DNA of 64,000 nt from Pelagicoccus enzymogenes (GTDB lineage: Bacteria; Verrucomicrobiota; Verrucomicrobiia; Opitutales; Opitutaceae): NCBI RefSeq assembly GCF_014803405.1, contig NZ_JACYFG010000061.1, forward strand, positions 248,001-312,000. The letters run 5' to 3'. The notes under the pieces were generated by a model that saw only the letters and a program-made list of their open reading frames with translations, was not told where the DNA came from and did not search any database. Positions within the stretch are counted from its first letter, which is position 1. Every line of letters starts with the position of its first letter. The position numbers and the translations under genes are program-made. Positions 1 through 64,000 of this stretch are shown here, in pieces.

Positions 1-1080
1 GAAATCCTCAACTCCTCCAAGCACTTTCGCAAGGAGATCGTCGGCCTCGACGTTCCGCGGGACATCTATGTACACATCTGCGGAACCGACCTCATCCGCG
101 ACAACAAAGGCGAGTACCTGGTTCTAGAGGACAACGGCCGCTGCCCGTCCGGCGTATCCTACATGATCGAGAATCGCCAAGCCATGAAACGGGCGTTTCC
201 CCGCTTCTTCCCGAAGGCTGGCGTACGCTCCGTGCTCGACTATCCAGAAAAGCTCCTCTCCGCCTTGCAGTACATCGCGCCTCAGGGGAAGGCGAATCCC
301 ACCGTCGCCGTACTTACCCCCGGAGTCTACAATTCCGCTTACTTCGAGCACTGTTTCCTCGCGCGACAAATGGGAGTGGAAATCGTGGAAGGCCGCGACT
401 TGGTCGTGGAATCCGACGACTGCGTCTACATGCGCACCACCGAAGGGCTCAAGCAAGTCGACGTGCTCTACCGCCGCATCGACGACGACTTCATCGATCC
501 GGAAGTCTTCCGCAAGGATTCGCTTCTTGGCGTGCCCGGACTCGTGCGCGCCTACAAGAAAGGAAACATCGGACTCGCCAACGCCCTCGGCACCGGCGTC
601 GCTGACGACAAAGTCATGTACTGCTTCGTGCCGGACATGATCAAGTACTACCTCGGAGAGGACGCTATCCTCAACAACGTTCAGACTTGGCTGCCCTACC
701 GCAAAGCTGACCTCGACTACGTCCTGGCGAATGCCGACAAGCTCGTCATCAAAGCCGCCAACGAAGCCGGGGGGTACGGCATGCTGATCGGACCTCACGC
801 CACCAAAGCGGAAGTCGAGGAGTTCAAGGCCAAGGTCAAAGCCGCGCCCCGCGAATTTATCGCCCAAACCCCAATTTCCCTCTCCCGCCATCCGACCTAT
901 TGCGACGAAGGATTCGGCGGACGTCATATCGACCTGCGCCCCTATATAATTTGCGGCGAAAAAACGCAGATCATTCCCGGAGGCCTCACCCGCGTGGCGC
1001 TCAAGAAAGGCTCGCTGGTCGTCAACTCCTCCCAAGGCGGCGGCAGCAAAGACACTTGGGTCCTCTACTCGGACGAATAA
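1..1080 (+). CDS. Circularly permuted type 2 ATP-grasp protein, 5' end outside window
   Basis: The reading frame is open from base 1, so the N-terminus lies before the window; 359 codons plus the stop are visible. The protein resembles the circularly permuted ATP-grasp family (DUF404/DUF407), predicted ATP-dependent carboxylate-amine ligases. Seen: an early [14 protein letters not shown] stretch, a K-A-A-N-E-A-G-G glycine-rich nucleotide loop with its lysine at 751-753, an HIDLRPY motif (Asp 931-933, Arg 937-939) and a C-terminal GGSKDTWVL. It is followed after 53 bases by an alpha-E gene and then a transglutaminase-DUF2126 gene, the known neighbourhood of this family. The bound substrate is unknown; a role in making or attaching a peptide tag is a prediction from comparative genomics, not demonstrated. 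Family assignment is firm. Confidence 0.93.
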
Positions 1081-1133
1081 GACCCAAGAAGACCGCCAGA
1101 ACCAAAACCCAATAACTCAAAACCCACTTTACC

Positions 1134-2129
1134 ATGCTTTGTCGCGTCGCTGACTCCCTCTTCTGGATGGCTCGCTATATCGAACGGGCAGAAAACACCG
1201 TTCGCCTCGTAGACGTCACCCTGCAAACCCTCCTCGAATCCGAGCACGCGCCCGAAGAGGACCCCTACAAAAGCTGGATCCCCATCCTCTCCAGCTTGGG
1301 CGACCAAGCCCTCTTCGAATCGCTCTACGAGGACAAGTCGAGCACCAACATCACCGAGTTTCTCACCTTCAACACCGAGAACCCCAGCTCCGTCCTGCAG
1401 TGCATTTCGGCCGCCCGGGAGAACGCTCGCATGATTCGCGACCAGATTTCCTCCGAAATGTGGGAGGTCATCAACCGGACCTACCTCTGGATCAAGAAAC
1501 AAGACCCCGCGAAAGTCTGCGACGAAGCGGACTACGCCTTCTTCCAGCACATCAAGGAATTTTCCCAACTCTTCCAAGGCTTGGTCGACACGACCTTCCC
1601 CCACCAAATCGGCTTCGAGTTCGTCAAGATCGGCGCCAACTTGGAGCGGGCTGACAAGACCTGCCGCATCCTCGACGCCAAACGCTACATGCTCCAGGAC
1701 TCGCCAGCCAAGGATGATGCCTTAGACAACGCCCAATGGGCCGCCATCCTGCGCGGCTGCAGCGCCCACGAGGCCTACCGCCGCGTCTATGTCGCCGATA
1801 TCGAAGGCGATACCGTGCGCGACTTCCTGCTTCGCTCCCGAGACTTCCCCCGCTCCGTGCTCTATTGCCTAACCCGCACCCAGCTCGCCCTGCACGCCAT
1901 TTCCAAGTGCCCGATCACCCACTTCTCAAACGAGGCAGAACGTCGCCTCGGCCAACTGATCGCTCGCCTCAACTACGCCAACCCCAACGACCTCAACGGC
2001 AAGGAAGCCTCCAAGCTCATCGAGTCGATCGAGACCGATCTCGGCGAAATCGCAGTGGAGATCAGCAAACGCTACATGTTCTCCGAGATCGTCGACCCGG
2101 CAGAGGATTTGGAGCAAGCTCAAGCCTAA
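1134..2129 (+). CDS. Alpha-E domain protein (DUF403)
   Basis: A 331-residue, apparently all-helical cytoplasmic protein that matches the alpha-E (DUF403) family over its full length. Seen: the opening motif MLCRVADSLFWMARYIERAE, typical of the family, and later FEFVKIGANLERADKTCRILD and SRDFPRSVLYCL. Alpha-E proteins have no known catalytic residues. They almost always occur next to or fused with circularly permuted ATP-grasp ligases and are thought to assist them. Here the gene lies 53 bases after such a ligase and 90 bases before a transglutaminase-DUF2126 gene on the same strand, so co-transcription is likely. The ATG at 1134 begins exactly at the conserved motif; no Shine-Dalgarno sequence precedes it. 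The same domain recurs fused in the 5683-8241 gene. Confidence 0.93.
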   Translation: MLCRVADSLFWMARYIERAENTVRLVDVTLQTLLESEHAPEEDPYKSWIPILSSLGDQALFESLYEDKSSTNITEFLTFNTENPSSVLQCISAARENARMIRDQISSEMWEVINRTYLWIKKQDPAKVCDEADYAFFQHIKEFSQLFQGLVDTTFPHQIGFEFVKIGANLERADKTCRILDAKRYMLQDSPAKDDALDNAQWAAILRGCSAHEAYRRVYVADIEGDTVRDFLLRSRDFPRSVLYCLTRTQLALHAISKCPITHFSNEAERRLGQLIARLNYANPNDLNGKEASKLIESIETDLGEIAVEISKRYMFSEIVDPAEDLEQAQA

Positions 2130-2155
2130 GCCCCTCCACCATTATCCAAGGTAGC

Positions 2156-2174
2156 GGCCGCTGTCCCAGCGGCC
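2156..2174. repeat. GC-rich hairpin between alpha-E and transglutaminase genes
   Basis: A perfect 8-bp stem (GGCCGCTG at 2156-2163 and CAGCGGCC at 2167-2174) closes a 3-base loop in the 90-base gap. No T-run follows, so it is not a standard terminator. Its GCGGCCGCT core resembles part of the palindrome at 18562-18638, which suggests a short REP-like element. Confidence 0.45.
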
Positions 2175-2219
2175 ATAGAGCCATTCCACACGTTCACTCC
2201 CAACTACTTACCGCTTTCA

Positions 2220-5591
<3,372 letters not shown>

Positions 5592-5682
5592 ACCATACAA
5601 TGATATAGGGATCCCCACGCTTGCACTTCGAGACGTAAGGAGTACTCCAGTCATCACGCTCTAAAAGCGTCATAACACGCTG

Positions 5683-8241
5683 ATGACCGAAGACGGCCAA
5701 ACGAATTTGCTCAACAACTGGATGGGAGGCTACGCCTCCCCCGGAGGCGCCTACGACGAGTTTCTCGACGAAAAGGGGCAGCCCCGTCCGCATTGGCATT
5801 CCGTGTCCGAACACCTCGGCGCGCTCAGCCAACCCCGCTGGGAACGCCGCGAGCGCCAACTCGAGCGCCTCATCCACGACAACGGCATCACCTACAACGT
5901 CTACGACGCGGACGATTCCAGCTCGCGCCCGTGGTCCATGGACATGGTCCCGCTGGCCCTCCCCCAAAAAGAGCTGGAGTCCCTCGAAAGCGCCCTCGGG
6001 CAACGCGCCCACCTGCTCAACCTCATCCTCGGAGACGTCTACGGCCGCCAAACCATGCTGCAAAGCAGCAGGATGCACCCCTACCTGGTCTTCTCCAACC
6101 CCGCCTTCCTCCGCCCCTGCCACGGACTCCTTTCGCCCCGGCAAAGCCACATTCAGCTCTACTCCGCCGACCTCGCCCGCTCGCCCGACGGGAGCTGGTG
6201 GGTGCTCTCCGACCGCGTCGAAGCCGCCTCCGGACTGGGCTACGCCTTGGAAAACCGCATGCTGATGTCGCGAATCTTCCCAAAGGCCATCTGGCAGTCC
6301 GACATCCTCTCCCTCCAGCCTTTCGTGCAAAAGTTCTGCCAGCAGATCGAGGCGCTGGCTGCTACCTCCTCCGAGCAGCCCAACATCGCCCTGCTCACCG
6401 CCGGCCCCAAAAACGAGACCTACTTCGAGCAGTCCTTCCTCGCCCGCAACCTCGGCTACACCCTCGCCGAAGGCGAGGACCTCACAGTCCGCTCCAACCG
6501 CCTCTACATGAAGACGATCGGAGGCGTCCAGCAGGTACACGGACTCCTGCGCCGCGTCGACTCCCCTTGGGTGGATCCGCTGGAGCTACGCAACGACTCC
6601 CTACTCGGCGTTCCCGGACTGGTCAATACCGTGCGCAACCGCAACGTAGCCCTCGTCAACGCCTTGGGATCAGGCTTCGTGGAGACTCCTGCCCTGCTTG
6701 CCTTCCTGCCTTGGTTCTGCCGCAACTATTTGGGCGAAAGCCTCGAACTTCCCTCCGTAGCGACCTGGTGGTGCGGACAAAAACACGAGCGAAACTACGT
6801 GCTCGAAAATATCGAAAAGCTCATCGTGAAGCCCACCTTCCGGCAAAACGGAGGAGCCACCTACTTCGGCCCCCGTCTCAGCGAAAAGGAACGGCAAGAG
6901 CTCGTAGCGCAAATCAACAAGCATCCAGAACGCTACTGCGGACAGGAAATTCTCTCCCAGGCCACCACCCCCGTTTACGAAAACGGCAAGCTTAACCCTC
7001 GCCACTTCCTGATGCGCGTCTTTCTCGTGGCCGACCAAGACGGCTGGAAAATGATGCCCGGCGGACTGGTGCGCTACCCGGCGAACGGCGACGTGCTCGA
7101 CGTATCCATGCAACGCGGCGGCGCCAGCAAGGACGCCTGGATTATGCGCGACCCCGACTCCGAAGTCGGCCAAAGGGCCGTAGCCAACCTGCAAAGCGAG
7201 CGCCCCGTACGCCGCAACCATTCCGACCTCCCCAGCCGCACCGCCGACAACCTCCACTGGCTCGGCCGCTACATCGAGCGGGCCGAGTCCCTCGCCCGCC
7301 TGCAGCGTACCATATCCAACTTCCTCACCGAAGATCTCGGGGCTGAATCCCAGCGCCCCATCGTTCCCTTCCTCGAGCAAATCATCCCGCCCGACGAATC
7401 AATAGACAGCCTGCTCGACCCCGAGACAGAGCGCCTCGACTTCTCCGCAGTCGAACCCTTCCTCACTCGCTCACTCTTCTCGAAGGCAAATCCCGAGAGC
7501 CTGATCAACAACCTGCATTTCATCGAGCGGGCCGGCGCCAAGGTCAAGGAACGCCTCTCCGTCGACACATGGAAACGCATGCAAGCCTTCCGCGAAATCG
7601 GCGATTCCTACGATTCCAAGGAACTCAGCATCTTCGATGACGAAGTATCCATTTTCTTGGACAACACCTTGGAGAATCTCTCCATCTTCGTAGGCAACGC
7701 CTACGAAAACATGACCCGCAGCCAAGGCTGGGCCTTCCTGCAAATCGGCCGCCGCCTAGAACGCGCCCTCGCAATCTCCTCGCTGCTGCAGTCCTCCTAC
7801 TCCGTCGCCAAGCCCTACGACGAACGCCTGGATTCCCAGCTGCTGTACTGGGCGGACTCCAGCATCACCTACCGTCGCCGCTATCTGAATACCGTTTCAT
7901 CAGAAAGCGTACTCGACCTGCTCTGCTTCGACTCCACGAACCCGCGCTCCCTCGTCTATCAAATATCGAACTTGAGGGAGTTGCTCGCCACCCTCCCCCA
8001 CGCCAACCGAGGCGAACGCAACACCATCGACACCCTCTCGCTCCAGCTCTTCAGCCGCATCGGCCTCACCAACCCCGAAAGCCTCATGCAACAAGAACCC
8101 CTGGAACGCATGAAAAGCGTGCACGAATTCTTCGGCGACACCTTCACCAATCTGCTGGATCTCGGCAGCGCCATCCAGCAGCACTACTTCGCCCACACCG
8201 TCAACGCTGCCGTCAAGAAGCCAAACGCCACCATCGGATAA
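5683..8241 (+). CDS. Circularly permuted ATP-grasp / alpha-E fusion protein
   Basis: An 852-residue fusion that repeats in one chain what 1-1080 and 1134-2129 encode separately. Residues from about 90 to 500 are the circularly permuted ATP-grasp region: [46 protein letters not shown] with the conserved lysine, MMPGGLVRY and RGGASKDAWIM. From about residue 510 an alpha-E domain begins with RTADNLHWLGRYIERAES. Where the first ligase has HIDLRPY, this one has RHFLMRVF: the acidic residue is absent but the arginine stays, which may be a trait of the fused subfamily. The next gene, a transglutaminase, starts 10 bases after the stop, so the two are surely co-transcribed. No Shine-Dalgarno sequence is seen. 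Confidence 0.93.
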   Translation: MTEDGQTNLLNNWMGGYASPGGAYDEFLDEKGQPRPHWHSVSEHLGALSQPRWERRERQLERLIHDNGITYNVYDADDSSSRPWSMDMVPLALPQKELESLESALGQRAHLLNLILGDVYGRQTMLQSSRMHPYLVFSNPAFLRPCHGLLSPRQSHIQLYSADLARSPDGSWWVLSDRVEAASGLGYALENRMLMSRIFPKAIWQSDILSLQPFVQKFCQQIEALAATSSEQPNIALLTAGPKNETYFEQSFLARNLGYTLAEGEDLTVRSNRLYMKTIGGVQQVHGLLRRVDSPWVDPLELRNDSLLGVPGLVNTVRNRNVALVNALGSGFVETPALLAFLPWFCRNYLGESLELPSVATWWCGQKHERNYVLENIEKLIVKPTFRQNGGATYFGPRLSEKERQELVAQINKHPERYCGQEILSQATTPVYENGKLNPRHFLMRVFLVADQDGWKMMPGGLVRYPANGDVLDVSMQRGGASKDAWIMRDPDSEVGQRAVANLQSERPVRRNHSDLPSRTADNLHWLGRYIERAESLARLQRTISNFLTEDLGAESQRPIVPFLEQIIPPDESIDSLLDPETERLDFSAVEPFLTRSLFSKANPESLINNLHFIERAGAKVKERLSVDTWKRMQAFREIGDSYDSKELSIFDDEVSIFLDNTLENLSIFVGNAYENMTRSQGWAFLQIGRRLERALAISSLLQSSYSVAKPYDERLDSQLLYWADSSITYRRRYLNTVSSESVLDLLCFDSTNPRSLVYQISNLRELLATLPHANRGERNTIDTLSLQLFSRIGLTNPESLMQQEPLERMKSVHEFFGDTFTNLLDLGSAIQQHYFAHTVNAAVKKPNATIG

Positions 8242-8250
8242 CGAAACAGC

Positions 8251-9126
8251 ATGGCTACCTACCGCATACTGCATAAGACGAGCTACGCCTACAGCTACCC
8301 CGTCACCGGTTCGCACCACACCGCGATCCTGAAGCCGCTTAGCAACGAAACCCAAACCTGCAAACGCTTCTCCCTCGACATCAGCCCCGAAGCCGGCGAC
8401 CTCGCCGAACGCGTCGACTACTTCGGCAACACCTCCCACCTCTTCGCCATCCAAAAGCCGCACGACGCCCTAGTGGTCGAAGCGTCCAGCACTGTAGAGG
8501 TCACAAGCGAAGCGCTCGATCTCAAAAAAATGGATACGCCGGTCGGGAAAATAAGGGAAGCTCTCGCTGACATCAAACGCACCGACCTGATCGAGGCCAA
8601 AGAGTTTCTCTACGAGACCCACAACACGAAGGAGACCGATACTGTCAAAGAATTCGGCGCCCGCTTCTTTTCCGACGAGACTCTCATCGGCGAAGGCATT
8701 GTCGCCCTGCTCCAAGCCTTCAAGGACGAATTCAAGTTCGATCCCAGCGCCAGCGACATCCATACCCCCGTGGAGCAGACGCTCGCTAGCAAATGCGGAG
8801 TCTGCCAAGACTTCGCCCACCTGATGATCGCAACGCTCCGCTCCCAAGGACTTTCCGCGTGCTACGCCAGTGGATACATTCTCACCATGCCTCCTCCTGG
8901 CCAGCCACGTCTGGTCGGGGCCGACGCCTCCCACGCCTGGGTGAGCGTTTTCATCCCGGAAAACGGCTGGATCGACGTCGACCCTACCAACAACCTCATC
9001 TGCGCCGACCAGCACGTCGCCGTGGCCTACGGACGCGACTTCTCAGATGTCAGCATGCTCAGCGGCGCCGTCACCGGCGGCGGAGAGCACACCGTCTCCG
9101 TGGAAGTCACCATGCAGCCAGTATAG
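8251..9126 (+). CDS. Transglutaminase-like cysteine protease-fold protein
   Basis: A 291-residue protein with a transglutaminase N-terminal region (YRILHKTSYAYSYPVTGSHH) and a papain-like core. The triad is Cys185 in CGVCQDFAH, His228 in ASHAWVSV and Asp244 in DVDPTNN. A second cysteine, Cys182, sits three residues before the catalytic one. There is no signal peptide, so it is probably cytoplasmic like its neighbours. It starts 10 bases after the ATP-grasp/alpha-E fusion and completes the second amidoligase set. Compared with the 2220-5591 protein it lacks the DUF2126 half. Members may cleave or transfer amide bonds formed by the neighbouring ligase; this is inferred from gene context only. 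The gene ends the long + strand cluster; 220 non-coding bases follow. Confidence 0.92.
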   Translation: MATYRILHKTSYAYSYPVTGSHHTAILKPLSNETQTCKRFSLDISPEAGDLAERVDYFGNTSHLFAIQKPHDALVVEASSTVEVTSEALDLKKMDTPVGKIREALADIKRTDLIEAKEFLYETHNTKETDTVKEFGARFFSDETLIGEGIVALLQAFKDEFKFDPSASDIHTPVEQTLASKCGVCQDFAHLMIATLRSQGLSACYASGYILTMPPPGQPRLVGADASHAWVSVFIPENGWIDVDPTNNLICADQHVAVAYGRDFSDVSMLSGAVTGGGEHTVSVEVTMQPV

Positions 9127-9284
9127 CGGGAAACGGAGCAGCCCTAAATCGGACAGAGCCCGTTCTCGCATAATGGGTCGCGAAAAGCAGCAAGGGACTT
9201 CGCCTTAACTTCCCACCCTGCTCAGCCTCAAGCGTTCGATTGAGAGACCTTTTGTTTGGTTGCAGCCACGGCAGCGATCAATAG

Positions 9285-9345
9285 GACTATTGGCAACTTG
9301 TCCCACAGCTTGCTGCGGGCCCCTCCACCTCACGCCCCAATAGTC
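9285..9345 (+). promoter_or_regulatory. Nested inverted repeats in the leader of the permease gene
   Basis: A 9-bp inverted repeat (GACTATTGG at 9285-9293, CCAATAGTC at 9337-9345) ends two bases before the ATG of the permease gene. Inside it lies a second stem, CCCACAGC/GCTGCGGG with one mismatch (about 9302-9319). Folded RNA would place the start codon at the foot of a two-level hairpin, which could influence translation. This is inference; no known riboswitch class is recognised. Confidence 0.3.
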
Positions 9346-9346
9346 T

Positions 9347-10798
9347 ATGCCCCTTTCCCTCCCCGTTCTTATCGCCGCGGGCGCAACGGACCTGACGCCT
9401 TTTCTTGTCCTGTTCGCCGGCATCGCCTTCGTTGTGATCGCCATCGGATACCTGCGCATCCATCCGTTCATTTCGCTAGTAATCGCGGCCGTTTTGGTAG
9501 GCTCCTTGAGCAACCTATTTGCAAAGACGGAATCCAATCCTATTACCTCAGCGATCGGCGAAACCATGCGACAACTCGGCAACACAGCCGGCGGCATCGC
9601 CTGGATCATCGCTCTTGCCGCGATTATCGGCCTGTGCCTGATGGAGAGCGGCGCCGCTGACCGAATCGTCAGGTGCATGATCAAGGTCTTTGGCGAAGAG
9701 CGAGCCGGCTACGCCATGCTCGCTTCCGCCTTCTTCCTCTCCATTCCCGTCTTCTTCGATACCGTCTTCTATTTGATCGTGCCACTGGCACAAGCGCTCG
9801 CCTACCGCCTCGGCCGTCACTACGTCTACTTCATCGTCGCAGTCTGCACCGGAGCAGCAATCACCCATAGCTTGGTGCCGCCCACCCCCGGACCACTTCT
9901 CGTAGTGGAGTCCTTGGGACTGAACCTAGGGCACACCATCGTCGGAGGAATTACGCTGGGCATTTTGCCAGCAATCGTCGGCTTGAGGCTTGGCAAAGCA
10001 TTGGATGCGAAGCTCGGAATCCAACTCCGCGACAGCGGTATGCTGCACACCGCAGATTTGAAAGAGATTACAGAGAAGGACCTCAGCGAATTGCCTGGCT
10101 TTCTGATGGCCGCTCTCCCCGTTGCCCTGCCCGTTCTCTTGATCGCCAGTTCTTCCTTTATGGGAGAGTTTTCTTCACAAGAATCACTGGGCTTGATTTT
10201 CACCGTCATCGAAGTCCTTGGGCAAAAGCACGTCGCCATGTTCATCGGGGCACTGATTGCTATCAGCCTCCTAGCCCGCTACCGGAAACTCGACAAGCGC
10301 TCGCTTTGGAAAGCTCTTGAAAGCCCGCTCGGAACCGCGGGAACCATCATTCTCATAACCGCGGCGGGCGGCGCCTTCGGCGGCATGATTCGACAATCAG
10401 GTATTGGCGAAACGATTACAGAGCTCACGGAAGGCTCCGGATTCAGCTTCATCCTGCTGGCATGGCTCGTCGCCGCCGTCATGAAAGTCGCTCAAGGATC
10501 CTCTACGACCTCGATGATTACGACCTCAGGGATCATGGCTGGCATATTGGCAACCTTGTCTGCCACCGGAGCAAGCCTCGGTTTTGACCCCTTCTACATC
10601 TTTGCCGCAATCGCCTTCGGGGCCATGTTCGGCTCTTGGATGAACGACAGCGGTTTCTGGATCGTTTGCAAGATGACCGGCTTCACCGAGTCAGAAACCC
10701 TGAAAACTTGGACCCTCTCCGTCAGCGTCATCTCGCTTACCGGACTCGTTCAACTGCTCGTCCTCTCCCATGTGGTAGCCTATCCGTTCGGTCGTTGA
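9347..10798 (+). CDS. GntP-family gluconate/organic acid permease
   Basis: A 483-residue integral membrane protein, very hydrophobic throughout, with roughly 12 predicted membrane segments. It matches the GntP (gluconate:proton symporter) family. Seen: an N-terminal hairpin with FAGIAFVVIAIGYLRIHPFI, the stretch FFLSIPVFFDTVFYLIVPLA, the VPPTPGPL motif characteristic of GntP permeases, and GSSTTSMITTSGI near the C-terminus. Family substrates include gluconate, other sugar acids, D-serine and short hydroxy acids; the actual substrate cannot be read from sequence. There are no sugar-acid kinases or regulators nearby, so the context does not help. The ATG at 9347 is used; it has no Shine-Dalgarno sequence and sits beside an inverted repeat. 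It is probably a single-gene unit. Confidence 0.9.
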   Translation: MPLSLPVLIAAGATDLTPFLVLFAGIAFVVIAIGYLRIHPFISLVIAAVLVGSLSNLFAKTESNPITSAIGETMRQLGNTAGGIAWIIALAAIIGLCLMESGAADRIVRCMIKVFGEERAGYAMLASAFFLSIPVFFDTVFYLIVPLAQALAYRLGRHYVYFIVAVCTGAAITHSLVPPTPGPLLVVESLGLNLGHTIVGGITLGILPAIVGLRLGKALDAKLGIQLRDSGMLHTADLKEITEKDLSELPGFLMAALPVALPVLLIASSSFMGEFSSQESLGLIFTVIEVLGQKHVAMFIGALIAISLLARYRKLDKRSLWKALESPLGTAGTIILITAAGGAFGGMIRQSGIGETITELTEGSGFSFILLAWLVAAVMKVAQGSSTTSMITTSGIMAGILATLSATGASLGFDPFYIFAAIAFGAMFGSWMNDSGFWIVCKMTGFTESETLKTWTLSVSVISLTGLVQLLVLSHVVAYPFGR

Positions 10799-10916
10799 AA
10801 ACGGTACGGCGCAAACGCGTCGCGAGAGGCGGCCCGAAATCGACGCAATTAAGGATCAACTCAATTCGTAACCCAACGAACATTCGATCCTACCAACGAA
10901 ACCTCCGGACTTCCTC

Positions 10917-11828
10917 ATGATTCCCCCTCAAGAATCGATCCGCTACATTGCGCCAAACCAACTGGACGCGTCGGTCGCGTCCATCGTGGACGTGCGCACA
11001 GCCGAAGCGTTCGCGGCATGCCACGCCGACAACGCGCTCAATTTCTGCGTCTACGAAGTGACCTTCGTAGAAACGATCGAAAAAGCCGTTCCAGACAAAG
11101 GCTCGACAATTGTCGTCTACGGAGAGAGCGAACAGTACCACGCCGCTCCCGTCGCCGCACACCGGCTCCAAGAAGCAGGCTACTGCAACGTGTTCGTGCT
11201 GCAGGGAGGACTCGAAGCATGGATCGCCAACGAACTTCCCCACGTGAAGCGCGCTCCAGCAGAAAAGAGTCTAGCAGGCCGCTATTCATTGAACCTGCAA
11301 AAGACGAAAGTACGCTGGATCGGACGCAACCTTACCAATCAGCACGATGGAACCATCGCTTGCAAAAGCGGATTTCTCGAAATCGCTGCCGACGGATCCG
11401 CCCAATCCGGCGAGCTCGTGGTGGACATGAAGCAGATACATTGTAACGACATTTCCGATACGAAACTTTCTTCTCTGCTTGTTTCTCACTTGGAATCCAT
11501 CGACTTCTTCCAGACCGAAAAATATCCCTCCGCGCAGTTCTCCCTGGATCGCGTGTTCCTCGATCCCACGGCCAGTCCGGGAACCCCAAACGCGAGGATG
11601 GAAGGCCAAATGCAAATACGAGGAAAAAAGCAACCGCTGCACCTGGAGTGCACCCTCGCTCAAACCGACACTGGCTACGTGCTACAAACGCAATTCGACC
11701 TGGACCGCACCGCTTTCGGCGCGGTTTACGGCTCCGCCCGTTTCTTCGAGCGCCTAGGAATGCACCTCGTCAACGACTTGGTGAACCTGCAAATCACCGC
11801 CTTCTTCGAGAAGAAGAAGACAGCTTAG
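10917..11828 (+). CDS. Rhodanese-like / YceI domain fusion protein
   Basis: A 303-residue protein without signal peptide. Residues from about 5 to 110 look like a rhodanese domain (ASIVDVRTAEAFAACHADNAL; VFVLQGGLEAWIANELP). The active-site loop that normally carries cysteine reads VVYGESEQYHAA, with glycine (Gly69) at the cysteine position, so sulfur transfer is probably lost. Residues from about 120 to 300 are a YceI-like lipocalin-fold domain (KVRWIGRNLTNQHDGTI, SIDFFQTEKYPSAQFSLD), a family that binds polyisoprenoid lipids. Most YceI proteins are periplasmic, whereas this one appears cytoplasmic. The stop codon overlaps that of the converging Hsp70 gene (4 bases shared). It may be a lipid-binding protein with a rhodanese-like scaffold; the exact role is unknown. 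Confidence 0.87.
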   Translation: MIPPQESIRYIAPNQLDASVASIVDVRTAEAFAACHADNALNFCVYEVTFVETIEKAVPDKGSTIVVYGESEQYHAAPVAAHRLQEAGYCNVFVLQGGLEAWIANELPHVKRAPAEKSLAGRYSLNLQKTKVRWIGRNLTNQHDGTIACKSGFLEIAADGSAQSGELVVDMKQIHCNDISDTKLSSLLVSHLESIDFFQTEKYPSAQFSLDRVFLDPTASPGTPNARMEGQMQIRGKKQPLHLECTLAQTDTGYVLQTQFDLDRTAFGAVYGSARFFERLGMHLVNDLVNLQITAFFEKKKTA

Positions 11829-14473
11829 ACTCCATCGAGCAACAATCCCGGCGGCAAACTCTCCCCAAACGAGGAAGCGCGCTCAGTTCTCGTAACAGGT
11901 ACGTAATCTCGCAAGGGCAACAAACGACTTTCCGGTACCCCTGACTTTTCTAGCTTGCTGGCAACCTTGCCCGCCGTTTTTCGAGATAAATTCAAGCTGC
12001 GGTCGTCTACCACCCGGGCCGACTTGAGGAAAAGCGGAACCGCTCCCGACAAATCGCTCTCGCTCCAGTCTAGCTTCCGCAAACGATCAAAGAGCGTCTC
12101 CACCGTATCCGGAGGCATGATACAGTCGTCGCTGGCTTGCAGCAGCACTCGACTCAACAACCCGCCAAATCCCGCCAACAGGACCGAGATCGGCTTTCCG
12201 TCCTTCAGTTGATCGTCAAGTCGCTGGATCAGCTCGCCGTAGAGCCTCTGCTTCTGAGACAGCCCCACCTTTTCCAAAGAGGCCAGCAGCCGAACACGCT
12301 CCGCCTCCGCCCGCCTCCCATTCTGCAAGCTAGCAAATTGCCTCTCGAACAGTTCCACTTGCCGGACAGCAGGATAGCCCGCCACCACCCGCCGCAACAG
12401 GATCAAGAGCTGAACCTCCACCTTTGCCGAAGCTGAATCCAATTCCTCCAGCAGCTCATCCAATCGATCCAGCCGGGCCTCGTCCCCAGCTGCTCCAAAT
12501 CCCGGACGCAAGAGATAGCCCGTCAATTGAAGCCAAGACTCCGCAGCGTCCGCCCCGCGCGAGATCACAGCGGATCCTTCAAGCGGTACTGTCGCCAAAG
12601 CCCGGCACAAATCCAAGTTCCACTCGTGCTTGGCAGCACCCAACGCATTTTCCAGGTCCTTGAGGATTCGCGAGCCCTTCAAGCCCTGTCCCTTCGACGA
12701 AAGTCCACGCTTCAGAACTTGCTTCGCCTTGCCAAGCTTCGCCTCGCTCACGCCCAATTCTCGGCTCGCTGCGTCTGGCGAAAAATCGAATTCCCCTCTC
12801 AAGTTGAACTCCAAAGGCCAAACGCCAGGTTTCGAATCGTCCAACGACTCGCAACTCACCGTCAACAAGCCTAGCTCGTTCACCTCGCTGATCAGCCGCA
12901 CTGGAATCGACTCGCCTCCCTCAAGCTGAACCAAGGTATCCAAAGCTGGAAGCCTTCGCATTGCATCCAAATTTTGGTTACAAAATTCACCTGCAGCTTC
13001 TTCCATATCATTGGCACCTTGAAACGCGAGAAAGCGAGCGCGGCGATTGACCGCCAAGCGAAGCCCTTCAATTTCCACTTCGAAACGCTGCTCCGGTTGG
13101 GCTCCTTTCGGGAGCACGCAAACACGTCGTCCTTCCGATTCCTCGCCCACCGCTAAAAACACCGCACGAGCCGCCCCCGCGTCGATACGACGCACCCCGC
13201 GTCGAGCCTGAGCCCCATAGCACGCAGCGCCTCGAGCCACCGCGAGATCCGTCTCTCCGTTCTCCAGAACAACAGGCTCCCGCCCGTCTTGCCAAGCCGC
13301 CAGTTGGGCAAGCAAACGTTCTTGGATCAAACGCGGCGACAAGCTTCCACCATTGAACAAAACGAGATCTACTTGCCCCACTCCGCCCAAAAACTCGGCC
13401 AAGTGACGCGTCACGGCGCAGTCCGTGGCATAAGGCAATCCCATCTCCAGCAGGCCTTCCTGAGAACGCTCCGATTTCGCATCTCGCGGACAGCTCGGAT
13501 AAAAGCCTTCCAGCACCAACTCCCTCGCTTGATCAGCCGCCACCTCCGTAGCCAGCGTGCCTGCGAACAAGGCGGAGCCCTTGCTCGGAATCGAAACCGA
13601 AATCTGCTCCTCGCCGCCACTCAAACAACGCTCCTTCAGCTCCCGAGCGCGACTTGTCAAGAAGCCCCATTGGTCCACGCTCAACGCTTCCCCATCCGGA
13701 GCCAACTCAGACTCCAGCGCATGGGCCAAGGCGAGATCGATGTTGTCGCCGCCTAACAGTAAATGCTCGCTCACCGAGACGCGCTCGATCTTGGGCATGC
13801 CCGCCTCCACATCGCCAACCGCAAATAGACTAAAGTCCGAAGTTCCACCCCCGATATCCACAACCAGGATACGCTCGCACGTACGAAGCTCCTTGGAATT
13901 CTCTCCCGTCACTTCAAGCCAACGGTAAAAAGCCGCCTGCGGCTCTTCCAGCAATCGAAGGCTTTCCGGATAGCCCGCCAGATTGGCCGCTTCTCGCGTA
14001 GCCGCTTGAGCTGCCGCGTCAAAGGAAGCCGGTACCGTCACCGTCACCAACTGCTCCACGAAAGGGGCCTCGCGTCCAAAGCGCTCCTCCCAGGCCTGTT
14101 TCAAATGTTTCAGCAGCTGGGCCGAGGCCTCGATCGGCGAGAGTTTCTCCTCCTCCGCCACCCGCTTCGAACGCCAAGGCAGAGTCTTCGCTTGCGGGCT
14201 GATCGAATGGTGACAAAGCCACGACTTAGCTGAATGGATAAGCCGCTCCGGTTGCTCCCGCCCACGCTCTCGCGCGTAGAGCCCGACCTCCCAATTCCCT
14301 TCCTCCGTCAAATAGAGAAAGGAGGGCAAACTGCTCCGCTTCACCTCGGTCCGCTCCATCTCGCGCTGCCGGATAGGAAGCACCTGCGATTCCGCTCCCT
14401 CCGTCAGTTCCACGAAAGCCAAAGCGCAATTCGTAGTGCCCAAGTCGATACCGATACTGTAGCGAGGTTCCAT
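11825..14473 (-). CDS. Hsp70-family protein with long C-terminal extension
   Basis: An 882-residue DnaK/actin-fold ATPase. Seen: phosphate-1 motif IGIDLGTTNCALAF at the N-terminus, LVVDIGGGTSDFSLFAV, LLGGDNIDLALAHALE and VLFNGGSLSPRLIQERLL. A short beta-type substrate domain follows and ends near residue 556 with LEFNLRGEF, the point where its 613-residue neighbour stops. About 320 further residues, mainly helical and rich in Leu, Glu and Arg, form an extension not seen in canonical DnaK. There is no GrpE or DnaJ gene nearby. It is the last gene of a DUF2760-Hsp70-Hsp70 set, 101 bases after the upstream Hsp70, with a palindrome in the gap. It probably acts as a specialised chaperone or assembly ATPase rather than the housekeeping DnaK. 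Confidence 0.9.
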   Translation of the reverse strand: MEPRYSIGIDLGTTNCALAFVELTEGAESQVLPIRQREMERTEVKRSSLPSFLYLTEEGNWEVGLYARERGREQPERLIHSAKSWLCHHSISPQAKTLPWRSKRVAEEEKLSPIEASAQLLKHLKQAWEERFGREAPFVEQLVTVTVPASFDAAAQAATREAANLAGYPESLRLLEEPQAAFYRWLEVTGENSKELRTCERILVVDIGGGTSDFSLFAVGDVEAGMPKIERVSVSEHLLLGGDNIDLALAHALESELAPDGEALSVDQWGFLTSRARELKERCLSGGEEQISVSIPSKGSALFAGTLATEVAADQARELVLEGFYPSCPRDAKSERSQEGLLEMGLPYATDCAVTRHLAEFLGGVGQVDLVLFNGGSLSPRLIQERLLAQLAAWQDGREPVVLENGETDLAVARGAACYGAQARRGVRRIDAGAARAVFLAVGEESEGRRVCVLPKGAQPEQRFEVEIEGLRLAVNRRARFLAFQGANDMEEAAGEFCNQNLDAMRRLPALDTLVQLEGGESIPVRLISEVNELGLLTVSCESLDDSKPGVWPLEFNLRGEFDFSPDAASRELGVSEAKLGKAKQVLKRGLSSKGQGLKGSRILKDLENALGAAKHEWNLDLCRALATVPLEGSAVISRGADAAESWLQLTGYLLRPGFGAAGDEARLDRLDELLEELDSASAKVEVQLLILLRRVVAGYPAVRQVELFERQFASLQNGRRAEAERVRLLASLEKVGLSQKQRLYGELIQRLDDQLKDGKPISVLLAGFGGLLSRVLLQASDDCIMPPDTVETLFDRLRKLDWSESDLSGAVPLFLKSARVVDDRSLNLSRKTAGKVASKLEKSGVPESRLLPLRDYVPVTRTERASSFGESLPPGLLLDGV

Positions 14474-14490
14474 TAGATAAGGATTTCTCT

Positions 14491-14562
14491 CCCACGAAGG
14501 GCACCAAGAATCACGAAGAAACTATTCATTTAAACTTCGTGCACCTTCGTGCCCTTCGTGGG
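14491..14562. repeat. 28-bp imperfect palindrome between the two Hsp70 genes
   Basis: The left arm 14491-14518 (starting CCCACGAAGGGCAC) and right arm 14535-14562 (ending GCCCTTCGTGGG) match at 24 of 28 positions and enclose a 16-base loop. The arms are built from short CACGAAG units. This is a REP-like intergenic element; the lack of a T-run argues against a normal terminator, but the hairpin could stabilise or pause the Hsp70 operon transcript. Confidence 0.7.
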
Positions 14563-14574
14563 CAGAACAATCCA

Positions 14575-16416
14575 TCAGTCCATGCGGACTTGGAATTCCA
14601 CTTTCCACTTTCGATCGGAGTCCACGTGCTGCATCCAAAGCTCCAAGCTTCCCAACTCCGTAACCACCGAGTTCAAGAAAACGGGAATCGGTTGGCCTTC
14701 CGGAAACGCTTCCATCGGGGGAAGCGTGATTTCCAGCTTGCTCGTTTCCTCCAAGACCTTGTCCGCCTTGTTCACCAGGTCTCCCGGCTGATCGCCTCCA
14801 CGGATCTCCGACGCGAAGAAACGGAAAACCGCTGGCTTACCCGTAACCAAACCGAACGTCCGCCCTTCCAGCGTATGGGAGGTCCCCTCTTCCATGCCCT
14901 GCGGAACAACACAAACCGCCTTGATGGGTGGCTTGAAGCCGGGTACCGCTGGACGCGAAGATTCTAGTCCCAAGTAATACGAACGCGCCGTGCCCGCCCG
15001 TATCCGAATTCCCTGACCGGTCACGCGATTGCGGCCATAACTTGCCGCCCCCTTGGCCACCGCCAGATCAGGCTGAAAGCCTTGCAGCTCACGCGGGGCG
15101 ACTTCGCACCAAGAGGCCAATAGTTCCATCACGCGGGCACGAATCGAGTCTGCCTTGAAAACCCCTCCATTGAACAAGACCGCAGTCGGTTTGAGCAACT
15201 CTCCCGCCAAGGCCTGCTCCGGATTGGCAATCAATGCCGACAAGCTTTCGCTCCCTTTCACGTTCTGCAGGCTGCGAGCGAGAAAGCGGGCCAAGTGCTT
15301 GCTTACCACCGCGTCCGCCGCATAGGGCAGACCAAATTCCTGCAGGGCTGCGCCTCCGTCTTCCTCGGGCATTTCGGTAGGACCGCTTAGAGCAAAGAAG
15401 CCATCGACCACGACAGCATTCAAGGTCTCGCGTGTCAGCGTAGTGGATACAGTCCCTGCGAAGAGGCTCGATCCGCGAGACGGCACCGAAATCGGAAGCT
15501 CCGTCAAGCTGCCATCCTCAAAGAGCTTCGCCTTGGCTTGGCTCGCTCCGTGCACCAGAGCAAGAAACTGCCAATCATCGATCTCAGTGCCTTCGTCCTC
15601 GAGCTGGGCTTGCAAGGCATAGGCGAGAGCTAAGTCCATGTTGTCGCCGCCCAGCAGGATATGCTCACCGACCGCGATACGTTCCACCGCAAGGTTACCC
15701 TGCTCTTCGCTCACCGCGATCAAGCTAAAGTCTGCCGTACCGCCACCTACGTCGCACACGAGAATCACATCGCCGGCCTGAACCTGCTTGCGCCACTCGT
15801 TGCCCACCTTATCGGTCCAGGCGTAGAAGGCCGCTTGCGGCTCTTCCAACAGAATCGGCTCAGGCAAACCTGCCGCAGCGGCCGCGTCAGAAGTGAGCTT
15901 GCGAGCGACCTCGTCAAAGGAAGCAGGTACAGTCAGCACGACTTGCCCTTCCCCTAAGTTCCACTCTCGTCCTTCCAATCGCTCCGCGTAAAGCACGCCG
16001 TTTTTCAAGTGCTCGAGGTAGCGGCGCGAAGCCTCGACTGCCGACAGCTTTTGCTCGCCGATTTCCGAATTCCATGGCAGCACCGGCGATTGCGGATCCA
16101 CGTGCGGATTGGACAGCCACGACTTCGCCGAAGTCACCAAACGATCCGGCACCTGAGCTCCATGTTCTCGAGCGAAGGTACCCACAATTTGGTTACGATC
16201 CGAAGACTCCCAAGGCAGCGAAATCGCCTCTGCGGAAAATTCGCTTTCGCTCGGCAAATAGACCGCCGAAGGAAGCGACTTGCGTTCCCCGACTTGGTTT
16301 GGCGCCAAGATTTGCGTCACCTCTACCACGCGGCTCTCGCCGCTCTCCAGATCGCACAGGGTCACCGCGCTGTTGCTGGTGCCCAGATCGATTCCTAAGA
16401 CAAATTTCTTTTCCAT
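14575..16416 (-). CDS. Hsp70-family protein (short form)
   Basis: A 613-residue Hsp70 homologue. The start chosen is the ATG at 16416 (MEKKFVLGIDLGTSNSAV); an upstream in-frame start would add 17 residues that overlap a palindromic repeat. Seen: ILVCDVGGGTADFSLIAV, ILLGGDNMDLALAYALQ and VLFNGGVFKADSIRARV, the phosphate and adenosine motifs of the ATPase domain. A compact beta domain ends in WKVEFQVRMD at the stop; the helical lid of DnaK is absent. It lies between a DUF2760 gene, 92 bases upstream, and a longer Hsp70 paralogue 101 bases downstream, all on the minus strand. The two Hsp70s share architecture through the beta domain, so they probably arose by duplication and may work as a pair. 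Confidence 0.9.
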   Translation of the reverse strand: MEKKFVLGIDLGTSNSAVTLCDLESGESRVVEVTQILAPNQVGERKSLPSAVYLPSESEFSAEAISLPWESSDRNQIVGTFAREHGAQVPDRLVTSAKSWLSNPHVDPQSPVLPWNSEIGEQKLSAVEASRRYLEHLKNGVLYAERLEGREWNLGEGQVVLTVPASFDEVARKLTSDAAAAAGLPEPILLEEPQAAFYAWTDKVGNEWRKQVQAGDVILVCDVGGGTADFSLIAVSEEQGNLAVERIAVGEHILLGGDNMDLALAYALQAQLEDEGTEIDDWQFLALVHGASQAKAKLFEDGSLTELPISVPSRGSSLFAGTVSTTLTRETLNAVVVDGFFALSGPTEMPEEDGGAALQEFGLPYAADAVVSKHLARFLARSLQNVKGSESLSALIANPEQALAGELLKPTAVLFNGGVFKADSIRARVMELLASWCEVAPRELQGFQPDLAVAKGAASYGRNRVTGQGIRIRAGTARSYYLGLESSRPAVPGFKPPIKAVCVVPQGMEEGTSHTLEGRTFGLVTGKPAVFRFFASEIRGGDQPGDLVNKADKVLEETSKLEITLPPMEAFPEGQPIPVFLNSVVTELGSLELWMQHVDSDRKWKVEFQVRMD

Positions 16417-16430
16417 GATTCCGAATCCTC

Positions 16431-16489
16431 GTAGGAGCGAGCTTGCTCGCGAAATCCTACATTTCATTCGCGAGCAAGCTCGCTCCTAC
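16431..16489. repeat. Perfect 23-bp palindrome (REP-like)
   Basis: The left arm 16431-16453 (begins GTAGGAGCGAGCTTGCTC) is exactly complementary to the right arm 16467-16489, with a 13-base loop. It sits between the DUF2760 gene and the short Hsp70. From memory, the arm closely resembles repetitive extragenic palindromes abundant in Pseudomonas; such elements are mobilised by RAYT transposases. No RAYT gene lies in this window. The hairpin could also affect the stability of the operon mRNA. Confidence 0.85.
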
Positions 16490-16508
16490 CTCTCGTACCC
16501 AAATCCCC

Positions 16509-17123
16509 TTACTTTATCTCGACCTGTGCCGGAGCGATCGGAGGCAACTTGCCTTCCTCTACCTTCAAGACGCGTGGAAGATTCACGTTCGAAACCCTCC
16601 AACCTTTGTGCACGAGCACCCCAGAGTGCGGACCTTCACCCGAAACGGATCCAGATAAGCGGTAGAGCTCCCCTCCGTTCGGCGGTACGTCTATCTTGCT
16701 CCCTTCCGCTGCTTTCACAACTGGCTCAACCGTAAACATCTCGCCAAATGCCCCCTTGCAGCCCTGATGTACCACACGAGCCGCCGCGCCGACTTGGGCA
16801 TCGCTGTACTTGCTGATGTCATCCATCAGGAAGTCGACGAGACGCCCCTTGTTCTGCAACGCGGACAGCACCGCGATGACCTCTGCCTCCGCAGCGTTCT
16901 TAGGCGCTGGAGGAGCAGCGGAAGATTCCGCAGCGCGGACAGGTTCAGAAGCTTCCACGCTTGGCAGATAGTCAGGCGCCGTGAGGGCCTTGAGGACGAG
17001 CCATAGCGCCAAAGCCAAGGCCATAGCCACCAGATAGGTTCCGTAAACTTCAAAGCCTGGAACGAAAAGCAGGCCATTGAGAATGGCGATAAGGATTCCA
17101 GCAATCAGTGCCTTGTTCTTCAT
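16509..17123 (-). CDS. DUF2760 membrane protein
   Basis: A 204-residue protein that starts at the ATG at 17123 (MKNKALIAGILIAILNG); an upstream start would add ten residues. Two adjacent membrane segments occupy about residues 5-45, followed by an Ala/Pro-rich linker and a soluble domain beginning near AEAEVIAVLSALQNKGRLVDFLMDDI, which is typical of DUF2760. The C-terminal half (GCKGAFGEMF, GSKIDVPP, GVLVHKGWRVSNV) agrees with the family. DUF2760 genes are known to travel with Hsp70-like genes, and here it heads a set of three on the minus strand. The soluble domain probably faces the cytoplasm and might recruit the Hsp70 partners to the membrane; that is inference. Molecular function is unknown. 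Confidence 0.85.
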   Translation of the reverse strand: MKNKALIAGILIAILNGLLFVPGFEVYGTYLVAMALALALWLVLKALTAPDYLPSVEASEPVRAAESSAAPPAPKNAAEAEVIAVLSALQNKGRLVDFLMDDISKYSDAQVGAAARVVHQGCKGAFGEMFTVEPVVKAAEGSKIDVPPNGGELYRLSGSVSGEGPHSGVLVHKGWRVSNVNLPRVLKVEEGKLPPIAPAQVEIK

Positions 17124-17185
17124 GATCAAAATGGGTTGGAAATAGCGAATCACGCCCCGCTGCGGGACGTTCTAAAAACACCACG

Positions 17186-17216
17186 CGTATAGGACCGAGC
17201 AGCCGGCTCTGTCCAA
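17186..17216 (-). promoter_or_regulatory. Possible promoter of the DUF2760-Hsp70 set
   Basis: On the minus strand a TTGGAC box (17211-17216) and a TATACG box (17186-17191) are separated by 19 bases, about 65 bases before the DUF2760 start. The match to a housekeeping promoter is moderate and the spacing long. No CIRCE element is visible. Confidence 0.25.
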
Positions 17217-17286
17217 CCGAAAAGCGAAACGTAACACAGGCTTCCGCCAGCAAGCGCCGAGCCAAGTCGCCCGCAGCCGCTTGCAG

Positions 17287-18426
17287 CTATTCCGTAAACT
17301 CGAGCAAACCGTTGGGATCGATGAAGTGCGGGATCCCTAAAGTCAGGCAATGCAAGAAACCGCCCGTCTCGATTAAATCGTCCGCTGGGATTGGCACGAC
17401 GTCCCATTTGGGAAGCAGCTTTCGGTAGGTTGCAAAAACCTCTTCTTCCATCTTCGGATCTACGTCCGAATAGCTGGGAACCAACATCAGCCCATTGACG
17501 TAAAAAACGTTGGTGTAGGAACGCCAAGAGCCTTCTTTCCGGGGCGGCAGGGGGATTCGATGCACTTGGACAGGTTGCCCATCCACTAATTGTTCGCTGA
17601 CGAGCTGGGCGGCGCGTTCGATATGACTACGCACTTGCTCGGTCTCTTCCTCCAGTGCTTTAGCGATTACAACTGTCTTGGGATTCAAGAAGGTCATAAA
17701 CATGTCCGCGTGACCCGTTTGCTCCCCTGGAATCGAAGGAACAAAGGTTAAGGTTTTCAGGGAAAAGTAAGTGTTCATGAGCCCCGTAAACTCATCGCCG
17801 CTAAAATTCCGGAAGCGGTTGCGTTCGATCAATTTCATCGACGAAACCCCGAGCCCGTTACCATTGTGCACCAAATTCCCCCCTTCCATTGCAATTGGTA
17901 CATAGGAACATTGTACGCCCAGAGCATTTGCGAGCACGAGTGGGAACTGGTCGTCGAGCGGACGGGAACCAAGTTCGTCACGGGCAGAATAGTAGGTGTC
18001 GACAATGGCCCCGCTGCCGTCCGATCGGCGTATAAAGATGGGACCAAAATCGCGGATCCACATCGAGTCCAGTTGATGCACCAAGAAGTGTACTCGGTCA
18101 CGATCCACTCCCGCCTCTTCCAAGGCTTCGCGACCATTCAGGATCTGCTCCGGCCCCGCTACGATCGCCACCACGGGAGCGCGCTCCGAAATGTGCCCCA
18201 CCAAGGTCGCAAAAAGCTCCGGATGGAAGTGCACCATTTCGTTGGCAGACAAAAGCACCGCTGAAAGCTTTCCAAACTCTCCGGGGATGCGGATCGGCAG
18301 CGGCAAGCTGCGCGAAAAAGCGTCACGCTTGGCCGGGCGTTCCTTTGGAAGCGAGTCTAGTTCCCTCTGAGCTGAGACCGATACGACACAGGCGAAAATC
18401 GCCGCGAAGAAGAGTGTTGTTTTCAT
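17287..18426 (-). CDS. Secreted agmatine deiminase / PPAD-family protein
   Basis: A 379-residue protein with a clear N-terminal signal peptide (about residues 1-19, cleavage after VSVSA). The mature part belongs to the agmatine deiminase/Porphyromonas-type peptidylarginine deiminase family, which hydrolyses guanidino groups to ureido groups and ammonia. Catalytic motifs are present: Asp120 and Asp126 in QLDSMWIRDFGP, EGGNLV near residue 181, His239 and Asp241 in TGHADM, and the nucleophile Cys360 in GGFLHCLTLG. Cytoplasmic agmatine deiminases lack signal peptides, so export suggests an extracellular or periplasmic guanidino substrate. It could be a small molecule or peptidyl-arginine; sequence alone cannot decide. 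No agmatine catabolism genes are adjacent. It appears monocistronic. Confidence 0.87.
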   Translation of the reverse strand: MKTTLFFAAIFACVVSVSAQRELDSLPKERPAKRDAFSRSLPLPIRIPGEFGKLSAVLLSANEMVHFHPELFATLVGHISERAPVVAIVAGPEQILNGREALEEAGVDRDRVHFLVHQLDSMWIRDFGPIFIRRSDGSGAIVDTYYSARDELGSRPLDDQFPLVLANALGVQCSYVPIAMEGGNLVHNGNGLGVSSMKLIERNRFRNFSGDEFTGLMNTYFSLKTLTFVPSIPGEQTGHADMFMTFLNPKTVVIAKALEEETEQVRSHIERAAQLVSEQLVDGQPVQVHRIPLPPRKEGSWRSYTNVFYVNGLMLVPSYSDVDPKMEEEVFATYRKLLPKWDVVPIPADDLIETGGFLHCLTLGIPHFIDPNGLLEFTE

Positions 18427-18561
18427 TTGGGGGTGCCCGGTGCCTCAAGCTCCAGAACGAGAATCGCAAAAGACGAAAAAGAAGCCGATTTGGCAAGTCC
18501 AAGAGACGCACCCGAGCACCAATCCACTAACGAGATGTTTGCTGACTAAATCTAACCTCCC

Positions 18562-18638
18562 AGGTGGATCGGTCGCTCCGCGAGCGGTAAGAAAGCAGCA
18601 CTCGAAAATCTGCCGCCCGCGGAGCGGCCGGCCCACCT
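18562..18638. repeat. 26-bp imperfect palindrome downstream of rpoC
   Basis: Arms 18562-18587 (AGGTGGATCGGTCGCTCCGC...) and 18613-18638 match at 22 of 26 positions around a 25-base loop. It lies between the rpoC terminator and the deiminase gene, in an otherwise empty 293-base gap. It represents a third palindrome type within 4 kb and is probably a REP-like element. Confidence 0.65.
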
Positions 18639-18659
18639 TTAATCCTAGGCCCCAGCACG

Positions 18660-18694
18660 AAAAAGCCCGCATCCCTTGGCGGGATGCGGGCTTG
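18660..18694 (-). terminator. Rho-independent terminator of the rpoBC operon
   Basis: On the minus strand a 13-bp perfect stem (18682-18694 with 18664-18676) and a five-base loop are followed by a run of six T (18660-18665, overlapping the stem foot). It begins 25 bases after the rpoC stop codon. Confidence 0.9.
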
Positions 18695-18719
18695 GCTAAA
18701 GTTTATCTGAGCGGATCGC

Positions 18720-22883
<4,164 letters not shown>

Positions 22884-22911
22884 TATATTAAATCCTCAGT
22901 CGGTTGGTTGG

Positions 22912-26685
<3,774 letters not shown>

Positions 26686-26782
26686 GTGAATCTGTGCTAG
26701 ATGTGGGCGAAAATGTGGTGAGTCGGCTTGATGAAAACGGGGTGAAAGGAACTAGATTACTCCCCGGCTAATAAACGCAGGA

Positions 26783-26812
26783 AAGACAGGCGCGATCAGA
26801 CGCGCCTGTCTT
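26783..26812 (-). promoter_or_regulatory. Hairpin between rplL and rpoB (attenuator or processing site)
   Basis: A perfect 12-bp stem (AAGACAGGCGCG at 26783-26794 with 26801-26812) and a 6-base loop lie 36 bases after the rplL stop. Only three T follow the stem on the minus strand, so it is likely a partial terminator. Many bacteria have such an element here, which sets the ratio of ribosomal proteins to RNA polymerase subunits. Confidence 0.7.
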
Positions 26813-26848
26813 AAAGAAAAAGCTGTGTAAAGCAGCGTGCAACAAGGC

Positions 26849-27232
26849 TTACTTAACTTCGACCTTAGCGCCAGCAGCTTCGAGCTTGGACTTGACTTCT
26901 TCTGCTTCCTCCTTGGAAACGCCTTCCTTAACAGGCTTTGGCGCGCCTTCAACGAGGTCCTTTGCTTCCTTGAGTCCGAGACCTGTGATTCCACGTACTT
27001 CCTTGATCACATTGATCTTCTTGTCGCCAGCAGCGGCGAGGATTACGTCGAACTCAGTCTTTTCCTCAGCAGGAGCAGCAGCTTCGCCACCAGCAGGTGC
27101 TGCGGCAACGGCTACAGGAGCAGCAGCGGAAACGCCCCACTTTTCTTCGAGGTCCTTAACGAGACCTGCGATGTCGAGTACGGTTTGGCCGCTGAGCCAT
27201 TCGATTACGTCTTCTTTAGTGATGTCTGCCAT
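26849..27232 (-). CDS. rplL: 50S ribosomal protein L7/L12
   Basis: A 127-residue acidic stalk protein. Seen: the N-terminal dimerisation domain ([20 protein letters not shown]), an Ala/Gly/Pro hinge near residues 40-58, and the C-terminal factor-binding domain with [20 protein letters not shown] and a final [12 protein letters not shown]. It recruits elongation factors to the ribosome as dimers bound to L10. It follows rplJ by 135 bases, a somewhat long gap that could hold an extra promoter; none is obvious. A hairpin after the stop separates it from rpoB. Confidence 0.97.
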
Positions 27233-27367
27233 CTTCGTGTTGATCGGCTAGTTCGGAAAGGGCTTCCTCTTTTAAGACGACGTGTCGCCCTAGCCTGTAT
27301 CTTTGTGTTATGGTTTTGTAAGACGAAGGCATCCAAGCCCTCGAAAATGTGTTGGTTGAATAAAGGG

Positions 27368-27880
27368 CTACTCGCCCTTGTCGGCCTTGGCCTGAAGTAC
27401 GTTGAGCATCGCGGTTGGCACGCCATTGAGGACGAATACCAAGCTCTGTGCAGGCTGGCTGAGCAATCCAAGGAGCTGAGCGCGCATCGCGTCGATGTTC
27501 GGCAACTTTGATAGCGCCACGACCTCGTCCTTCTCCAAACGCTGGGAGCTGAGAATGCCCACCTTAACGTCCATCTTGTCCTTCTTGTCGAAGAACTTGG
27601 TGAGGACCTTGGCAACACCGGATGGATTGGTGCCACCGATAACGATGGCATTCTGGCCGTTGAGGTGTTCGTCGATTTCCGGATAACCGCGTTCGCGAGC
27701 GGCAACCTTGAGGATGTTGTTCTTTACGACGTGGAACTCTGCCTCTTCCTTGATCAGCTCAGCGCGGAGCTCAGCAATGTCGATTACCGTGGAACGCTCG
27801 TAGTCGGCGAGGAACAGGTAGTCAGACTTGTCGAGGTGAGTGTTGATTTCATCAACGAGAAATTGTTTTTCTGGTCTCAT
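27368..27880 (-). CDS. rplJ: 50S ribosomal protein L10
   Basis: A 170-residue L10, the base of the ribosomal stalk. Seen: the N-terminal RNA-binding part (MRPEKQFLVDEINTHLDKSD, then YLFLADYERSTV), HVVKNNILKVAARERGYPEI typical of L10, and a C-terminal helical tail that binds L7/L12 dimers. A textbook AGGAGG Shine-Dalgarno sequence precedes the ATG, unlike most genes of the window. It is 20 bases after rplA, so autoregulatory leader space is small; any L10 autogenous site must overlap rplA or lie elsewhere. Confidence 0.97.
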   Translation of the reverse strand: MRPEKQFLVDEINTHLDKSDYLFLADYERSTVIDIAELRAELIKEEAEFHVVKNNILKVAARERGYPEIDEHLNGQNAIVIGGTNPSGVAKVLTKFFDKKDKMDVKVGILSSQRLEKDEVVALSKLPNIDAMRAQLLGLLSQPAQSLVFVLNGVPTAMLNVLQAKADKGE

Positions 27881-27900
27881 GGTATTTGAACCTCCTGTTT

Positions 27901-28593
27901 TTAGTACTTGGCGTACTCGGAGCTCGCGAGCTTGATGCTCGGAGTCTGGGTTGCGGAGATGTACGCGCTCTTGATGTAGCGACCCTTGAAAGCAGCAGGA
28001 CGTGCCTTGCCGATCGCTTCCATGATTGCAGTGAGGTTACCAACGACTTCTTCGGTACCGAAGGAACGCTTGCCAACGCCAACGCCCAGGGAGGCGTTCT
28101 TGTCTACCTTGTACTCAACGCGACCCGCCATTACTTCCTGAATCGCTTTGGCGATATCGTCGGAAACAGTGCCAGCCTTTGGATTCGGCATGAGACCTTT
28201 CGGTCCAAGAACGCGAGCGATCTTACGTACGTCCTTCATCGCGTCAGGAGTCGCGACAGCTACGTCGAAGTCGAACCAGCCGCCTTGAACCTTGGCAATC
28301 ATGTCTTCGAGACCTGCTTCTGTGGCGCCAGCGGCTTTGGCCGCTTCAGCATCGGCGGTGAACGCGAGAACGCGGACAGTCTTACCGCTACCGTGCGGAA
28401 GCATTACTGTGCCACGCACCATTTCGTCGCCCTTGCGAGGATCAACTCCAAGCTTGAGGGAAACTTCGATCGTCTCATCGAACTTTGCCTTGGGCAACTT
28501 CGCGAGCGCGTCGACTGCTTCTGCAATCGTGTATTCTTTACCAAGATCGGCGGCCTCTGCAGCTGCACGAAACTTTTTGGATAGTTTTACCAT
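27901..28593 (-). CDS. rplA: 50S ribosomal protein L1
   Basis: A 230-residue L1, the usual length. Seen: SKKFRAAAEAADLGKEYTIA, VKLGVDPRKGDEMVRGTVMLP-type motif (read here as LKLGVDPRKGDEMVRGTVML), RKIARVLGPKGLMPNPKAGT and ASLGVGVGKRSF. L1 binds 23S rRNA at the E-site stalk and in many bacteria represses its own rplKA mRNA. An AGGAG Shine-Dalgarno sequence precedes the ATG. It sits 57 bases after rplK in the canonical KAJL order. Confidence 0.97.
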   Translation of the reverse strand: MVKLSKKFRAAAEAADLGKEYTIAEAVDALAKLPKAKFDETIEVSLKLGVDPRKGDEMVRGTVMLPHGSGKTVRVLAFTADAEAAKAAGATEAGLEDMIAKVQGGWFDFDVAVATPDAMKDVRKIARVLGPKGLMPNPKAGTVSDDIAKAIQEVMAGRVEYKVDKNASLGVGVGKRSFGTEEVVGNLTAIMEAIGKARPAAFKGRYIKSAYISATQTPSIKLASSEYAKY

Positions 28594-28651
28594 TTAGTAC
28601 TCCTTGCGGTGCGAACGCCGTTAGGCTCCCGCGTTGAGGTTATTTTATTAT

Positions 28652-29077
28652 TTAGCCCTCTACTTCGATACCCATGGAGCGAGCCGTACCTTCGATAATA
28701 CGAGACGCTGCTTCTGGATCCGAAGCGTTGAGATCGGCCTTTTTCATTTCGACGATCTCGAGAATCTGAGCCTTCGTTACCTTGCCAACCTTGTCGCGGT
28801 TCGGCACGCCAGAGCCCTTCGCCAAGCCGGCCGCCTTTTTGAGGAGGACAGCAGCTGGTGGGGACTTCAGGATGAAGGTGAAAGACTTGTCTTGATAGAC
28901 AGTGATTACGACTGGAAGGATGAGACCCGCCTTGTCTTGTGTCTTCGCGTTGTACTCCTTACAGAAGGCCATGATGTTGACCCCAGCCGCACCGAGGGCT
29001 GGACCAACTGGAGGCGCTGGATTGGCGCCGCCGGCAGGGAGTTGTAGGCGAATGGTTCCTGTGACTTTCTTTGCCAT
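28652..29077 (-). CDS. rplK: 50S ribosomal protein L11
   Basis: A 141-residue L11. Seen: the proline-rich N-terminus ([19 protein letters not shown]), the [16 protein letters not shown] stretch that lines the thiostrepton/GTPase-centre region, and the C-terminal rRNA-binding domain with KTPPAAVL-like [14 protein letters not shown] and [10 protein letters not shown] at the end. It follows nusG by only 4 bases, so they are translated from one transcript. Confidence 0.97.
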
Positions 29078-29081
29078 TTGT

Positions 29082-29657
29082 TTAGCTTGTTAAGCGTTCG
29101 ACTTGCCAATACTCCAGCTCGACTGGAGTGAATCGTCCAAAGATAGATACCGACACCTTGAGCTTGCCCTTTTCCGGGTCGATCTCGTCGATGCGGCCAT
29201 TGAGATTGAGGAACGGGCCATCCGTAATTTTGACCTCTTCTCCGATCTCGAACTGTACCTTTGGTGTTTCTTTGCCCGTGGCGGCTTCCACTTGGCTGAG
29301 GATCGTGTCGATCTCAGCTTTCTTGAGAGGCGTTGGACGGTCTCCGCCTACGAAATTGATAACGCCCGCCGTTTCGCGGACGAAGTACCAAGGCTTGTTG
29401 AGCAGCTTTCCATTCTCGTCGTAGAGACGCATGTGAATGAAAGCGTAGCCTGGATAGAATTTGCGCACGATCTGAGACTTCTTTCCGTTCTTTACTTCCG
29501 TAACGGTCTCGGTCGGCACGAGGACTTCGAATACGAACTCCTCCATCTCGTCTTCCTTGATGAACTTGTCCAGGTACCGCTTAACCTTCCCCTCCTGGTT
29601 GGAGAGAGTTTGGATAACGTACCAAGCGGCGCCGGTTTTTGCGCTGGTTTCAGACAT
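29082..29657 (-). CDS. nusG: Transcription termination/antitermination protein NusG
   Basis: A 191-residue NusG. Seen: the NGN domain that binds RNA polymerase ([56 protein letters not shown]) and a C-terminal KOW domain ([20 protein letters not shown]) that contacts Rho or ribosomal protein S10. It couples transcription with translation and modulates pausing. It lies in the usual secE-nusG-rplK order. A 17-residue acidic N-terminal tail precedes the fold. The Shine-Dalgarno sequence is weak. Confidence 0.97.
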
Positions 29658-29689
29658 GGGATCTTTTCAGTGGGGACGAGTTTGATGAA

Positions 29690-29893
29690 CTAGCGCATCC
29701 AGCTCGTGAAGAGATTCACGACGTTCGCTATAGAGAAATCCGCAACCGCGACGAAGAGTCCCATGATTGCGATCGCAATAAGTACGACAAAGGTCGATTC
29801 GCGCAGCTCGGAAAACGAAGGCCAGCTTGCCTTCTTGAGCTCCGTGATCGTCTCACCTGTGAATATGCGAATACTGCGGAACGGATTTTTCAT
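29690..29893 (-). CDS. secE: Preprotein translocase subunit SecE
   Basis: A 67-residue SecE of the short, single-membrane-span type found in most bacteria. Seen: the amphipathic helix TGETITELKKASWPSFSELR with the conserved KxxWPS element, followed by one membrane segment (TFVVLIAIAIMGLFVAVADF). It clamps the SecY channel in the inner membrane. It starts 13 bases from the encoded CCA end of the tRNA-Trp gene and precedes nusG by 32 bases. Confidence 0.95.
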   Translation of the reverse strand: MKNPFRSIRIFTGETITELKKASWPSFSELRESTFVVLIAIAIMGLFVAVADFSIANVVNLFTSWMR

Positions 29894-29906
29894 TTGATTA
29901 AAAAGA

Positions 29907-29982
29907 TGGCAGGGCAGGAGGGACTCGAACCCCCAACCCTCGGTTTTGGAGACCGATGCTCTACCAATTGAGCCACTACCCT
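29907..29982 (-). tRNA. trnW: tRNA-Trp (CCA anticodon)
   Basis: The minus strand folds into a full cloverleaf: acceptor AGGGTAG/CTGCCCT with one G-U pair, D loop with GGCTCAATTGGTAGAGC, anticodon loop CTCCAAA giving CCA, and T arm with GGTTCGAGTCC. Discriminator G and an encoded 3' CCA (29907-29909) are present. It lies between tuf and secE, the classical position. Confidence 0.97.
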
Positions 29983-29986
29983 ATGC

Positions 29987-30034
29987 CAAAAAAAACTAAA
30001 AACAATCGCCGGAACCCAGGGGATGGGCTCCGGC
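29987..30034 (-). terminator. Hairpin and T-rich tract after tuf
   Basis: On the minus strand an 11-bp stem with one mismatch (30024-30034 with 30008-30018) and a 5-base loop is followed by GATTGTTTTTAGTTTTTTTT down to 29987. It lies between tuf and tRNA-Trp. It may terminate part of the tuf transcript, leaving some read-through into secE-nusG. Confidence 0.75.
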
Positions 30035-30059
30035 AAAAGATAAAAACTTAAGCCAAAGC

Positions 30060-31250
<1,191 letters not shown>

Positions 31251-31330
31251 TTTTGTTTATGAGTTAGGTGTGTTGAAATTGGTTTCTGTTGAAAATTTCG
31301 ACCCATCGATGAAACCGATCGTTCGCGTAG

Positions 31331-31406
<76 letters not shown>

Positions 31407-31440
31407 ACTCCGAGAAGTGGATCTGAAAAAAAGAAGTGAG

Positions 31441-31469
31441 AACATGCGCAGGCCAATTTTGCCCGTCAA
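31441..31469 (-). promoter_or_regulatory. Candidate promoter for the tRNA-Thr/tuf transcript
   Basis: On the minus strand a TTGACG box (31464-31469) lies 17 bases before a CATGTT box (31441-31446), about 35 bases ahead of the tRNA-Thr gene. The -35 box is near consensus, the -10 box is poor. The gap holds no other obvious signal. Confidence 0.4.
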
Positions 31470-31498
31470 CTACAATATCAATAAAATTCGGCCGCATT

Positions 31499-32254
31499 TC
31501 ACGGCACCATTTCCAGCAGGTAAACCCCATCTTCCAGAAGGCCCAACTTGGGAAAATGAGCGTAGGCGATCGAGCCAATTTCGCGGTCCGCTTCATCGAA
31601 GCCGGAACTCTGCACCACCGACAGTCCACCCACTTGGAAGCTGCCCTCCACGGTGGCGAGCAACGTGGCTGGGCGACGGTCCGGCCACTGCGCATCTAGG
31701 GCCTGTACGCGATCATTATATATATAGATGCGCTTCAACTCGCGTCCGCTGGACGGACTGAGGACCGCCATCGACATTCCGCGCTCCTCCTGATAATTCC
31801 GTTCAGCAAAGTTCCGCCCCAATTCCCTGAACGGGTGGAATCCGAAATCGACCTGAGCCATGGACAGCTGCTCGTAGTTTGCAGGCACGTTCCCGAAATC
31901 GTCGATATAGTTGCCGTCCTCCAATTCGAACATTGGCGTGAACTCCGGAAAAATCTCCGACTCCTCCTGCCAAAACTCCGACATGCTGACCGCATTGGCG
32001 CTGTTCCACCGCGTGGGCAGCAACAAAGGACGCGGGTCGAACAAACTCATCCGCTGAGCCAAAACCTCCGATTGCTCCGTCGAGCGCGAATCCAAGTACT
32101 GGATCTCCACATGCTGACGCTCTCGCGTGCGCAGCTTCTGGCCGCTGTCCCGCGTCAAGGCGACCCCCCAGTACAAGGAAACATGAAACAACACCGTCGC
32201 CGCCAAAGCCCAAGTCCAACGCAAGGTGCGGCCAAAGGTCCGCCTTTCCCTCAT
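31499..32254 (-). CDS. TonB-like membrane-anchored protein
   Basis: A 251-residue protein with a basic N-terminus and one membrane anchor (about residues 12-32, LRWTWALAATVLFHVSLYWG), the topology of TonB/TolA proteins. The periplasmic part is acidic and has no close family signature. Its end (GGLSVVQSSGF..., then EDGVYLLEMV) faintly recalls the TonB C-terminal fold. The start codon overlaps the stop of the ExbD gene in an ATGA, so it is translationally coupled. Because ExbB and ExbD power TonB-type transducers, this protein most likely is their energy-transducing partner. That role is inferred from context and topology; sequence similarity alone would not establish it. Confidence 0.65.
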   Translation of the reverse strand: MRERRTFGRTLRWTWALAATVLFHVSLYWGVALTRDSGQKLRTRERQHVEIQYLDSRSTEQSEVLAQRMSLFDPRPLLLPTRWNSANAVSMSEFWQEESEIFPEFTPMFELEDGNYIDDFGNVPANYEQLSMAQVDFGFHPFRELGRNFAERNYQEERGMSMAVLSPSSGRELKRIYIYNDRVQALDAQWPDRRPATLLATVEGSFQVGGLSVVQSSGFDEADREIGSIAYAHFPKLGLLEDGVYLLEMVP

Positions 32255-32697
32255 CGCCCTCCCCCAAACGCTCCGCCCAGGGACCGACGCTCTTCCGTTG
32301 CGAGCTGCACCTTGGAATAACCCGCCTTGATCGCCAATTCGCTCAGCAAGCTCAGCGTCCGCATCGACACCGCGACATCCGCTTTCACCAACAGAGTAGC
32401 CCCTTCCTGCGGGGCACCCCTACGGTCAAAATGCTTCTCGAGAGACTCGAGGTCGAACTTGCTGTCCTTGAAAAAGATCATTTCCTCCCCCTTCACTTCA
32501 GTGACCGCAATCACCTCATAGACCGGAGAAATCGCGACTTGGGACGATTCCACCTCAGGCAAAGCTAAGGTAATTCCCGGCGTCATCACGAACTTCGAGC
32601 TAAAGAGCACGAAGAACATCCCGATCACGCAGAGATCGAGAAAAGGCCAAAAGCTCAGCTTAGCTCGCTTCGGCAGTTCCGCTTCCAGCTTCAACAT
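32251..32697 (-). CDS. ExbD/TolR-family biopolymer transport protein
   Basis: A 148-residue protein from the ATG at 32697, which has a GAGGAG Shine-Dalgarno sequence about ten bases upstream; an earlier in-frame start would add 24 Arg-rich residues. It has one N-terminal membrane helix (FWPFLDLCVIGMFFVLFSSK) preceded by basic residues, with an aspartate near the membrane entry as in ExbD/TolR. A periplasmic domain with VKADVAVSMRTLSLLSELA follows. It should form the proton-conducting stator with the ExbB protein, whose gene it overlaps by 38 bases. The following TonB-like gene overlaps by 4 bases. The C-terminus ends in a short Gly-rich tail. Confidence 0.85.
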   Translation of the reverse strand: MLKLEAELPKRAKLSFWPFLDLCVIGMFFVLFSSKFVMTPGITLALPEVESSQVAISPVYEVIAVTEVKGEEMIFFKDSKFDLESLEKHFDRRGAPQEGATLLVKADVAVSMRTLSLLSELAIKAGYSKVQLATEERRSLGGAFGGGR

Positions 32698-33373
32698 CTT
32701 TTGCTCGCTCCTCGAAAGCATCCGTATCCTCCGGATCCGGTCCGTTCTTGACTCGGGTGAAAATAACAACCAGCTCCTGGGCCAGCCATTCCATTTCCAG
32801 CACGACCGTACGAATACGTCCGACCAGGAAATGATGGGCCATTATCGCGACCGCCGCCAGGGCCAGGCCAGTCGCCGTGCTGATCAAGGCTTGCCAGCCG
32901 CCGCCCACCAAGTGCCCCGCATGCACGTAGACGCCCTGCCGCTCGTACTGCATGAAACTGTCGATCATACCGATCACAGTACCCAACAAGCCAAAGATGG
33001 GAGCCACCTGCGCCACCGCGTACAACGCTCCCACGCGGCGCTTCACTGGAGCCAACTCCACCACCGCAGCCTCTCTCACCACCTCGCGAATCTCCGCATT
33101 GCTCTCGCGAAAACTCATCAAGCCAGCCTTCACCATCGAAGCCGCCGGCCCCGGCGTGTCCTGGCAAATCGTCAATGCCTCGATCAAACGCCCCTTGCTC
33201 AACGAATTCTCGATTCCCGAAAGAAACTCCTTCGAGCGGATCTGGTTTCGATGCAAAAACAACAGCCGCTCAACGAACACGACCAAGGCAACTAGGCTCA
33301 AGGCAAACAAAGGCCACATAACCAGCCCCCCCTGCCTGAAGGTATCGAACAACTCTATCTGCAACGACTCCAT
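32660..33373 (-). CDS. MotA/TolQ/ExbB proton channel family protein
   Basis: A 237-residue protein with three membrane helices: about residues 16-38 (GLVMWPLFALSLVALVVFVE), 118-140 (VAQVAPIFGLLGTVIGMIDS) and 160-182 (ISTATGLALAAVAIMAHHFL). The second and third carry the conserved small-residue and Thr features of the TolQ/ExbB channel. It converts proton flow into movement of a TonB/TolA-like partner. The last residues form an acidic tail. The gene begins 58 bases after the large TPR-type gene and overlaps exbD, forming a compact unit of four genes. Confidence 0.9.
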   Translation of the reverse strand: MESLQIELFDTFRQGGLVMWPLFALSLVALVVFVERLLFLHRNQIRSKEFLSGIENSLSKGRLIEALTICQDTPGPAASMVKAGLMSFRESNAEIREVVREAAVVELAPVKRRVGALYAVAQVAPIFGLLGTVIGMIDSFMQYERQGVYVHAGHLVGGGWQALISTATGLALAAVAIMAHHFLVGRIRTVVLEMEWLAQELVVIFTRVKNGPDPEDTDAFEERAKDVEAGSGTAEAS

Positions 33374-33431
33374 CTAAGAAACGATATCAATATTCCCCCA
33401 AAAAACGGGCCAATCCCTACTCCATAGCAAT

Positions 33432-36107
33432 CTAATTCGGGAGAGGGACCGGACGCTCCGCCTCCAGGATTTCCAGACGAGCTCGAGCCAGATCCACCCC
33501 ATTTAGGCGGTGTTCGATTACCTTCAGATAAAACGAGTTAGCCTCGTCTACCTTCCCTTCTTCCTTGGCCAACTCGGCCAAACCGAACAAGCAACGTGAA
33601 ACCCAGTACCGGCCCTTGTTGCCCAGCTTCCTGATGCCCAACGCTTCCACCAGCATCTGGTCGTAGATCAGCCAAAACAGCTGCTTCGCCTTCAGGGCTT
33701 CGCCGCGAGACCGCCATGCTTGGCCTAGCTTGTACCCCGCTTCCACCCGCAGGTCCAAAGGAGCCTCCGGCAAATCCATCAAGAGCTCCAAACGCGAAAC
33801 CGCCCCATCAAACTTTCGCGGGTCCTCCTCCGCCTGCGCGAGCAGCGTGTCAGCCATGGACATCTGAGCAAGGTATCGGTAGCGATGGTCCGCATACTCG
33901 TTTTCCAGCAAGTAGTAGATCTGCTCAGCCGAACCAAACTTGTTCAGGCGACGCAAAAGGTCCGCCTGCATCAAGCGAGCCTGGTAAACGATGTCCGACT
34001 CCGGGTAGTCGCTCGCGATACGCTGCAACAGCTTAGTCGCTTCGTCCAGATAAGTATCCTGCCCCCGTTGCTCCGCATTCAGGGCGGCTTCGAAAAGAGC
34101 GACCGGCGCCAGACGATGCTGCGGATACTCATCCGCCAGCGACACCAGCAACTGCTGAGCCTCAACCGTACGGTTCACGTTTGAAAGGTAGCGAGCCTGG
34201 GATATGTAGGAAAGCAACGCCGATTCGTAGCCAGCGTAATCCCTGCGCAAGCGCTCCAGCAAAGCCACCGCCTCCTCCGGCTCCTCCAAGGCAAAGTGCG
34301 ATTCGGACAGGGAGAGCAGGCTGCTCGCGAGAACCTTGTTCAACAAGTCCTGATCCGCTCCCGCCATGGCCTCGCTCGCCACGTAGGCCTCTATCTCGTT
34401 CACCCAATCGATCGTGTACTCCGGGTCTCCCGCGACCGCTGACAAGCGAGCCGTCAACCACAGCAAACGCAGTTTCAGCAGCGGGTCCTCAGACTCGCCA
34501 AGCACTGCCCGCTGGGCCCGCTCGTAAGCTTCGGCCACCCTGTTGACGCGACGCATCTCCCTCAGCGCCATCCACTGCACTCGCCAAACCATTTCCGAAC
34601 CAGCAAGGGCGCGCAACCTAGCGCTGTCGATCGCCTCCAAAGCCAAGTCGAGCTGCCCCGCCCGCAAGCGAGAATAGACCAGCTGAAAAAACAAAGGACC
34701 GCCCTGCGACACCGTTGCCACGTTGGTCAAGGCCGTCGAATACGCCTCGGCGGCATTGCGGAAGTCCTCCCGCGTGTTCGACTGCAAGCCCGCACGCAGG
34801 TAACAATCGGCGATCAGGGCTGACAATCGGTAGTCCCGCTGCAGATCGATGAATTCCGTCCTCATCTGCTGGAGCCGATTGGCCGCCTTTCGGTACTGGT
34901 AGCGGTTCCACGCGGAGGATGCCTGCAAGGCCAGCATACCGCGACGATAGGGAGAACTCGGAAACCTCCGCTGCAACTCCGCCGCATCGTCTTCCGCGCC
35001 CAGGTACTCCTCGTCAAGAAAGCGGAACACAGCTCGATAGTACAAAGCTTGGTCGAGCAAGGCATGCTCCCGCTCCCGAGCGATCAGTCGATCCAGGATC
35101 GCCCGGATCTCGCTGCCCCCTACGCCATCCTCCAAGCGCGCCTGGCTGTAAGCTTGCTGCAAAGCGATACTCATCAAATCCGGAAACTCGTTCGCAGCGA
35201 TCAAATCGCTCATAGCCTGGCGCCCCTCAACCCTGCCCAGGCCCGCCGCCATTACCGCCAGCAAGCGAAACTGGGCTCGCTCGCGAGCCATGCCCGCAGG
35301 AATGGCCGCAAGGTTCTCCCCGATCAGCTCGATCGCCGCGTCGCGATCCCCAGAGTCGTACAAGAGAACCGCCAACTGCTGCGCGTAAAGGAAACGAACC
35401 TCCCTGCCCTGATTCTCCAGCATGGCGTTCTGCAACTGGGGTATGGTCTGAGCCGAAGCGGTGCGCGACTCCAGCATGCTCCGGAACACGAGGTAACCGA
35501 TCTGGGCGCCCAGCGCCGGCGACGCGCCCGCCGCTACGTTCTGGGCCGACTCGAACAATTCCGCCGCATCCTCCCTGCCCCCTTCCAAAAGCGTCACCCA
35601 GCCTCGCAGGAACCAAAACCACGCCGCATCGCCCACTCCCAAGCTTGAAGGCACGATAGTCGACAAGCTCTCAGCCGCCGCTTCGGTGTCACCTTCGGCG
35701 TAGGCGATCATCGCTTCCCTCAGGTCCACCCGCTGCTTAGGGTAACGCTCGCGAGACGCCAGCTCAGCCAAACGCGAACGCGCCTCCACCCATTGCGTTC
35801 GCGCCAAAAGAGAGTCCACGATCACCAGCTCGTTCGCGAAATCAACAGCCCCCTTTTCTTCCAAAGCCTTGGCCTTCACCGCAAGGGCATAGCTCAAATC
35901 GTACAATCCCGCCGCCAAGGCCCGATGAGCACTGCCCTTGAGCCAATACGTGTCGCTCAGGTTTCGGAGCTCCACCTCCTCGACCGCTTGCGTGAGGGGA
36001 ACTTCCCTACTCACTGGGACGGCCGCTTCGTCCTGGGCAAACGCCGCTCCCCAAGCAAGCGCTCCCGCTAAGGCAACAACGAAAACTCTAGCTACTCTCC
36101 AAGGCAT
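33432..36107 (-). CDS. Exported large TPR-type repeat protein
   Basis: An 891-residue protein from the ATG at 36107, where a clear signal peptide begins (MPWRVARVFVVALAGALAWG, cleavage near AFAQ); a longer frame would place 22 unlikely residues ahead of it. The mature chain is a solenoid of helical pairs resembling tetratricopeptide repeats, for example ALYYRAVFRFLDEEYLGAED, LIADCYLRAGLQSNTREDF and AEQIYYLLENEYADHRYRYL. No catalytic motif is visible. It precedes an ExbB-ExbD-TonB-like set on the same strand, an arrangement found in several Gram-negative phyla in which a periplasmic TPR protein accompanies a Tol/Ton-type motor. It may act as periplasmic scaffold for that motor. Partners are unknown. 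Confidence 0.82.
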   Translation of the reverse strand: MPWRVARVFVVALAGALAWGAAFAQDEAAVPVSREVPLTQAVEEVELRNLSDTYWLKGSAHRALAAGLYDLSYALAVKAKALEEKGAVDFANELVIVDSLLARTQWVEARSRLAELASRERYPKQRVDLREAMIAYAEGDTEAAAESLSTIVPSSLGVGDAAWFWFLRGWVTLLEGGREDAAELFESAQNVAAGASPALGAQIGYLVFRSMLESRTASAQTIPQLQNAMLENQGREVRFLYAQQLAVLLYDSGDRDAAIELIGENLAAIPAGMARERAQFRLLAVMAAGLGRVEGRQAMSDLIAANEFPDLMSIALQQAYSQARLEDGVGGSEIRAILDRLIAREREHALLDQALYYRAVFRFLDEEYLGAEDDAAELQRRFPSSPYRRGMLALQASSAWNRYQYRKAANRLQQMRTEFIDLQRDYRLSALIADCYLRAGLQSNTREDFRNAAEAYSTALTNVATVSQGGPLFFQLVYSRLRAGQLDLALEAIDSARLRALAGSEMVWRVQWMALREMRRVNRVAEAYERAQRAVLGESEDPLLKLRLLWLTARLSAVAGDPEYTIDWVNEIEAYVASEAMAGADQDLLNKVLASSLLSLSESHFALEEPEEAVALLERLRRDYAGYESALLSYISQARYLSNVNRTVEAQQLLVSLADEYPQHRLAPVALFEAALNAEQRGQDTYLDEATKLLQRIASDYPESDIVYQARLMQADLLRRLNKFGSAEQIYYLLENEYADHRYRYLAQMSMADTLLAQAEEDPRKFDGAVSRLELLMDLPEAPLDLRVEAGYKLGQAWRSRGEALKAKQLFWLIYDQMLVEALGIRKLGNKGRYWVSRCLFGLAELAKEEGKVDEANSFYLKVIEHRLNGVDLARARLEILEAERPVPLPN

Positions 36108-36201
36108 ACAACGATCCCCTTGGTCAGCGCTCCGCTCCCCAGAGTTCCGGACCTCGCCCCCAAGACACTTCACAAGACGTAATCACCCGACTAAAAATCC
36201 G

Positions 36202-36573
36202 CTAGATATGGCGCGAGTCGGACTCGTCCTTGCTCGCGTAGCCGCTCTCCTGACGCTGGTGGTTTACCTTGTTCTTGGCCACATAGGCCTCGTAGACGTC
36301 GTCCGCCGACATCCCCAGCGTCTGAGCCATCGAGATCAAGAAATGAAAGAGGTCGATCACCTCCACGCGAGCGTTCTGCTTGTCAAAAGTCTGGTATTTC
36401 GCCCACCACTTCCAAGGCACCGAGTCGATAAGCTCAGCCATCTCCTGCTGCATCGCCCGAGAGTAGTTGAGCACCCACTTCGCCTGCTCCTCCTCGTCGA
36501 TGTCCTTGAGGTTCACGCCGATACGCGCGTTGAGCTCTTCTTGCATTTCGAAAATCCGCTGAAGCTTATCCAT
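36202..36573 (-). CDS. Dimeric dUTPase (all-alpha NTP pyrophosphatase family)
   Basis: A 123-residue helical protein like the dimeric dUTP diphosphatases (dUTPase_2 type). Metal-binding acidic motifs are visible: QEMAELIDSVPWKWW and VEVIDLFHFLIS, giving the ExxxD/ExxD pairs of this superfamily. It would hydrolyse dUTP to dUMP and pyrophosphate, keeping uracil out of DNA and feeding thymidylate synthesis. Substrate choice (dUTP versus dCTP or other NTPs) is inferred from overall similarity. It lies 94 bases upstream of the TPR gene on the same strand; no functional link is evident. The tail after about residue 105 is polar and probably disordered. Confidence 0.82.
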   Translation of the reverse strand: MDKLQRIFEMQEELNARIGVNLKDIDEEEQAKWVLNYSRAMQQEMAELIDSVPWKWWAKYQTFDKQNARVEVIDLFHFLISMAQTLGMSADDVYEAYVAKNKVNHQRQESGYASKDESDSRHI

Positions 36574-36763
36574 AAGTTCCGCTAGCTAGCCCGAGCTCCT
36601 CCCCCCACGCAAGGCCCAAGGCGTTTAAGTTTGAACTTTTCAAATCAATAGTAAAGTACCTCTCCCGCGGTATAAACAGGACCCCAGCCGACGACTCGCC
36701 CGGTCCACCGCAACTCTCACTGCGAGTCGCACGCTCAGTCGATGACTAAATCCCGACTGACCA

Positions 36764-37774
36764 ATGAGTAACAACATGTCACAAACAGAAGAAAACAACA
36801 CTCCGTCCAAGCAGCCGGAGGCTACCAACGATGCCGTCGCGGAATTCGCAGACGAACTCCATATCGTTGATGCGATGAAGCCCGCCGCTGCTCCTACGTC
36901 GGACAACAAGCCGTTGCGATACGGCACCCGCAAAAAGAAGGCCGGCGAGACCGGACCTAACGTCAAAGACCTCAGCTCTGTCAGTAGCTTCGAAGAAGAA
37001 GAGGAGATCGAAATGGACGACCTCCCCATCCGCGCCACCGCGCCGGAGGAACTGATCGACAAGAGACCAGCCCCGAGCGAACCACGCGAAGAGTCCGGCG
37101 AACGCCGCCCTCGCCGCAACGATCGCTCGCGCGGAGAACGTCGCGAACGAAAGCCTCGCGAACGCTCCCCGAAAAAAGACACGGAGCAAGCCGCCGCTTC
37201 AGCAGAAGCGCCAGCCACGGAAGAGAGCGACCGTCCCGAACGATTCGGAAACGTCAAGCCCGCTTCCAACGCAACTCGCGAAGTCAAGGTGGACGAGTTC
37301 CGCCCCTCCCGCGACGGACGCTCCAACAGCAAACGCGAGCGCAAGCCACGCTCCGCGGCAGACTCCAGCCCGAAGGCACCCGCCAAGAAAAAGGGCCTCC
37401 TCTCCAAAATCGTCTCGTTTTTCACCGGCGGCGACAAGGAAGAGGAAAAGAAGGAGCAAGAACGCAGCAACCGCGGCGGCAATCGCCAGCGCGGCGGTCG
37501 CGGACGCCGCGGACCAAACAATCGCCAAGATGGCGAAGGTGGAGAGGGCGGACAACGCCGTCGCCGCCGCCCACGCAACCGCAAGCCACGCCAAGACGGC
37601 GAAGGCGGAGAGCGTGGCGAACGCCAGAACCGCGAAGGCGGGGAAGGTGGCGGACAACGTCGTCGCCGTCGCCCCCGTCGCCCTCGCCGCGAAGGAAGCA
37701 ATCCCAATGGCGATGCAGATGCTCGAGAGATCGGACGTCGCGCTCGCGAAGAAAGCGAAGCCTCCAAGAAATAA
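36764..37774 (+). CDS. Arg/Gly-rich, intrinsically disordered protein
   Basis: A 336-residue low-complexity protein; the start could also be the ATG four codons later. The N-terminal 100 residues are acidic, the middle is rich in Arg, Glu and Ser, a short hydrophobic patch (KKGLLSKIVSFFTGGDK, about residues 206-222) follows, and the last 110 residues repeat QDGEGGE.GQRRRRRPR-type units twice or more. RGG/RRR tails of this kind usually bind RNA and can drive condensate formation. No folded domain is recognised. Its messenger ends at a strong terminator, and ruvB follows 150 bases on. Long antisense frames across the repeats are artefacts of the base composition. Function is unknown; nucleic acid binding is a reasonable guess. 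Confidence 0.75.
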   Translation: MSNNMSQTEENNTPSKQPEATNDAVAEFADELHIVDAMKPAAAPTSDNKPLRYGTRKKKAGETGPNVKDLSSVSSFEEEEEIEMDDLPIRATAPEELIDKRPAPSEPREESGERRPRRNDRSRGERRERKPRERSPKKDTEQAAASAEAPATEESDRPERFGNVKPASNATREVKVDEFRPSRDGRSNSKRERKPRSAADSSPKAPAKKKGLLSKIVSFFTGGDKEEEKKEQERSNRGGNRQRGGRGRRGPNNRQDGEGGEGGQRRRRRPRNRKPRQDGEGGERGERQNREGGEGGGQRRRRRPRRPRREGSNPNGDADAREIGRRAREESEASKK

Positions 37775-37800
37775 GGGACCGGCCAAACTTTTAACACTCA

Positions 37801-37831
37801 GCCCTGCAGCTCACATGCTGCAGGGCTTTTT
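37801..37831 (+). terminator. Rho-independent terminator after the Arg/Gly-rich gene
   Basis: A perfect 10-bp stem (GCCCTGCAGC 37801-37810, GCTGCAGGGC 37817-37826), a 6-base loop and a run of five T. Confidence 0.93.
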
Positions 37832-37924
37832 CATGCGCCGAGCAAATCGCTCTTCACTTTTCACACCGTCTCGTCACCGTGTTCCCGGAGCGTCGCTTCA
37901 TTCTCTACACATCAAGACTTCCCA

Positions 37925-38947
37925 ATGCCCGAACCCACCGATACCGGCGTCGACTACTTTGCCAGCGCCCTTTCCAACCAACTCAATACCCAGACCGAGT
38001 CCCTGCTCCGCCCGCCCTCCTTCGACGAGTTCGTGGGCCAGAAGAAAACCGTCGAACGCCTGAAGATCATGGCTGGCGCCGCCAAGAAACGCGGCGAAGC
38101 CCTCAACCACATCCTCCTCTCCGGCCCTCCCGGCCTGGGCAAAACCTCCCTCTCCTTCATCCTCGGCGCCGAGATGGGCCGCAACGTGCGCATCACCTCG
38201 GGCCCTGTCGTGGAAAAAGCCGGCGACCTCGCCGGCATGCTGACGAACCTCGAAGAAGGCGACATCCTCTTTATCGACGAGATCCACCGCATTCCCAAGA
38301 CTGTCGAAGAGTACCTCTACTCGGCCATGGAGGACTACTGCATCGACATCATGATCGACCAAGGGCCCAACGCCCGCTCTGTCCGCCTAAACATCCCCCG
38401 CTTCACCCTCGTCGGCGCCACAACCCGCAACGGCTTGCTCACCGCTCCGCTACGCTCTCGCTTCACCCTGCAAACCCGCCTCGACTACTACGGCCCCGAG
38501 GACCTTCTCAAAATCGTCACCCGCACCTGCCACCTCCTGAAGGTACCCGTCGAGCGAGACGGTGGACTTGAGATCGCCCGACGCGCCCGCGGCACTCCTC
38601 GCATCGCCAACAACCTCGTCAACTTCGTGCGCGACTACGCCGAGGAAAAAGGCAACGGCACCATCACCAAAGCCAGCGCCCAAGCCGCGCTCGAGCTCCT
38701 AGAGATCGACGCCCGCGGACTCGACGAGATGGACAAGCGCATCCTCCGCGTCATGGCTACGACCTACAAAAGCCGCCCCGTCGGCCTCGCCACCCTCGCC
38801 GTAGCGGTCGGAGAAGAGAGCCACACGCTCGAAGAAGTCCACGAGCCCTACCTCATCCAAAGTGGACTGGTGCAACGCACCGCCCAAGGCCGCATCATCA
38901 CCCCCGAGGGCCTCGCCGCCATTGGGCTAGATGCGGCGACAGCTTGA
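37925..38947 (+). CDS. ruvB: Holliday junction branch migration helicase RuvB
   Basis: A 340-residue AAA+ ATPase that drives Holliday junction branch migration together with RuvA. Seen: the N-terminal LRPPSFDEFVGQ motif, Walker A GPPGLGKT (Lys73), Walker B ILFIDEIH (Asp118, Glu119), sensor 1 VGATTRNGLL, the arginine-finger segment APLRSRF, and a C-terminal winged helix (GRIITPEG). Length is normal. The genes for RuvA and RuvC are not adjacent. It converges with a lipoprotein gene 19 bases downstream. No Shine-Dalgarno sequence precedes the ATG. Confidence 0.97.
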   Translation: MPEPTDTGVDYFASALSNQLNTQTESLLRPPSFDEFVGQKKTVERLKIMAGAAKKRGEALNHILLSGPPGLGKTSLSFILGAEMGRNVRITSGPVVEKAGDLAGMLTNLEEGDILFIDEIHRIPKTVEEYLYSAMEDYCIDIMIDQGPNARSVRLNIPRFTLVGATTRNGLLTAPLRSRFTLQTRLDYYGPEDLLKIVTRTCHLLKVPVERDGGLEIARRARGTPRIANNLVNFVRDYAEEKGNGTITKASAQAALELLEIDARGLDEMDKRILRVMATTYKSRPVGLATLAVAVGEESHTLEEVHEPYLIQSGLVQRTAQGRIITPEGLAAIGLDAATA

Positions 38948-38966
38948 ACGAAATCCGCTCAAAGCT

Positions 38967-39563
38967 TCAGTTCCCAAAAGCCCGAACGACATTGGCCAGA
39001 ACCGCAGCCCGCTTCTCGTCACTTGAGTAGGCAATTCCAGTCTGCGCCCTAGCCCATCCCGACCACACCCGCTCGCGCGTATCGGCATCGAAAGCCTCTA
39101 CAATGACGTAGAATCCAGGCACCCGCTGATTCTCCCATGCCTCGGAGGACCTGCTGTCGTCATATTTCTCGTCCGGCGGAGCTTCGTATCCAGGAAACGG
39201 ATCCCCCATGCTCTTCGCGAGTCGACTGTACGAGAAGCCAAGCCCCTCCGAAGCGTTGCCTTGCGGGAGCCCCGCCCTGCCCGTCGCCGCCCGGACTCCC
39301 ACAAAAAAATCAGCCGAGCCCTCGTCCACAAATCGATACCCCTTCGACTCGAATGCGCCGCGGAGGACAGCCAGAGAGAAGTCATCCCGACCCAATATGT
39401 CCCAGGCGACTTGGTCCGTTTCCGGGTGGGGTATCGGCAAAAGAGCAAAGGTTTCGTACCGCGTAGCCTCAAAAGCCGGATCGAAGTCACGGTTGTAGAT
39501 AACCGAAGAGCACGAAACCAGGAAAACTGGCAGCACTGCAGATAATAGCCGCGGGGTAATCAT
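38967..39563 (-). CDS. DUF4136 lipoprotein
   Basis: A 198-residue protein with a lipoprotein signal peptide: basic start, hydrophobic core and lipobox LVSC with the lipidated cysteine at about residue 18. The mature part opens YNRDFDPAFEATRYETFALL, characteristic of DUF4136, and ends with a segment on RVWSGWARA and DEKRAAVLANVVRAFGN typical of that family. It is predicted to sit in the periplasm attached to a membrane, probably the outer one. Function is unknown. It lies downstream of dapL but past a terminator, so it is probably transcribed alone. Confidence 0.85.
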   Translation of the reverse strand: MITPRLLSAVLPVFLVSCSSVIYNRDFDPAFEATRYETFALLPIPHPETDQVAWDILGRDDFSLAVLRGAFESKGYRFVDEGSADFFVGVRAATGRAGLPQGNASEGLGFSYSRLAKSMGDPFPGYEAPPDEKYDDSRSSEAWENQRVPGFYVIVEAFDADTRERVWSGWARAQTGIAYSSDEKRAAVLANVVRAFGN

Positions 39564-39662
39564 AGCAAAGTCTGGGTTCCAAAGGGCGAAACCAGACTAC
39601 CATCCGCGCCACGCCCACTGCAACGACATACTCGAGACGCCAAGCGCCCATGCGAGAGCACG

Positions 39663-39696
39663 AAAAAGCCCGCTCCCGTTAAAGCGGGAACGGGCT
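39663..39696 (-). terminator. Rho-independent terminator of dapL
   Basis: On the minus strand a GC-rich stem with one mismatch (39684-39696 with about 39667-39679) and a short loop is followed by five T (39663-39667), 24 bases after the dapL stop. Confidence 0.88.
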
Positions 39697-39720
39697 GATT
39701 ACAAAGATTCGAGCAGCCCT

Positions 39721-40944
39721 CTACGCCAAGGCCTTCTTGATGCGAGCCATTGCCTCCACGATCTTTTCGCGGGAATTGAACGCGCTGATGCGGATATGGC
39801 CTTCGCCACAAGTTCCGAACCCAGCGCCTGGCGTACAAACAACGCCTGCTTCATTCAGCAACAGATCGAAGAATTCCCACGAGGGACGCTTCGCATTGAT
39901 CCAAATGTAAGGGGAGTCCTCCCCACCGATACAATCGAAGCCGAGGTCTTGCATCGCCGCCTTCACGATCTTGGCGTTCTCAAGGTAGAAGTCGGTCAAA
40001 GCCTTCACTTCCGCCGCGCCTTCTTCGGAGTAGACGGCCTCCGCAGCCTTTTGCACCGGGTAGGAAACGCCGTTAAACTTGGTGCAATGGCGGCGGTTCC
40101 AAAGAGCGTGAACGCTGTGCTCGTTGCCCGCGGCATCTTGTGCCTTAAGGTTCTTCGGTATCACCGTGTAGGCGCAACGCGTTCCCGTGAATCCTGCATT
40201 TTTGGAGAAACTGCGAAACTCGATCGCTACATCGCGAGCGCCTTCGATTTCGTAGATGCTTTGCGGCAAGGACTCGTCGCGAATGAAAGCCACATAGGCA
40301 GCGTCAAAGAGAATAATCGCTCCGCACTCCTTAGCGTAGTCAACCCATGCCTTGAGCTGCTCCTTAGTAGCAGTCGCGCCGGTCGGGTTGTTGGGGAAAC
40401 AGAGGTAAATCAAGTCGACCTTTTCCTCCGGAACCGAAGGAACGTATCCATTCTCTGGAGTCGAGTCGAGATACACGAACCCTTGATAGCGACCATCCAC
40501 GTTCTTGCCTGTACGACCCGCCATCACGTTGGTGTCGACGTAGACCGGGTAGACGGGGTCCGGGACGGCAATCTTGATGTCGTCGCCAAATATCTCCTGG
40601 ATGTTGCCGCTGTCACACTTGGCGCCGTCGCTCACGAAGACCTCGCTCGCGTCAACGTTGGCTCCACGCGCCTGGAAATCGTTCTTGGCAATCGCTTCAC
40701 GCAGGAAGGCGTAACCTTGCTCCGGACCGTAGCCATGGAACGCTTCGCGGGTTCCTTGGTCGTCGATCGCCGCATGGAAAGCCTTTTGGCAAGCCTGAGG
40801 GAGGGGCTCGGTAACGTCCCCGATTCCGAGGCGGATAATAGGTTTTTCAGGATTCGCTTCCTGGTATGCAGACACGCGCTTGGCGATGTCGGAGAAAAGG
40901 TAGGAAGCCTTGAGCTTCAGGTAGTTTTCGTTGATGCGGATCAT
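39721..40944 (-). CDS. dapL: LL-diaminopimelate aminotransferase
   Basis: A 407-residue fold-type I PLP enzyme; the ATG at 40944 ([20 protein letters not shown]) is the family start, and an upstream frame would add 16 unrelated residues. Seen: [11 protein letters not shown], the substrate loop [21 protein letters not shown], and the PLP lysine Lys248 in [13 protein letters not shown]. It converts tetrahydrodipicolinate directly to LL-diaminopimelate, skipping the succinylase route, for lysine and peptidoglycan synthesis. This pathway is found in plants, Chlamydiae, Verrucomicrobiota and a few other bacteria, so it supports the taxonomic guess. No lysine riboswitch is seen upstream. Confidence 0.95.
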
Positions 40945-41084
40945 GGTGTCTATTTCGCCGACGAAGCAGCCATAGCCCGTCTCCAGAGTCAACAGAATCG
41001 CTTCCCTCCCCTATGCCAAAGCTCAAAAAGTCCCAGATCTGAACCGCCCGAGCTCACGCTCCTCCACGCTCCGGAACCGCAAAC

Positions 41085-41109
41085 GAGCCGGCCAAAGGAA
41101 GGCCGGCTC
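41085..41109 (-). terminator. Hairpin terminator after the nitroreductase gene
   Basis: A perfect 9-bp stem (GAGCCGGCC 41085-41093, GGCCGGCTC 41101-41109) with a 7-base loop, 12 bases after the stop codon. The T-run is weak (GTTT), so termination may be partial. Confidence 0.65.
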
Positions 41110-41121
41110 TCAAATGCTAAC

Positions 41122-41772
41122 TTAGACGCGTTGGATCAGGTCCGACTTAGCGAAGCGCACCTTCTGCGTGGTGGCATACTTGTCCTGGGCCGAGCGATAG
41201 CCGAGCGGGCAAGCGACCACCGTCGAGTAGCCCGAGCCCTCGATACCCAGAATCTTGTCGTAAGCCTTGGGATCGATCCCCTCCATTGGGCATGCGTCGA
41301 TACCAAGGGCGGCAGCAGCGAACATCAATTGGCCTAGAGCAATGTATACCTGCTTTTGAGCCCACACGTCGATCCACCCCTGCTCGTTCGCTTGGTCCAC
41401 GAACCCTCCCGCAAAGCTTTCGTAGCCAGAAAGGCTTTCCTCGGAGACCTTGCGCACTTCCGCCATGCGGGAAATGAACGCGCCAACGTCATCCCTTTCA
41501 TAGCCCACTCGAGAAGCGAGCACCACTAGGTGAGAGCAGTCCTTCGGCTGCTGCTGGTTCCAGGAAACGGCAGGAAACTGGTCCTTGACCGATTGCGTCT
41601 CGACCACGAAGAACTTCCAAGGCTGGAGCCCAAAAGAAGAAGGCGTCAGCACAAGAGCCTCCTCCAGCGCCTCAATCGTCTCGGCGGGAATCTTTCGGGA
41701 AGCATCAAATTCCTTGGTGGCGTAGCGCCAGTTCAACTGTTCGAGAATGTCTTTTACGTTTAATGTAGCCAT
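41122..41772 (-). CDS. Nitroreductase-family NAD(P)H oxidoreductase
   Basis: A 216-residue FMN-dependent oxidoreductase of the NfsB-like nitroreductase family. Seen: the N-terminal LNWRYATKEFDASRKI (the arginine that contacts FMN), PSSFGLQPWKFFVV, a QVYIALGQLMFAAAALGIDA helix that forms the dimer interface, and CPMEGIDP with the FMN phosphate-binding environment toward the C-terminus. Such enzymes reduce nitro-compounds, quinones or flavins with NAD(P)H; the natural substrate is not predictable. It lies between dapL and nadB on the same strand, with gaps of 177 and 82 bases, so shared regulation is uncertain. Confidence 0.9.
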   Translation of the reverse strand: MATLNVKDILEQLNWRYATKEFDASRKIPAETIEALEEALVLTPSSFGLQPWKFFVVETQSVKDQFPAVSWNQQQPKDCSHLVVLASRVGYERDDVGAFISRMAEVRKVSEESLSGYESFAGGFVDQANEQGWIDVWAQKQVYIALGQLMFAAAALGIDACPMEGIDPKAYDKILGIEGSGYSTVVACPLGYRSAQDKYATTQKVRFAKSDLIQRV

Positions 41773-41854
41773 GGATAATCGCTGGATAAATCTCTACCGC
41801 CCCTCACTACGAGAGCAAGGGCGCGAGGACTGCAAACGAACACAGACTTAATCG

Positions 41855-43456
41855 CTACTTTCCCTCGTCGTAAGCCTCAGCAGGACCGTCAATTTCCTCG
41901 TCTTCCGCGGCGATGTAGTGGCTTCCCTTGCTTTCAGGATTCAGGCTCGCCGCGTGGACGACGAGCAGGGCCGCCTTCACTGCGTTGCGCAGCTCCACCA
42001 AGGATCGCGTCAAGCGTGCCCCTGCGTAGAAGCTGCTGATCTCCTCATCCAGTTGCCCGAGGATTCGACGCGCCCGCTGGAGGCGTCGCGGCGAACGAAT
42101 GAGCCCGACATAGTTCCACATCGTATTCTTGATCAGACGCATGTCCTGCTGGATCAACACTTCGTCCGCAGCGCGTTCCGGACTGACCCACTCCTTGACT
42201 TCCGGTAGATGAAATTGGTCCTTCCGTATGTCTTCCACGTCCGCTCGAGCCGTAAGCTTCGCCGAGACCAAACACTCCAAGAGCGAGGTACTCGCCAAGC
42301 GATTCGCCCCGTGCAGGCCCGTACAAGCAGTTTCGCCGATGGCATTGAGATTCGCGACGGAGGATCGACCCGCCAGGTCCGTGTAGACTCCCCCGCAAGT
42401 GTAATGCGCTGCCGGCGCCACAGGAATCGGCTCTCTACTGATATCCACACCGCAAGCGAGCGCCCTCTCATGTATCGAGGGAAAACGTTCTCGGATGAAA
42501 TCCGGCTTCAATTTCGAAAGGTCGATGTAGACGCAATTCTCCCCGCTCGCGATGAGCTCCCGATGGATAGCCCGGGCCACGATGTCGCGAGGAGCCAATG
42601 ATTTCATGGGGTGCTGACTGTCCATGAAAGCATGGCCATCTCCATTGACCAACACTCCACCTTCACCTCGAACGGCCTCGGAAACCAAAAAGAGCTGACA
42701 ATTCTTTTTGAGGAACACAGTGGGGTGAAACTGAATGTACTCCAGATCGATGATGCGAGCGCCCACCCGACGCGCCATCGCAACGCCGTGTCCGACAACG
42801 CCGGGCTGATTGGTCGTGTTCTTGAAGACTTGTCCGAGCCCACCCGTCGCCAAGATCGTCTTCTTGGCGATGATCGCTTTCACCTCCCCGCTCAAGGTAT
42901 CGAGGGCGTACACTCCAATGCAGGTGATCGGCTTGTACTTGTCGATCGAATACACGGAATTGTGGGACAGCGTCAGCAAATCGATGGCGACGTGGTTCTC
43001 TAGGATATTGAGATTCTGGATACCTCGGACATATTCGTGGAAATTGTTTAGGATGGCGCGTCCCGTAACATCCTTGGCATAGATGATCCGCTTGTCGCTA
43101 TGTCCACCTTCACGCGTGAACTGCAAGTCACCGGATTCGCTGCGATCGAAAGGGATGTCCAAACGGTCGAGCAACAAGTCCTGCACTGCGGCCTGCCCTT
43201 CCCGGACCAAACAACGCACGGCTTCCGGATTCGCCGTATTCGCCGAGGCAACCATTATATCCTTCTCGAGCTGGTCAGGATGGTAAGAGGTGTCATAAAT
43301 GATGCCCCCTTGGGCCCACTTGCTGTTGGCCCCAGCCGAAAGCTGGTCAGCGCAGATCATCGTCACCGACAATCCTTGGCTACACGCATGGTGCGCGTAG
43401 GCAGTACCAGCGAGCCCAGCCCCTATGACGAGGCAGTCTGTACGGATCGTTTCCAC
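41855..43456 (-). CDS. nadB: L-aspartate oxidase
   Basis: A 533-residue flavoprotein that oxidises L-aspartate to iminoaspartate, the first step of de novo NAD synthesis. It starts with GTG. Seen: the N-terminal FAD-binding motif VIGAGLAGTAYAHHA, SKWAQGGI, the substrate loop REGGHSDKRI, HYTCGGVYTDL and the second flavin motif TGLHGANRLASTSLLECL. The C-terminal helical domain resembles succinate dehydrogenase flavoproteins, but the EGGHS motif fits aspartate oxidase. It follows nadA by 29 bases, and the two enzymes act in sequence, passing unstable iminoaspartate to NadA. The extreme C-terminus is acidic (AEDEEIDGPAEAYDEGK). Confidence 0.95.
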   Translation of the reverse strand: METIRTDCLVIGAGLAGTAYAHHACSQGLSVTMICADQLSAGANSKWAQGGIIYDTSYHPDQLEKDIMVASANTANPEAVRCLVREGQAAVQDLLLDRLDIPFDRSESGDLQFTREGGHSDKRIIYAKDVTGRAILNNFHEYVRGIQNLNILENHVAIDLLTLSHNSVYSIDKYKPITCIGVYALDTLSGEVKAIIAKKTILATGGLGQVFKNTTNQPGVVGHGVAMARRVGARIIDLEYIQFHPTVFLKKNCQLFLVSEAVRGEGGVLVNGDGHAFMDSQHPMKSLAPRDIVARAIHRELIASGENCVYIDLSKLKPDFIRERFPSIHERALACGVDISREPIPVAPAAHYTCGGVYTDLAGRSSVANLNAIGETACTGLHGANRLASTSLLECLVSAKLTARADVEDIRKDQFHLPEVKEWVSPERAADEVLIQQDMRLIKNTMWNYVGLIRSPRRLQRARRILGQLDEEISSFYAGARLTRSLVELRNAVKAALLVVHAASLNPESKGSHYIAAEDEEIDGPAEAYDEGK

Positions 43457-43485
43457 TTGCGTTCAGGCAGTTTGAGTCCGGCCCC

Positions 43486-44571
43486 CTAGCATCCCTTGCC
43501 GGGTTGATGCGGGGCCCCCTCGGCGATCTCGAACATCCGGTCGATCGAGTAAAGCGCTTTTTGGCGAAGATCCTCGTCCAATTCGATCACCTGCTCCGGT
43601 CTCGGAGCAACCAACACGTCACGAATCTTTTCCAAAGAGTTCATCTTCATGTAAGGGCAGAGCTTGCACCCAGAGATGAAACGCTTTTCCGGAGCCTCTA
43701 CTTCGATGCGTTCCACAAGGCCGCACTCCGTAAGCATCATGAAATAAGGAGCTTCCGTCGCCTTGACGTACTGCATCATACCGCCAGTACTGCCCACGTA
43801 GTCGCTCTTCTCGGTGATATTCAAGGTACATTCCGGATGGGAAACGACCTTGAGACCGGGAAACTTCGAACGAGCTTCGGCGATTGTTTCGGGATCGAAA
43901 TTATCGTGAACGATGCAAGTGCCGTCCGAAGAAACGATTTCCTTGTCGATTCCCAGCTTCTTCATCTCCACCCGGATATTTTCCGCCATCAAACGATCCG
44001 GCACGAAGAGGACCTGCTTCTGCGGCAGGGAGGCCACGATCTTGTAGACGTTGCTGGAGGTGACGCACACATCGCACTCAGCCTTAACTTCTGCCGTGCT
44101 GTTGATGTAGCAAACCACCGCGGCGTCCGGATACGCTTTTTTAAGTTCCCGCAACTGCTCTCCAGTCAGCGAATCCGCTAGAGAACAACCAGAAGCTCTA
44201 TCCGGAACCACCACCTGGGAATCCGGCGAGAGAATCTTGGCGGTCTCAGCCATGAAAACCACCCCTGAGAAAACGATGCTCTTCGCGCCCGACTCCTTCG
44301 CCTTCAAGCTCAGCATGTAGGAGTCGCCCGCGAAATCTGCGACCCCGTAGACGATCTCAGGTTCAACGTAGGAGTGAGCCAAGATCACGGCCCCTTTCTC
44401 CTTCTTCAGCTCGTTGATCTCCAAGGTGAGCGGAGCGATTTCACGACAAGCTTCCAAGTTCCAGGATCGGCTGGCCTCGCACTCCACGTGCATGAGTTTT
44501 GCGAGCAGGCGCTCTGCCTCCTCCGCGATTTGAGCTTCCGTGTATTTTCTGTTGTCTGCTGCGCTTACCAT
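43486..44571 (-). CDS. nadA: Quinolinate synthase
   Basis: A 361-residue [4Fe-4S] enzyme that condenses iminoaspartate with dihydroxyacetone phosphate to quinolinate. Seen: ILAHSYVEPEIVYGVADFAG, FSGVVFMAETAKIL, VVCYINSTAEVKAECD with cluster cysteine, VTSSNVYKIV, SHPECTLNITEKSDYVGST, and FISGCKLCPYMKMN near the C-terminus. Three cluster-ligand cysteines are therefore available. An extra N-terminal 40 residues precede the core. It is the first gene of the nadA-nadB pair. No NAD riboswitch or NrtR-type palindrome is recognised in the leader. Confidence 0.95.
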   Translation of the reverse strand: MVSAADNRKYTEAQIAEEAERLLAKLMHVECEASRSWNLEACREIAPLTLEINELKKEKGAVILAHSYVEPEIVYGVADFAGDSYMLSLKAKESGAKSIVFSGVVFMAETAKILSPDSQVVVPDRASGCSLADSLTGEQLRELKKAYPDAAVVCYINSTAEVKAECDVCVTSSNVYKIVASLPQKQVLFVPDRLMAENIRVEMKKLGIDKEIVSSDGTCIVHDNFDPETIAEARSKFPGLKVVSHPECTLNITEKSDYVGSTGGMMQYVKATEAPYFMMLTECGLVERIEVEAPEKRFISGCKLCPYMKMNSLEKIRDVLVAPRPEQVIELDEDLRQKALYSIDRMFEIAEGAPHQPGKGC

Positions 44572-44656
44572 AGTCCGGGCACTTGCTTCGATTTTGAAAA
44601 GCTAACGAACTTGATCACTTCGCGCAAGAAAGGGAAGCATTTGCTTGATAAGCCTC

Positions 44657-44768
44657 CGCTTCGTCGAACCCGATGGGTCCTCGCCCCACCGGCGTTCCCC
44701 GGAATCACGGGTCTGACGCTCGCCAATCGCAAGCCACTCTTCCAAAGGATGTGGTACCCAGGGTGGGA
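44657..44768. repeat. 112-bp direct repeat, copy 1 (partial tRNA-Leu tail)
   Basis: It matches 44825-44936 with two mismatches over 112 bases. The right end contains the 3' part of the tRNA-Leu gene including CCA, but not the rest of the tRNA. Between the copies lie 56 bases of unrelated sequence. The 348 bases between nadA and the tRNA hold nothing else recognisable. Confidence 0.85.
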
Positions 44769-44824
44769 TTGACTCGCTGCGCTCGGAGCTTCGCCCCAAA
44801 CCTACGGTTTGCCCATCTCCGCTT

Positions 44825-44936
44825 CGCTTCGTCGAACCCGATGGGTTCTCGCCCCACCGGCGTTCCCCGGAATCACGGGTCTGACGCTCGCCAATCGCAA
44901 GCCGCTCTTCCAAAGGATGTGGTACCCAGGGTGGGA
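44825..44936. repeat. 112-bp direct repeat, copy 2 (overlaps tRNA-Leu 3' end)
   Basis: The second copy overlaps the last 17 bases of the intact tRNA-Leu gene (44920-44936) and the 95 bases downstream of it. Copy 1 therefore looks like the leftover of a duplicated tRNA-Leu unit, or a site produced by recombination at the tRNA end. Confidence 0.85.
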
Positions 44937-45004
44937 CTCGAACCCACACTTCCGGAGAAAGCGGATTTTGAATCCGCCGCGTCTACCAATTCCGCCACCT
45001 GGGC
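44920..45004 (-). tRNA. trnL: tRNA-Leu (CAA anticodon)
   Basis: An 85-base class II tRNA on the minus strand. Acceptor GCCCAGG pairs with CCTGGGT (one G-U), the anticodon loop TTCAAAA gives CAA, a long variable arm follows, and the T arm has GGTTCGAGTCCC. A 3' CCA is encoded at 44920-44922. Its 3' end lies inside a direct repeat. Confidence 0.96.
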
Positions 45005-45194
45005 ATCCTTTGAGTGCGTCGCGTAAGCCGATGCGGCTTAAAAACGAAGACCGGTGTTTTGCCATGAGCGCGACGCGATGCAAGCCTAATTCAAATCGAA
45101 GCGCATCGCATTTCGATTTTGCTAGAAAAACAGACAACGAGGGGGCTTGAGAGAAATAAAAAAGAAACCTTATCCCCCTATCCAACAGGAGATT

Positions 45195-45314
45195 ATGCAA
45201 AACCTTCAGAACTCTCCCAAAATCTTGCCAGAATCTTTGAACGTTCCAGCCACGGCTACGTCTATCTTTGCAGGACATATTAAGGGTTTGTTCAATTTTG
45301 TATCTAGTTTGTAG
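45195..45314 (+). CDS. Possible 39-residue small protein
   Basis: An ATG at 45195, with AGGAG three bases upstream (45187-45191), opens a 39-codon frame beginning MQNLQNSPKILPESLN and ending FNFVSSL. It stops at 45312-45314, 15 bases before a strong terminator. It has no homologue I recognise and no clear membrane helix. A 22-base stretch covering its last codons and stop recurs at 45502-45523, also just before a terminator, but there no open frame with start exists. So the conserved unit may be RNA (for example a small RNA with its terminator) rather than protein. Both readings are open. Confidence 0.4.
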   Translation: MQNLQNSPKILPESLNVPATATSIFAGHIKGLFNFVSSL

Positions 45315-45326
45315 TTTGATAAGTCG

Positions 45327-45356
45327 AAAGAGGCACCGCTTAGCGGTGCCTCTTTT
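45327..45356 (+). terminator. Rho-independent terminator, first of a pair
   Basis: A 10-bp perfect stem (GAGGCACCGC 45330-45339, GCGGTGCCTC 45343-45352), flanked by AAA and TTTT, with a 3-base loop. It is preceded by the 22-base shared sequence (45303-45324). Confidence 0.92.
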
Positions 45357-45464
45357 CGTTTCCGGCAAGGCTTTCCTTTCAGCAACTTCGGCCTCGGAAA
45401 ACTTTTTCGAATTTTCTCTCAAAACTTTTGAACGAATCGCCAGCGAGCGCGCCTATCCCCTGTG

Positions 45465-45488
45465 TAGGTAGTTAATTAGGTAGTTAAT
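45465..45488. repeat. Perfect tandem repeat of a 12-mer
   Basis: TAGGTAGTTAAT occurs twice head to tail (45465-45476, 45477-45488) in the otherwise unannotated 214 bases between the two terminators, just upstream of the second terminator's shared sequence. It could be a protein-binding site or part of a promoter for a short RNA. Confidence 0.7.
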
Positions 45489-45527
45489 CAATTTTTTAGA
45501 ATCTGGTTTGTAGTTTGATAAGTTAGG

Positions 45528-45554
45528 AAAGGCGTCGCGAAAGCGGCGCCTTTT
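45528..45554 (+). terminator. Rho-independent terminator, second of a pair
   Basis: An 11-bp stem with one G-U pair (45528-45538 with 45543-45553) is closed by a GAAA tetraloop and followed by TTTT. It is preceded by the 22-base sequence shared with the first terminator. No gene is evident directly upstream, so a short untranslated RNA may end here. Confidence 0.88.
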
Positions 45555-45595
45555 CTGTTTGTCAGCAAGATAAGGCTGATCGTTAGTTATGCGAC

Positions 45596-46345
45596 ATGCC
45601 AGACTTTCGCAGCTACCATGAACACGCCCCGAAAAACGTGGGCGACCAAGTTCTGCTTGGTCCTGAAGAGTCGAACCATCTCGTCGCTGCGAATCGAGCC
45701 CGCGTGGGAGATTCGGTTTCCCTCTTCAACGGACTCGGCTGCGAGTGTGAAGCTCGACTGCTTGATGCAAACAAGCGCAAAGCGCTGCTCGAGATAACCG
45801 AGATCAGCTTCGCCCCCCCCACTCCCTACCGTATCGCACTCGCCCAAGCCCTTCCGAAAGGGAAGCTGATGGAAAGTATCATTCGCAAGGCATCGGAAAT
45901 CGGAGCCCAGCAGATTTTCCCAGTGGCCTCGAAGCGCTGCGAGGCAAAGGTCGACGCCAAAAAACAAGATACCAAAAACGCCAAGTGGAGTACCGCCGCC
46001 CTTGAAGGAGCTAAGCAAAGCGGCAATCCCTACTTGGTGCAAATCGAAGACCTCACGGACTTCCAAAGCTTCATGGAACTCAGTCGCGCCTTCGAACTGA
46101 AGCTCATCGCCAGCCTGGAGCCTCACGCTCTCCCCCTGAAACAGCATCTCGCCTCGCGAAAAGAGAAGCTTCCCAGCTCCGCCATTTGCTTGATCGGCCC
46201 CGAGGGCGACTTTACCCCCGAAGAATACGAAGAAGCTGCCCAAAATGGCTTTCTTCCCACCAGGCTCGGCCCTTATGTGATGCGAAGCGAAACGGCCGCC
46301 GTGCACGCGCTGAGCATTCTACAACATGAGCTCACGAATCGTTAA
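45596..46345 (+). CDS. rsmE: 16S rRNA (uracil(1498)-N(3))-methyltransferase
   Basis: A 249-residue SPOUT methyltransferase that methylates N3 of U1498 in 16S rRNA. Seen: the N-terminal PUA-like part (SYHEHAPKNVGDQVLL, ESNHLVAANRARVGDSV), ALPKGKLMESIIRKASEIGA, and the C-terminal knot that binds S-adenosylmethionine (LIGPEGDFTPEE and RLGPYVMRSETAAVHAL). Length and motif order are normal. The gene stands alone after the double-terminator region. There is no Shine-Dalgarno sequence. Confidence 0.95.
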   Translation: MPDFRSYHEHAPKNVGDQVLLGPEESNHLVAANRARVGDSVSLFNGLGCECEARLLDANKRKALLEITEISFAPPTPYRIALAQALPKGKLMESIIRKASEIGAQQIFPVASKRCEAKVDAKKQDTKNAKWSTAALEGAKQSGNPYLVQIEDLTDFQSFMELSRAFELKLIASLEPHALPLKQHLASRKEKLPSSAICLIGPEGDFTPEEYEEAAQNGFLPTRLGPYVMRSETAAVHALSILQHELTNR

Positions 46346-46513
46346 GCCACGGAAAACGGGAGATCGCGACGCCTCGTCTTTTCCCCTATCCGATCCTAGT
46401 GTTAAGAATTAAATCATAGTGTAAAAAAAACAGACAGATCTGAGTCCTTCGTTAAACTACTTAAAAAGAAAGTAACGACTCATATCCAACAACTTACGCT
46501 ACCCCAAGCAAGT

Positions 46514-46530
46514 TTGGCACTCTATTCGCT
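46514..46530 (+). promoter_or_regulatory. Candidate sigma-54 promoter
   Basis: TTGGCAC (46514-46520), five bases, then TCGCT (46526-46530): GG and GC are 10 bases apart, as required for the -24/-12 elements of sigma-54 promoters; the -12 element deviates by one base from TTGCT. Transcription would start near 46541, about 55 bases before the small membrane protein. The remaining 249-base gap shows no other signal. Confidence 0.45.
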
Positions 46531-46594
46531 CCTTTCCAGAGCAGCTTCCCGCGGGTCTAAGGGCTCGCCCGAAGCTGCTAATCGAAGGACCGAG

Positions 46595-46801
46595 ATGAAC
46601 CAAGCAAGCACAACACAATCCCAAACCGGCACGCCCCTTGTCGACCCGCAAGAATCGCCGGCGAAGGTGGCCCCCAACGAACAGTTGGCCGGCAGTGCCG
46701 ATCTTGCGCTAATCGTCCTCGGCGTTCTCTTGCTCGGAGTTAGCAGCTACATGTTCCTCCTGAAGCTTTGCAAGAGCCTCGCTACCAGCGGCAACAAATA
46801 A
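46595..46801 (+). CDS. Small single-span membrane protein
   Basis: A 68-residue protein from the ATG at 46595, chosen because AAGGA lies five bases upstream and because the longer frame (from 46514) would begin inside the candidate promoter. Residues 1-32 are polar and disordered (MNQASTTQSQTGTPLVDP...), followed by one membrane helix (LALIVLGVLLLGVSSYMFLL) and a short basic tail. The layout suggests a small inner-membrane protein with its N-terminus on either side. No family is recognised. It is followed by a bidirectional terminator. Its possible sigma-54 control suggests a conditionally expressed role. Confidence 0.65.
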   Translation: MNQASTTQSQTGTPLVDPQESPAKVAPNEQLAGSADLALIVLGVLLLGVSSYMFLLKLCKSLATSGNK

Positions 46802-46828
46802 GGCCGCAGCACTCGAAAACAAAAAAAA

Positions 46829-46854
46829 AGCCCGATCTGAACAGTCGGGCTTTT
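46829..46854. terminator. Bidirectional Rho-independent terminator
   Basis: A 7-bp stem (AGCCCGA 46829-46835, TCGGGCT 46845-46851) has nine A on its left and four T on its right, so it can serve both the small membrane protein gene and the converging lipoyl-KASIII gene. Confidence 0.85.
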
Positions 46855-46894
46855 CTCGTTTCGGAAACTTGAAAATGAGCGCCTTGCTGGCGGA

Positions 46895-48472
46895 CTACCA
46901 AGTCATCAAGCCGCCAGCAAAAGTGAATCCGGCGCCGACCGAGCAGAAGATGATCTTGTCGCCTTCTTCGAAAATCTCTTCCTCGGCAGCCCAGCCCAAA
47001 GCCATGGAAACAGACGCAGCCGAGGTGTTGCCGTACTTGTTGATAGTCACGACAAATTTCTCGTAAGGGATGCCCACTCGCTTGCTCACGGCTCTCAGAA
47101 TACGGGCGTTGGCTTGGTGCGGCACAATCCAAGAAACGTCATCCGGCTTCAGCCCGTGCCTCTCGAGCGCGCTCTCGATGATGTTCGAGAAGGCCAGAAC
47201 GGCACGCTTGAAAACGACTCCTCCATCCATCTTCAGATAAAAGGAATCCAGGTCCTCGCCCGGCGAGGGCATCGGCTTGAGGGCGCCACCACCGGTGCGT
47301 GAAATCGCGTCGGTGAAACGGGCGTCACCGCTGAGCTCCAAACGATGCAGGCGGTGCCCACCTTCGCCCTTGGTCAGAATGGCCGCTCCCGCGCCGTCAC
47401 CGAAGAGGAATGCCGTCTCGTGGTCCTTAGGGTTGGTGATTCGCGAAAGGATTTCCGCCGTCACCACCAAAATGTTTTTCGCGGTACCGCCGTAGATCAG
47501 GCTGCGCCCCACCTCCAAAGCGTAGAGCCAACCGGAACAGGCCGCATTCAAGTCAAACGCCAAGGCGGACTCCACGCCTAGTTCCCTGGCAAGAATGCTG
47601 GCTGCGCCCGGCACCGGGTGGTCCGGCAAGAGCGTAGCCACCACCACAGCGTCAATGTCCGAAACCTCCAAGCCGGCCATCTTCAGGGCATGACGAGTCG
47701 CCTTGCTCGCAAGGCTGGTCGCCGACTCGCCTTCGGAAATAACGTACCGTTGCTGGATGCCAGTAACCTTGACGATTTCCTCTTCGGTCTTGCCTGGGAA
47801 CTGCTTCAGGATTTCCGCGTTGGATCGCATGTTTTGCGGCACCGCATATCCGATGCCGGCGACGCAAGCGGTTTGAGTGGAGCCATCTCCAACCGCGACG
47901 GCCGCAGCTTGCGAAACCGTGGCCTTGGCGGGGACATAGGCTTCCAGATCGTCTCCCGTCACGCGTCCTCCCGGTCCCGTACCTACGATGTCGGTCATGG
48001 ACTCTGGATCGAAGCCTCGCTCCAAGGCCAACTTCTTGGCCCGCGGCGTCCAGCGAATGCCGTTCGCCTTGGCGAGCGGTGCGGTAGTCACCGGAGCAAC
48101 AAGCGGAGCGGAAGCGACTTCCTGCATCACCGGAGCAGCGGGCGGCGCCTCAGGCTTCGCCTCTTTCACTGCCGAAGTCGCTTGAGGCGCTGCATCCGCA
48201 TCCACCGTGAGGTGGGCTACGGACGTATCCTCCGTTTCAATACGAACGAAGGGCGCGCCAACTTCGAGGATATCCCCCGCACGGCAATGGATCTGCCGTA
48301 CCACCCCGTCGCACGGAGCTTCGAAGTCGAAGACCGACTTGTCGCTCTCCAACTCTGCTATCTTCTCGCCCTTTGCGATTTCCTGACCTGCTTCGACTTC
48401 GAGGTCGATCAAGGTCATTTCGTTGACAGTAGCCCCCATGGAAGGGATCGGCACGTCGATGAGAAAGCTCAT
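46895..48472 (-). CDS. Lipoyl domain / E3-binding domain / KASIII (FabH-like) fusion
   Basis: A 525-residue protein with an unusual order of domains. Residues 1-85 form a lipoyl domain with the lipoylation lysine Lys45 in ELESDKSVFDF. An Ala/Pro-rich linker leads to a peripheral-subunit-binding domain at about 140-180 (RWTPRAKKLALERGF; DIVGTGPGGRVTGDDLEAYV). After a second linker, residues from about 200 to 525 are a full 3-oxoacyl-ACP synthase III: Cys312 in DLNAACSGWLYAL, His452 in VPHQANARIL and Asn482 in NKYGNTSAASV form the catalytic triad. Normal E2 proteins carry a CoA acyltransferase after the binding domain; here a condensing enzyme takes that place. It may take acyl groups from a lipoyl arm to prime fatty-acid synthesis. 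pyrG is 49 bases upstream; no E1 or E3 genes are in the window. Confidence 0.92.
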   Translation of the reverse strand: MSFLIDVPIPSMGATVNEMTLIDLEVEAGQEIAKGEKIAELESDKSVFDFEAPCDGVVRQIHCRAGDILEVGAPFVRIETEDTSVAHLTVDADAAPQATSAVKEAKPEAPPAAPVMQEVASAPLVAPVTTAPLAKANGIRWTPRAKKLALERGFDPESMTDIVGTGPGGRVTGDDLEAYVPAKATVSQAAAVAVGDGSTQTACVAGIGYAVPQNMRSNAEILKQFPGKTEEEIVKVTGIQQRYVISEGESATSLASKATRHALKMAGLEVSDIDAVVVATLLPDHPVPGAASILARELGVESALAFDLNAACSGWLYALEVGRSLIYGGTAKNILVVTAEILSRITNPKDHETAFLFGDGAGAAILTKGEGGHRLHRLELSGDARFTDAISRTGGGALKPMPSPGEDLDSFYLKMDGGVVFKRAVLAFSNIIESALERHGLKPDDVSWIVPHQANARILRAVSKRVGIPYEKFVVTINKYGNTSAASVSMALGWAAEEEIFEEGDKIIFCSVGAGFTFAGGLMTW

Positions 48473-48521
48473 TGGCTTCAGTACTAGGGTTTAGTGGTAA
48501 TCAGTTGCAGACTGGACCCGC

Positions 48522-50153
48522 TTAGCGATTTTCGTGGCGGTTGATGGCCGCTTCCACGAAGGCCTGGAAAAGCGGGTGGGCCTTGTTTGGCTTGGAAAGG
48601 AATTCCGGATGCGATTGTACCGCGAGGAACCAAGGGTGTTCCTTCAACTCGACCATTTCCACGAGATTGCGCTTCGGGTTCACGCCGCTGACCACCAACC
48701 CCGCCTTTTCGAGATCCTCGACAAAAGCGTTGTTCACTTCGTAGCGATGGCGGTGACGTTCACGAATGATCTCCTGGCCGTAGGCGGCGAAGGCATGCGT
48801 GCCTTTCTTGACCTTGCACTCGTAGGAGCCAAGACGCATGGAACCGCCCTTGTCGACGACTTGCTTCTGCTCTTCCATCAAGGTGATGACCGGATGCTCG
48901 GTCTTCTCGTCGAATTCGAGGCTATTGGCCGACTTCAAGCCGAGCACGTTGCGGGCGTACTCGATAACCGCAATCTGCAGACCAAGACAGAGGCCGAAGT
49001 AAGGAACGTTGTTCTCGCGAGCGTAACGGACCGCAGCGATCTTTCCCTCGGTACCACGGTCGCCAAAGCCACCGGGAACCAAGATGCCATGCAAACTCTT
49101 GAGCGTTTCCAAGCCTTCGGGAGTTTCCAGCGACTCCGCGTCGATGCGCTTGATGTTAACCGCGCAGTCGTTGGCGATGCCCGCGTGGGTAATCGACTCG
49201 TAGACCGACTTGTAGGCGTCCTGCAATTCGATGTACTTTCCGACCACCCCGATGGTGACGCGCTTGGAAGGCGACTTGATACGGCGCACGATATCGGTCC
49301 ATATGCTTTCCTTAGGCTGCGGAGCGTCGAGCTTGAGGAAGTCCACAACCAAATCGTCGAGATGCTCGCGACGGAGCATTACAGGAAGTTCATAGATCGA
49401 ATCGTCCACGTCGATCTCCTCGATAACGGCCTTTACCGGCACGTTGCAGAAAAGGCTCATCTTTTCCCGAAGCTCTCCATCTATCGGATGTTCGGTACGG
49501 CAAACCAGGATATCCGGCTGGATACCGATCTCACGCATCTTGGCCACGCTCTGCTGCGTCGGCTTGGTCTTGAGCTCGCCTGCAGCCGCCAGGAACGGCA
49601 AGAGCGTGCAGTGGATGAAGAGAACGTTGTCGCGACCCGCCTCCAAAGCGAACTGGCGCATGGCTTCCAAGAACGGCAAGCCTTCAATATCGCCAACGGT
49701 GCCACCGATTTCCGTGATGAGAATGTCCACGTCCTCGCTGGCCGCTTGGATGCGAGCCTTGATCTCGTTGGTCACGTGCGGGATGACCTGGACCGTCTTT
49801 CCTAGATACTCACCCCGACGCTCCTTTTGGATGACGGACTCGTAGATTTGTCCCGAAGTCAGGTTGTTGAACTGGCTCAGCTTACCGGAAGTGAAGCGCT
49901 CGTAGTGGCCAAGATCGAGGTCGGTCTCCGCGCCGTCGTCCAGGACGTACACCTCGCCATGCTGGAACGGGTTCATGGTCCCCGGATCCACATTCAAATA
50001 CGGGTCGAATTTCTGGATACGCACCGTGCAGCCACGCTCCTCGAGCAACGCTCCGAGAGAGGCTGCCGTCAAGCCCTTGCCTAGGGACGAGACTACGCCG
50101 CCCGTCACGAAAATATACTTCTTTGCCTTACTGTTTTCCACTTTGGCTGCCAT
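48522..50153 (-). CDS. pyrG: CTP synthase
   Basis: A 543-residue two-domain enzyme that makes CTP from UTP, ATP and glutamine. Seen: the synthetase P-loop region ([20 protein letters not shown]), [33 protein letters not shown], and a C-terminal glutamine amidotransferase with the nucleophile cysteine in [12 protein letters not shown] and the His-Glu pair in [11 protein letters not shown]. Length and motifs are standard. It is the first of two minus-strand genes with the lipoyl-KASIII fusion 49 bases downstream. Confidence 0.97.
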
Positions 50154-50192
50154 GAGAATTAGATATGAAAGAGGAGGTCAAACCACATCGCG

Positions 50193-50390
50193 TTAAGGTG
50201 CTAAAATCATCCAGCCGGCAAACACCACGATCGCTAGAAGCGCTACGGTAACCAGCAATACCATGCCGACCCGCACCAACTTCCAAACCACCCAGCCAAG
50301 CCCGAGCCCTACGACGACGAGGCACGCAGTGACGAGCCAGGACGGGTAGATCCCATAGAGTCCCTTTATTTCGTCGAGTAACTGCGCCAT
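50193..50390 (-). CDS. Small two-helix membrane protein
   Basis: A 65-residue protein from the ATG at 50390; an alternative TTG start at 50447 would add 19 residues. Two hydrophobic helices (SWLVTACLVVVGLGLGWVVW and LVRVGMVLLVTVALLAIVVF) are joined by a short basic turn (KLVR). No family is recognised. It ends 40 bases before pyrG on the same strand, so it may be part of the same transcript. Such small proteins often attach to larger membrane complexes. There is no functional clue. Confidence 0.6.
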   Translation of the reverse strand: MAQLLDEIKGLYGIYPSWLVTACLVVVGLGLGWVVWKLVRVGMVLLVTVALLAIVVFAGWMILAP

Positions 50391-50527
50391 GGGGGGCGAC
50401 TCTAGGAGACCCCTCTCGACCGCATCAACCTCCAATTCCACACTCAAGCAATTTTGCTGAGGGCGCCAGATCCTGCGGGCACATATCGCGTTGCCAAGTC
50501 GCCCCGATTCCCCAAAACCACTTCCCG

Positions 50528-51511
50528 ATGGCCAAAAAGTACAACATATACGGGATGGGAAACGCCCTCGTCGACATCGTCACGGAAGTCGAAGACGCCT
50601 TCTTCTCCAAGAATGAAATCGAAAAGGGAGTCATGACTCTCGTCGACGAAGCCCGCCAGAGCGCCCTGGTATCCGCAATCGATCTCGATGCGGCCGACAA
50701 GCAATGCGGCGGTTCCGCCGCCAACTCCATTATCGGCGCCGCCCAGTTCGGAGCACGCACCTTTTACAGCTGCAAGGTCGCCAACGACGAACTTGGCCAG
50801 TTCTACCTCACCGACCTGAAGGCCAACGGCGCCGACACCAACCTCTCCGCCGACGCCCTCCCCGAAGGCATCACCGGCAAGTGCCTCGTCATGACCACCC
50901 CGGACGCGGAACGCACCATGAACACCTTCCTCGGTGTCACCGCTACCTACTCCACCGAGCAAATCGACGAAGCGGCCCTTGCGGACTCCGAATACCTCTA
51001 CATCGAAGGCTACCTCGTCACCTCTCCCAATGGAGTCGAAGCCATGAAGGCCGCGAAAGCCAAGGCAGAGTCCCTCGGCGTCAAGACAGCCCTCACCTTC
51101 TCCGATCCCGCCATGGTCAAGTACTTCGGCGACGCCATGAAGGACGTTATCGGGACCGGAATCGACCTGCTCTTCTGCAACGAGGAGGAAGCCATGACCT
51201 ACACCGGAACCGAGAGCGTTCCGGCAGCCGTCCAAGCCTTGAAAGCAACTGCTAAACAGTTCGTGATCACCCTCGGCCCCGACGGAGCGCTCGTTTGGGA
51301 CGGTCAAAACGAGATTAAGATCGCGCCCGTTCCCACCGAAGCCGTCGATACCAACGGTGCGGGCGACCTTTTCGCAGGGGCCTTCCTCTACGGCATCACC
51401 AACGGCCTCAGCCACGCAGAAGCAGGAGCTCTCGCCAGCCGAGCCTCCTCCGCGGTGGTGTCGAAATTCGGACCCCGACTCAGCAAGGCCCAAGCGCAAG
51501 CCCTCCTGTAA
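50528..51511 (+). CDS. PfkB-family carbohydrate kinase (probable adenosine kinase)
   Basis: A 327-residue ribokinase-fold enzyme. Seen: the N-terminal IYGMGNALVDIVTEV, the ribose-binding QCGGSAANSIIGAA (residues 59-72), and the C-terminal PfkB signature DTNGAGDLFAGAF with the catalytic base Asp280. The short lid and NSIIG segment resemble bacterial adenosine kinases, which phosphorylate adenosine to AMP; ribokinase or another sugar kinase activity cannot be excluded. The gene ends at a strong terminator. It appears monocistronic. No Shine-Dalgarno sequence precedes the ATG. Confidence 0.88.
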   Translation: MAKKYNIYGMGNALVDIVTEVEDAFFSKNEIEKGVMTLVDEARQSALVSAIDLDAADKQCGGSAANSIIGAAQFGARTFYSCKVANDELGQFYLTDLKANGADTNLSADALPEGITGKCLVMTTPDAERTMNTFLGVTATYSTEQIDEAALADSEYLYIEGYLVTSPNGVEAMKAAKAKAESLGVKTALTFSDPAMVKYFGDAMKDVIGTGIDLLFCNEEEAMTYTGTESVPAAVQALKATAKQFVITLGPDGALVWDGQNEIKIAPVPTEAVDTNGAGDLFAGAFLYGITNGLSHAEAGALASRASSAVVSKFGPRLSKAQAQALL

Positions 51512-51540
51512 GAGGCGGCCTCACTCTTAAACCTTTCGTG

Positions 51541-51579
51541 AATCCTGCTCCTCCAAGACGTGGTGAGCAGGATTTTTTT
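51541..51579 (+). terminator. Rho-independent terminator of the PfkB-family kinase gene
   Basis: A perfect 10-bp stem (AATCCTGCTC 51541-51550, GAGCAGGATT 51565-51574) with a 14-base loop is followed by T5. It overlaps the first codons of the longest possible histidine kinase frame, which speaks for a later start of that gene. Confidence 0.9.
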
Positions 51580-51672
51580 GTATGGGAGCCTCTTTTTCCG
51601 TCACCTTTGACTTTCAGTGACTTCCGCCAACCTTTTGTCACCCAAGACTCACCTAGAAATCGCGACGCCCCA

Positions 51673-53043
51673 GTGGAGAAACCGTTCCAACATAAGCTAA
51701 GCCCTCCAGAACTGGAGCGAAAGTTCCGCAGCTCACGCGACGGAAACGATCGCAAGCAGCTACTTCGCATCTTGAGCATGTCGACGATCATCATCGCGAT
51801 ATTCACCTTTCTCGATGCCCCCAATCCACAAGATACTCCCGGCTTCGAAATCGCGTTCGGAGCCCGGATCCTCGGAGTCGTCGCCTCGATCGCCGGTCTC
51901 CTCAAAATCAGACGCGCCTACGACTCCCAAAAAGACGAGTCCTTCATATTCGTTTGTGGACTGCTGATCGTAAGCCACTTGGTCATCTCCAACTCCATCT
52001 ATCGCGAAGGCCTAATCTCCATCGCCGCCTGGGACATCGCAGCCATCTTTGCCATCTACGCCTTGGCGCCCATCCGCTTCCACTACCAAGCCGCCCTCGC
52101 TCTGACCCTGACCCTTGGCTCCCTCATCCTGTGGATATTCGTTGCCGTTCCCCAGCTCAATTTCGTCGCGAGCATCTCTACCCCGATCGCCTACATCGCC
52201 GCCAATTGCTTCGGCATCACGCTTTCGCTCAACCTCAATCGCATCCAACGCCAAGAATTCCAACACCTCGAGGCGGAGAAGCAACTGCGAGCCGACCTGG
52301 AAAAAACCATGGCTACTCGCGACCAGCTCTTTTCGGTCATCGCCCACGATCTGCGAGGCCCCATCGGGGCCTTGAGCGAAATCGGCAAGCTTCTCGACTC
52401 CATAAATCCCATCGAAATTAGAAAGCGAGAGGAGCTCACCAACCTTCTTTGCGTCGGCTCCCGCGCCAGTTTCGAGCTGCTCGACAACCTCCTCAATTGG
52501 GCCCTCTCCGAAACCGGAGGCATCGAGCCAAAAATCCAAAGGCTGGATCTGCAAAACGCGATCGAGTCGAACATCGACCTGCTCGCCGGCAGCGCCAGCA
52601 ACAAGAATATCCGCCTGACAACCGACAGCAGCCAAGGACTCGCCGTCCAAGCGGATCCCAAGATGTTGAATACCATCCTGCGCAACCTCATAGCCAACGC
52701 CATCAAGTTCACCCGCAAGGGCGGGGAGATAAAGATCCTGCAACGCCTCGGCGAGGACAATACCGTGAAAATCACGATCGAGGACAACGGGATCGGAATC
52801 GCCCCCAACCGGCTAGGCCAGCTGTTCAACCTCGGCTTCGACGATACCGAAGACGGCACAGCCGGCGAACAAGGCTCCAACTTGGGCCTGAGGATCGTAT
52901 CCGACTTCACCAAAAAGCAAAACGGACGGATCGAGGTCGCCAGCAAGCCCAACCAAGGCACCAAAATCACACTCACCTTTCCCCTGTCTCCCGACCTCCA
53001 AGGCGATGCCGCAGCAAGAACAGCTGCCTTTCCAAGCTCATAA
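51673..53043 (+). CDS. Orphan membrane-bound sensor histidine kinase
   Basis: About 456 residues from a GTG at 51673; the frame is open to a GTG at 51538, but that start lies on the upstream terminator. An ATG at 51778 is another option. About five to six membrane helices fill the first half (STIIIAIFTFLDA to STPIAYIAANCFGITLSLNL). A short coiled coil then leads to the phosphoacceptor helix with FSVIAHDLRGPIGAL, where the histidine is phosphorylated, and an ATPase domain with N box NLIANAIKFT, G1 box DNGIGIA and G2 box GSNLGLRIV. No HAMP or PAS domain is seen. No response regulator gene is adjacent, so its partner must be elsewhere. The sensed signal is unknown. Confidence 0.87.
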   Translation: MEKPFQHKLSPPELERKFRSSRDGNDRKQLLRILSMSTIIIAIFTFLDAPNPQDTPGFEIAFGARILGVVASIAGLLKIRRAYDSQKDESFIFVCGLLIVSHLVISNSIYREGLISIAAWDIAAIFAIYALAPIRFHYQAALALTLTLGSLILWIFVAVPQLNFVASISTPIAYIAANCFGITLSLNLNRIQRQEFQHLEAEKQLRADLEKTMATRDQLFSVIAHDLRGPIGALSEIGKLLDSINPIEIRKREELTNLLCVGSRASFELLDNLLNWALSETGGIEPKIQRLDLQNAIESNIDLLAGSASNKNIRLTTDSSQGLAVQADPKMLNTILRNLIANAIKFTRKGGEIKILQRLGEDNTVKITIEDNGIGIAPNRLGQLFNLGFDDTEDGTAGEQGSNLGLRIVSDFTKKQNGRIEVASKPNQGTKITLTFPLSPDLQGDAAARTAAFPSS

Positions 53044-53087
53044 GCAACCTTGTATCTGCGCGAAATCTCGCTTCCCTTCTGCCCCCA

Positions 53088-54338
53088 ATGCCGTCCACGC
53101 AAAACCTTGAACGAAAGACCGTCGCCATTGCCGGGGCCGGAGCAGCCGGCTACTTCGCCGCCATCAACGTAGCCGAGGCAGATCCAGAGGCAGAGGTGCA
53201 TCTCTTCGAGTCCTCGCGACGCACCCTCACGAAAGTCTCCATATCCGGAGGCGGGCGATGCAATGTAACTCACAGCTGTTTCGATCCCCGGGAGCTCGTC
53301 AGCTACTACCCCCGTGGAGGCAAGGAACTCCGCGGAGCGTTCCACCAATGGCAACCTCAGGACACCGTCGACTGGTTCCAATCCCGCGGCGTAGCCCTTA
53401 AGACCGAAGCCGATGGTCGCATGTTTCCCACTACCGACGATTCCCAGACCATCGTCGACTGCCTCACCCAAGCCGCGCAAAGCGCAGGAGTGAAGCTTCA
53501 CCTCAGAACTGGCGTATCCAGCGTACGCCGACAAAGCGAAGAGCGATTCGAGCTCACGCTTTCCAACGCCGAAACCTTAATTGCGACCCACTTCTTGATC
53601 GCCACCGGAGGCGGACAAAAAAACGCCGGCCACACTCTGGCCACAAGCCTCGGCCACAGCATTTCCGACCTCGCGCCTTCCCTCTTCACTTTCCATATCG
53701 ACCACCCGCTGCTCAAAGACCTGCAAGGCCTTTCCCTTCCCAGCGTCCAAGTCTCCTACCCTCCCGCTAAGCTTCAACAAGCGGGTCCCATCGTATTCAC
53801 CCACTGGGGACTCAGCGGACCAGGCATCCTGAAACTATCCGCTTGGGGAGCTCGCGTTTTCAGCGAGCTCGACTACCAATGCGAGCTCAAGGTCAACTGG
53901 TTCGGCGGAAGCAAACCTGAGACCATTCGCCAATCGCTCGAGACTGCGAAGCGACAAAACGCTCGCAAAGCCTTGGTGAGCATCAACCCCTTCGACTTTC
54001 CGCGGCGATTCTGGGAGCGGCTTCTCGATTTCGTATCCATTTCCCCTGACACTCAATGGGCTCAACTATCCAAAAAGGCGCTCAACCAACTCGTTGAAAC
54101 GATCACGTCCACCTCCCTGCAAGCCAACGGCAAGAGCATGAACAAAGAGGAATTCGTTACCTGCGGCGGCGTCACGCTAAAAGAAGTCGACTTCAAGACC
54201 CTGCAAAGCCGCATCGTACCCAATCTCTATTTCGCGGGCGAAGTGCTCGACATCGACGGCGTAACCGGTGGCTTCAACTTTCAAGCTGCCTGGACCACCT
54301 CAAGGGTAGCTGCCCTGCATATCGCTCATGGCGCGTAA
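53088..54338 (+). CDS. BaiN/HI0933-family NAD(P)/FAD-dependent oxidoreductase
   Basis: A 416-residue flavoprotein. The ATG at 53088 is used because the dinucleotide-binding motif (VAIAGAGAAGYFAAINVAE) follows at once; the frame stays open upstream only as a shadow of the kinase gene. Seen: SISGGGRCNVTHS typical of the HI0933/YhiN family, HFLIATGGGQKNAGHT, FTHWGLSGPGILKLS, FVTCGGVTLKEVD, and a final flavin-binding LYFAGEVLDIDGVTGGFNFQ. Members are putative reductases; one group (BaiN) acts on bile acid intermediates, but most substrates are unknown. It starts 44 bases after the histidine kinase, on the same strand. No Shine-Dalgarno sequence is seen. Confidence 0.9.
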   Translation: MPSTQNLERKTVAIAGAGAAGYFAAINVAEADPEAEVHLFESSRRTLTKVSISGGGRCNVTHSCFDPRELVSYYPRGGKELRGAFHQWQPQDTVDWFQSRGVALKTEADGRMFPTTDDSQTIVDCLTQAAQSAGVKLHLRTGVSSVRRQSEERFELTLSNAETLIATHFLIATGGGQKNAGHTLATSLGHSISDLAPSLFTFHIDHPLLKDLQGLSLPSVQVSYPPAKLQQAGPIVFTHWGLSGPGILKLSAWGARVFSELDYQCELKVNWFGGSKPETIRQSLETAKRQNARKALVSINPFDFPRRFWERLLDFVSISPDTQWAQLSKKALNQLVETITSTSLQANGKSMNKEEFVTCGGVTLKEVDFKTLQSRIVPNLYFAGEVLDIDGVTGGFNFQAAWTTSRVAALHIAHGA

Positions 54339-54392
54339 GCGAAACGCTTTACGCCTTTCCATTTCACCAAAGCAAAGCCAAACTCATCACCT

Positions 54393-54989
54393 ATGAATAC
54401 CACGACTAAGATCCTAGCCCTCTCTCTTCTCAGCGCCGCAGCCCTCACCGGTTGTTCCAAAAAAGAGGAAATAACCGAAGCCGACGTGCAAGCTGCAGCA
54501 GACAAGGCGGCCCAAGAGGCAGTCGCCGCGTCCGAGTCGAAAAACGACCAAAAGCTCGCCGCCATGCAAGCCGACGCCGATGCGAAACTAGCTGAAGCCA
54601 AGGCAGACGCCGACGCCAAGCTCGCCGCGGCAAAGGAAGAAATGCAAGCCCAGCTCGCCGCCGAAACGAAGTCCCTCAAGGAACAATTCGAGTCCAGCAA
54701 CGCCGCGCTAAAAAGCCAATTCGAATCCCTCAAGGAAAAGTACGAGTCCGTAAAGTCGAAGCTGCCGGAAGACACCGTCGAGCAAGTGTCCGCCAAGCTG
54801 CCCGAACTCGCTTCCAGCCTGGGCAGCCTAGAAGACATCGCCAACAAGTTCAGCCCCAGCTCCCTGGAACAGCTAAACGCCTTGAAAACCGAATACGCGG
54901 ACGAACTCGCGATGGCGAAAAAGCTTGCCGACGAAATCCTGAAACTCCTCGGCAAGGGAAGCCTCGAAAGCATGCTCCCCAAGTTCTAG
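54393..54989 (+). CDS. Coiled-coil lipoprotein
   Basis: A 198-residue lipoprotein: signal peptide MNTTTKILALSLLSAAALTG with lipobox LTGC (Cys21). The mature chain from about residue 28 to 125 is an Ala/Lys/Glu/Asp-rich helix with heptads (ADADAKLAEAKADADAKLAA), including an internal repeat, and should form a long coiled coil. The last 60 residues are also helical. Such proteins often tether or space envelope layers. No family is recognised. It stands alone, followed by a terminator. The Ala-rich tandem DNA repeat near 54560-54640 may vary in length between strains. Confidence 0.75.
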   Translation: MNTTTKILALSLLSAAALTGCSKKEEITEADVQAAADKAAQEAVAASESKNDQKLAAMQADADAKLAEAKADADAKLAAAKEEMQAQLAAETKSLKEQFESSNAALKSQFESLKEKYESVKSKLPEDTVEQVSAKLPELASSLGSLEDIANKFSPSSLEQLNALKTEYADELAMAKKLADEILKLLGKGSLESMLPKF

Positions 54990-55011
54990 CCTCCCAACAT
55001 TTAGATCAACG

Positions 55012-55039
55012 AAGGCCGCCCCTCAAAAGGCGGCCTTTT
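55012..55039 (+). terminator. Rho-independent terminator of the coiled-coil lipoprotein gene
   Basis: A perfect 9-bp stem (AAGGCCGCC 55012-55020, GGCGGCCTT 55029-55037) with an 8-base loop, followed by TT. Confidence 0.88.
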
Positions 55040-55070
55040 CACGCTCCAACTTTCAGCATCCACACCCTCC

Positions 55071-56561
55071 ATGACTCCACTCGAAGCCCTTTCGCAGAAG
55101 CAAAAAAGAATCCAATCACTCGAAAGCATCGCCGGCCTGCTGGGCTGGGACGAACAAACGCTCCTTCCCCAAGACAGCGCCGACCAACGCCAGGACCAAA
55201 ACGCGACCATGGCCGCGATCATCCATGAGGCCAAGACCGACCCCGAAATAGGCAAACTTCTCGAACAAATCGAGGCGCTTCCCCATGGTCCCGACGATAC
55301 AGGAATCCAAGCGGTCCTGCGTGACGCCCGCATCGAATACGACCGCGCCACCAAGCTTCCGGCTTCCTACGTGGAGCAGCACGCTCGCCTCTGCTCCGAG
55401 GCATACCACGCTTGGGCTGCAGCCCGAAAAAACAACGACTTCTCAGCCTTCGCTCCCTACCTCAAGAGGCACCTCGAGTTGGCCAAGGAAGGTGCCGACT
55501 ACCTTGGCTGGGGCGACCGTCCCTACGACCTGCAGATCGACTTCCACGATCCCGGCATGGACGCCCAAACGATCGGCACCCTATTCTCCGGGCTCAAAAA
55601 AGAACTCGTTCCCATCGTCCAACAAATAATCGAAGCTCCCACCCAAGCCCGTACGGACATTTTCAAAGGGTTCCCCATCCCCGAACAAAAAACCTTCCTC
55701 GAGGAGGTCACAGCCTCTCTCGGCTTCAACTACAAGCGAGGACGCATCGACATCTCCCTCCATCCCTTCTGCAGCGGAAACGGAGCCGACACCCGCATGA
55801 CCACCCGCTTCGATGAGGACAACCCGCTCGATTCCCTCTTCTCCTCCATCCACGAAACAGGGCACGGACTGTACGAACAAGGACTTCCCCTCGAGTCCTT
55901 GCACAACGCCCTCGGTAAAGCTGCGGGCATGGGCGCCCACGAATCGCAAAGCCGCCTATGGGAAAACCAAGTCTGCCGCTCCCGCTCCTTCTGGAATCAC
56001 TACGAACCAAAATTCCGATCCGCCTTCCCCAAGCAGCTCGAAGGGATCTCCTCCGACGAGCTTTACCTCGCCATCAACTCTGTAAGCAAAAATCCGATAC
56101 GCGTAGATTCGGATGAGGTAACGTACAACCTCCACATCGTCATTCGCTTCGAAATCGAAAAGAAGCTATTCTCCGGCGAACTGCGAGTTGAGGATTTGCC
56201 CGACTATTGGAATAGCCAATACAAGGAACTGCTGGGCATAGACCCTCGCAACGATGCCGAGGGAGTCTTGCAAGACGTCCATTGGTCTGGCGGAGCCTTT
56301 GGCTACTTCCCCAGCTATTGCCTCGGAAACATGCTCGCGGCCCAGCTTTGGTACACCGTAGCCGAAGAACATTCGGATCTCGAACTGGACTTCGAAAAAG
56401 GCGACTTCTCTCGACTCCTATCTTGGCTACGCAAAAACGTTCACGCCCACGGAGCTCGCTACCACTTGATGGAACTGAGCAAGAAAGCGACCGGCAAGGA
56501 ATTGTCCCACACCTCCCTGATTCGCTACTTGAAAGAACGATACCTTCCTCTCTACACCTAG
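55071..56561 (+). CDS. M32-family metallocarboxypeptidase (Taq type)
   Basis: A 496-residue zinc carboxypeptidase of family M32, which removes C-terminal amino acids from peptides in the cytoplasm. Seen: the zinc motif HETGH (His261, Glu262, His265) in SIHETGHGLYEQG, the third ligand Glu291 in GMGAHESQSRLWEN, the HPFCSG motif near residue 231, and IRVDSDEVTYNLHI and YFPSYCLGNMLAAQL, all typical of thermostable carboxypeptidase 1-like proteins. Length is normal and there is no signal peptide. It follows the lipoprotein terminator and precedes a pseudogene. Confidence 0.95.
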   Translation: MTPLEALSQKQKRIQSLESIAGLLGWDEQTLLPQDSADQRQDQNATMAAIIHEAKTDPEIGKLLEQIEALPHGPDDTGIQAVLRDARIEYDRATKLPASYVEQHARLCSEAYHAWAAARKNNDFSAFAPYLKRHLELAKEGADYLGWGDRPYDLQIDFHDPGMDAQTIGTLFSGLKKELVPIVQQIIEAPTQARTDIFKGFPIPEQKTFLEEVTASLGFNYKRGRIDISLHPFCSGNGADTRMTTRFDEDNPLDSLFSSIHETGHGLYEQGLPLESLHNALGKAAGMGAHESQSRLWENQVCRSRSFWNHYEPKFRSAFPKQLEGISSDELYLAINSVSKNPIRVDSDEVTYNLHIVIRFEIEKKLFSGELRVEDLPDYWNSQYKELLGIDPRNDAEGVLQDVHWSGGAFGYFPSYCLGNMLAAQLWYTVAEEHSDLELDFEKGDFSRLLSWLRKNVHAHGARYHLMELSKKATGKELSHTSLIRYLKERYLPLYT

Positions 56562-56579
56562 ATCAGCTTAGCGAGCCCG

Positions 56580-57747
56580 ATGCCCCGTTCGAAGTATCCA
56601 CCCCTTCGTTACGCTTACGCTTCGATCCTCTCCTTGTTGGCCCTTCTCGGCACTACAGCGACTCCAGTTGAAAGGAACCTCAGAGGTATCCCCTACTACA
56701 ACGTTTTCATCGCTCGCGATTTTGACAGCGGAGCTTCGCCCGTCTTCGTCACGACTGCCTCCGGTGGAACGGTTTCCTACGGCGACAGGAATTGGATTTC
56801 GCTCTACGACGGAACGACGTGGCACAAGGTCTAGCAAAGCAGCAATACCTCAAAAAAGATCCCCTGCCTACTTTGGGATGAGGACGGCACAATCTACGCC
56901 GGAGGCATTTTACCTGTTCGGCGAACTCACCCTCAACGCTCACAACAGACCCGCGCTGTCGACGCTCGTCGCGCAGGATAGCTTCCGCAACGGGGAATCC
57001 GGCAAGCGCGGTATCACGATTGCCGACACAGCGATCGACGACAGAAGCGCTATCATGGCTTCCGAGCGAAAAGGGATCTTTCGCTATGACGGCACAACCC
57101 TCTCTCGATCGTACCCAAACTTTAAATACTCCGCTGACCACCTCACGACCGATATCTAGCGAATAAAGGAAGATCGACTTGTCGTCGCTTCTATCGGAGG
57201 AGGGATCACCGTTTTGGGCAGCTCTGGAAACACCATCGAGTCCCTCGGACCTGAAGCCGACTACCGTTTTCAAAGCGCTCGCGCAATTACGGTAGACCGA
57301 TCCGGAGCCGCCTGGGCCATGTTCAGTAACTCGCTGGCAAAGATTCTGATGGACTCCCCTCTCACTGCCATCGACGAGCGCAATTACGACTGGGACCTTA
57401 TTTCGACCACCGACAAGCACCTGGTCCTCGACGTCGTCATAAACCTGATCAAGAACGCGACCGAATCCATCGCGCACCTTCCCCCCCCCAAGAGAGGCAA
57501 ATCGCTTTTAGCTGCCGCGCCATACCCCCCAAGCGGAATCGCTATTTCGATCTCAGACAATGGCTCCGGCGTCGATCCGGAAACTCAGTCACAGCTTTTC
57601 ACACACGGCTTCACCACCAAACCCGATGGACACGGGTTCGGACTCCACGGGAGCACCAACGCGATAAAAAGCGCCGGAGGGAAACTGAGTCTGGAGAGCG
57701 CGGGGCCAAACCAAGGAGCTACCGCCACGATCACTCTCCCGCGCTAG
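56580..57747 (+). pseudogene. Decayed propeller-type sensor histidine kinase
   Basis: Remains of a large two-component sensor. The N-terminal part reads NLRGIPYYNVFIARDFD...SLYDGTTWHKV, the start of a regulator-propeller domain. It stops at TAG 56832-56834, but similarity continues in the same frame (IPCLLWDEDGTIYAGG). A frameshift near 56900 moves it to the next frame (LFGELTLNAHNRPALSTL). A second in-frame TAG lies at 57157-57159, after which RLVVASIGGGITVLGSSGN continues. Near 57370 the propeller passes abruptly into a kinase ATPase domain (VVINLIKNATESI, ISDNGSGVD, GHGFGLHGS), so the rest of the propeller, the membrane segment and the phosphoacceptor histidine are deleted. At least two nonsense codons, one frameshift and one large deletion make it non-functional. 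Confidence 0.85.
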
Positions 57748-57795
57748 CTGCACAGCCTTCAGTTCCATGAGTCCGGGCCGATTAAGAGGTTTCGG

Positions 57796-58248
57796 ATGAA
57801 AAGCCCTTCCAAAGACGCAGCGATACGGAAACGCGCGCCCTCCAGCGCGCGACCTTGGATTCCTGTCTTATTCGCTGCGATCATGCTATCAGCCTATTCC
57901 ATCAAAAGCGGTCCCACCGCCCCCATCATCAACTTAAGCTGGAGGGACAAGGTCGACCACTTTTGCGTCTACGGGTTACTCGCCGTCTTGGTCTTCCAAG
58001 CCCTCCCAGAGAGGGTCCAAGGCACCAAGAGGTGGCTGATCGCGTTCGTTGCCGTGAGCGCTTTCGGACTATGGGACGAAACCCTTCAGCACTTCAATCC
58101 CGCACGCACCGGAGACCCTCTCGATTGGCTGGCCGACAGCTTGGGCGCCCTGACCGCTGTCGTGATATGCGCCGCATTTCCGAGCGCGCAAAAGTGGGCG
58201 ACTTGGAACTGTCTGACCTTGTTCCCGAAGCGGGTTAACCGTAATTGA
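57796..58248 (+). CDS. VanZ-like family membrane protein
   Basis: A 150-residue protein with four hydrophobic segments: about residues 22-36 (IPVLFAAIMLSAYSI), 58-70 (YGLLAVLVFQALP), 83-95 (IAFVAVSAFGLWD) and 115-127 (LGALTAVVICAAF). VanZ-like features are DKVDHFCVYGLLA and the ETLQHFNPARTGDPLDWLADSLGA segment with its acidic and Gln/Arg residues. VanZ proteins are named after a teicoplanin-resistance accessory protein, but most chromosomal relatives have unknown roles in the envelope. It lies 48 bases after the sensor-kinase pseudogene on the same strand; no van genes are near. Confidence 0.8.
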   Translation: MKSPSKDAAIRKRAPSSARPWIPVLFAAIMLSAYSIKSGPTAPIINLSWRDKVDHFCVYGLLAVLVFQALPERVQGTKRWLIAFVAVSAFGLWDETLQHFNPARTGDPLDWLADSLGALTAVVICAAFPSAQKWATWNCLTLFPKRVNRN

Positions 58249-58265
58249 TATTTAGATACAACTAG

Positions 58266-58448
58266 GCTTCCACAAACCTGCGGGTATTCCCCGCGATCTT
58301 GGATATTCGCTTCATTCACTCAAGACAGCGACAATGGGTCGAGTTCCAGCCTAAATGGGAGCTCATGCAAGCGTTGCTGTGGGCAATTCGAAAAAAAGCC
58401 CGAACCCGAGACAAGCATCTTGATACCATACTCGAGGCCAGCGCCTAA
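58266..58448 (+). other. Open stretch without clear start in the gap before proA
   Basis: In the 359 bases between the VanZ-like gene and proA, one frame is open from 58266 to the TAA at 58446-58448. It reads like a real protein end (RQWVEFQPKWELMQALLWA, then IRKKARTRDKHLDTILEASA). The only ATG (58365) leaves 27 codons; TTG at 58299 leaves 49. It may be a gene remnant or a small protein with a rare start. I do not recognise the family. Nothing else is seen in this gap. Confidence 0.25.
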
Positions 58449-58607
58449 GCCACTGGCACCTCCCGAGTTACCAAGCGAAAGCGAATGTATATTCGCGCGA
58501 AAAAATGCAGCCTTTTTCCAAGGCGGGACCGTGCGTTTTCAGAAAGACACGTGACAAAAGGCAGCGTTCGATGCAGGGTCCTAACCTTGCAACCCGTTAA
58601 CAATCTT

Positions 58608-59891
58608 ATGAGTACAGAAGTCACAGACATCGCCAGCCAAGTAAAGCAGATCGCCCTCGACGCAAGAGCGGCGTCGCTCACTCTCGCAAACGTATCGAGT
58701 GAATTGAAAAATAAGGCCATCCTACGGCTTGCCGAGCTGATCGAAGAAAACGTTCCGGCACTCGAACAGGAAAACGCCAAGGACTTAGCGGCCGGCAAGG
58801 AGGCAGGCCTCACAGGCGCCATGCTCAATCGACTGGAGCTTAACGATAAACGCATCTCAGGCATGGTGGAAGGAGCTCGTCAGGTAGCTGCCCTACCGGA
58901 TCCCGTCGGCGAATCGCTCGACACCTACCAGCACCCACAAGGCTTCACGATCGAAAAGGTTCGCGTGCCAATCGGCGTCATCGGCATCATCTACGAATCT
59001 CGTCCGAACGTGACCGTCGATTGCGCCATCCTCTGCTTGAAGAGCGGAAACGCTAGCATCCTGCGCGGTGGCAAAGAAGCGTTTCACACCAATACCGCCC
59101 TAGCGAAACTCGTCTCCCAAGCCTTGTCGGAAACCGGCTTGCCTGAAAAGGCGGTACAGCTCATCCCAACCACGGACCGCGCCGCCATGAATACACTGCT
59201 CAAGCTAAACGAGCAAATTCAGTGCATCATTCCACGCGGCGGCGAGGGGCTCATCCGCTTCGTCTCGGAAAACTCGACCATCCCCGTGATCAAGCACTAC
59301 GACGGCATCTGCACGCTATTCGTCGACAAGGCCGCAGACGTGGCCATGGCCGAAAGCATCGTCGTCAATTCGAAGACCCATTACCCGTCAGTCTGTAACG
59401 CTGGAGAGAATCTTCTCGTCCACCGTGACGTAGTGGAATTTCACCTACCGCAAATAGCGCGCGCCTTGGCGGCCAAGGGGGTCACCTTGAAGGCCGACTC
59501 CGAAGCCGCAACGGTACTGGAAAACGCTGGCATCGACTGCGAGCCGGCAACCGAAGAGGATTGGTCGACCGAATACCTCGACCTCATCATTTCCATCAAG
59601 GTAGTCGCAGACGTGGACGAGGCCATGGCCTTCATCAACAAGTACGGAAGCTCCCACAGCGATGCGATCATCACCGAGGAAGCCGAAACTGCCACTGCGT
59701 TTCTCAACGGGGTCGACTCGTCCACCGTCTATTGGAATGTGAGCACTCGTTTCACCGACGGCTTCGAGTTCGGCTTGGGAGCCGAGATTGGCATATCCAC
59801 CGATCGGCTTCACGCTCGTGGCCCCATGGGTCTGCGCGAGCTATGCAGCTACAAGTACAAGGTCGTTGGCAAGGGTCAGATCAAACCTTGA
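58608..59891 (+). CDS. proA: Glutamate-5-semialdehyde dehydrogenase (gamma-glutamyl phosphate reductase)
   Basis: A 427-residue enzyme that reduces gamma-glutamyl phosphate with NADPH to glutamate-5-semialdehyde, the second step of proline synthesis. The ATG at 58608 (MSTEVTDIASQVKQIALDAR) is the family start; an upstream frame would add 41 basic, non-conserved residues. Seen: PIGVIGIIYESRPNVTVD, ASILRGGKEAFHTNTAL, the catalytic Cys263 in KTHYPSVCNAGENLLVH, and the C-terminal FGLGAEIGISTDRLHARGPM typical of ProA. The gene for ProB is not adjacent. It ends at a strong terminator that overlaps the end of the converging lnt gene. Confidence 0.96.
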   Translation: MSTEVTDIASQVKQIALDARAASLTLANVSSELKNKAILRLAELIEENVPALEQENAKDLAAGKEAGLTGAMLNRLELNDKRISGMVEGARQVAALPDPVGESLDTYQHPQGFTIEKVRVPIGVIGIIYESRPNVTVDCAILCLKSGNASILRGGKEAFHTNTALAKLVSQALSETGLPEKAVQLIPTTDRAAMNTLLKLNEQIQCIIPRGGEGLIRFVSENSTIPVIKHYDGICTLFVDKAADVAMAESIVVNSKTHYPSVCNAGENLLVHRDVVEFHLPQIARALAAKGVTLKADSEAATVLENAGIDCEPATEEDWSTEYLDLIISIKVVADVDEAMAFINKYGSSHSDAIITEEAETATAFLNGVDSSTVYWNVSTRFTDGFEFGLGAEIGISTDRLHARGPMGLRELCSYKYKVVGKGQIKP

Positions 59892-59920
59892 TCGCCCCCC
59901 AATAGAGAGAGAAATTTCGA

Positions 59921-59950
59921 AACGGCCGCCGACTAGGTGGCCGTTTTTTT
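59921..59950 (+). terminator. Rho-independent terminator of proA
   Basis: A 10-bp stem with one G-U pair (AACGGCCGCC 59921-59930, GGTGGCCGTT 59936-59945), a 5-base loop, and a run of T to 59950. The right arm encodes the last codons of lnt on the other strand. Confidence 0.92.
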
Positions 59951-61525
59951 GTCGACGAAGATGGGGGCTATCCAGAGGCAAAGGCCAAAAAGCAACCAGC
60001 AGGTCCAAACGAACCAGTCTCCGTGCTTCACGTAAAAGGTCTCCTTTCCAACCCAGCGTCGATCGCGGGAAATCTTGAATACAGTCGTCGACTGGATCCA
60101 AGGATCCAAAGAGTTCCGAACGCTTCCATACTCGTCGATCCATCCCGTCCATCCATCGTTCCCCACTCTCAGCACGGGGCGACGCGTCTCAATCGCCCTC
60201 AGGACCGAGTGAGCCTTGTGCTGAGCGGCAGCCCCGCTTTTTCCATACCAGGCGCTGTTAGTAGCGACAAAAAGAAAGCTCGCGCCTTCTTTCACAGATT
60301 CCCTGGCCAAGCTCGGAAAGACGTCTTCAAAACAGATCAAAGATCCCACACGCAAACTCGTGTTCTCCAGGTTCAGAGGCAGCAACTGAGGCTTCTTGCC
60401 TGGTAGAATGTCTCCGTTGATAGGGACCACTTTCTCCATCCACGGCCAAAAGGATCTCAACGGAATGTACTCTCCAAACGGCACAAGATGCTGCTTGGAA
60501 TAATACAGAGGAAATAGCCCATACTCGGGACGAACTTGGAACACGCTGTTGTACCACTCCAGTGCGCCTTCCTCGCCTTCGATTCCCATCGCTCCCGCGA
60601 AAATCGGCGCTCCCACCCCGGTTGCCAATCGCGTCGCCCACGCTTGCATAGGTCCGTCATCATTAATCGGATACGGCAACACGGTTTCCGGCCAAAAAAC
60701 CGCATCCAAATTCGGGCTCTTGCGCGGCAAAGTCAGCCACTCGAGCTGTTCGAGAATCTTGCGCTCGAACGCGAGGTCCCACTTCTGGTTCTGCGGGATG
60801 TTGGGCTGGATGACCGCTGCCTGAAACGCATGCTCTCTCTGTTGGCCCGAACTCAAGCGGAGGAGCATAAAGCTAATCGCAACGATGAAGGACAGAGCCA
60901 GGTAGAACTCGGGACAAACCCCTCGCTTGCGCGTGCGAGCGTACCCCACCAAACGTATCAGATAGGCCGCGATACCAAAGTTTAGGAGTACAAGGGCGAA
61001 GGAAACGATCCAGCTTCCGAATATCGACGCGCTCTGCAGGACGATCGGCTCGTCGACCTGGCTTGCCGATAACGGCAACCAAGGAAATCCTGTGAAGATG
61101 TGCGTTCTTAAATGCTCGACGATCACCCAAAGCGCCGCGGCGCCGAGGCTAGGAGCAACACCTTTCCAAAGGCCTTCCCCTCTTGCTCGGCTGAACAACC
61201 ATGCCGTCCCGACAGCCCAAAGAGCGAAGTGGGCGCCCACAATCCCCGCGAGAGCGATCATCCCAGCCCACGTCACATGATGTAACCAAAAGATGAGTAC
61301 TGTCCAAGCTAGCCAGCCAATGCCAAAGCTCGTCCAGAAGACCGAGCGGAAAGATGGCGAGAAACTCAACCATACGGCGAATGGTACCAGGAAGACGAAC
61401 GCCGCCTCGTTGACCTCGTACGGAGGAAAGCAAGCCACGTAAAAAAGAGGCGTGAGCGCCCAGCACAACGCATACGCCATTTTCTGGCGATTCGCTTCAA
61501 ACCATTCCGCGACCTGTGTGACCAT
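59933..61525 (-). CDS. lnt: Apolipoprotein N-acyltransferase
   Basis: A 530-residue inner-membrane enzyme that adds the third acyl chain to lipoproteins. The ATG at 61525 (MVTQVAEWFEANRQ) is chosen; the frame extends upstream by 35 residues without conservation. Several membrane helices precede a periplasmic nitrilase-like domain with the catalytic triad Glu280 (VFWPETVLPY), Lys344 (YYSKQHLVPFGEY) and Cys398 (SLICFEDVFP). One more helix follows at the C-terminus (FVWTCWLLFGLCLWIAPIFV). The presence of Lnt fits an outer-membrane-bearing organism with several lipoproteins, two of which are encoded in this window. It lies 110 bases downstream of the FG-GAP/ASPIC gene. Confidence 0.94.
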   Translation of the reverse strand: MVTQVAEWFEANRQKMAYALCWALTPLFYVACFPPYEVNEAAFVFLVPFAVWLSFSPSFRSVFWTSFGIGWLAWTVLIFWLHHVTWAGMIALAGIVGAHFALWAVGTAWLFSRARGEGLWKGVAPSLGAAALWVIVEHLRTHIFTGFPWLPLSASQVDEPIVLQSASIFGSWIVSFALVLLNFGIAAYLIRLVGYARTRKRGVCPEFYLALSFIVAISFMLLRLSSGQQREHAFQAAVIQPNIPQNQKWDLAFERKILEQLEWLTLPRKSPNLDAVFWPETVLPYPINDDGPMQAWATRLATGVGAPIFAGAMGIEGEEGALEWYNSVFQVRPEYGLFPLYYSKQHLVPFGEYIPLRSFWPWMEKVVPINGDILPGKKPQLLPLNLENTSLRVGSLICFEDVFPSLARESVKEGASFLFVATNSAWYGKSGAAAQHKAHSVLRAIETRRPVLRVGNDGWTGWIDEYGSVRNSLDPWIQSTTVFKISRDRRWVGKETFYVKHGDWFVWTCWLLFGLCLWIAPIFVDKKTAT

Positions 61526-61635
61526 GAGCAGACTCTGCGGATTCAACAGCGCTGGGCGAAGCACAAAACGTGAGGCTACGACAAATTCGGTATAGAACTG
61601 GACGCGAAGGGCTCGCTCCGACGCAAGCAAGCGAC

Positions 61636-64000
61636 CTACTCAACTATCCCCGATCGGCCCAGAGAGAAAACCTTCAGCTCCCCTTCGTTGAGCGACAGCA
61701 GCAGCTCCTTGCGTCCATCACCATCTAGGTCCCCACAAGCAAAACGACGGGGCACCCCATTGATCTCCAATCCTGACTCTCTGGGCAACAAAGCCTCGAA
61801 TCCCCGTCCTGCATTGTTCCTCAAGAGGATGACATGTCCCTTGAGCGGGCGATCAACCCAGAGATTGGGAGCCCTCGGCTCTAGGCTGAGGACGAGATCT
61901 TCCCAACCATCCTCGTCGTAATCCAACGCCAAGATATCGACCATCTCCCCTGTTTGAGCCCACCAAGGCAACTCCACGGGGGTGAAACGCCCCGCTTCCT
62001 TCTGCAAAAGCGCTATCGATCGGGTTTCGTTGATTTCAAAGCGCTGGCAGCGTTCGAGTAGTTCATTCGTGAAGATTTCCGACACCTCCTTGCGAGCATA
62101 ATCCGCTATAGAATCCGTCGTGGCCTCCAGCAAACCGGGGAACTGCGCTGAATTCAAAATCCGGCTCTCCAAGGGCAACAAGCGGCCCTCGTGGGTAAAG
62201 CAATTGATGTAAACATTGTCCCATGATGGATCCCGCGGGACATAAAGAACCCAAGGCGACTCATCTGTTGGGACACGCCTCAAATTCAGCCCCCAATTGC
62301 CAAGAACGATGTCCGTACGCCCGTCGCCATCGAAGTCTCCGCTGGCAATCGAACGCCAAGCTCCTTTCAGGCTCCCAACATCGACGACTGCGTCCTGACG
62401 CTCTAAACCCGAATCGCCCATTTTCCAAAAGACTGGGCTTCCCCACCGTACAGCTTGCACGAGGTCCATTTTTCCATCTCCTGACCAATCAACAGCGAGC
62501 AAGCGGCTAGTGTTTCCAGAACTACCGAATGCCTCCGAAAAGGGACTACGATCATCGAGCTCAAAGCCATTATCCGCTCTCAGCCAAACAAGATTTCTCT
62601 CGTGAAACGGATACTTCCTCGCGACGCTACCGCTCGCTTGCAGCAAGTCTCCATCTCCATCTCCATCCACATCGATCAAGAGCAAATCATTGGTAGGGGT
62701 CGCAGGAAATTCAGGAGCATGCCTCCAAGCTTTGAATTCCAAACTGTCGCTATCGAACGAATACACTCTATCTTTGTAATACTCGTCTCCTGCATCGAGC
62801 TCCTCTCCGCCGGAGCCCACAAGCAATTCCATTCGACCATCCGCATCGAGATCGATCGCTACCAATGAAGAGTCTTCCGAATCGAAGTCGTCTTCAAACG
62901 CCTCTTGGCGAGCATAGGCCAAACGCCGTCCCTTTTCGTTGATAAACACCTTGGTCTCGTGTCCTGTGGCCCCGCCCATCACCAAATCCAGATCGTCATC
63001 GCCATCTAGATCAACTAGCTGAATTGGAGGCCCCGATCGAAATTCGACCTCAGGCTTCAACATTTGCATCGGATACAATCGATAAACGTCCTCAACCGAA
63101 TTCGCCTCTTTGGACACCGTAAGGTCGGAGGGAACAAAAACGGTCTCAGTCTCTTCGATGGGACTTATTCCATTGTCTTTCTCCTCAATCAAATAGCGAT
63201 TGCCGGAGAGCAATGAACGAACGGTCTGACGCGATCCACTGGGCCATTCAATTTCGAGACGGTCAATCTTCTGTCCTCTCCCCAACCCAAAATGAACGTA
63301 AGGTTCGTCGGTTGAAAGGTATCCACGAGCCAATGACACTTCTCGACAAAGTATTCCTCCTCCTAGAAACAATTTCAGCTTAGCGCCGATACCGAAACGA
63401 TTTGATGAGACACCCTTTAAGCCTATCGAAAGACTCTCCCCCAAAGCCAGATCGTTCCTGTAAAGCGTGGGAGCCTCGTTCAGGTTCGACAGGACCAGAT
63501 CCAAATCTCCATCCAAATCGAAGTCCGCAAACGCTGCGGAAAAGCTAACCCCTAGTTTCGCCAGGCCGACATCTTTCCCTTCCTCTTCAAAGCGAAAGCC
63601 ACCCTTGTTTCGATACCACAAGTTAACTTCTTCGTAGAGCGGCGCTTGCTTGAAATACGCCATCCTCTGCCAACCTGTGCGAGCCTTCTCCGATTTCATC
63701 CCTAGGTCGCCGTCATGGAAAGCTCTGATCATTCCGTTGTTTACATAAACATCCTGCAGCCCGTCATTATCCAAGTCGGCGATGCGAACCGCCCAAGTCC
63801 AATCCGTCGCGGCCAAACCAGCCTGTCTCGCAATTTCAACCTGCTGCGACTTCCCTATACGAGTCGACAGCATGTTGTGCATATATTGACTCACGGAGCT
63901 TCGCGAAGCATGGATAGATTTGGTTTCGATAGAGGCAACCGTTCGCTGATGTTTCTCTGGATCAGCAGCGGCCATTTCTCCTACGAACAATTCTGAATAG
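61636..64000 (-). CDS. FG-GAP/VCBS-repeat protein with ASPIC/UnbV domain, 5' end outside window
   Basis: About 787 codons are visible, and the frame is still open at the right edge, so the N-terminus, which may hold a signal peptide, is missing. The chain consists of FG-GAP/VCBS beta-propeller repeats with calcium-binding loops: IADLDNDGLQDVYVNNG, FADFDLDGDLDLVLSNL, LVDLDGDDDLDLVMGG, DFDGDGRTDIVLGNWG and GDLDGDGRKELLLS. Between the second and third repeat lies an ASPIC/UnbV segment (SSNRFGIGAKLKLF, VHFGLGRGQKIDRLEIEWPS). This architecture is common in secreted or surface proteins of Verrucomicrobiota, Planctomycetota and Bacteroidota, possibly for binding or degrading polysaccharides. No catalytic domain is seen in the visible part. 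Confidence 0.88.
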   Translation of the reverse strand, partial: YSELFVGEMAAADPEKHQRTVASIETKSIHASRSSVSQYMHNMLSTRIGKSQQVEIARQAGLAATDWTWAVRIADLDNDGLQDVYVNNGMIRAFHDGDLGMKSEKARTGWQRMAYFKQAPLYEEVNLWYRNKGGFRFEEEGKDVGLAKLGVSFSAAFADFDLDGDLDLVLSNLNEAPTLYRNDLALGESLSIGLKGVSSNRFGIGAKLKLFLGGGILCREVSLARGYLSTDEPYVHFGLGRGQKIDRLEIEWPSGSRQTVRSLLSGNRYLIEEKDNGISPIEETETVFVPSDLTVSKEANSVEDVYRLYPMQMLKPEVEFRSGPPIQLVDLDGDDDLDLVMGGATGHETKVFINEKGRRLAYARQEAFEDDFDSEDSSLVAIDLDADGRMELLVGSGGEELDAGDEYYKDRVYSFDSDSLEFKAWRHAPEFPATPTNDLLLIDVDGDGDGDLLQASGSVARKYPFHERNLVWLRADNGFELDDRSPFSEAFGSSGNTSRLLAVDWSGDGKMDLVQAVRWGSPVFWKMGDSGLERQDAVVDVGSLKGAWRSIASGDFDGDGRTDIVLGNWGLNLRRVPTDESPWVLYVPRDPSWDNVYINCFTHEGRLLPLESRILNSAQFPGLLEATTDSIADYARKEVSEIFTNELLERCQRFEINETRSIALLQKEAGRFTPVELPWWAQTGEMVDILALDYDEDGWEDLVLSLEPRAPNLWVDRPLKGHVILLRNNAGRGFEALLPRESGLEINGVPRRFACGDLDGDGRKELLLSLNEGELKVFSLGRSGIVE

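Follow-up and report, generated by a model that had tools for sequence, protein, structure and literature searches.

In the textbook view, fatty acid priming and the oxidation of keto acids are connected through free acyl-CoA. A gene found in a 64,000-nucleotide stretch of the Pelagicoccus enzymogenes genome (contig NZ_JACYFG010000061.1, positions 248,001 to 312,000; hereafter the window) raises the question of whether the two processes may also be joined by a covalent carrier. The original prediction for this locus described a protein that starts like the E2 subunit (dihydrolipoyl acyltransferase) of a 2-oxoacid dehydrogenase and continues as a complete KASIII, and suggested that the lipoyl arm might hand acyl groups directly to the condensing enzyme. 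The earlier description was found to be accurate in each detail compared, and the features of the gene are collected in Table 1.

Table 1. Features of the lipoyl–KASIII fusion gene, in window coordinates (residue numbers refer to the encoded protein)
Feature	Position	Strand	Basis
Lipoyl – E3-binding – KASIII fusion gene, 525 aa	46895..48472	-	ATG start; ORF list, Pfam, NCBIfam, alignment, AlphaFold2
Lipoyl domain, residues 6-78	48239..48457	-	Pfam PF00364 Biotin_lipoyl, E 1.3e-14; high-confidence model
Lys45 in ESDKS, predicted lipoylation site	48338..48340	-	Lysine conserved in all lipoyl domains found: 32/32 fused, 36/36 split, 13/13 non-Opitutae
Disordered linker, residues 100-136	48065..48175	-	pLDDT < 50
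E3-binding (peripheral subunit-binding) domain, residues 142-177	47942..48049	-	Pfam PF02817, E 4.3e-9
KASIII (FabH-type) domain, residues 200-525	46898..47875	-	NF006829, E 1.1e-95; Foldseek to FabH structures
Cys312, KASIII nucleophile (E. coli Cys112)	47537..47539	-	Alignments
His452 (E. coli His244)	47117..47119	-	Alignments
Asn482 (E. coli Asn274)	47027..47029	-	Alignments
Residues 232-236 (EIVKV), aligned with E. coli FabH Trp32 to Arg36 (CoA contacts)	47765..47779	-	Alignments; roles from the available text of PMC4606726

The E2-like start of the protein, with its lipoyl domain carrying Lys45, linker and subunit-binding domain, was borne out by Pfam and by alignment. Besides the lipoyl and E3-binding domains, Pfam places ACP_syn_III at residues 306-381 (E 2.1e-26) and ACP_syn_III_C at residues 436-525 (E 2.2e-30), all four matches exceeding the curated cut-offs. 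The E2 catalytic domain (PF00198, 2-oxoacid_dh) is absent from the protein at E <= 0.01, which rules out an ordinary E2, and among the best 25 of 46 NCBIfam families the E2 models match within residues 4-200 only. The KASIII part is equally complete by Pfam, NCBIfam, alignment and Foldseek: it scores 320.4 bits against NF006829 (beta-ketoacyl-ACP synthase 3; cut-off 249) and 286 bits against TIGR00747 fabH, narrowly under the cut-off of 292.1, and it resembles FabH-type structures with target-normalised TM scores of 0.93-0.95 over the first 18 Foldseek matches. In the AlphaFold2 model (mean pLDDT 85.7, pTM 0.76) the lipoyl, E3-binding and thiolase-fold parts are confidently predicted and joined by segments with pLDDT below 50, the linker of Table 1 and residues 185-195, in keeping with the flexible linkers expected of a swinging arm. 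Lys45, Cys312, His452 and Asn482 are invariant across 42 aligned homologues (the window protein, 29 of the 31 other fused Opitutae proteins and 12 of the 13 non-Opitutae forms; left out were L022 and L036 among the fused proteins and L058 among the non-Opitutae ones), and Lys45 is present in all 81 lipoyl domains found, whether fused, split or non-Opitutae. Biotin carboxyl carriers hold their biotinyl-lysine within Met-Lys-Met; the corresponding motif is SDKS here and mostly SAKS elsewhere, by which a biotin carrier was ruled out.

The homologue scan returned 563 loci, the best 80 of which comprise 50 of Opitutae type, 13 lipoyl-KASIII loci from Planctomycetota, Fibrobacterota and Sumerlaeota, and 17 plain FabH loci. 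Named relatives appear under Pelagicoccus, Opitutaceae, Opitutae or plain Verrucomicrobia, and two under Akkermansia. A match to the protein at E <= 1e-100 was present in 85 of the 120 genomes of the family sample (group f1); in a draw of 288 genomes across the phylum, matches with E < 1e-140 occurred in 15 of 25 family genomes and in none of the 263 genomes outside the family, where the best E value was 2.6e-73. The three-domain order sought in other Opitutae was found repeatedly: among 71 KAS sequences (the window protein, L001-L050 and L161-L180; 66 distinct, some sharing a genome), classified by ORF, 32 carry the fusion in a single ORF and 39 do not. A lipoyl–E3-binding reading frame lies upstream of, and adjacent to, the KASIII gene in 36 of these 39, the two overlapping or being separated by at most 276 bases when the longest KAS ORFs are considered; in L024 they are in frame and separated by one stop. 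The remaining three are L047 and L171, at contig edges, and L040, a KASIII with no lipoyl match anywhere in its 17 kb locus. In the unrooted KAS tree, from which L050 was omitted as too short, a single clade (support 100/99) of 37 rows, all non-fused, is nested among fused rows, and the only non-fused sequences outside it are L171, cut by a contig end, and L050. Splitting of the fusion gene therefore looks derived, judging from the position of the non-fused clade among fused forms.

Of the 13 lipoyl-KASIII proteins from other phyla, ten are 435-448 residues long (longest ORF), L057, L058 and L063 being longer, probably owing to a false early start in the case of L057 and L063. Pfam detected a lipoyl domain and a KASIII in all seven of the 13 that were scanned, and an E3-binding domain in none of the seven; the three-part architecture holds for the window protein and does not extend to the homologues scanned. 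The lipoyl domains of the Opitutae and non-Opitutae forms share a median identity of 34-36.5%, and either form shares 25-28% with the E2 lipoyl domains of P. enzymogenes that were compared, one from PDH and one from OGDH; the two forms may have one origin or two.

The donor used by the condensing domain bears directly on the question. In FabH, according to the available text of PMC4606726, the adenine of CoA is sandwiched by Trp32 and Arg151 and bonded to Thr28, while Arg36 holds the phosphopantetheine. These positions (E. coli numbering) were compared in 84 related rows, 79 of them distinct and all going back to one or two origins, comprising the 71 Opitutae sequences and the 13 non-Opitutae forms. 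The Trp32 position is occupied by Glu in 70 and by Gln in one of the Opitutae rows and by Tyr in all 13 non-Opitutae rows, and the Arg36 position by Leu, Val or Ile in all 84. All 17 plain FabH of other phyla have both residues, and so do all 17 FabH paralogues sampled from genomes with a lipoyl-KASIII, although these paralogues were taken as listed or by best score, which favours ordinary FabH: eight are from the family (the FabH of P. enzymogenes, L097, which keeps all CoA contacts, and those of seven of 14 other positive genomes) and nine from the 13 non-Opitutae genomes, each the best-scoring other KASIII (G386 has none; G389, G390 and G395 were left out). Two further KASIII-like proteins of P. 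enzymogenes diverge as well, L099 with Trp32 kept and His for Arg36 and L100 with neither residue, so that the loss of contacts sets the lipoyl-KASIII apart from ordinary FabH and not from all KASIII proteins. At the Arg151 position, His is found in 68 of the 71 Opitutae rows; Arg is kept in six of the 13 non-Opitutae forms, a figure that is uninformative because their paralogues are likewise mixed (four of nine). Wherever a row extends over them, the equivalents of Cys112, His244, Asn274 and Arg249 are conserved; L050 is cut short. At the position of E. coli Phe87, all 71 Opitutae rows have Val and all 13 non-Opitutae rows have Met, which is also common in the ordinary FabH compared; these smaller or more flexible residues may admit a larger acyl group. 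PDB titles record another FabH solved as the mutants W42A,R161A and R46A,R161A (2aj9, 2ahb), the altered residues presumably being equivalents of those that contact CoA. The loss of contacts would also fit acyl-ACP or another donor, an observation that runs against direct hand-over.

A lipoyl arm would need an E1 to load it, and one of the checks proposed with the original prediction was a search for an E1 gene with no matching normal E2. Such a gene was found in the P. enzymogenes genome (completeness 95.9%). Three strong E1_dh matches are present, two of them, which we label PDH-like and OGDH-like, each adjoining one of the two E2 catalytic domains of the genome, on contig C35. The third is an alpha–beta fused E1 of 683 residues on contig C2 (G000:C2:202881-204929), with no E2 match within 5 kb on either side. 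A further three E1_dh matches are weak (E 2e-8 to 1e-3, with two exceeding the cut-off) and may represent other thiamine enzymes. The best PDB matches of the 683-residue E1 are the beta subunit of a '2-oxo acid dehydrogenase' (1um9) and 2-oxoisovalerate E1s, with pyruvate E1 so close behind that the sequence leaves its substrate unsettled; its NCBIfam matches all fall under their cut-offs. A lipA gene is also found in this genome.

In the other phyla, the corresponding gene lies next to the lipoyl-KASIII. With the 683-residue E1 as a tblastn query, 12 of the 80 loci were matched at 37-42% identity, all of them non-Opitutae lipoyl-KASIII loci (L051-L053, L055-L059, L061, L063, L065 and L071), and in each of these 12, which are all those with upstream DNA, the E1 alpha–beta fusion lies directly upstream on the same strand. 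The thirteenth locus, L054, begins at a contig end and its genome carries an E1 on another contig. The longest ORFs of the two genes overlap by 1-8 bases in L051, L053, L056, L059, L061 and L065, and are spaced by 8 bases in L055 and by 97-163 bases in L052, L058 and L071. No match to the query was found in the 17 plain FabH loci (three of which, L067, L068 and L070, have less than 2 kb of upstream DNA) or in the 50 Opitutae loci; in the latter group the E1 lies elsewhere in the genome. Neither E2 of P. enzymogenes, used as a BLAST query, matched in the 12 E1-bearing loci. The 13 genomes behind the non-Opitutae loci hold an E1_dh in 13 cases, an E2 in nine, another KASIII in 12 and a lipA over the cut-off in eight. 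No E2 was found in four of these draft genomes (G386, G390, G391 and G392); among the four, lipA exceeds the cut-off only in G391, with G390 just below it, and since G386 and G392 show neither an E2 nor a lipA above the cut-off, they may be incomplete.

Taken as a hypothesis, the hand-over of acyl groups from lipoyl arm to condensing enzyme is supported by this genomic evidence: the E1 with no E2 of its own, the upstream E1 in other phyla, the loss of Trp32 and Arg36 and the four draft genomes in which no E2 was found. We regard it as reasonably probable that an E1 loads the lipoyl arm and that the KASIII substitutes for E2 and uses the acyl group in a condensation with malonyl-ACP, with no free acyl-CoA. 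The cycle that we infer from the sequences, from lipoylation and the choice of E1 partner in P. enzymogenes to direct acyl transfer, E3 reoxidation, the malonyl-ACP acceptor and the substrate, would run as follows. The dedicated alpha–beta fused E1, encoded on another contig, would use thiamine diphosphate to decarboxylate a 2-oxo acid and would acylate the Lys45-bound lipoyl group reductively; the arm would then swing to the fused KASIII, where Cys312 would accept the acyl group from S-acyl-dihydrolipoyl, and not from acyl-CoA, for condensation with malonyl-ACP to 3-oxoacyl-ACP; and E3, docked on the E3-binding domain, would reoxidize the arm. The net reaction would be 2-oxo acid + malonyl-ACP + NAD+ -> 3-oxoacyl-ACP + 2 CO2 + NADH, with no free acyl-CoA. 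The products are likely to be branched (iso/anteiso) fatty acid starters, in view of the larger acyl group that the residue at the Phe87 position may admit.

The original prediction had itself offered an alternative in which the N-terminal part only docks the synthase: the lipoyl and E3-binding parts would tether a CoA-dependent KASIII to a dehydrogenase complex, where acyl-CoA released by a normal E2 would be used on the spot. An E3-binding domain can bind E1 or E3, and P. enzymogenes has two normal E2s, both of which would suit docking. So would the gene neighbourhood in eight genomes picked for a listed E2 near the E1 (three with the protein and five without it), where 6-10 kb separate the E1 from sucB in the OGDH operon (sucA-sucB); in seven of the eight, what we take to be an E3-like motif adjoins sucB. 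Across the family, the E1 is present in 82 of the 85 genomes with the protein (the three exceptions are 68-87% complete) and in 28 of the 35 without it (Fisher p 0.0065, kinship uncorrected). Since these 28 keep the E1, and 12 of them have two or fewer E2s, an E1 of this type may also use ordinary E2s, and sharing of an E2 would again be compatible with docking. Three or more E2s are held by nine of the 82 genomes with both protein and E1 versus 16 of the 28 with the E1 only (p 2.7e-6, kinship uncorrected); the lower E2 number in protein-bearing genomes fits a hybrid that has replaced an E2, although both contrasts are only suggestive. The nine genomes with protein and E1 that hold three E2s run against such a replacement. 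Docking alone is nevertheless less likely than acyl hand-over, and rather unlikely in its own right: the residues that contact adenine and phosphopantetheine are gone in every row compared, the lysine kept in all lipoyl domains would be needless for docking, the E1 gene adjoins non-Opitutae forms of which those scanned have no E3-binding domain, and E2 was undetected in four of the 13 non-Opitutae genomes.

A KASIII fed by the lipoyl arm might instead serve another product, supplying a 3-oxoacyl unit for a specialized lipid or polyketide and not for ordinary fatty acids. Such a role would be in keeping with the presence in the same genome of L097, an ordinary FabH that has every CoA contact, and with the position of the fusion gene, which adjoins pyrG (a neighbour in 33 of the 50 Opitutae loci) and has no fab genes among the ORFs listed around it. 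It is opposed by the conserved equivalent of E. coli Arg249 and by the branched fatty acids that are major in Lacunisphaera, and we consider it improbable. In the available text of PMC5303756, iso-C15:0 leads in two of three species of this genus of the Opitutaceae and the third has iso-C14:0, anteiso-C15:0 and iso-C16:0; iso-C14:0 is, however, also major in Coraliomargarita, according to the available text of PMC10288369, a genus that may or may not carry the protein, and for this reason branched fatty acids do not discriminate.

Finally, the KASIII might be fed by ACP or another donor, leaving the lipoyl arm a redox or regulatory task. The loss of CoA contacts, seen also in L099 and L100, names no donor, and L040 shows that a KASIII of the lipoyl-KASIII clade can be encoded in a locus with no lipoyl gene; but the E1 that immediately precedes the lipoyl-KASIII in 12 of 12 non-Opitutae loci would be left unexplained, and this possibility appears quite improbable. 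That an assembly or gene-prediction error joined two genes, which had been named as a refutation and for which the separate genes in related genomes might speak, is rejected as having a negligible chance, because the fusion is unbroken, as a single stop-free match from residue 4 or earlier through 525, in 50 of the 85 positive family genomes and in five of five genomes of the genus, and the separately sequenced named records L001, L002 and L003 are also fused. Separate genes in relatives had likewise been put forward as a refutation; they do occur, but as an adjacent pair and as one clade within the fused forms, and therefore support, and do not refute, the link between lipoyl domain and KASIII.

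Returning to direct hand-over, we judge it slightly more likely than not that these proteins form a class of 2-oxoacid dehydrogenase complexes with a ketosynthase in place of the E2 acyltransferase, in which oxidation would end in the formation of a C–C bond and would prime (branched) fatty acids with no acyl-CoA. This class would comprise the fused gene or adjacent pair of Opitutaceae-type Verrucomicrobiota and the E1/lipoyl-KASIII pair of Planctomycetota, Fibrobacterota and Sumerlaeota. If this is true, bacteria of several phyla bypass CoA by channelling acyl groups covalently from dehydrogenase to condensing enzyme, which would constitute a new reaction cycle for lipoyl arms and a new start to fatty acid synthesis. 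It would also account for E1 genes lacking an E2 of their own, and would provide a testable source of branched membrane lipids in little-studied phyla, as well as a compact module for branched fatty acid production. The original prediction knew of no characterized protein of such a kind, and neither a lipoyl-KASIII protein nor such a priming route is named in the open-access literature searched; ordinary PDH or Bkd routes are described in the available text of PMC8204192 and PMC6461809.

The proposed system shares features with several that are well known. Like E2, it has a lipoyl domain followed by a flexible linker and then an E3-binding domain, and, in other phyla, an adjacent gene for the partner E1, but it has a condensing enzyme where E2 has its acyltransferase domain. 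Proteins of the E3-binding protein or protein X type consist of lipoyl and E3-binding domains with no catalytic domain; the stand-alone lipoyl–E3-binding ORF of the split form, 155-216 residues long when the longest ORF is taken, resembles them, but is encoded directly upstream of a KASIII gene. The fold, the Cys-His-Asn triad and Arg249 are those of KASIII/FabH, from which the fusion differs in its N-terminal lipoyl arm, the absence of the CoA contacts Trp32 and Arg36 and the smaller or more flexible residue at the position of E. coli Phe87. In the canonical branched-chain route, as given in the available text of reports on Bacillus (PMC6461809) and Chlamydia (PMC6167442), the Bkd complex forms branched acyl-CoA, which is then used by FabH. 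There too a keto-acid dehydrogenase provides the primer for a KASIII, but as free acyl-CoA, whereas a primer covalently bound to the lipoyl arm is proposed here on genomic grounds. The parts of the fusion thus belong to known families, while their combination lacks one feature that defines E2 (the acyltransferase) and one that defines ordinary FabH (the CoA contacts), and the system proposed would, conditional on its biochemistry, be categorically new.

The fusion gene, which encodes the lipoyl–E3-binding–KASIII protein, has long stood beside pyrG, since a same-strand pyrG match lies upstream in 33 of the 50 Opitutae loci, some of which end at contig edges. The gene for the α–β-fused 2-oxoacid dehydrogenase E1, the proposed partner of the lipoyl-KASIII protein, and the OGDH-operon gene sucB are 6–10 kb apart in eight chosen genomes of the family (L218–L225); in the genome of the window, by contrast, the E1 gene and the OGDH genes are located on different contigs.

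Within the lipoyl domain, Cys54 is unchanged across all 42 proteins of the alignment, and among the split forms, in which lipoyl-E3BD and KASIII are encoded by adjacent genes, its position is frequently occupied by Ala.

Coordinates of the features discussed.
Feature	Position	Strand	Remark
Cys54 codon	window 48311-48313		directly behind the lipoyl hairpin, in EAPC
pyrG and fusion gene	window 46895-50153	same strand	fusion gene 49 bases downstream of pyrG
Second fusion copy	G344:C66:12449-13978		full length; 62% identity
Apparent repeat	window 44602-45026		stretch of ~100 bases

One genome of the family carries a second, more distant copy of the fusion. Two records titled Akkermansia muciniphila (L016 and L020) both contain Opitutae-type fusions and are placed by the tree among Opitutaceae; their titles may be wrong. 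Elsewhere in the window, a short stretch seems to be repeated, and the overlapping ORFs there share similar words.

The genome of the window holds two more KASIII-like genes, L099 and L100 (contigs C37 and C6), neighboured by an NAD-epimerase-like and a hydrolase-like ORF, surroundings that we take to be reminiscent of the olefin (ole) genes.
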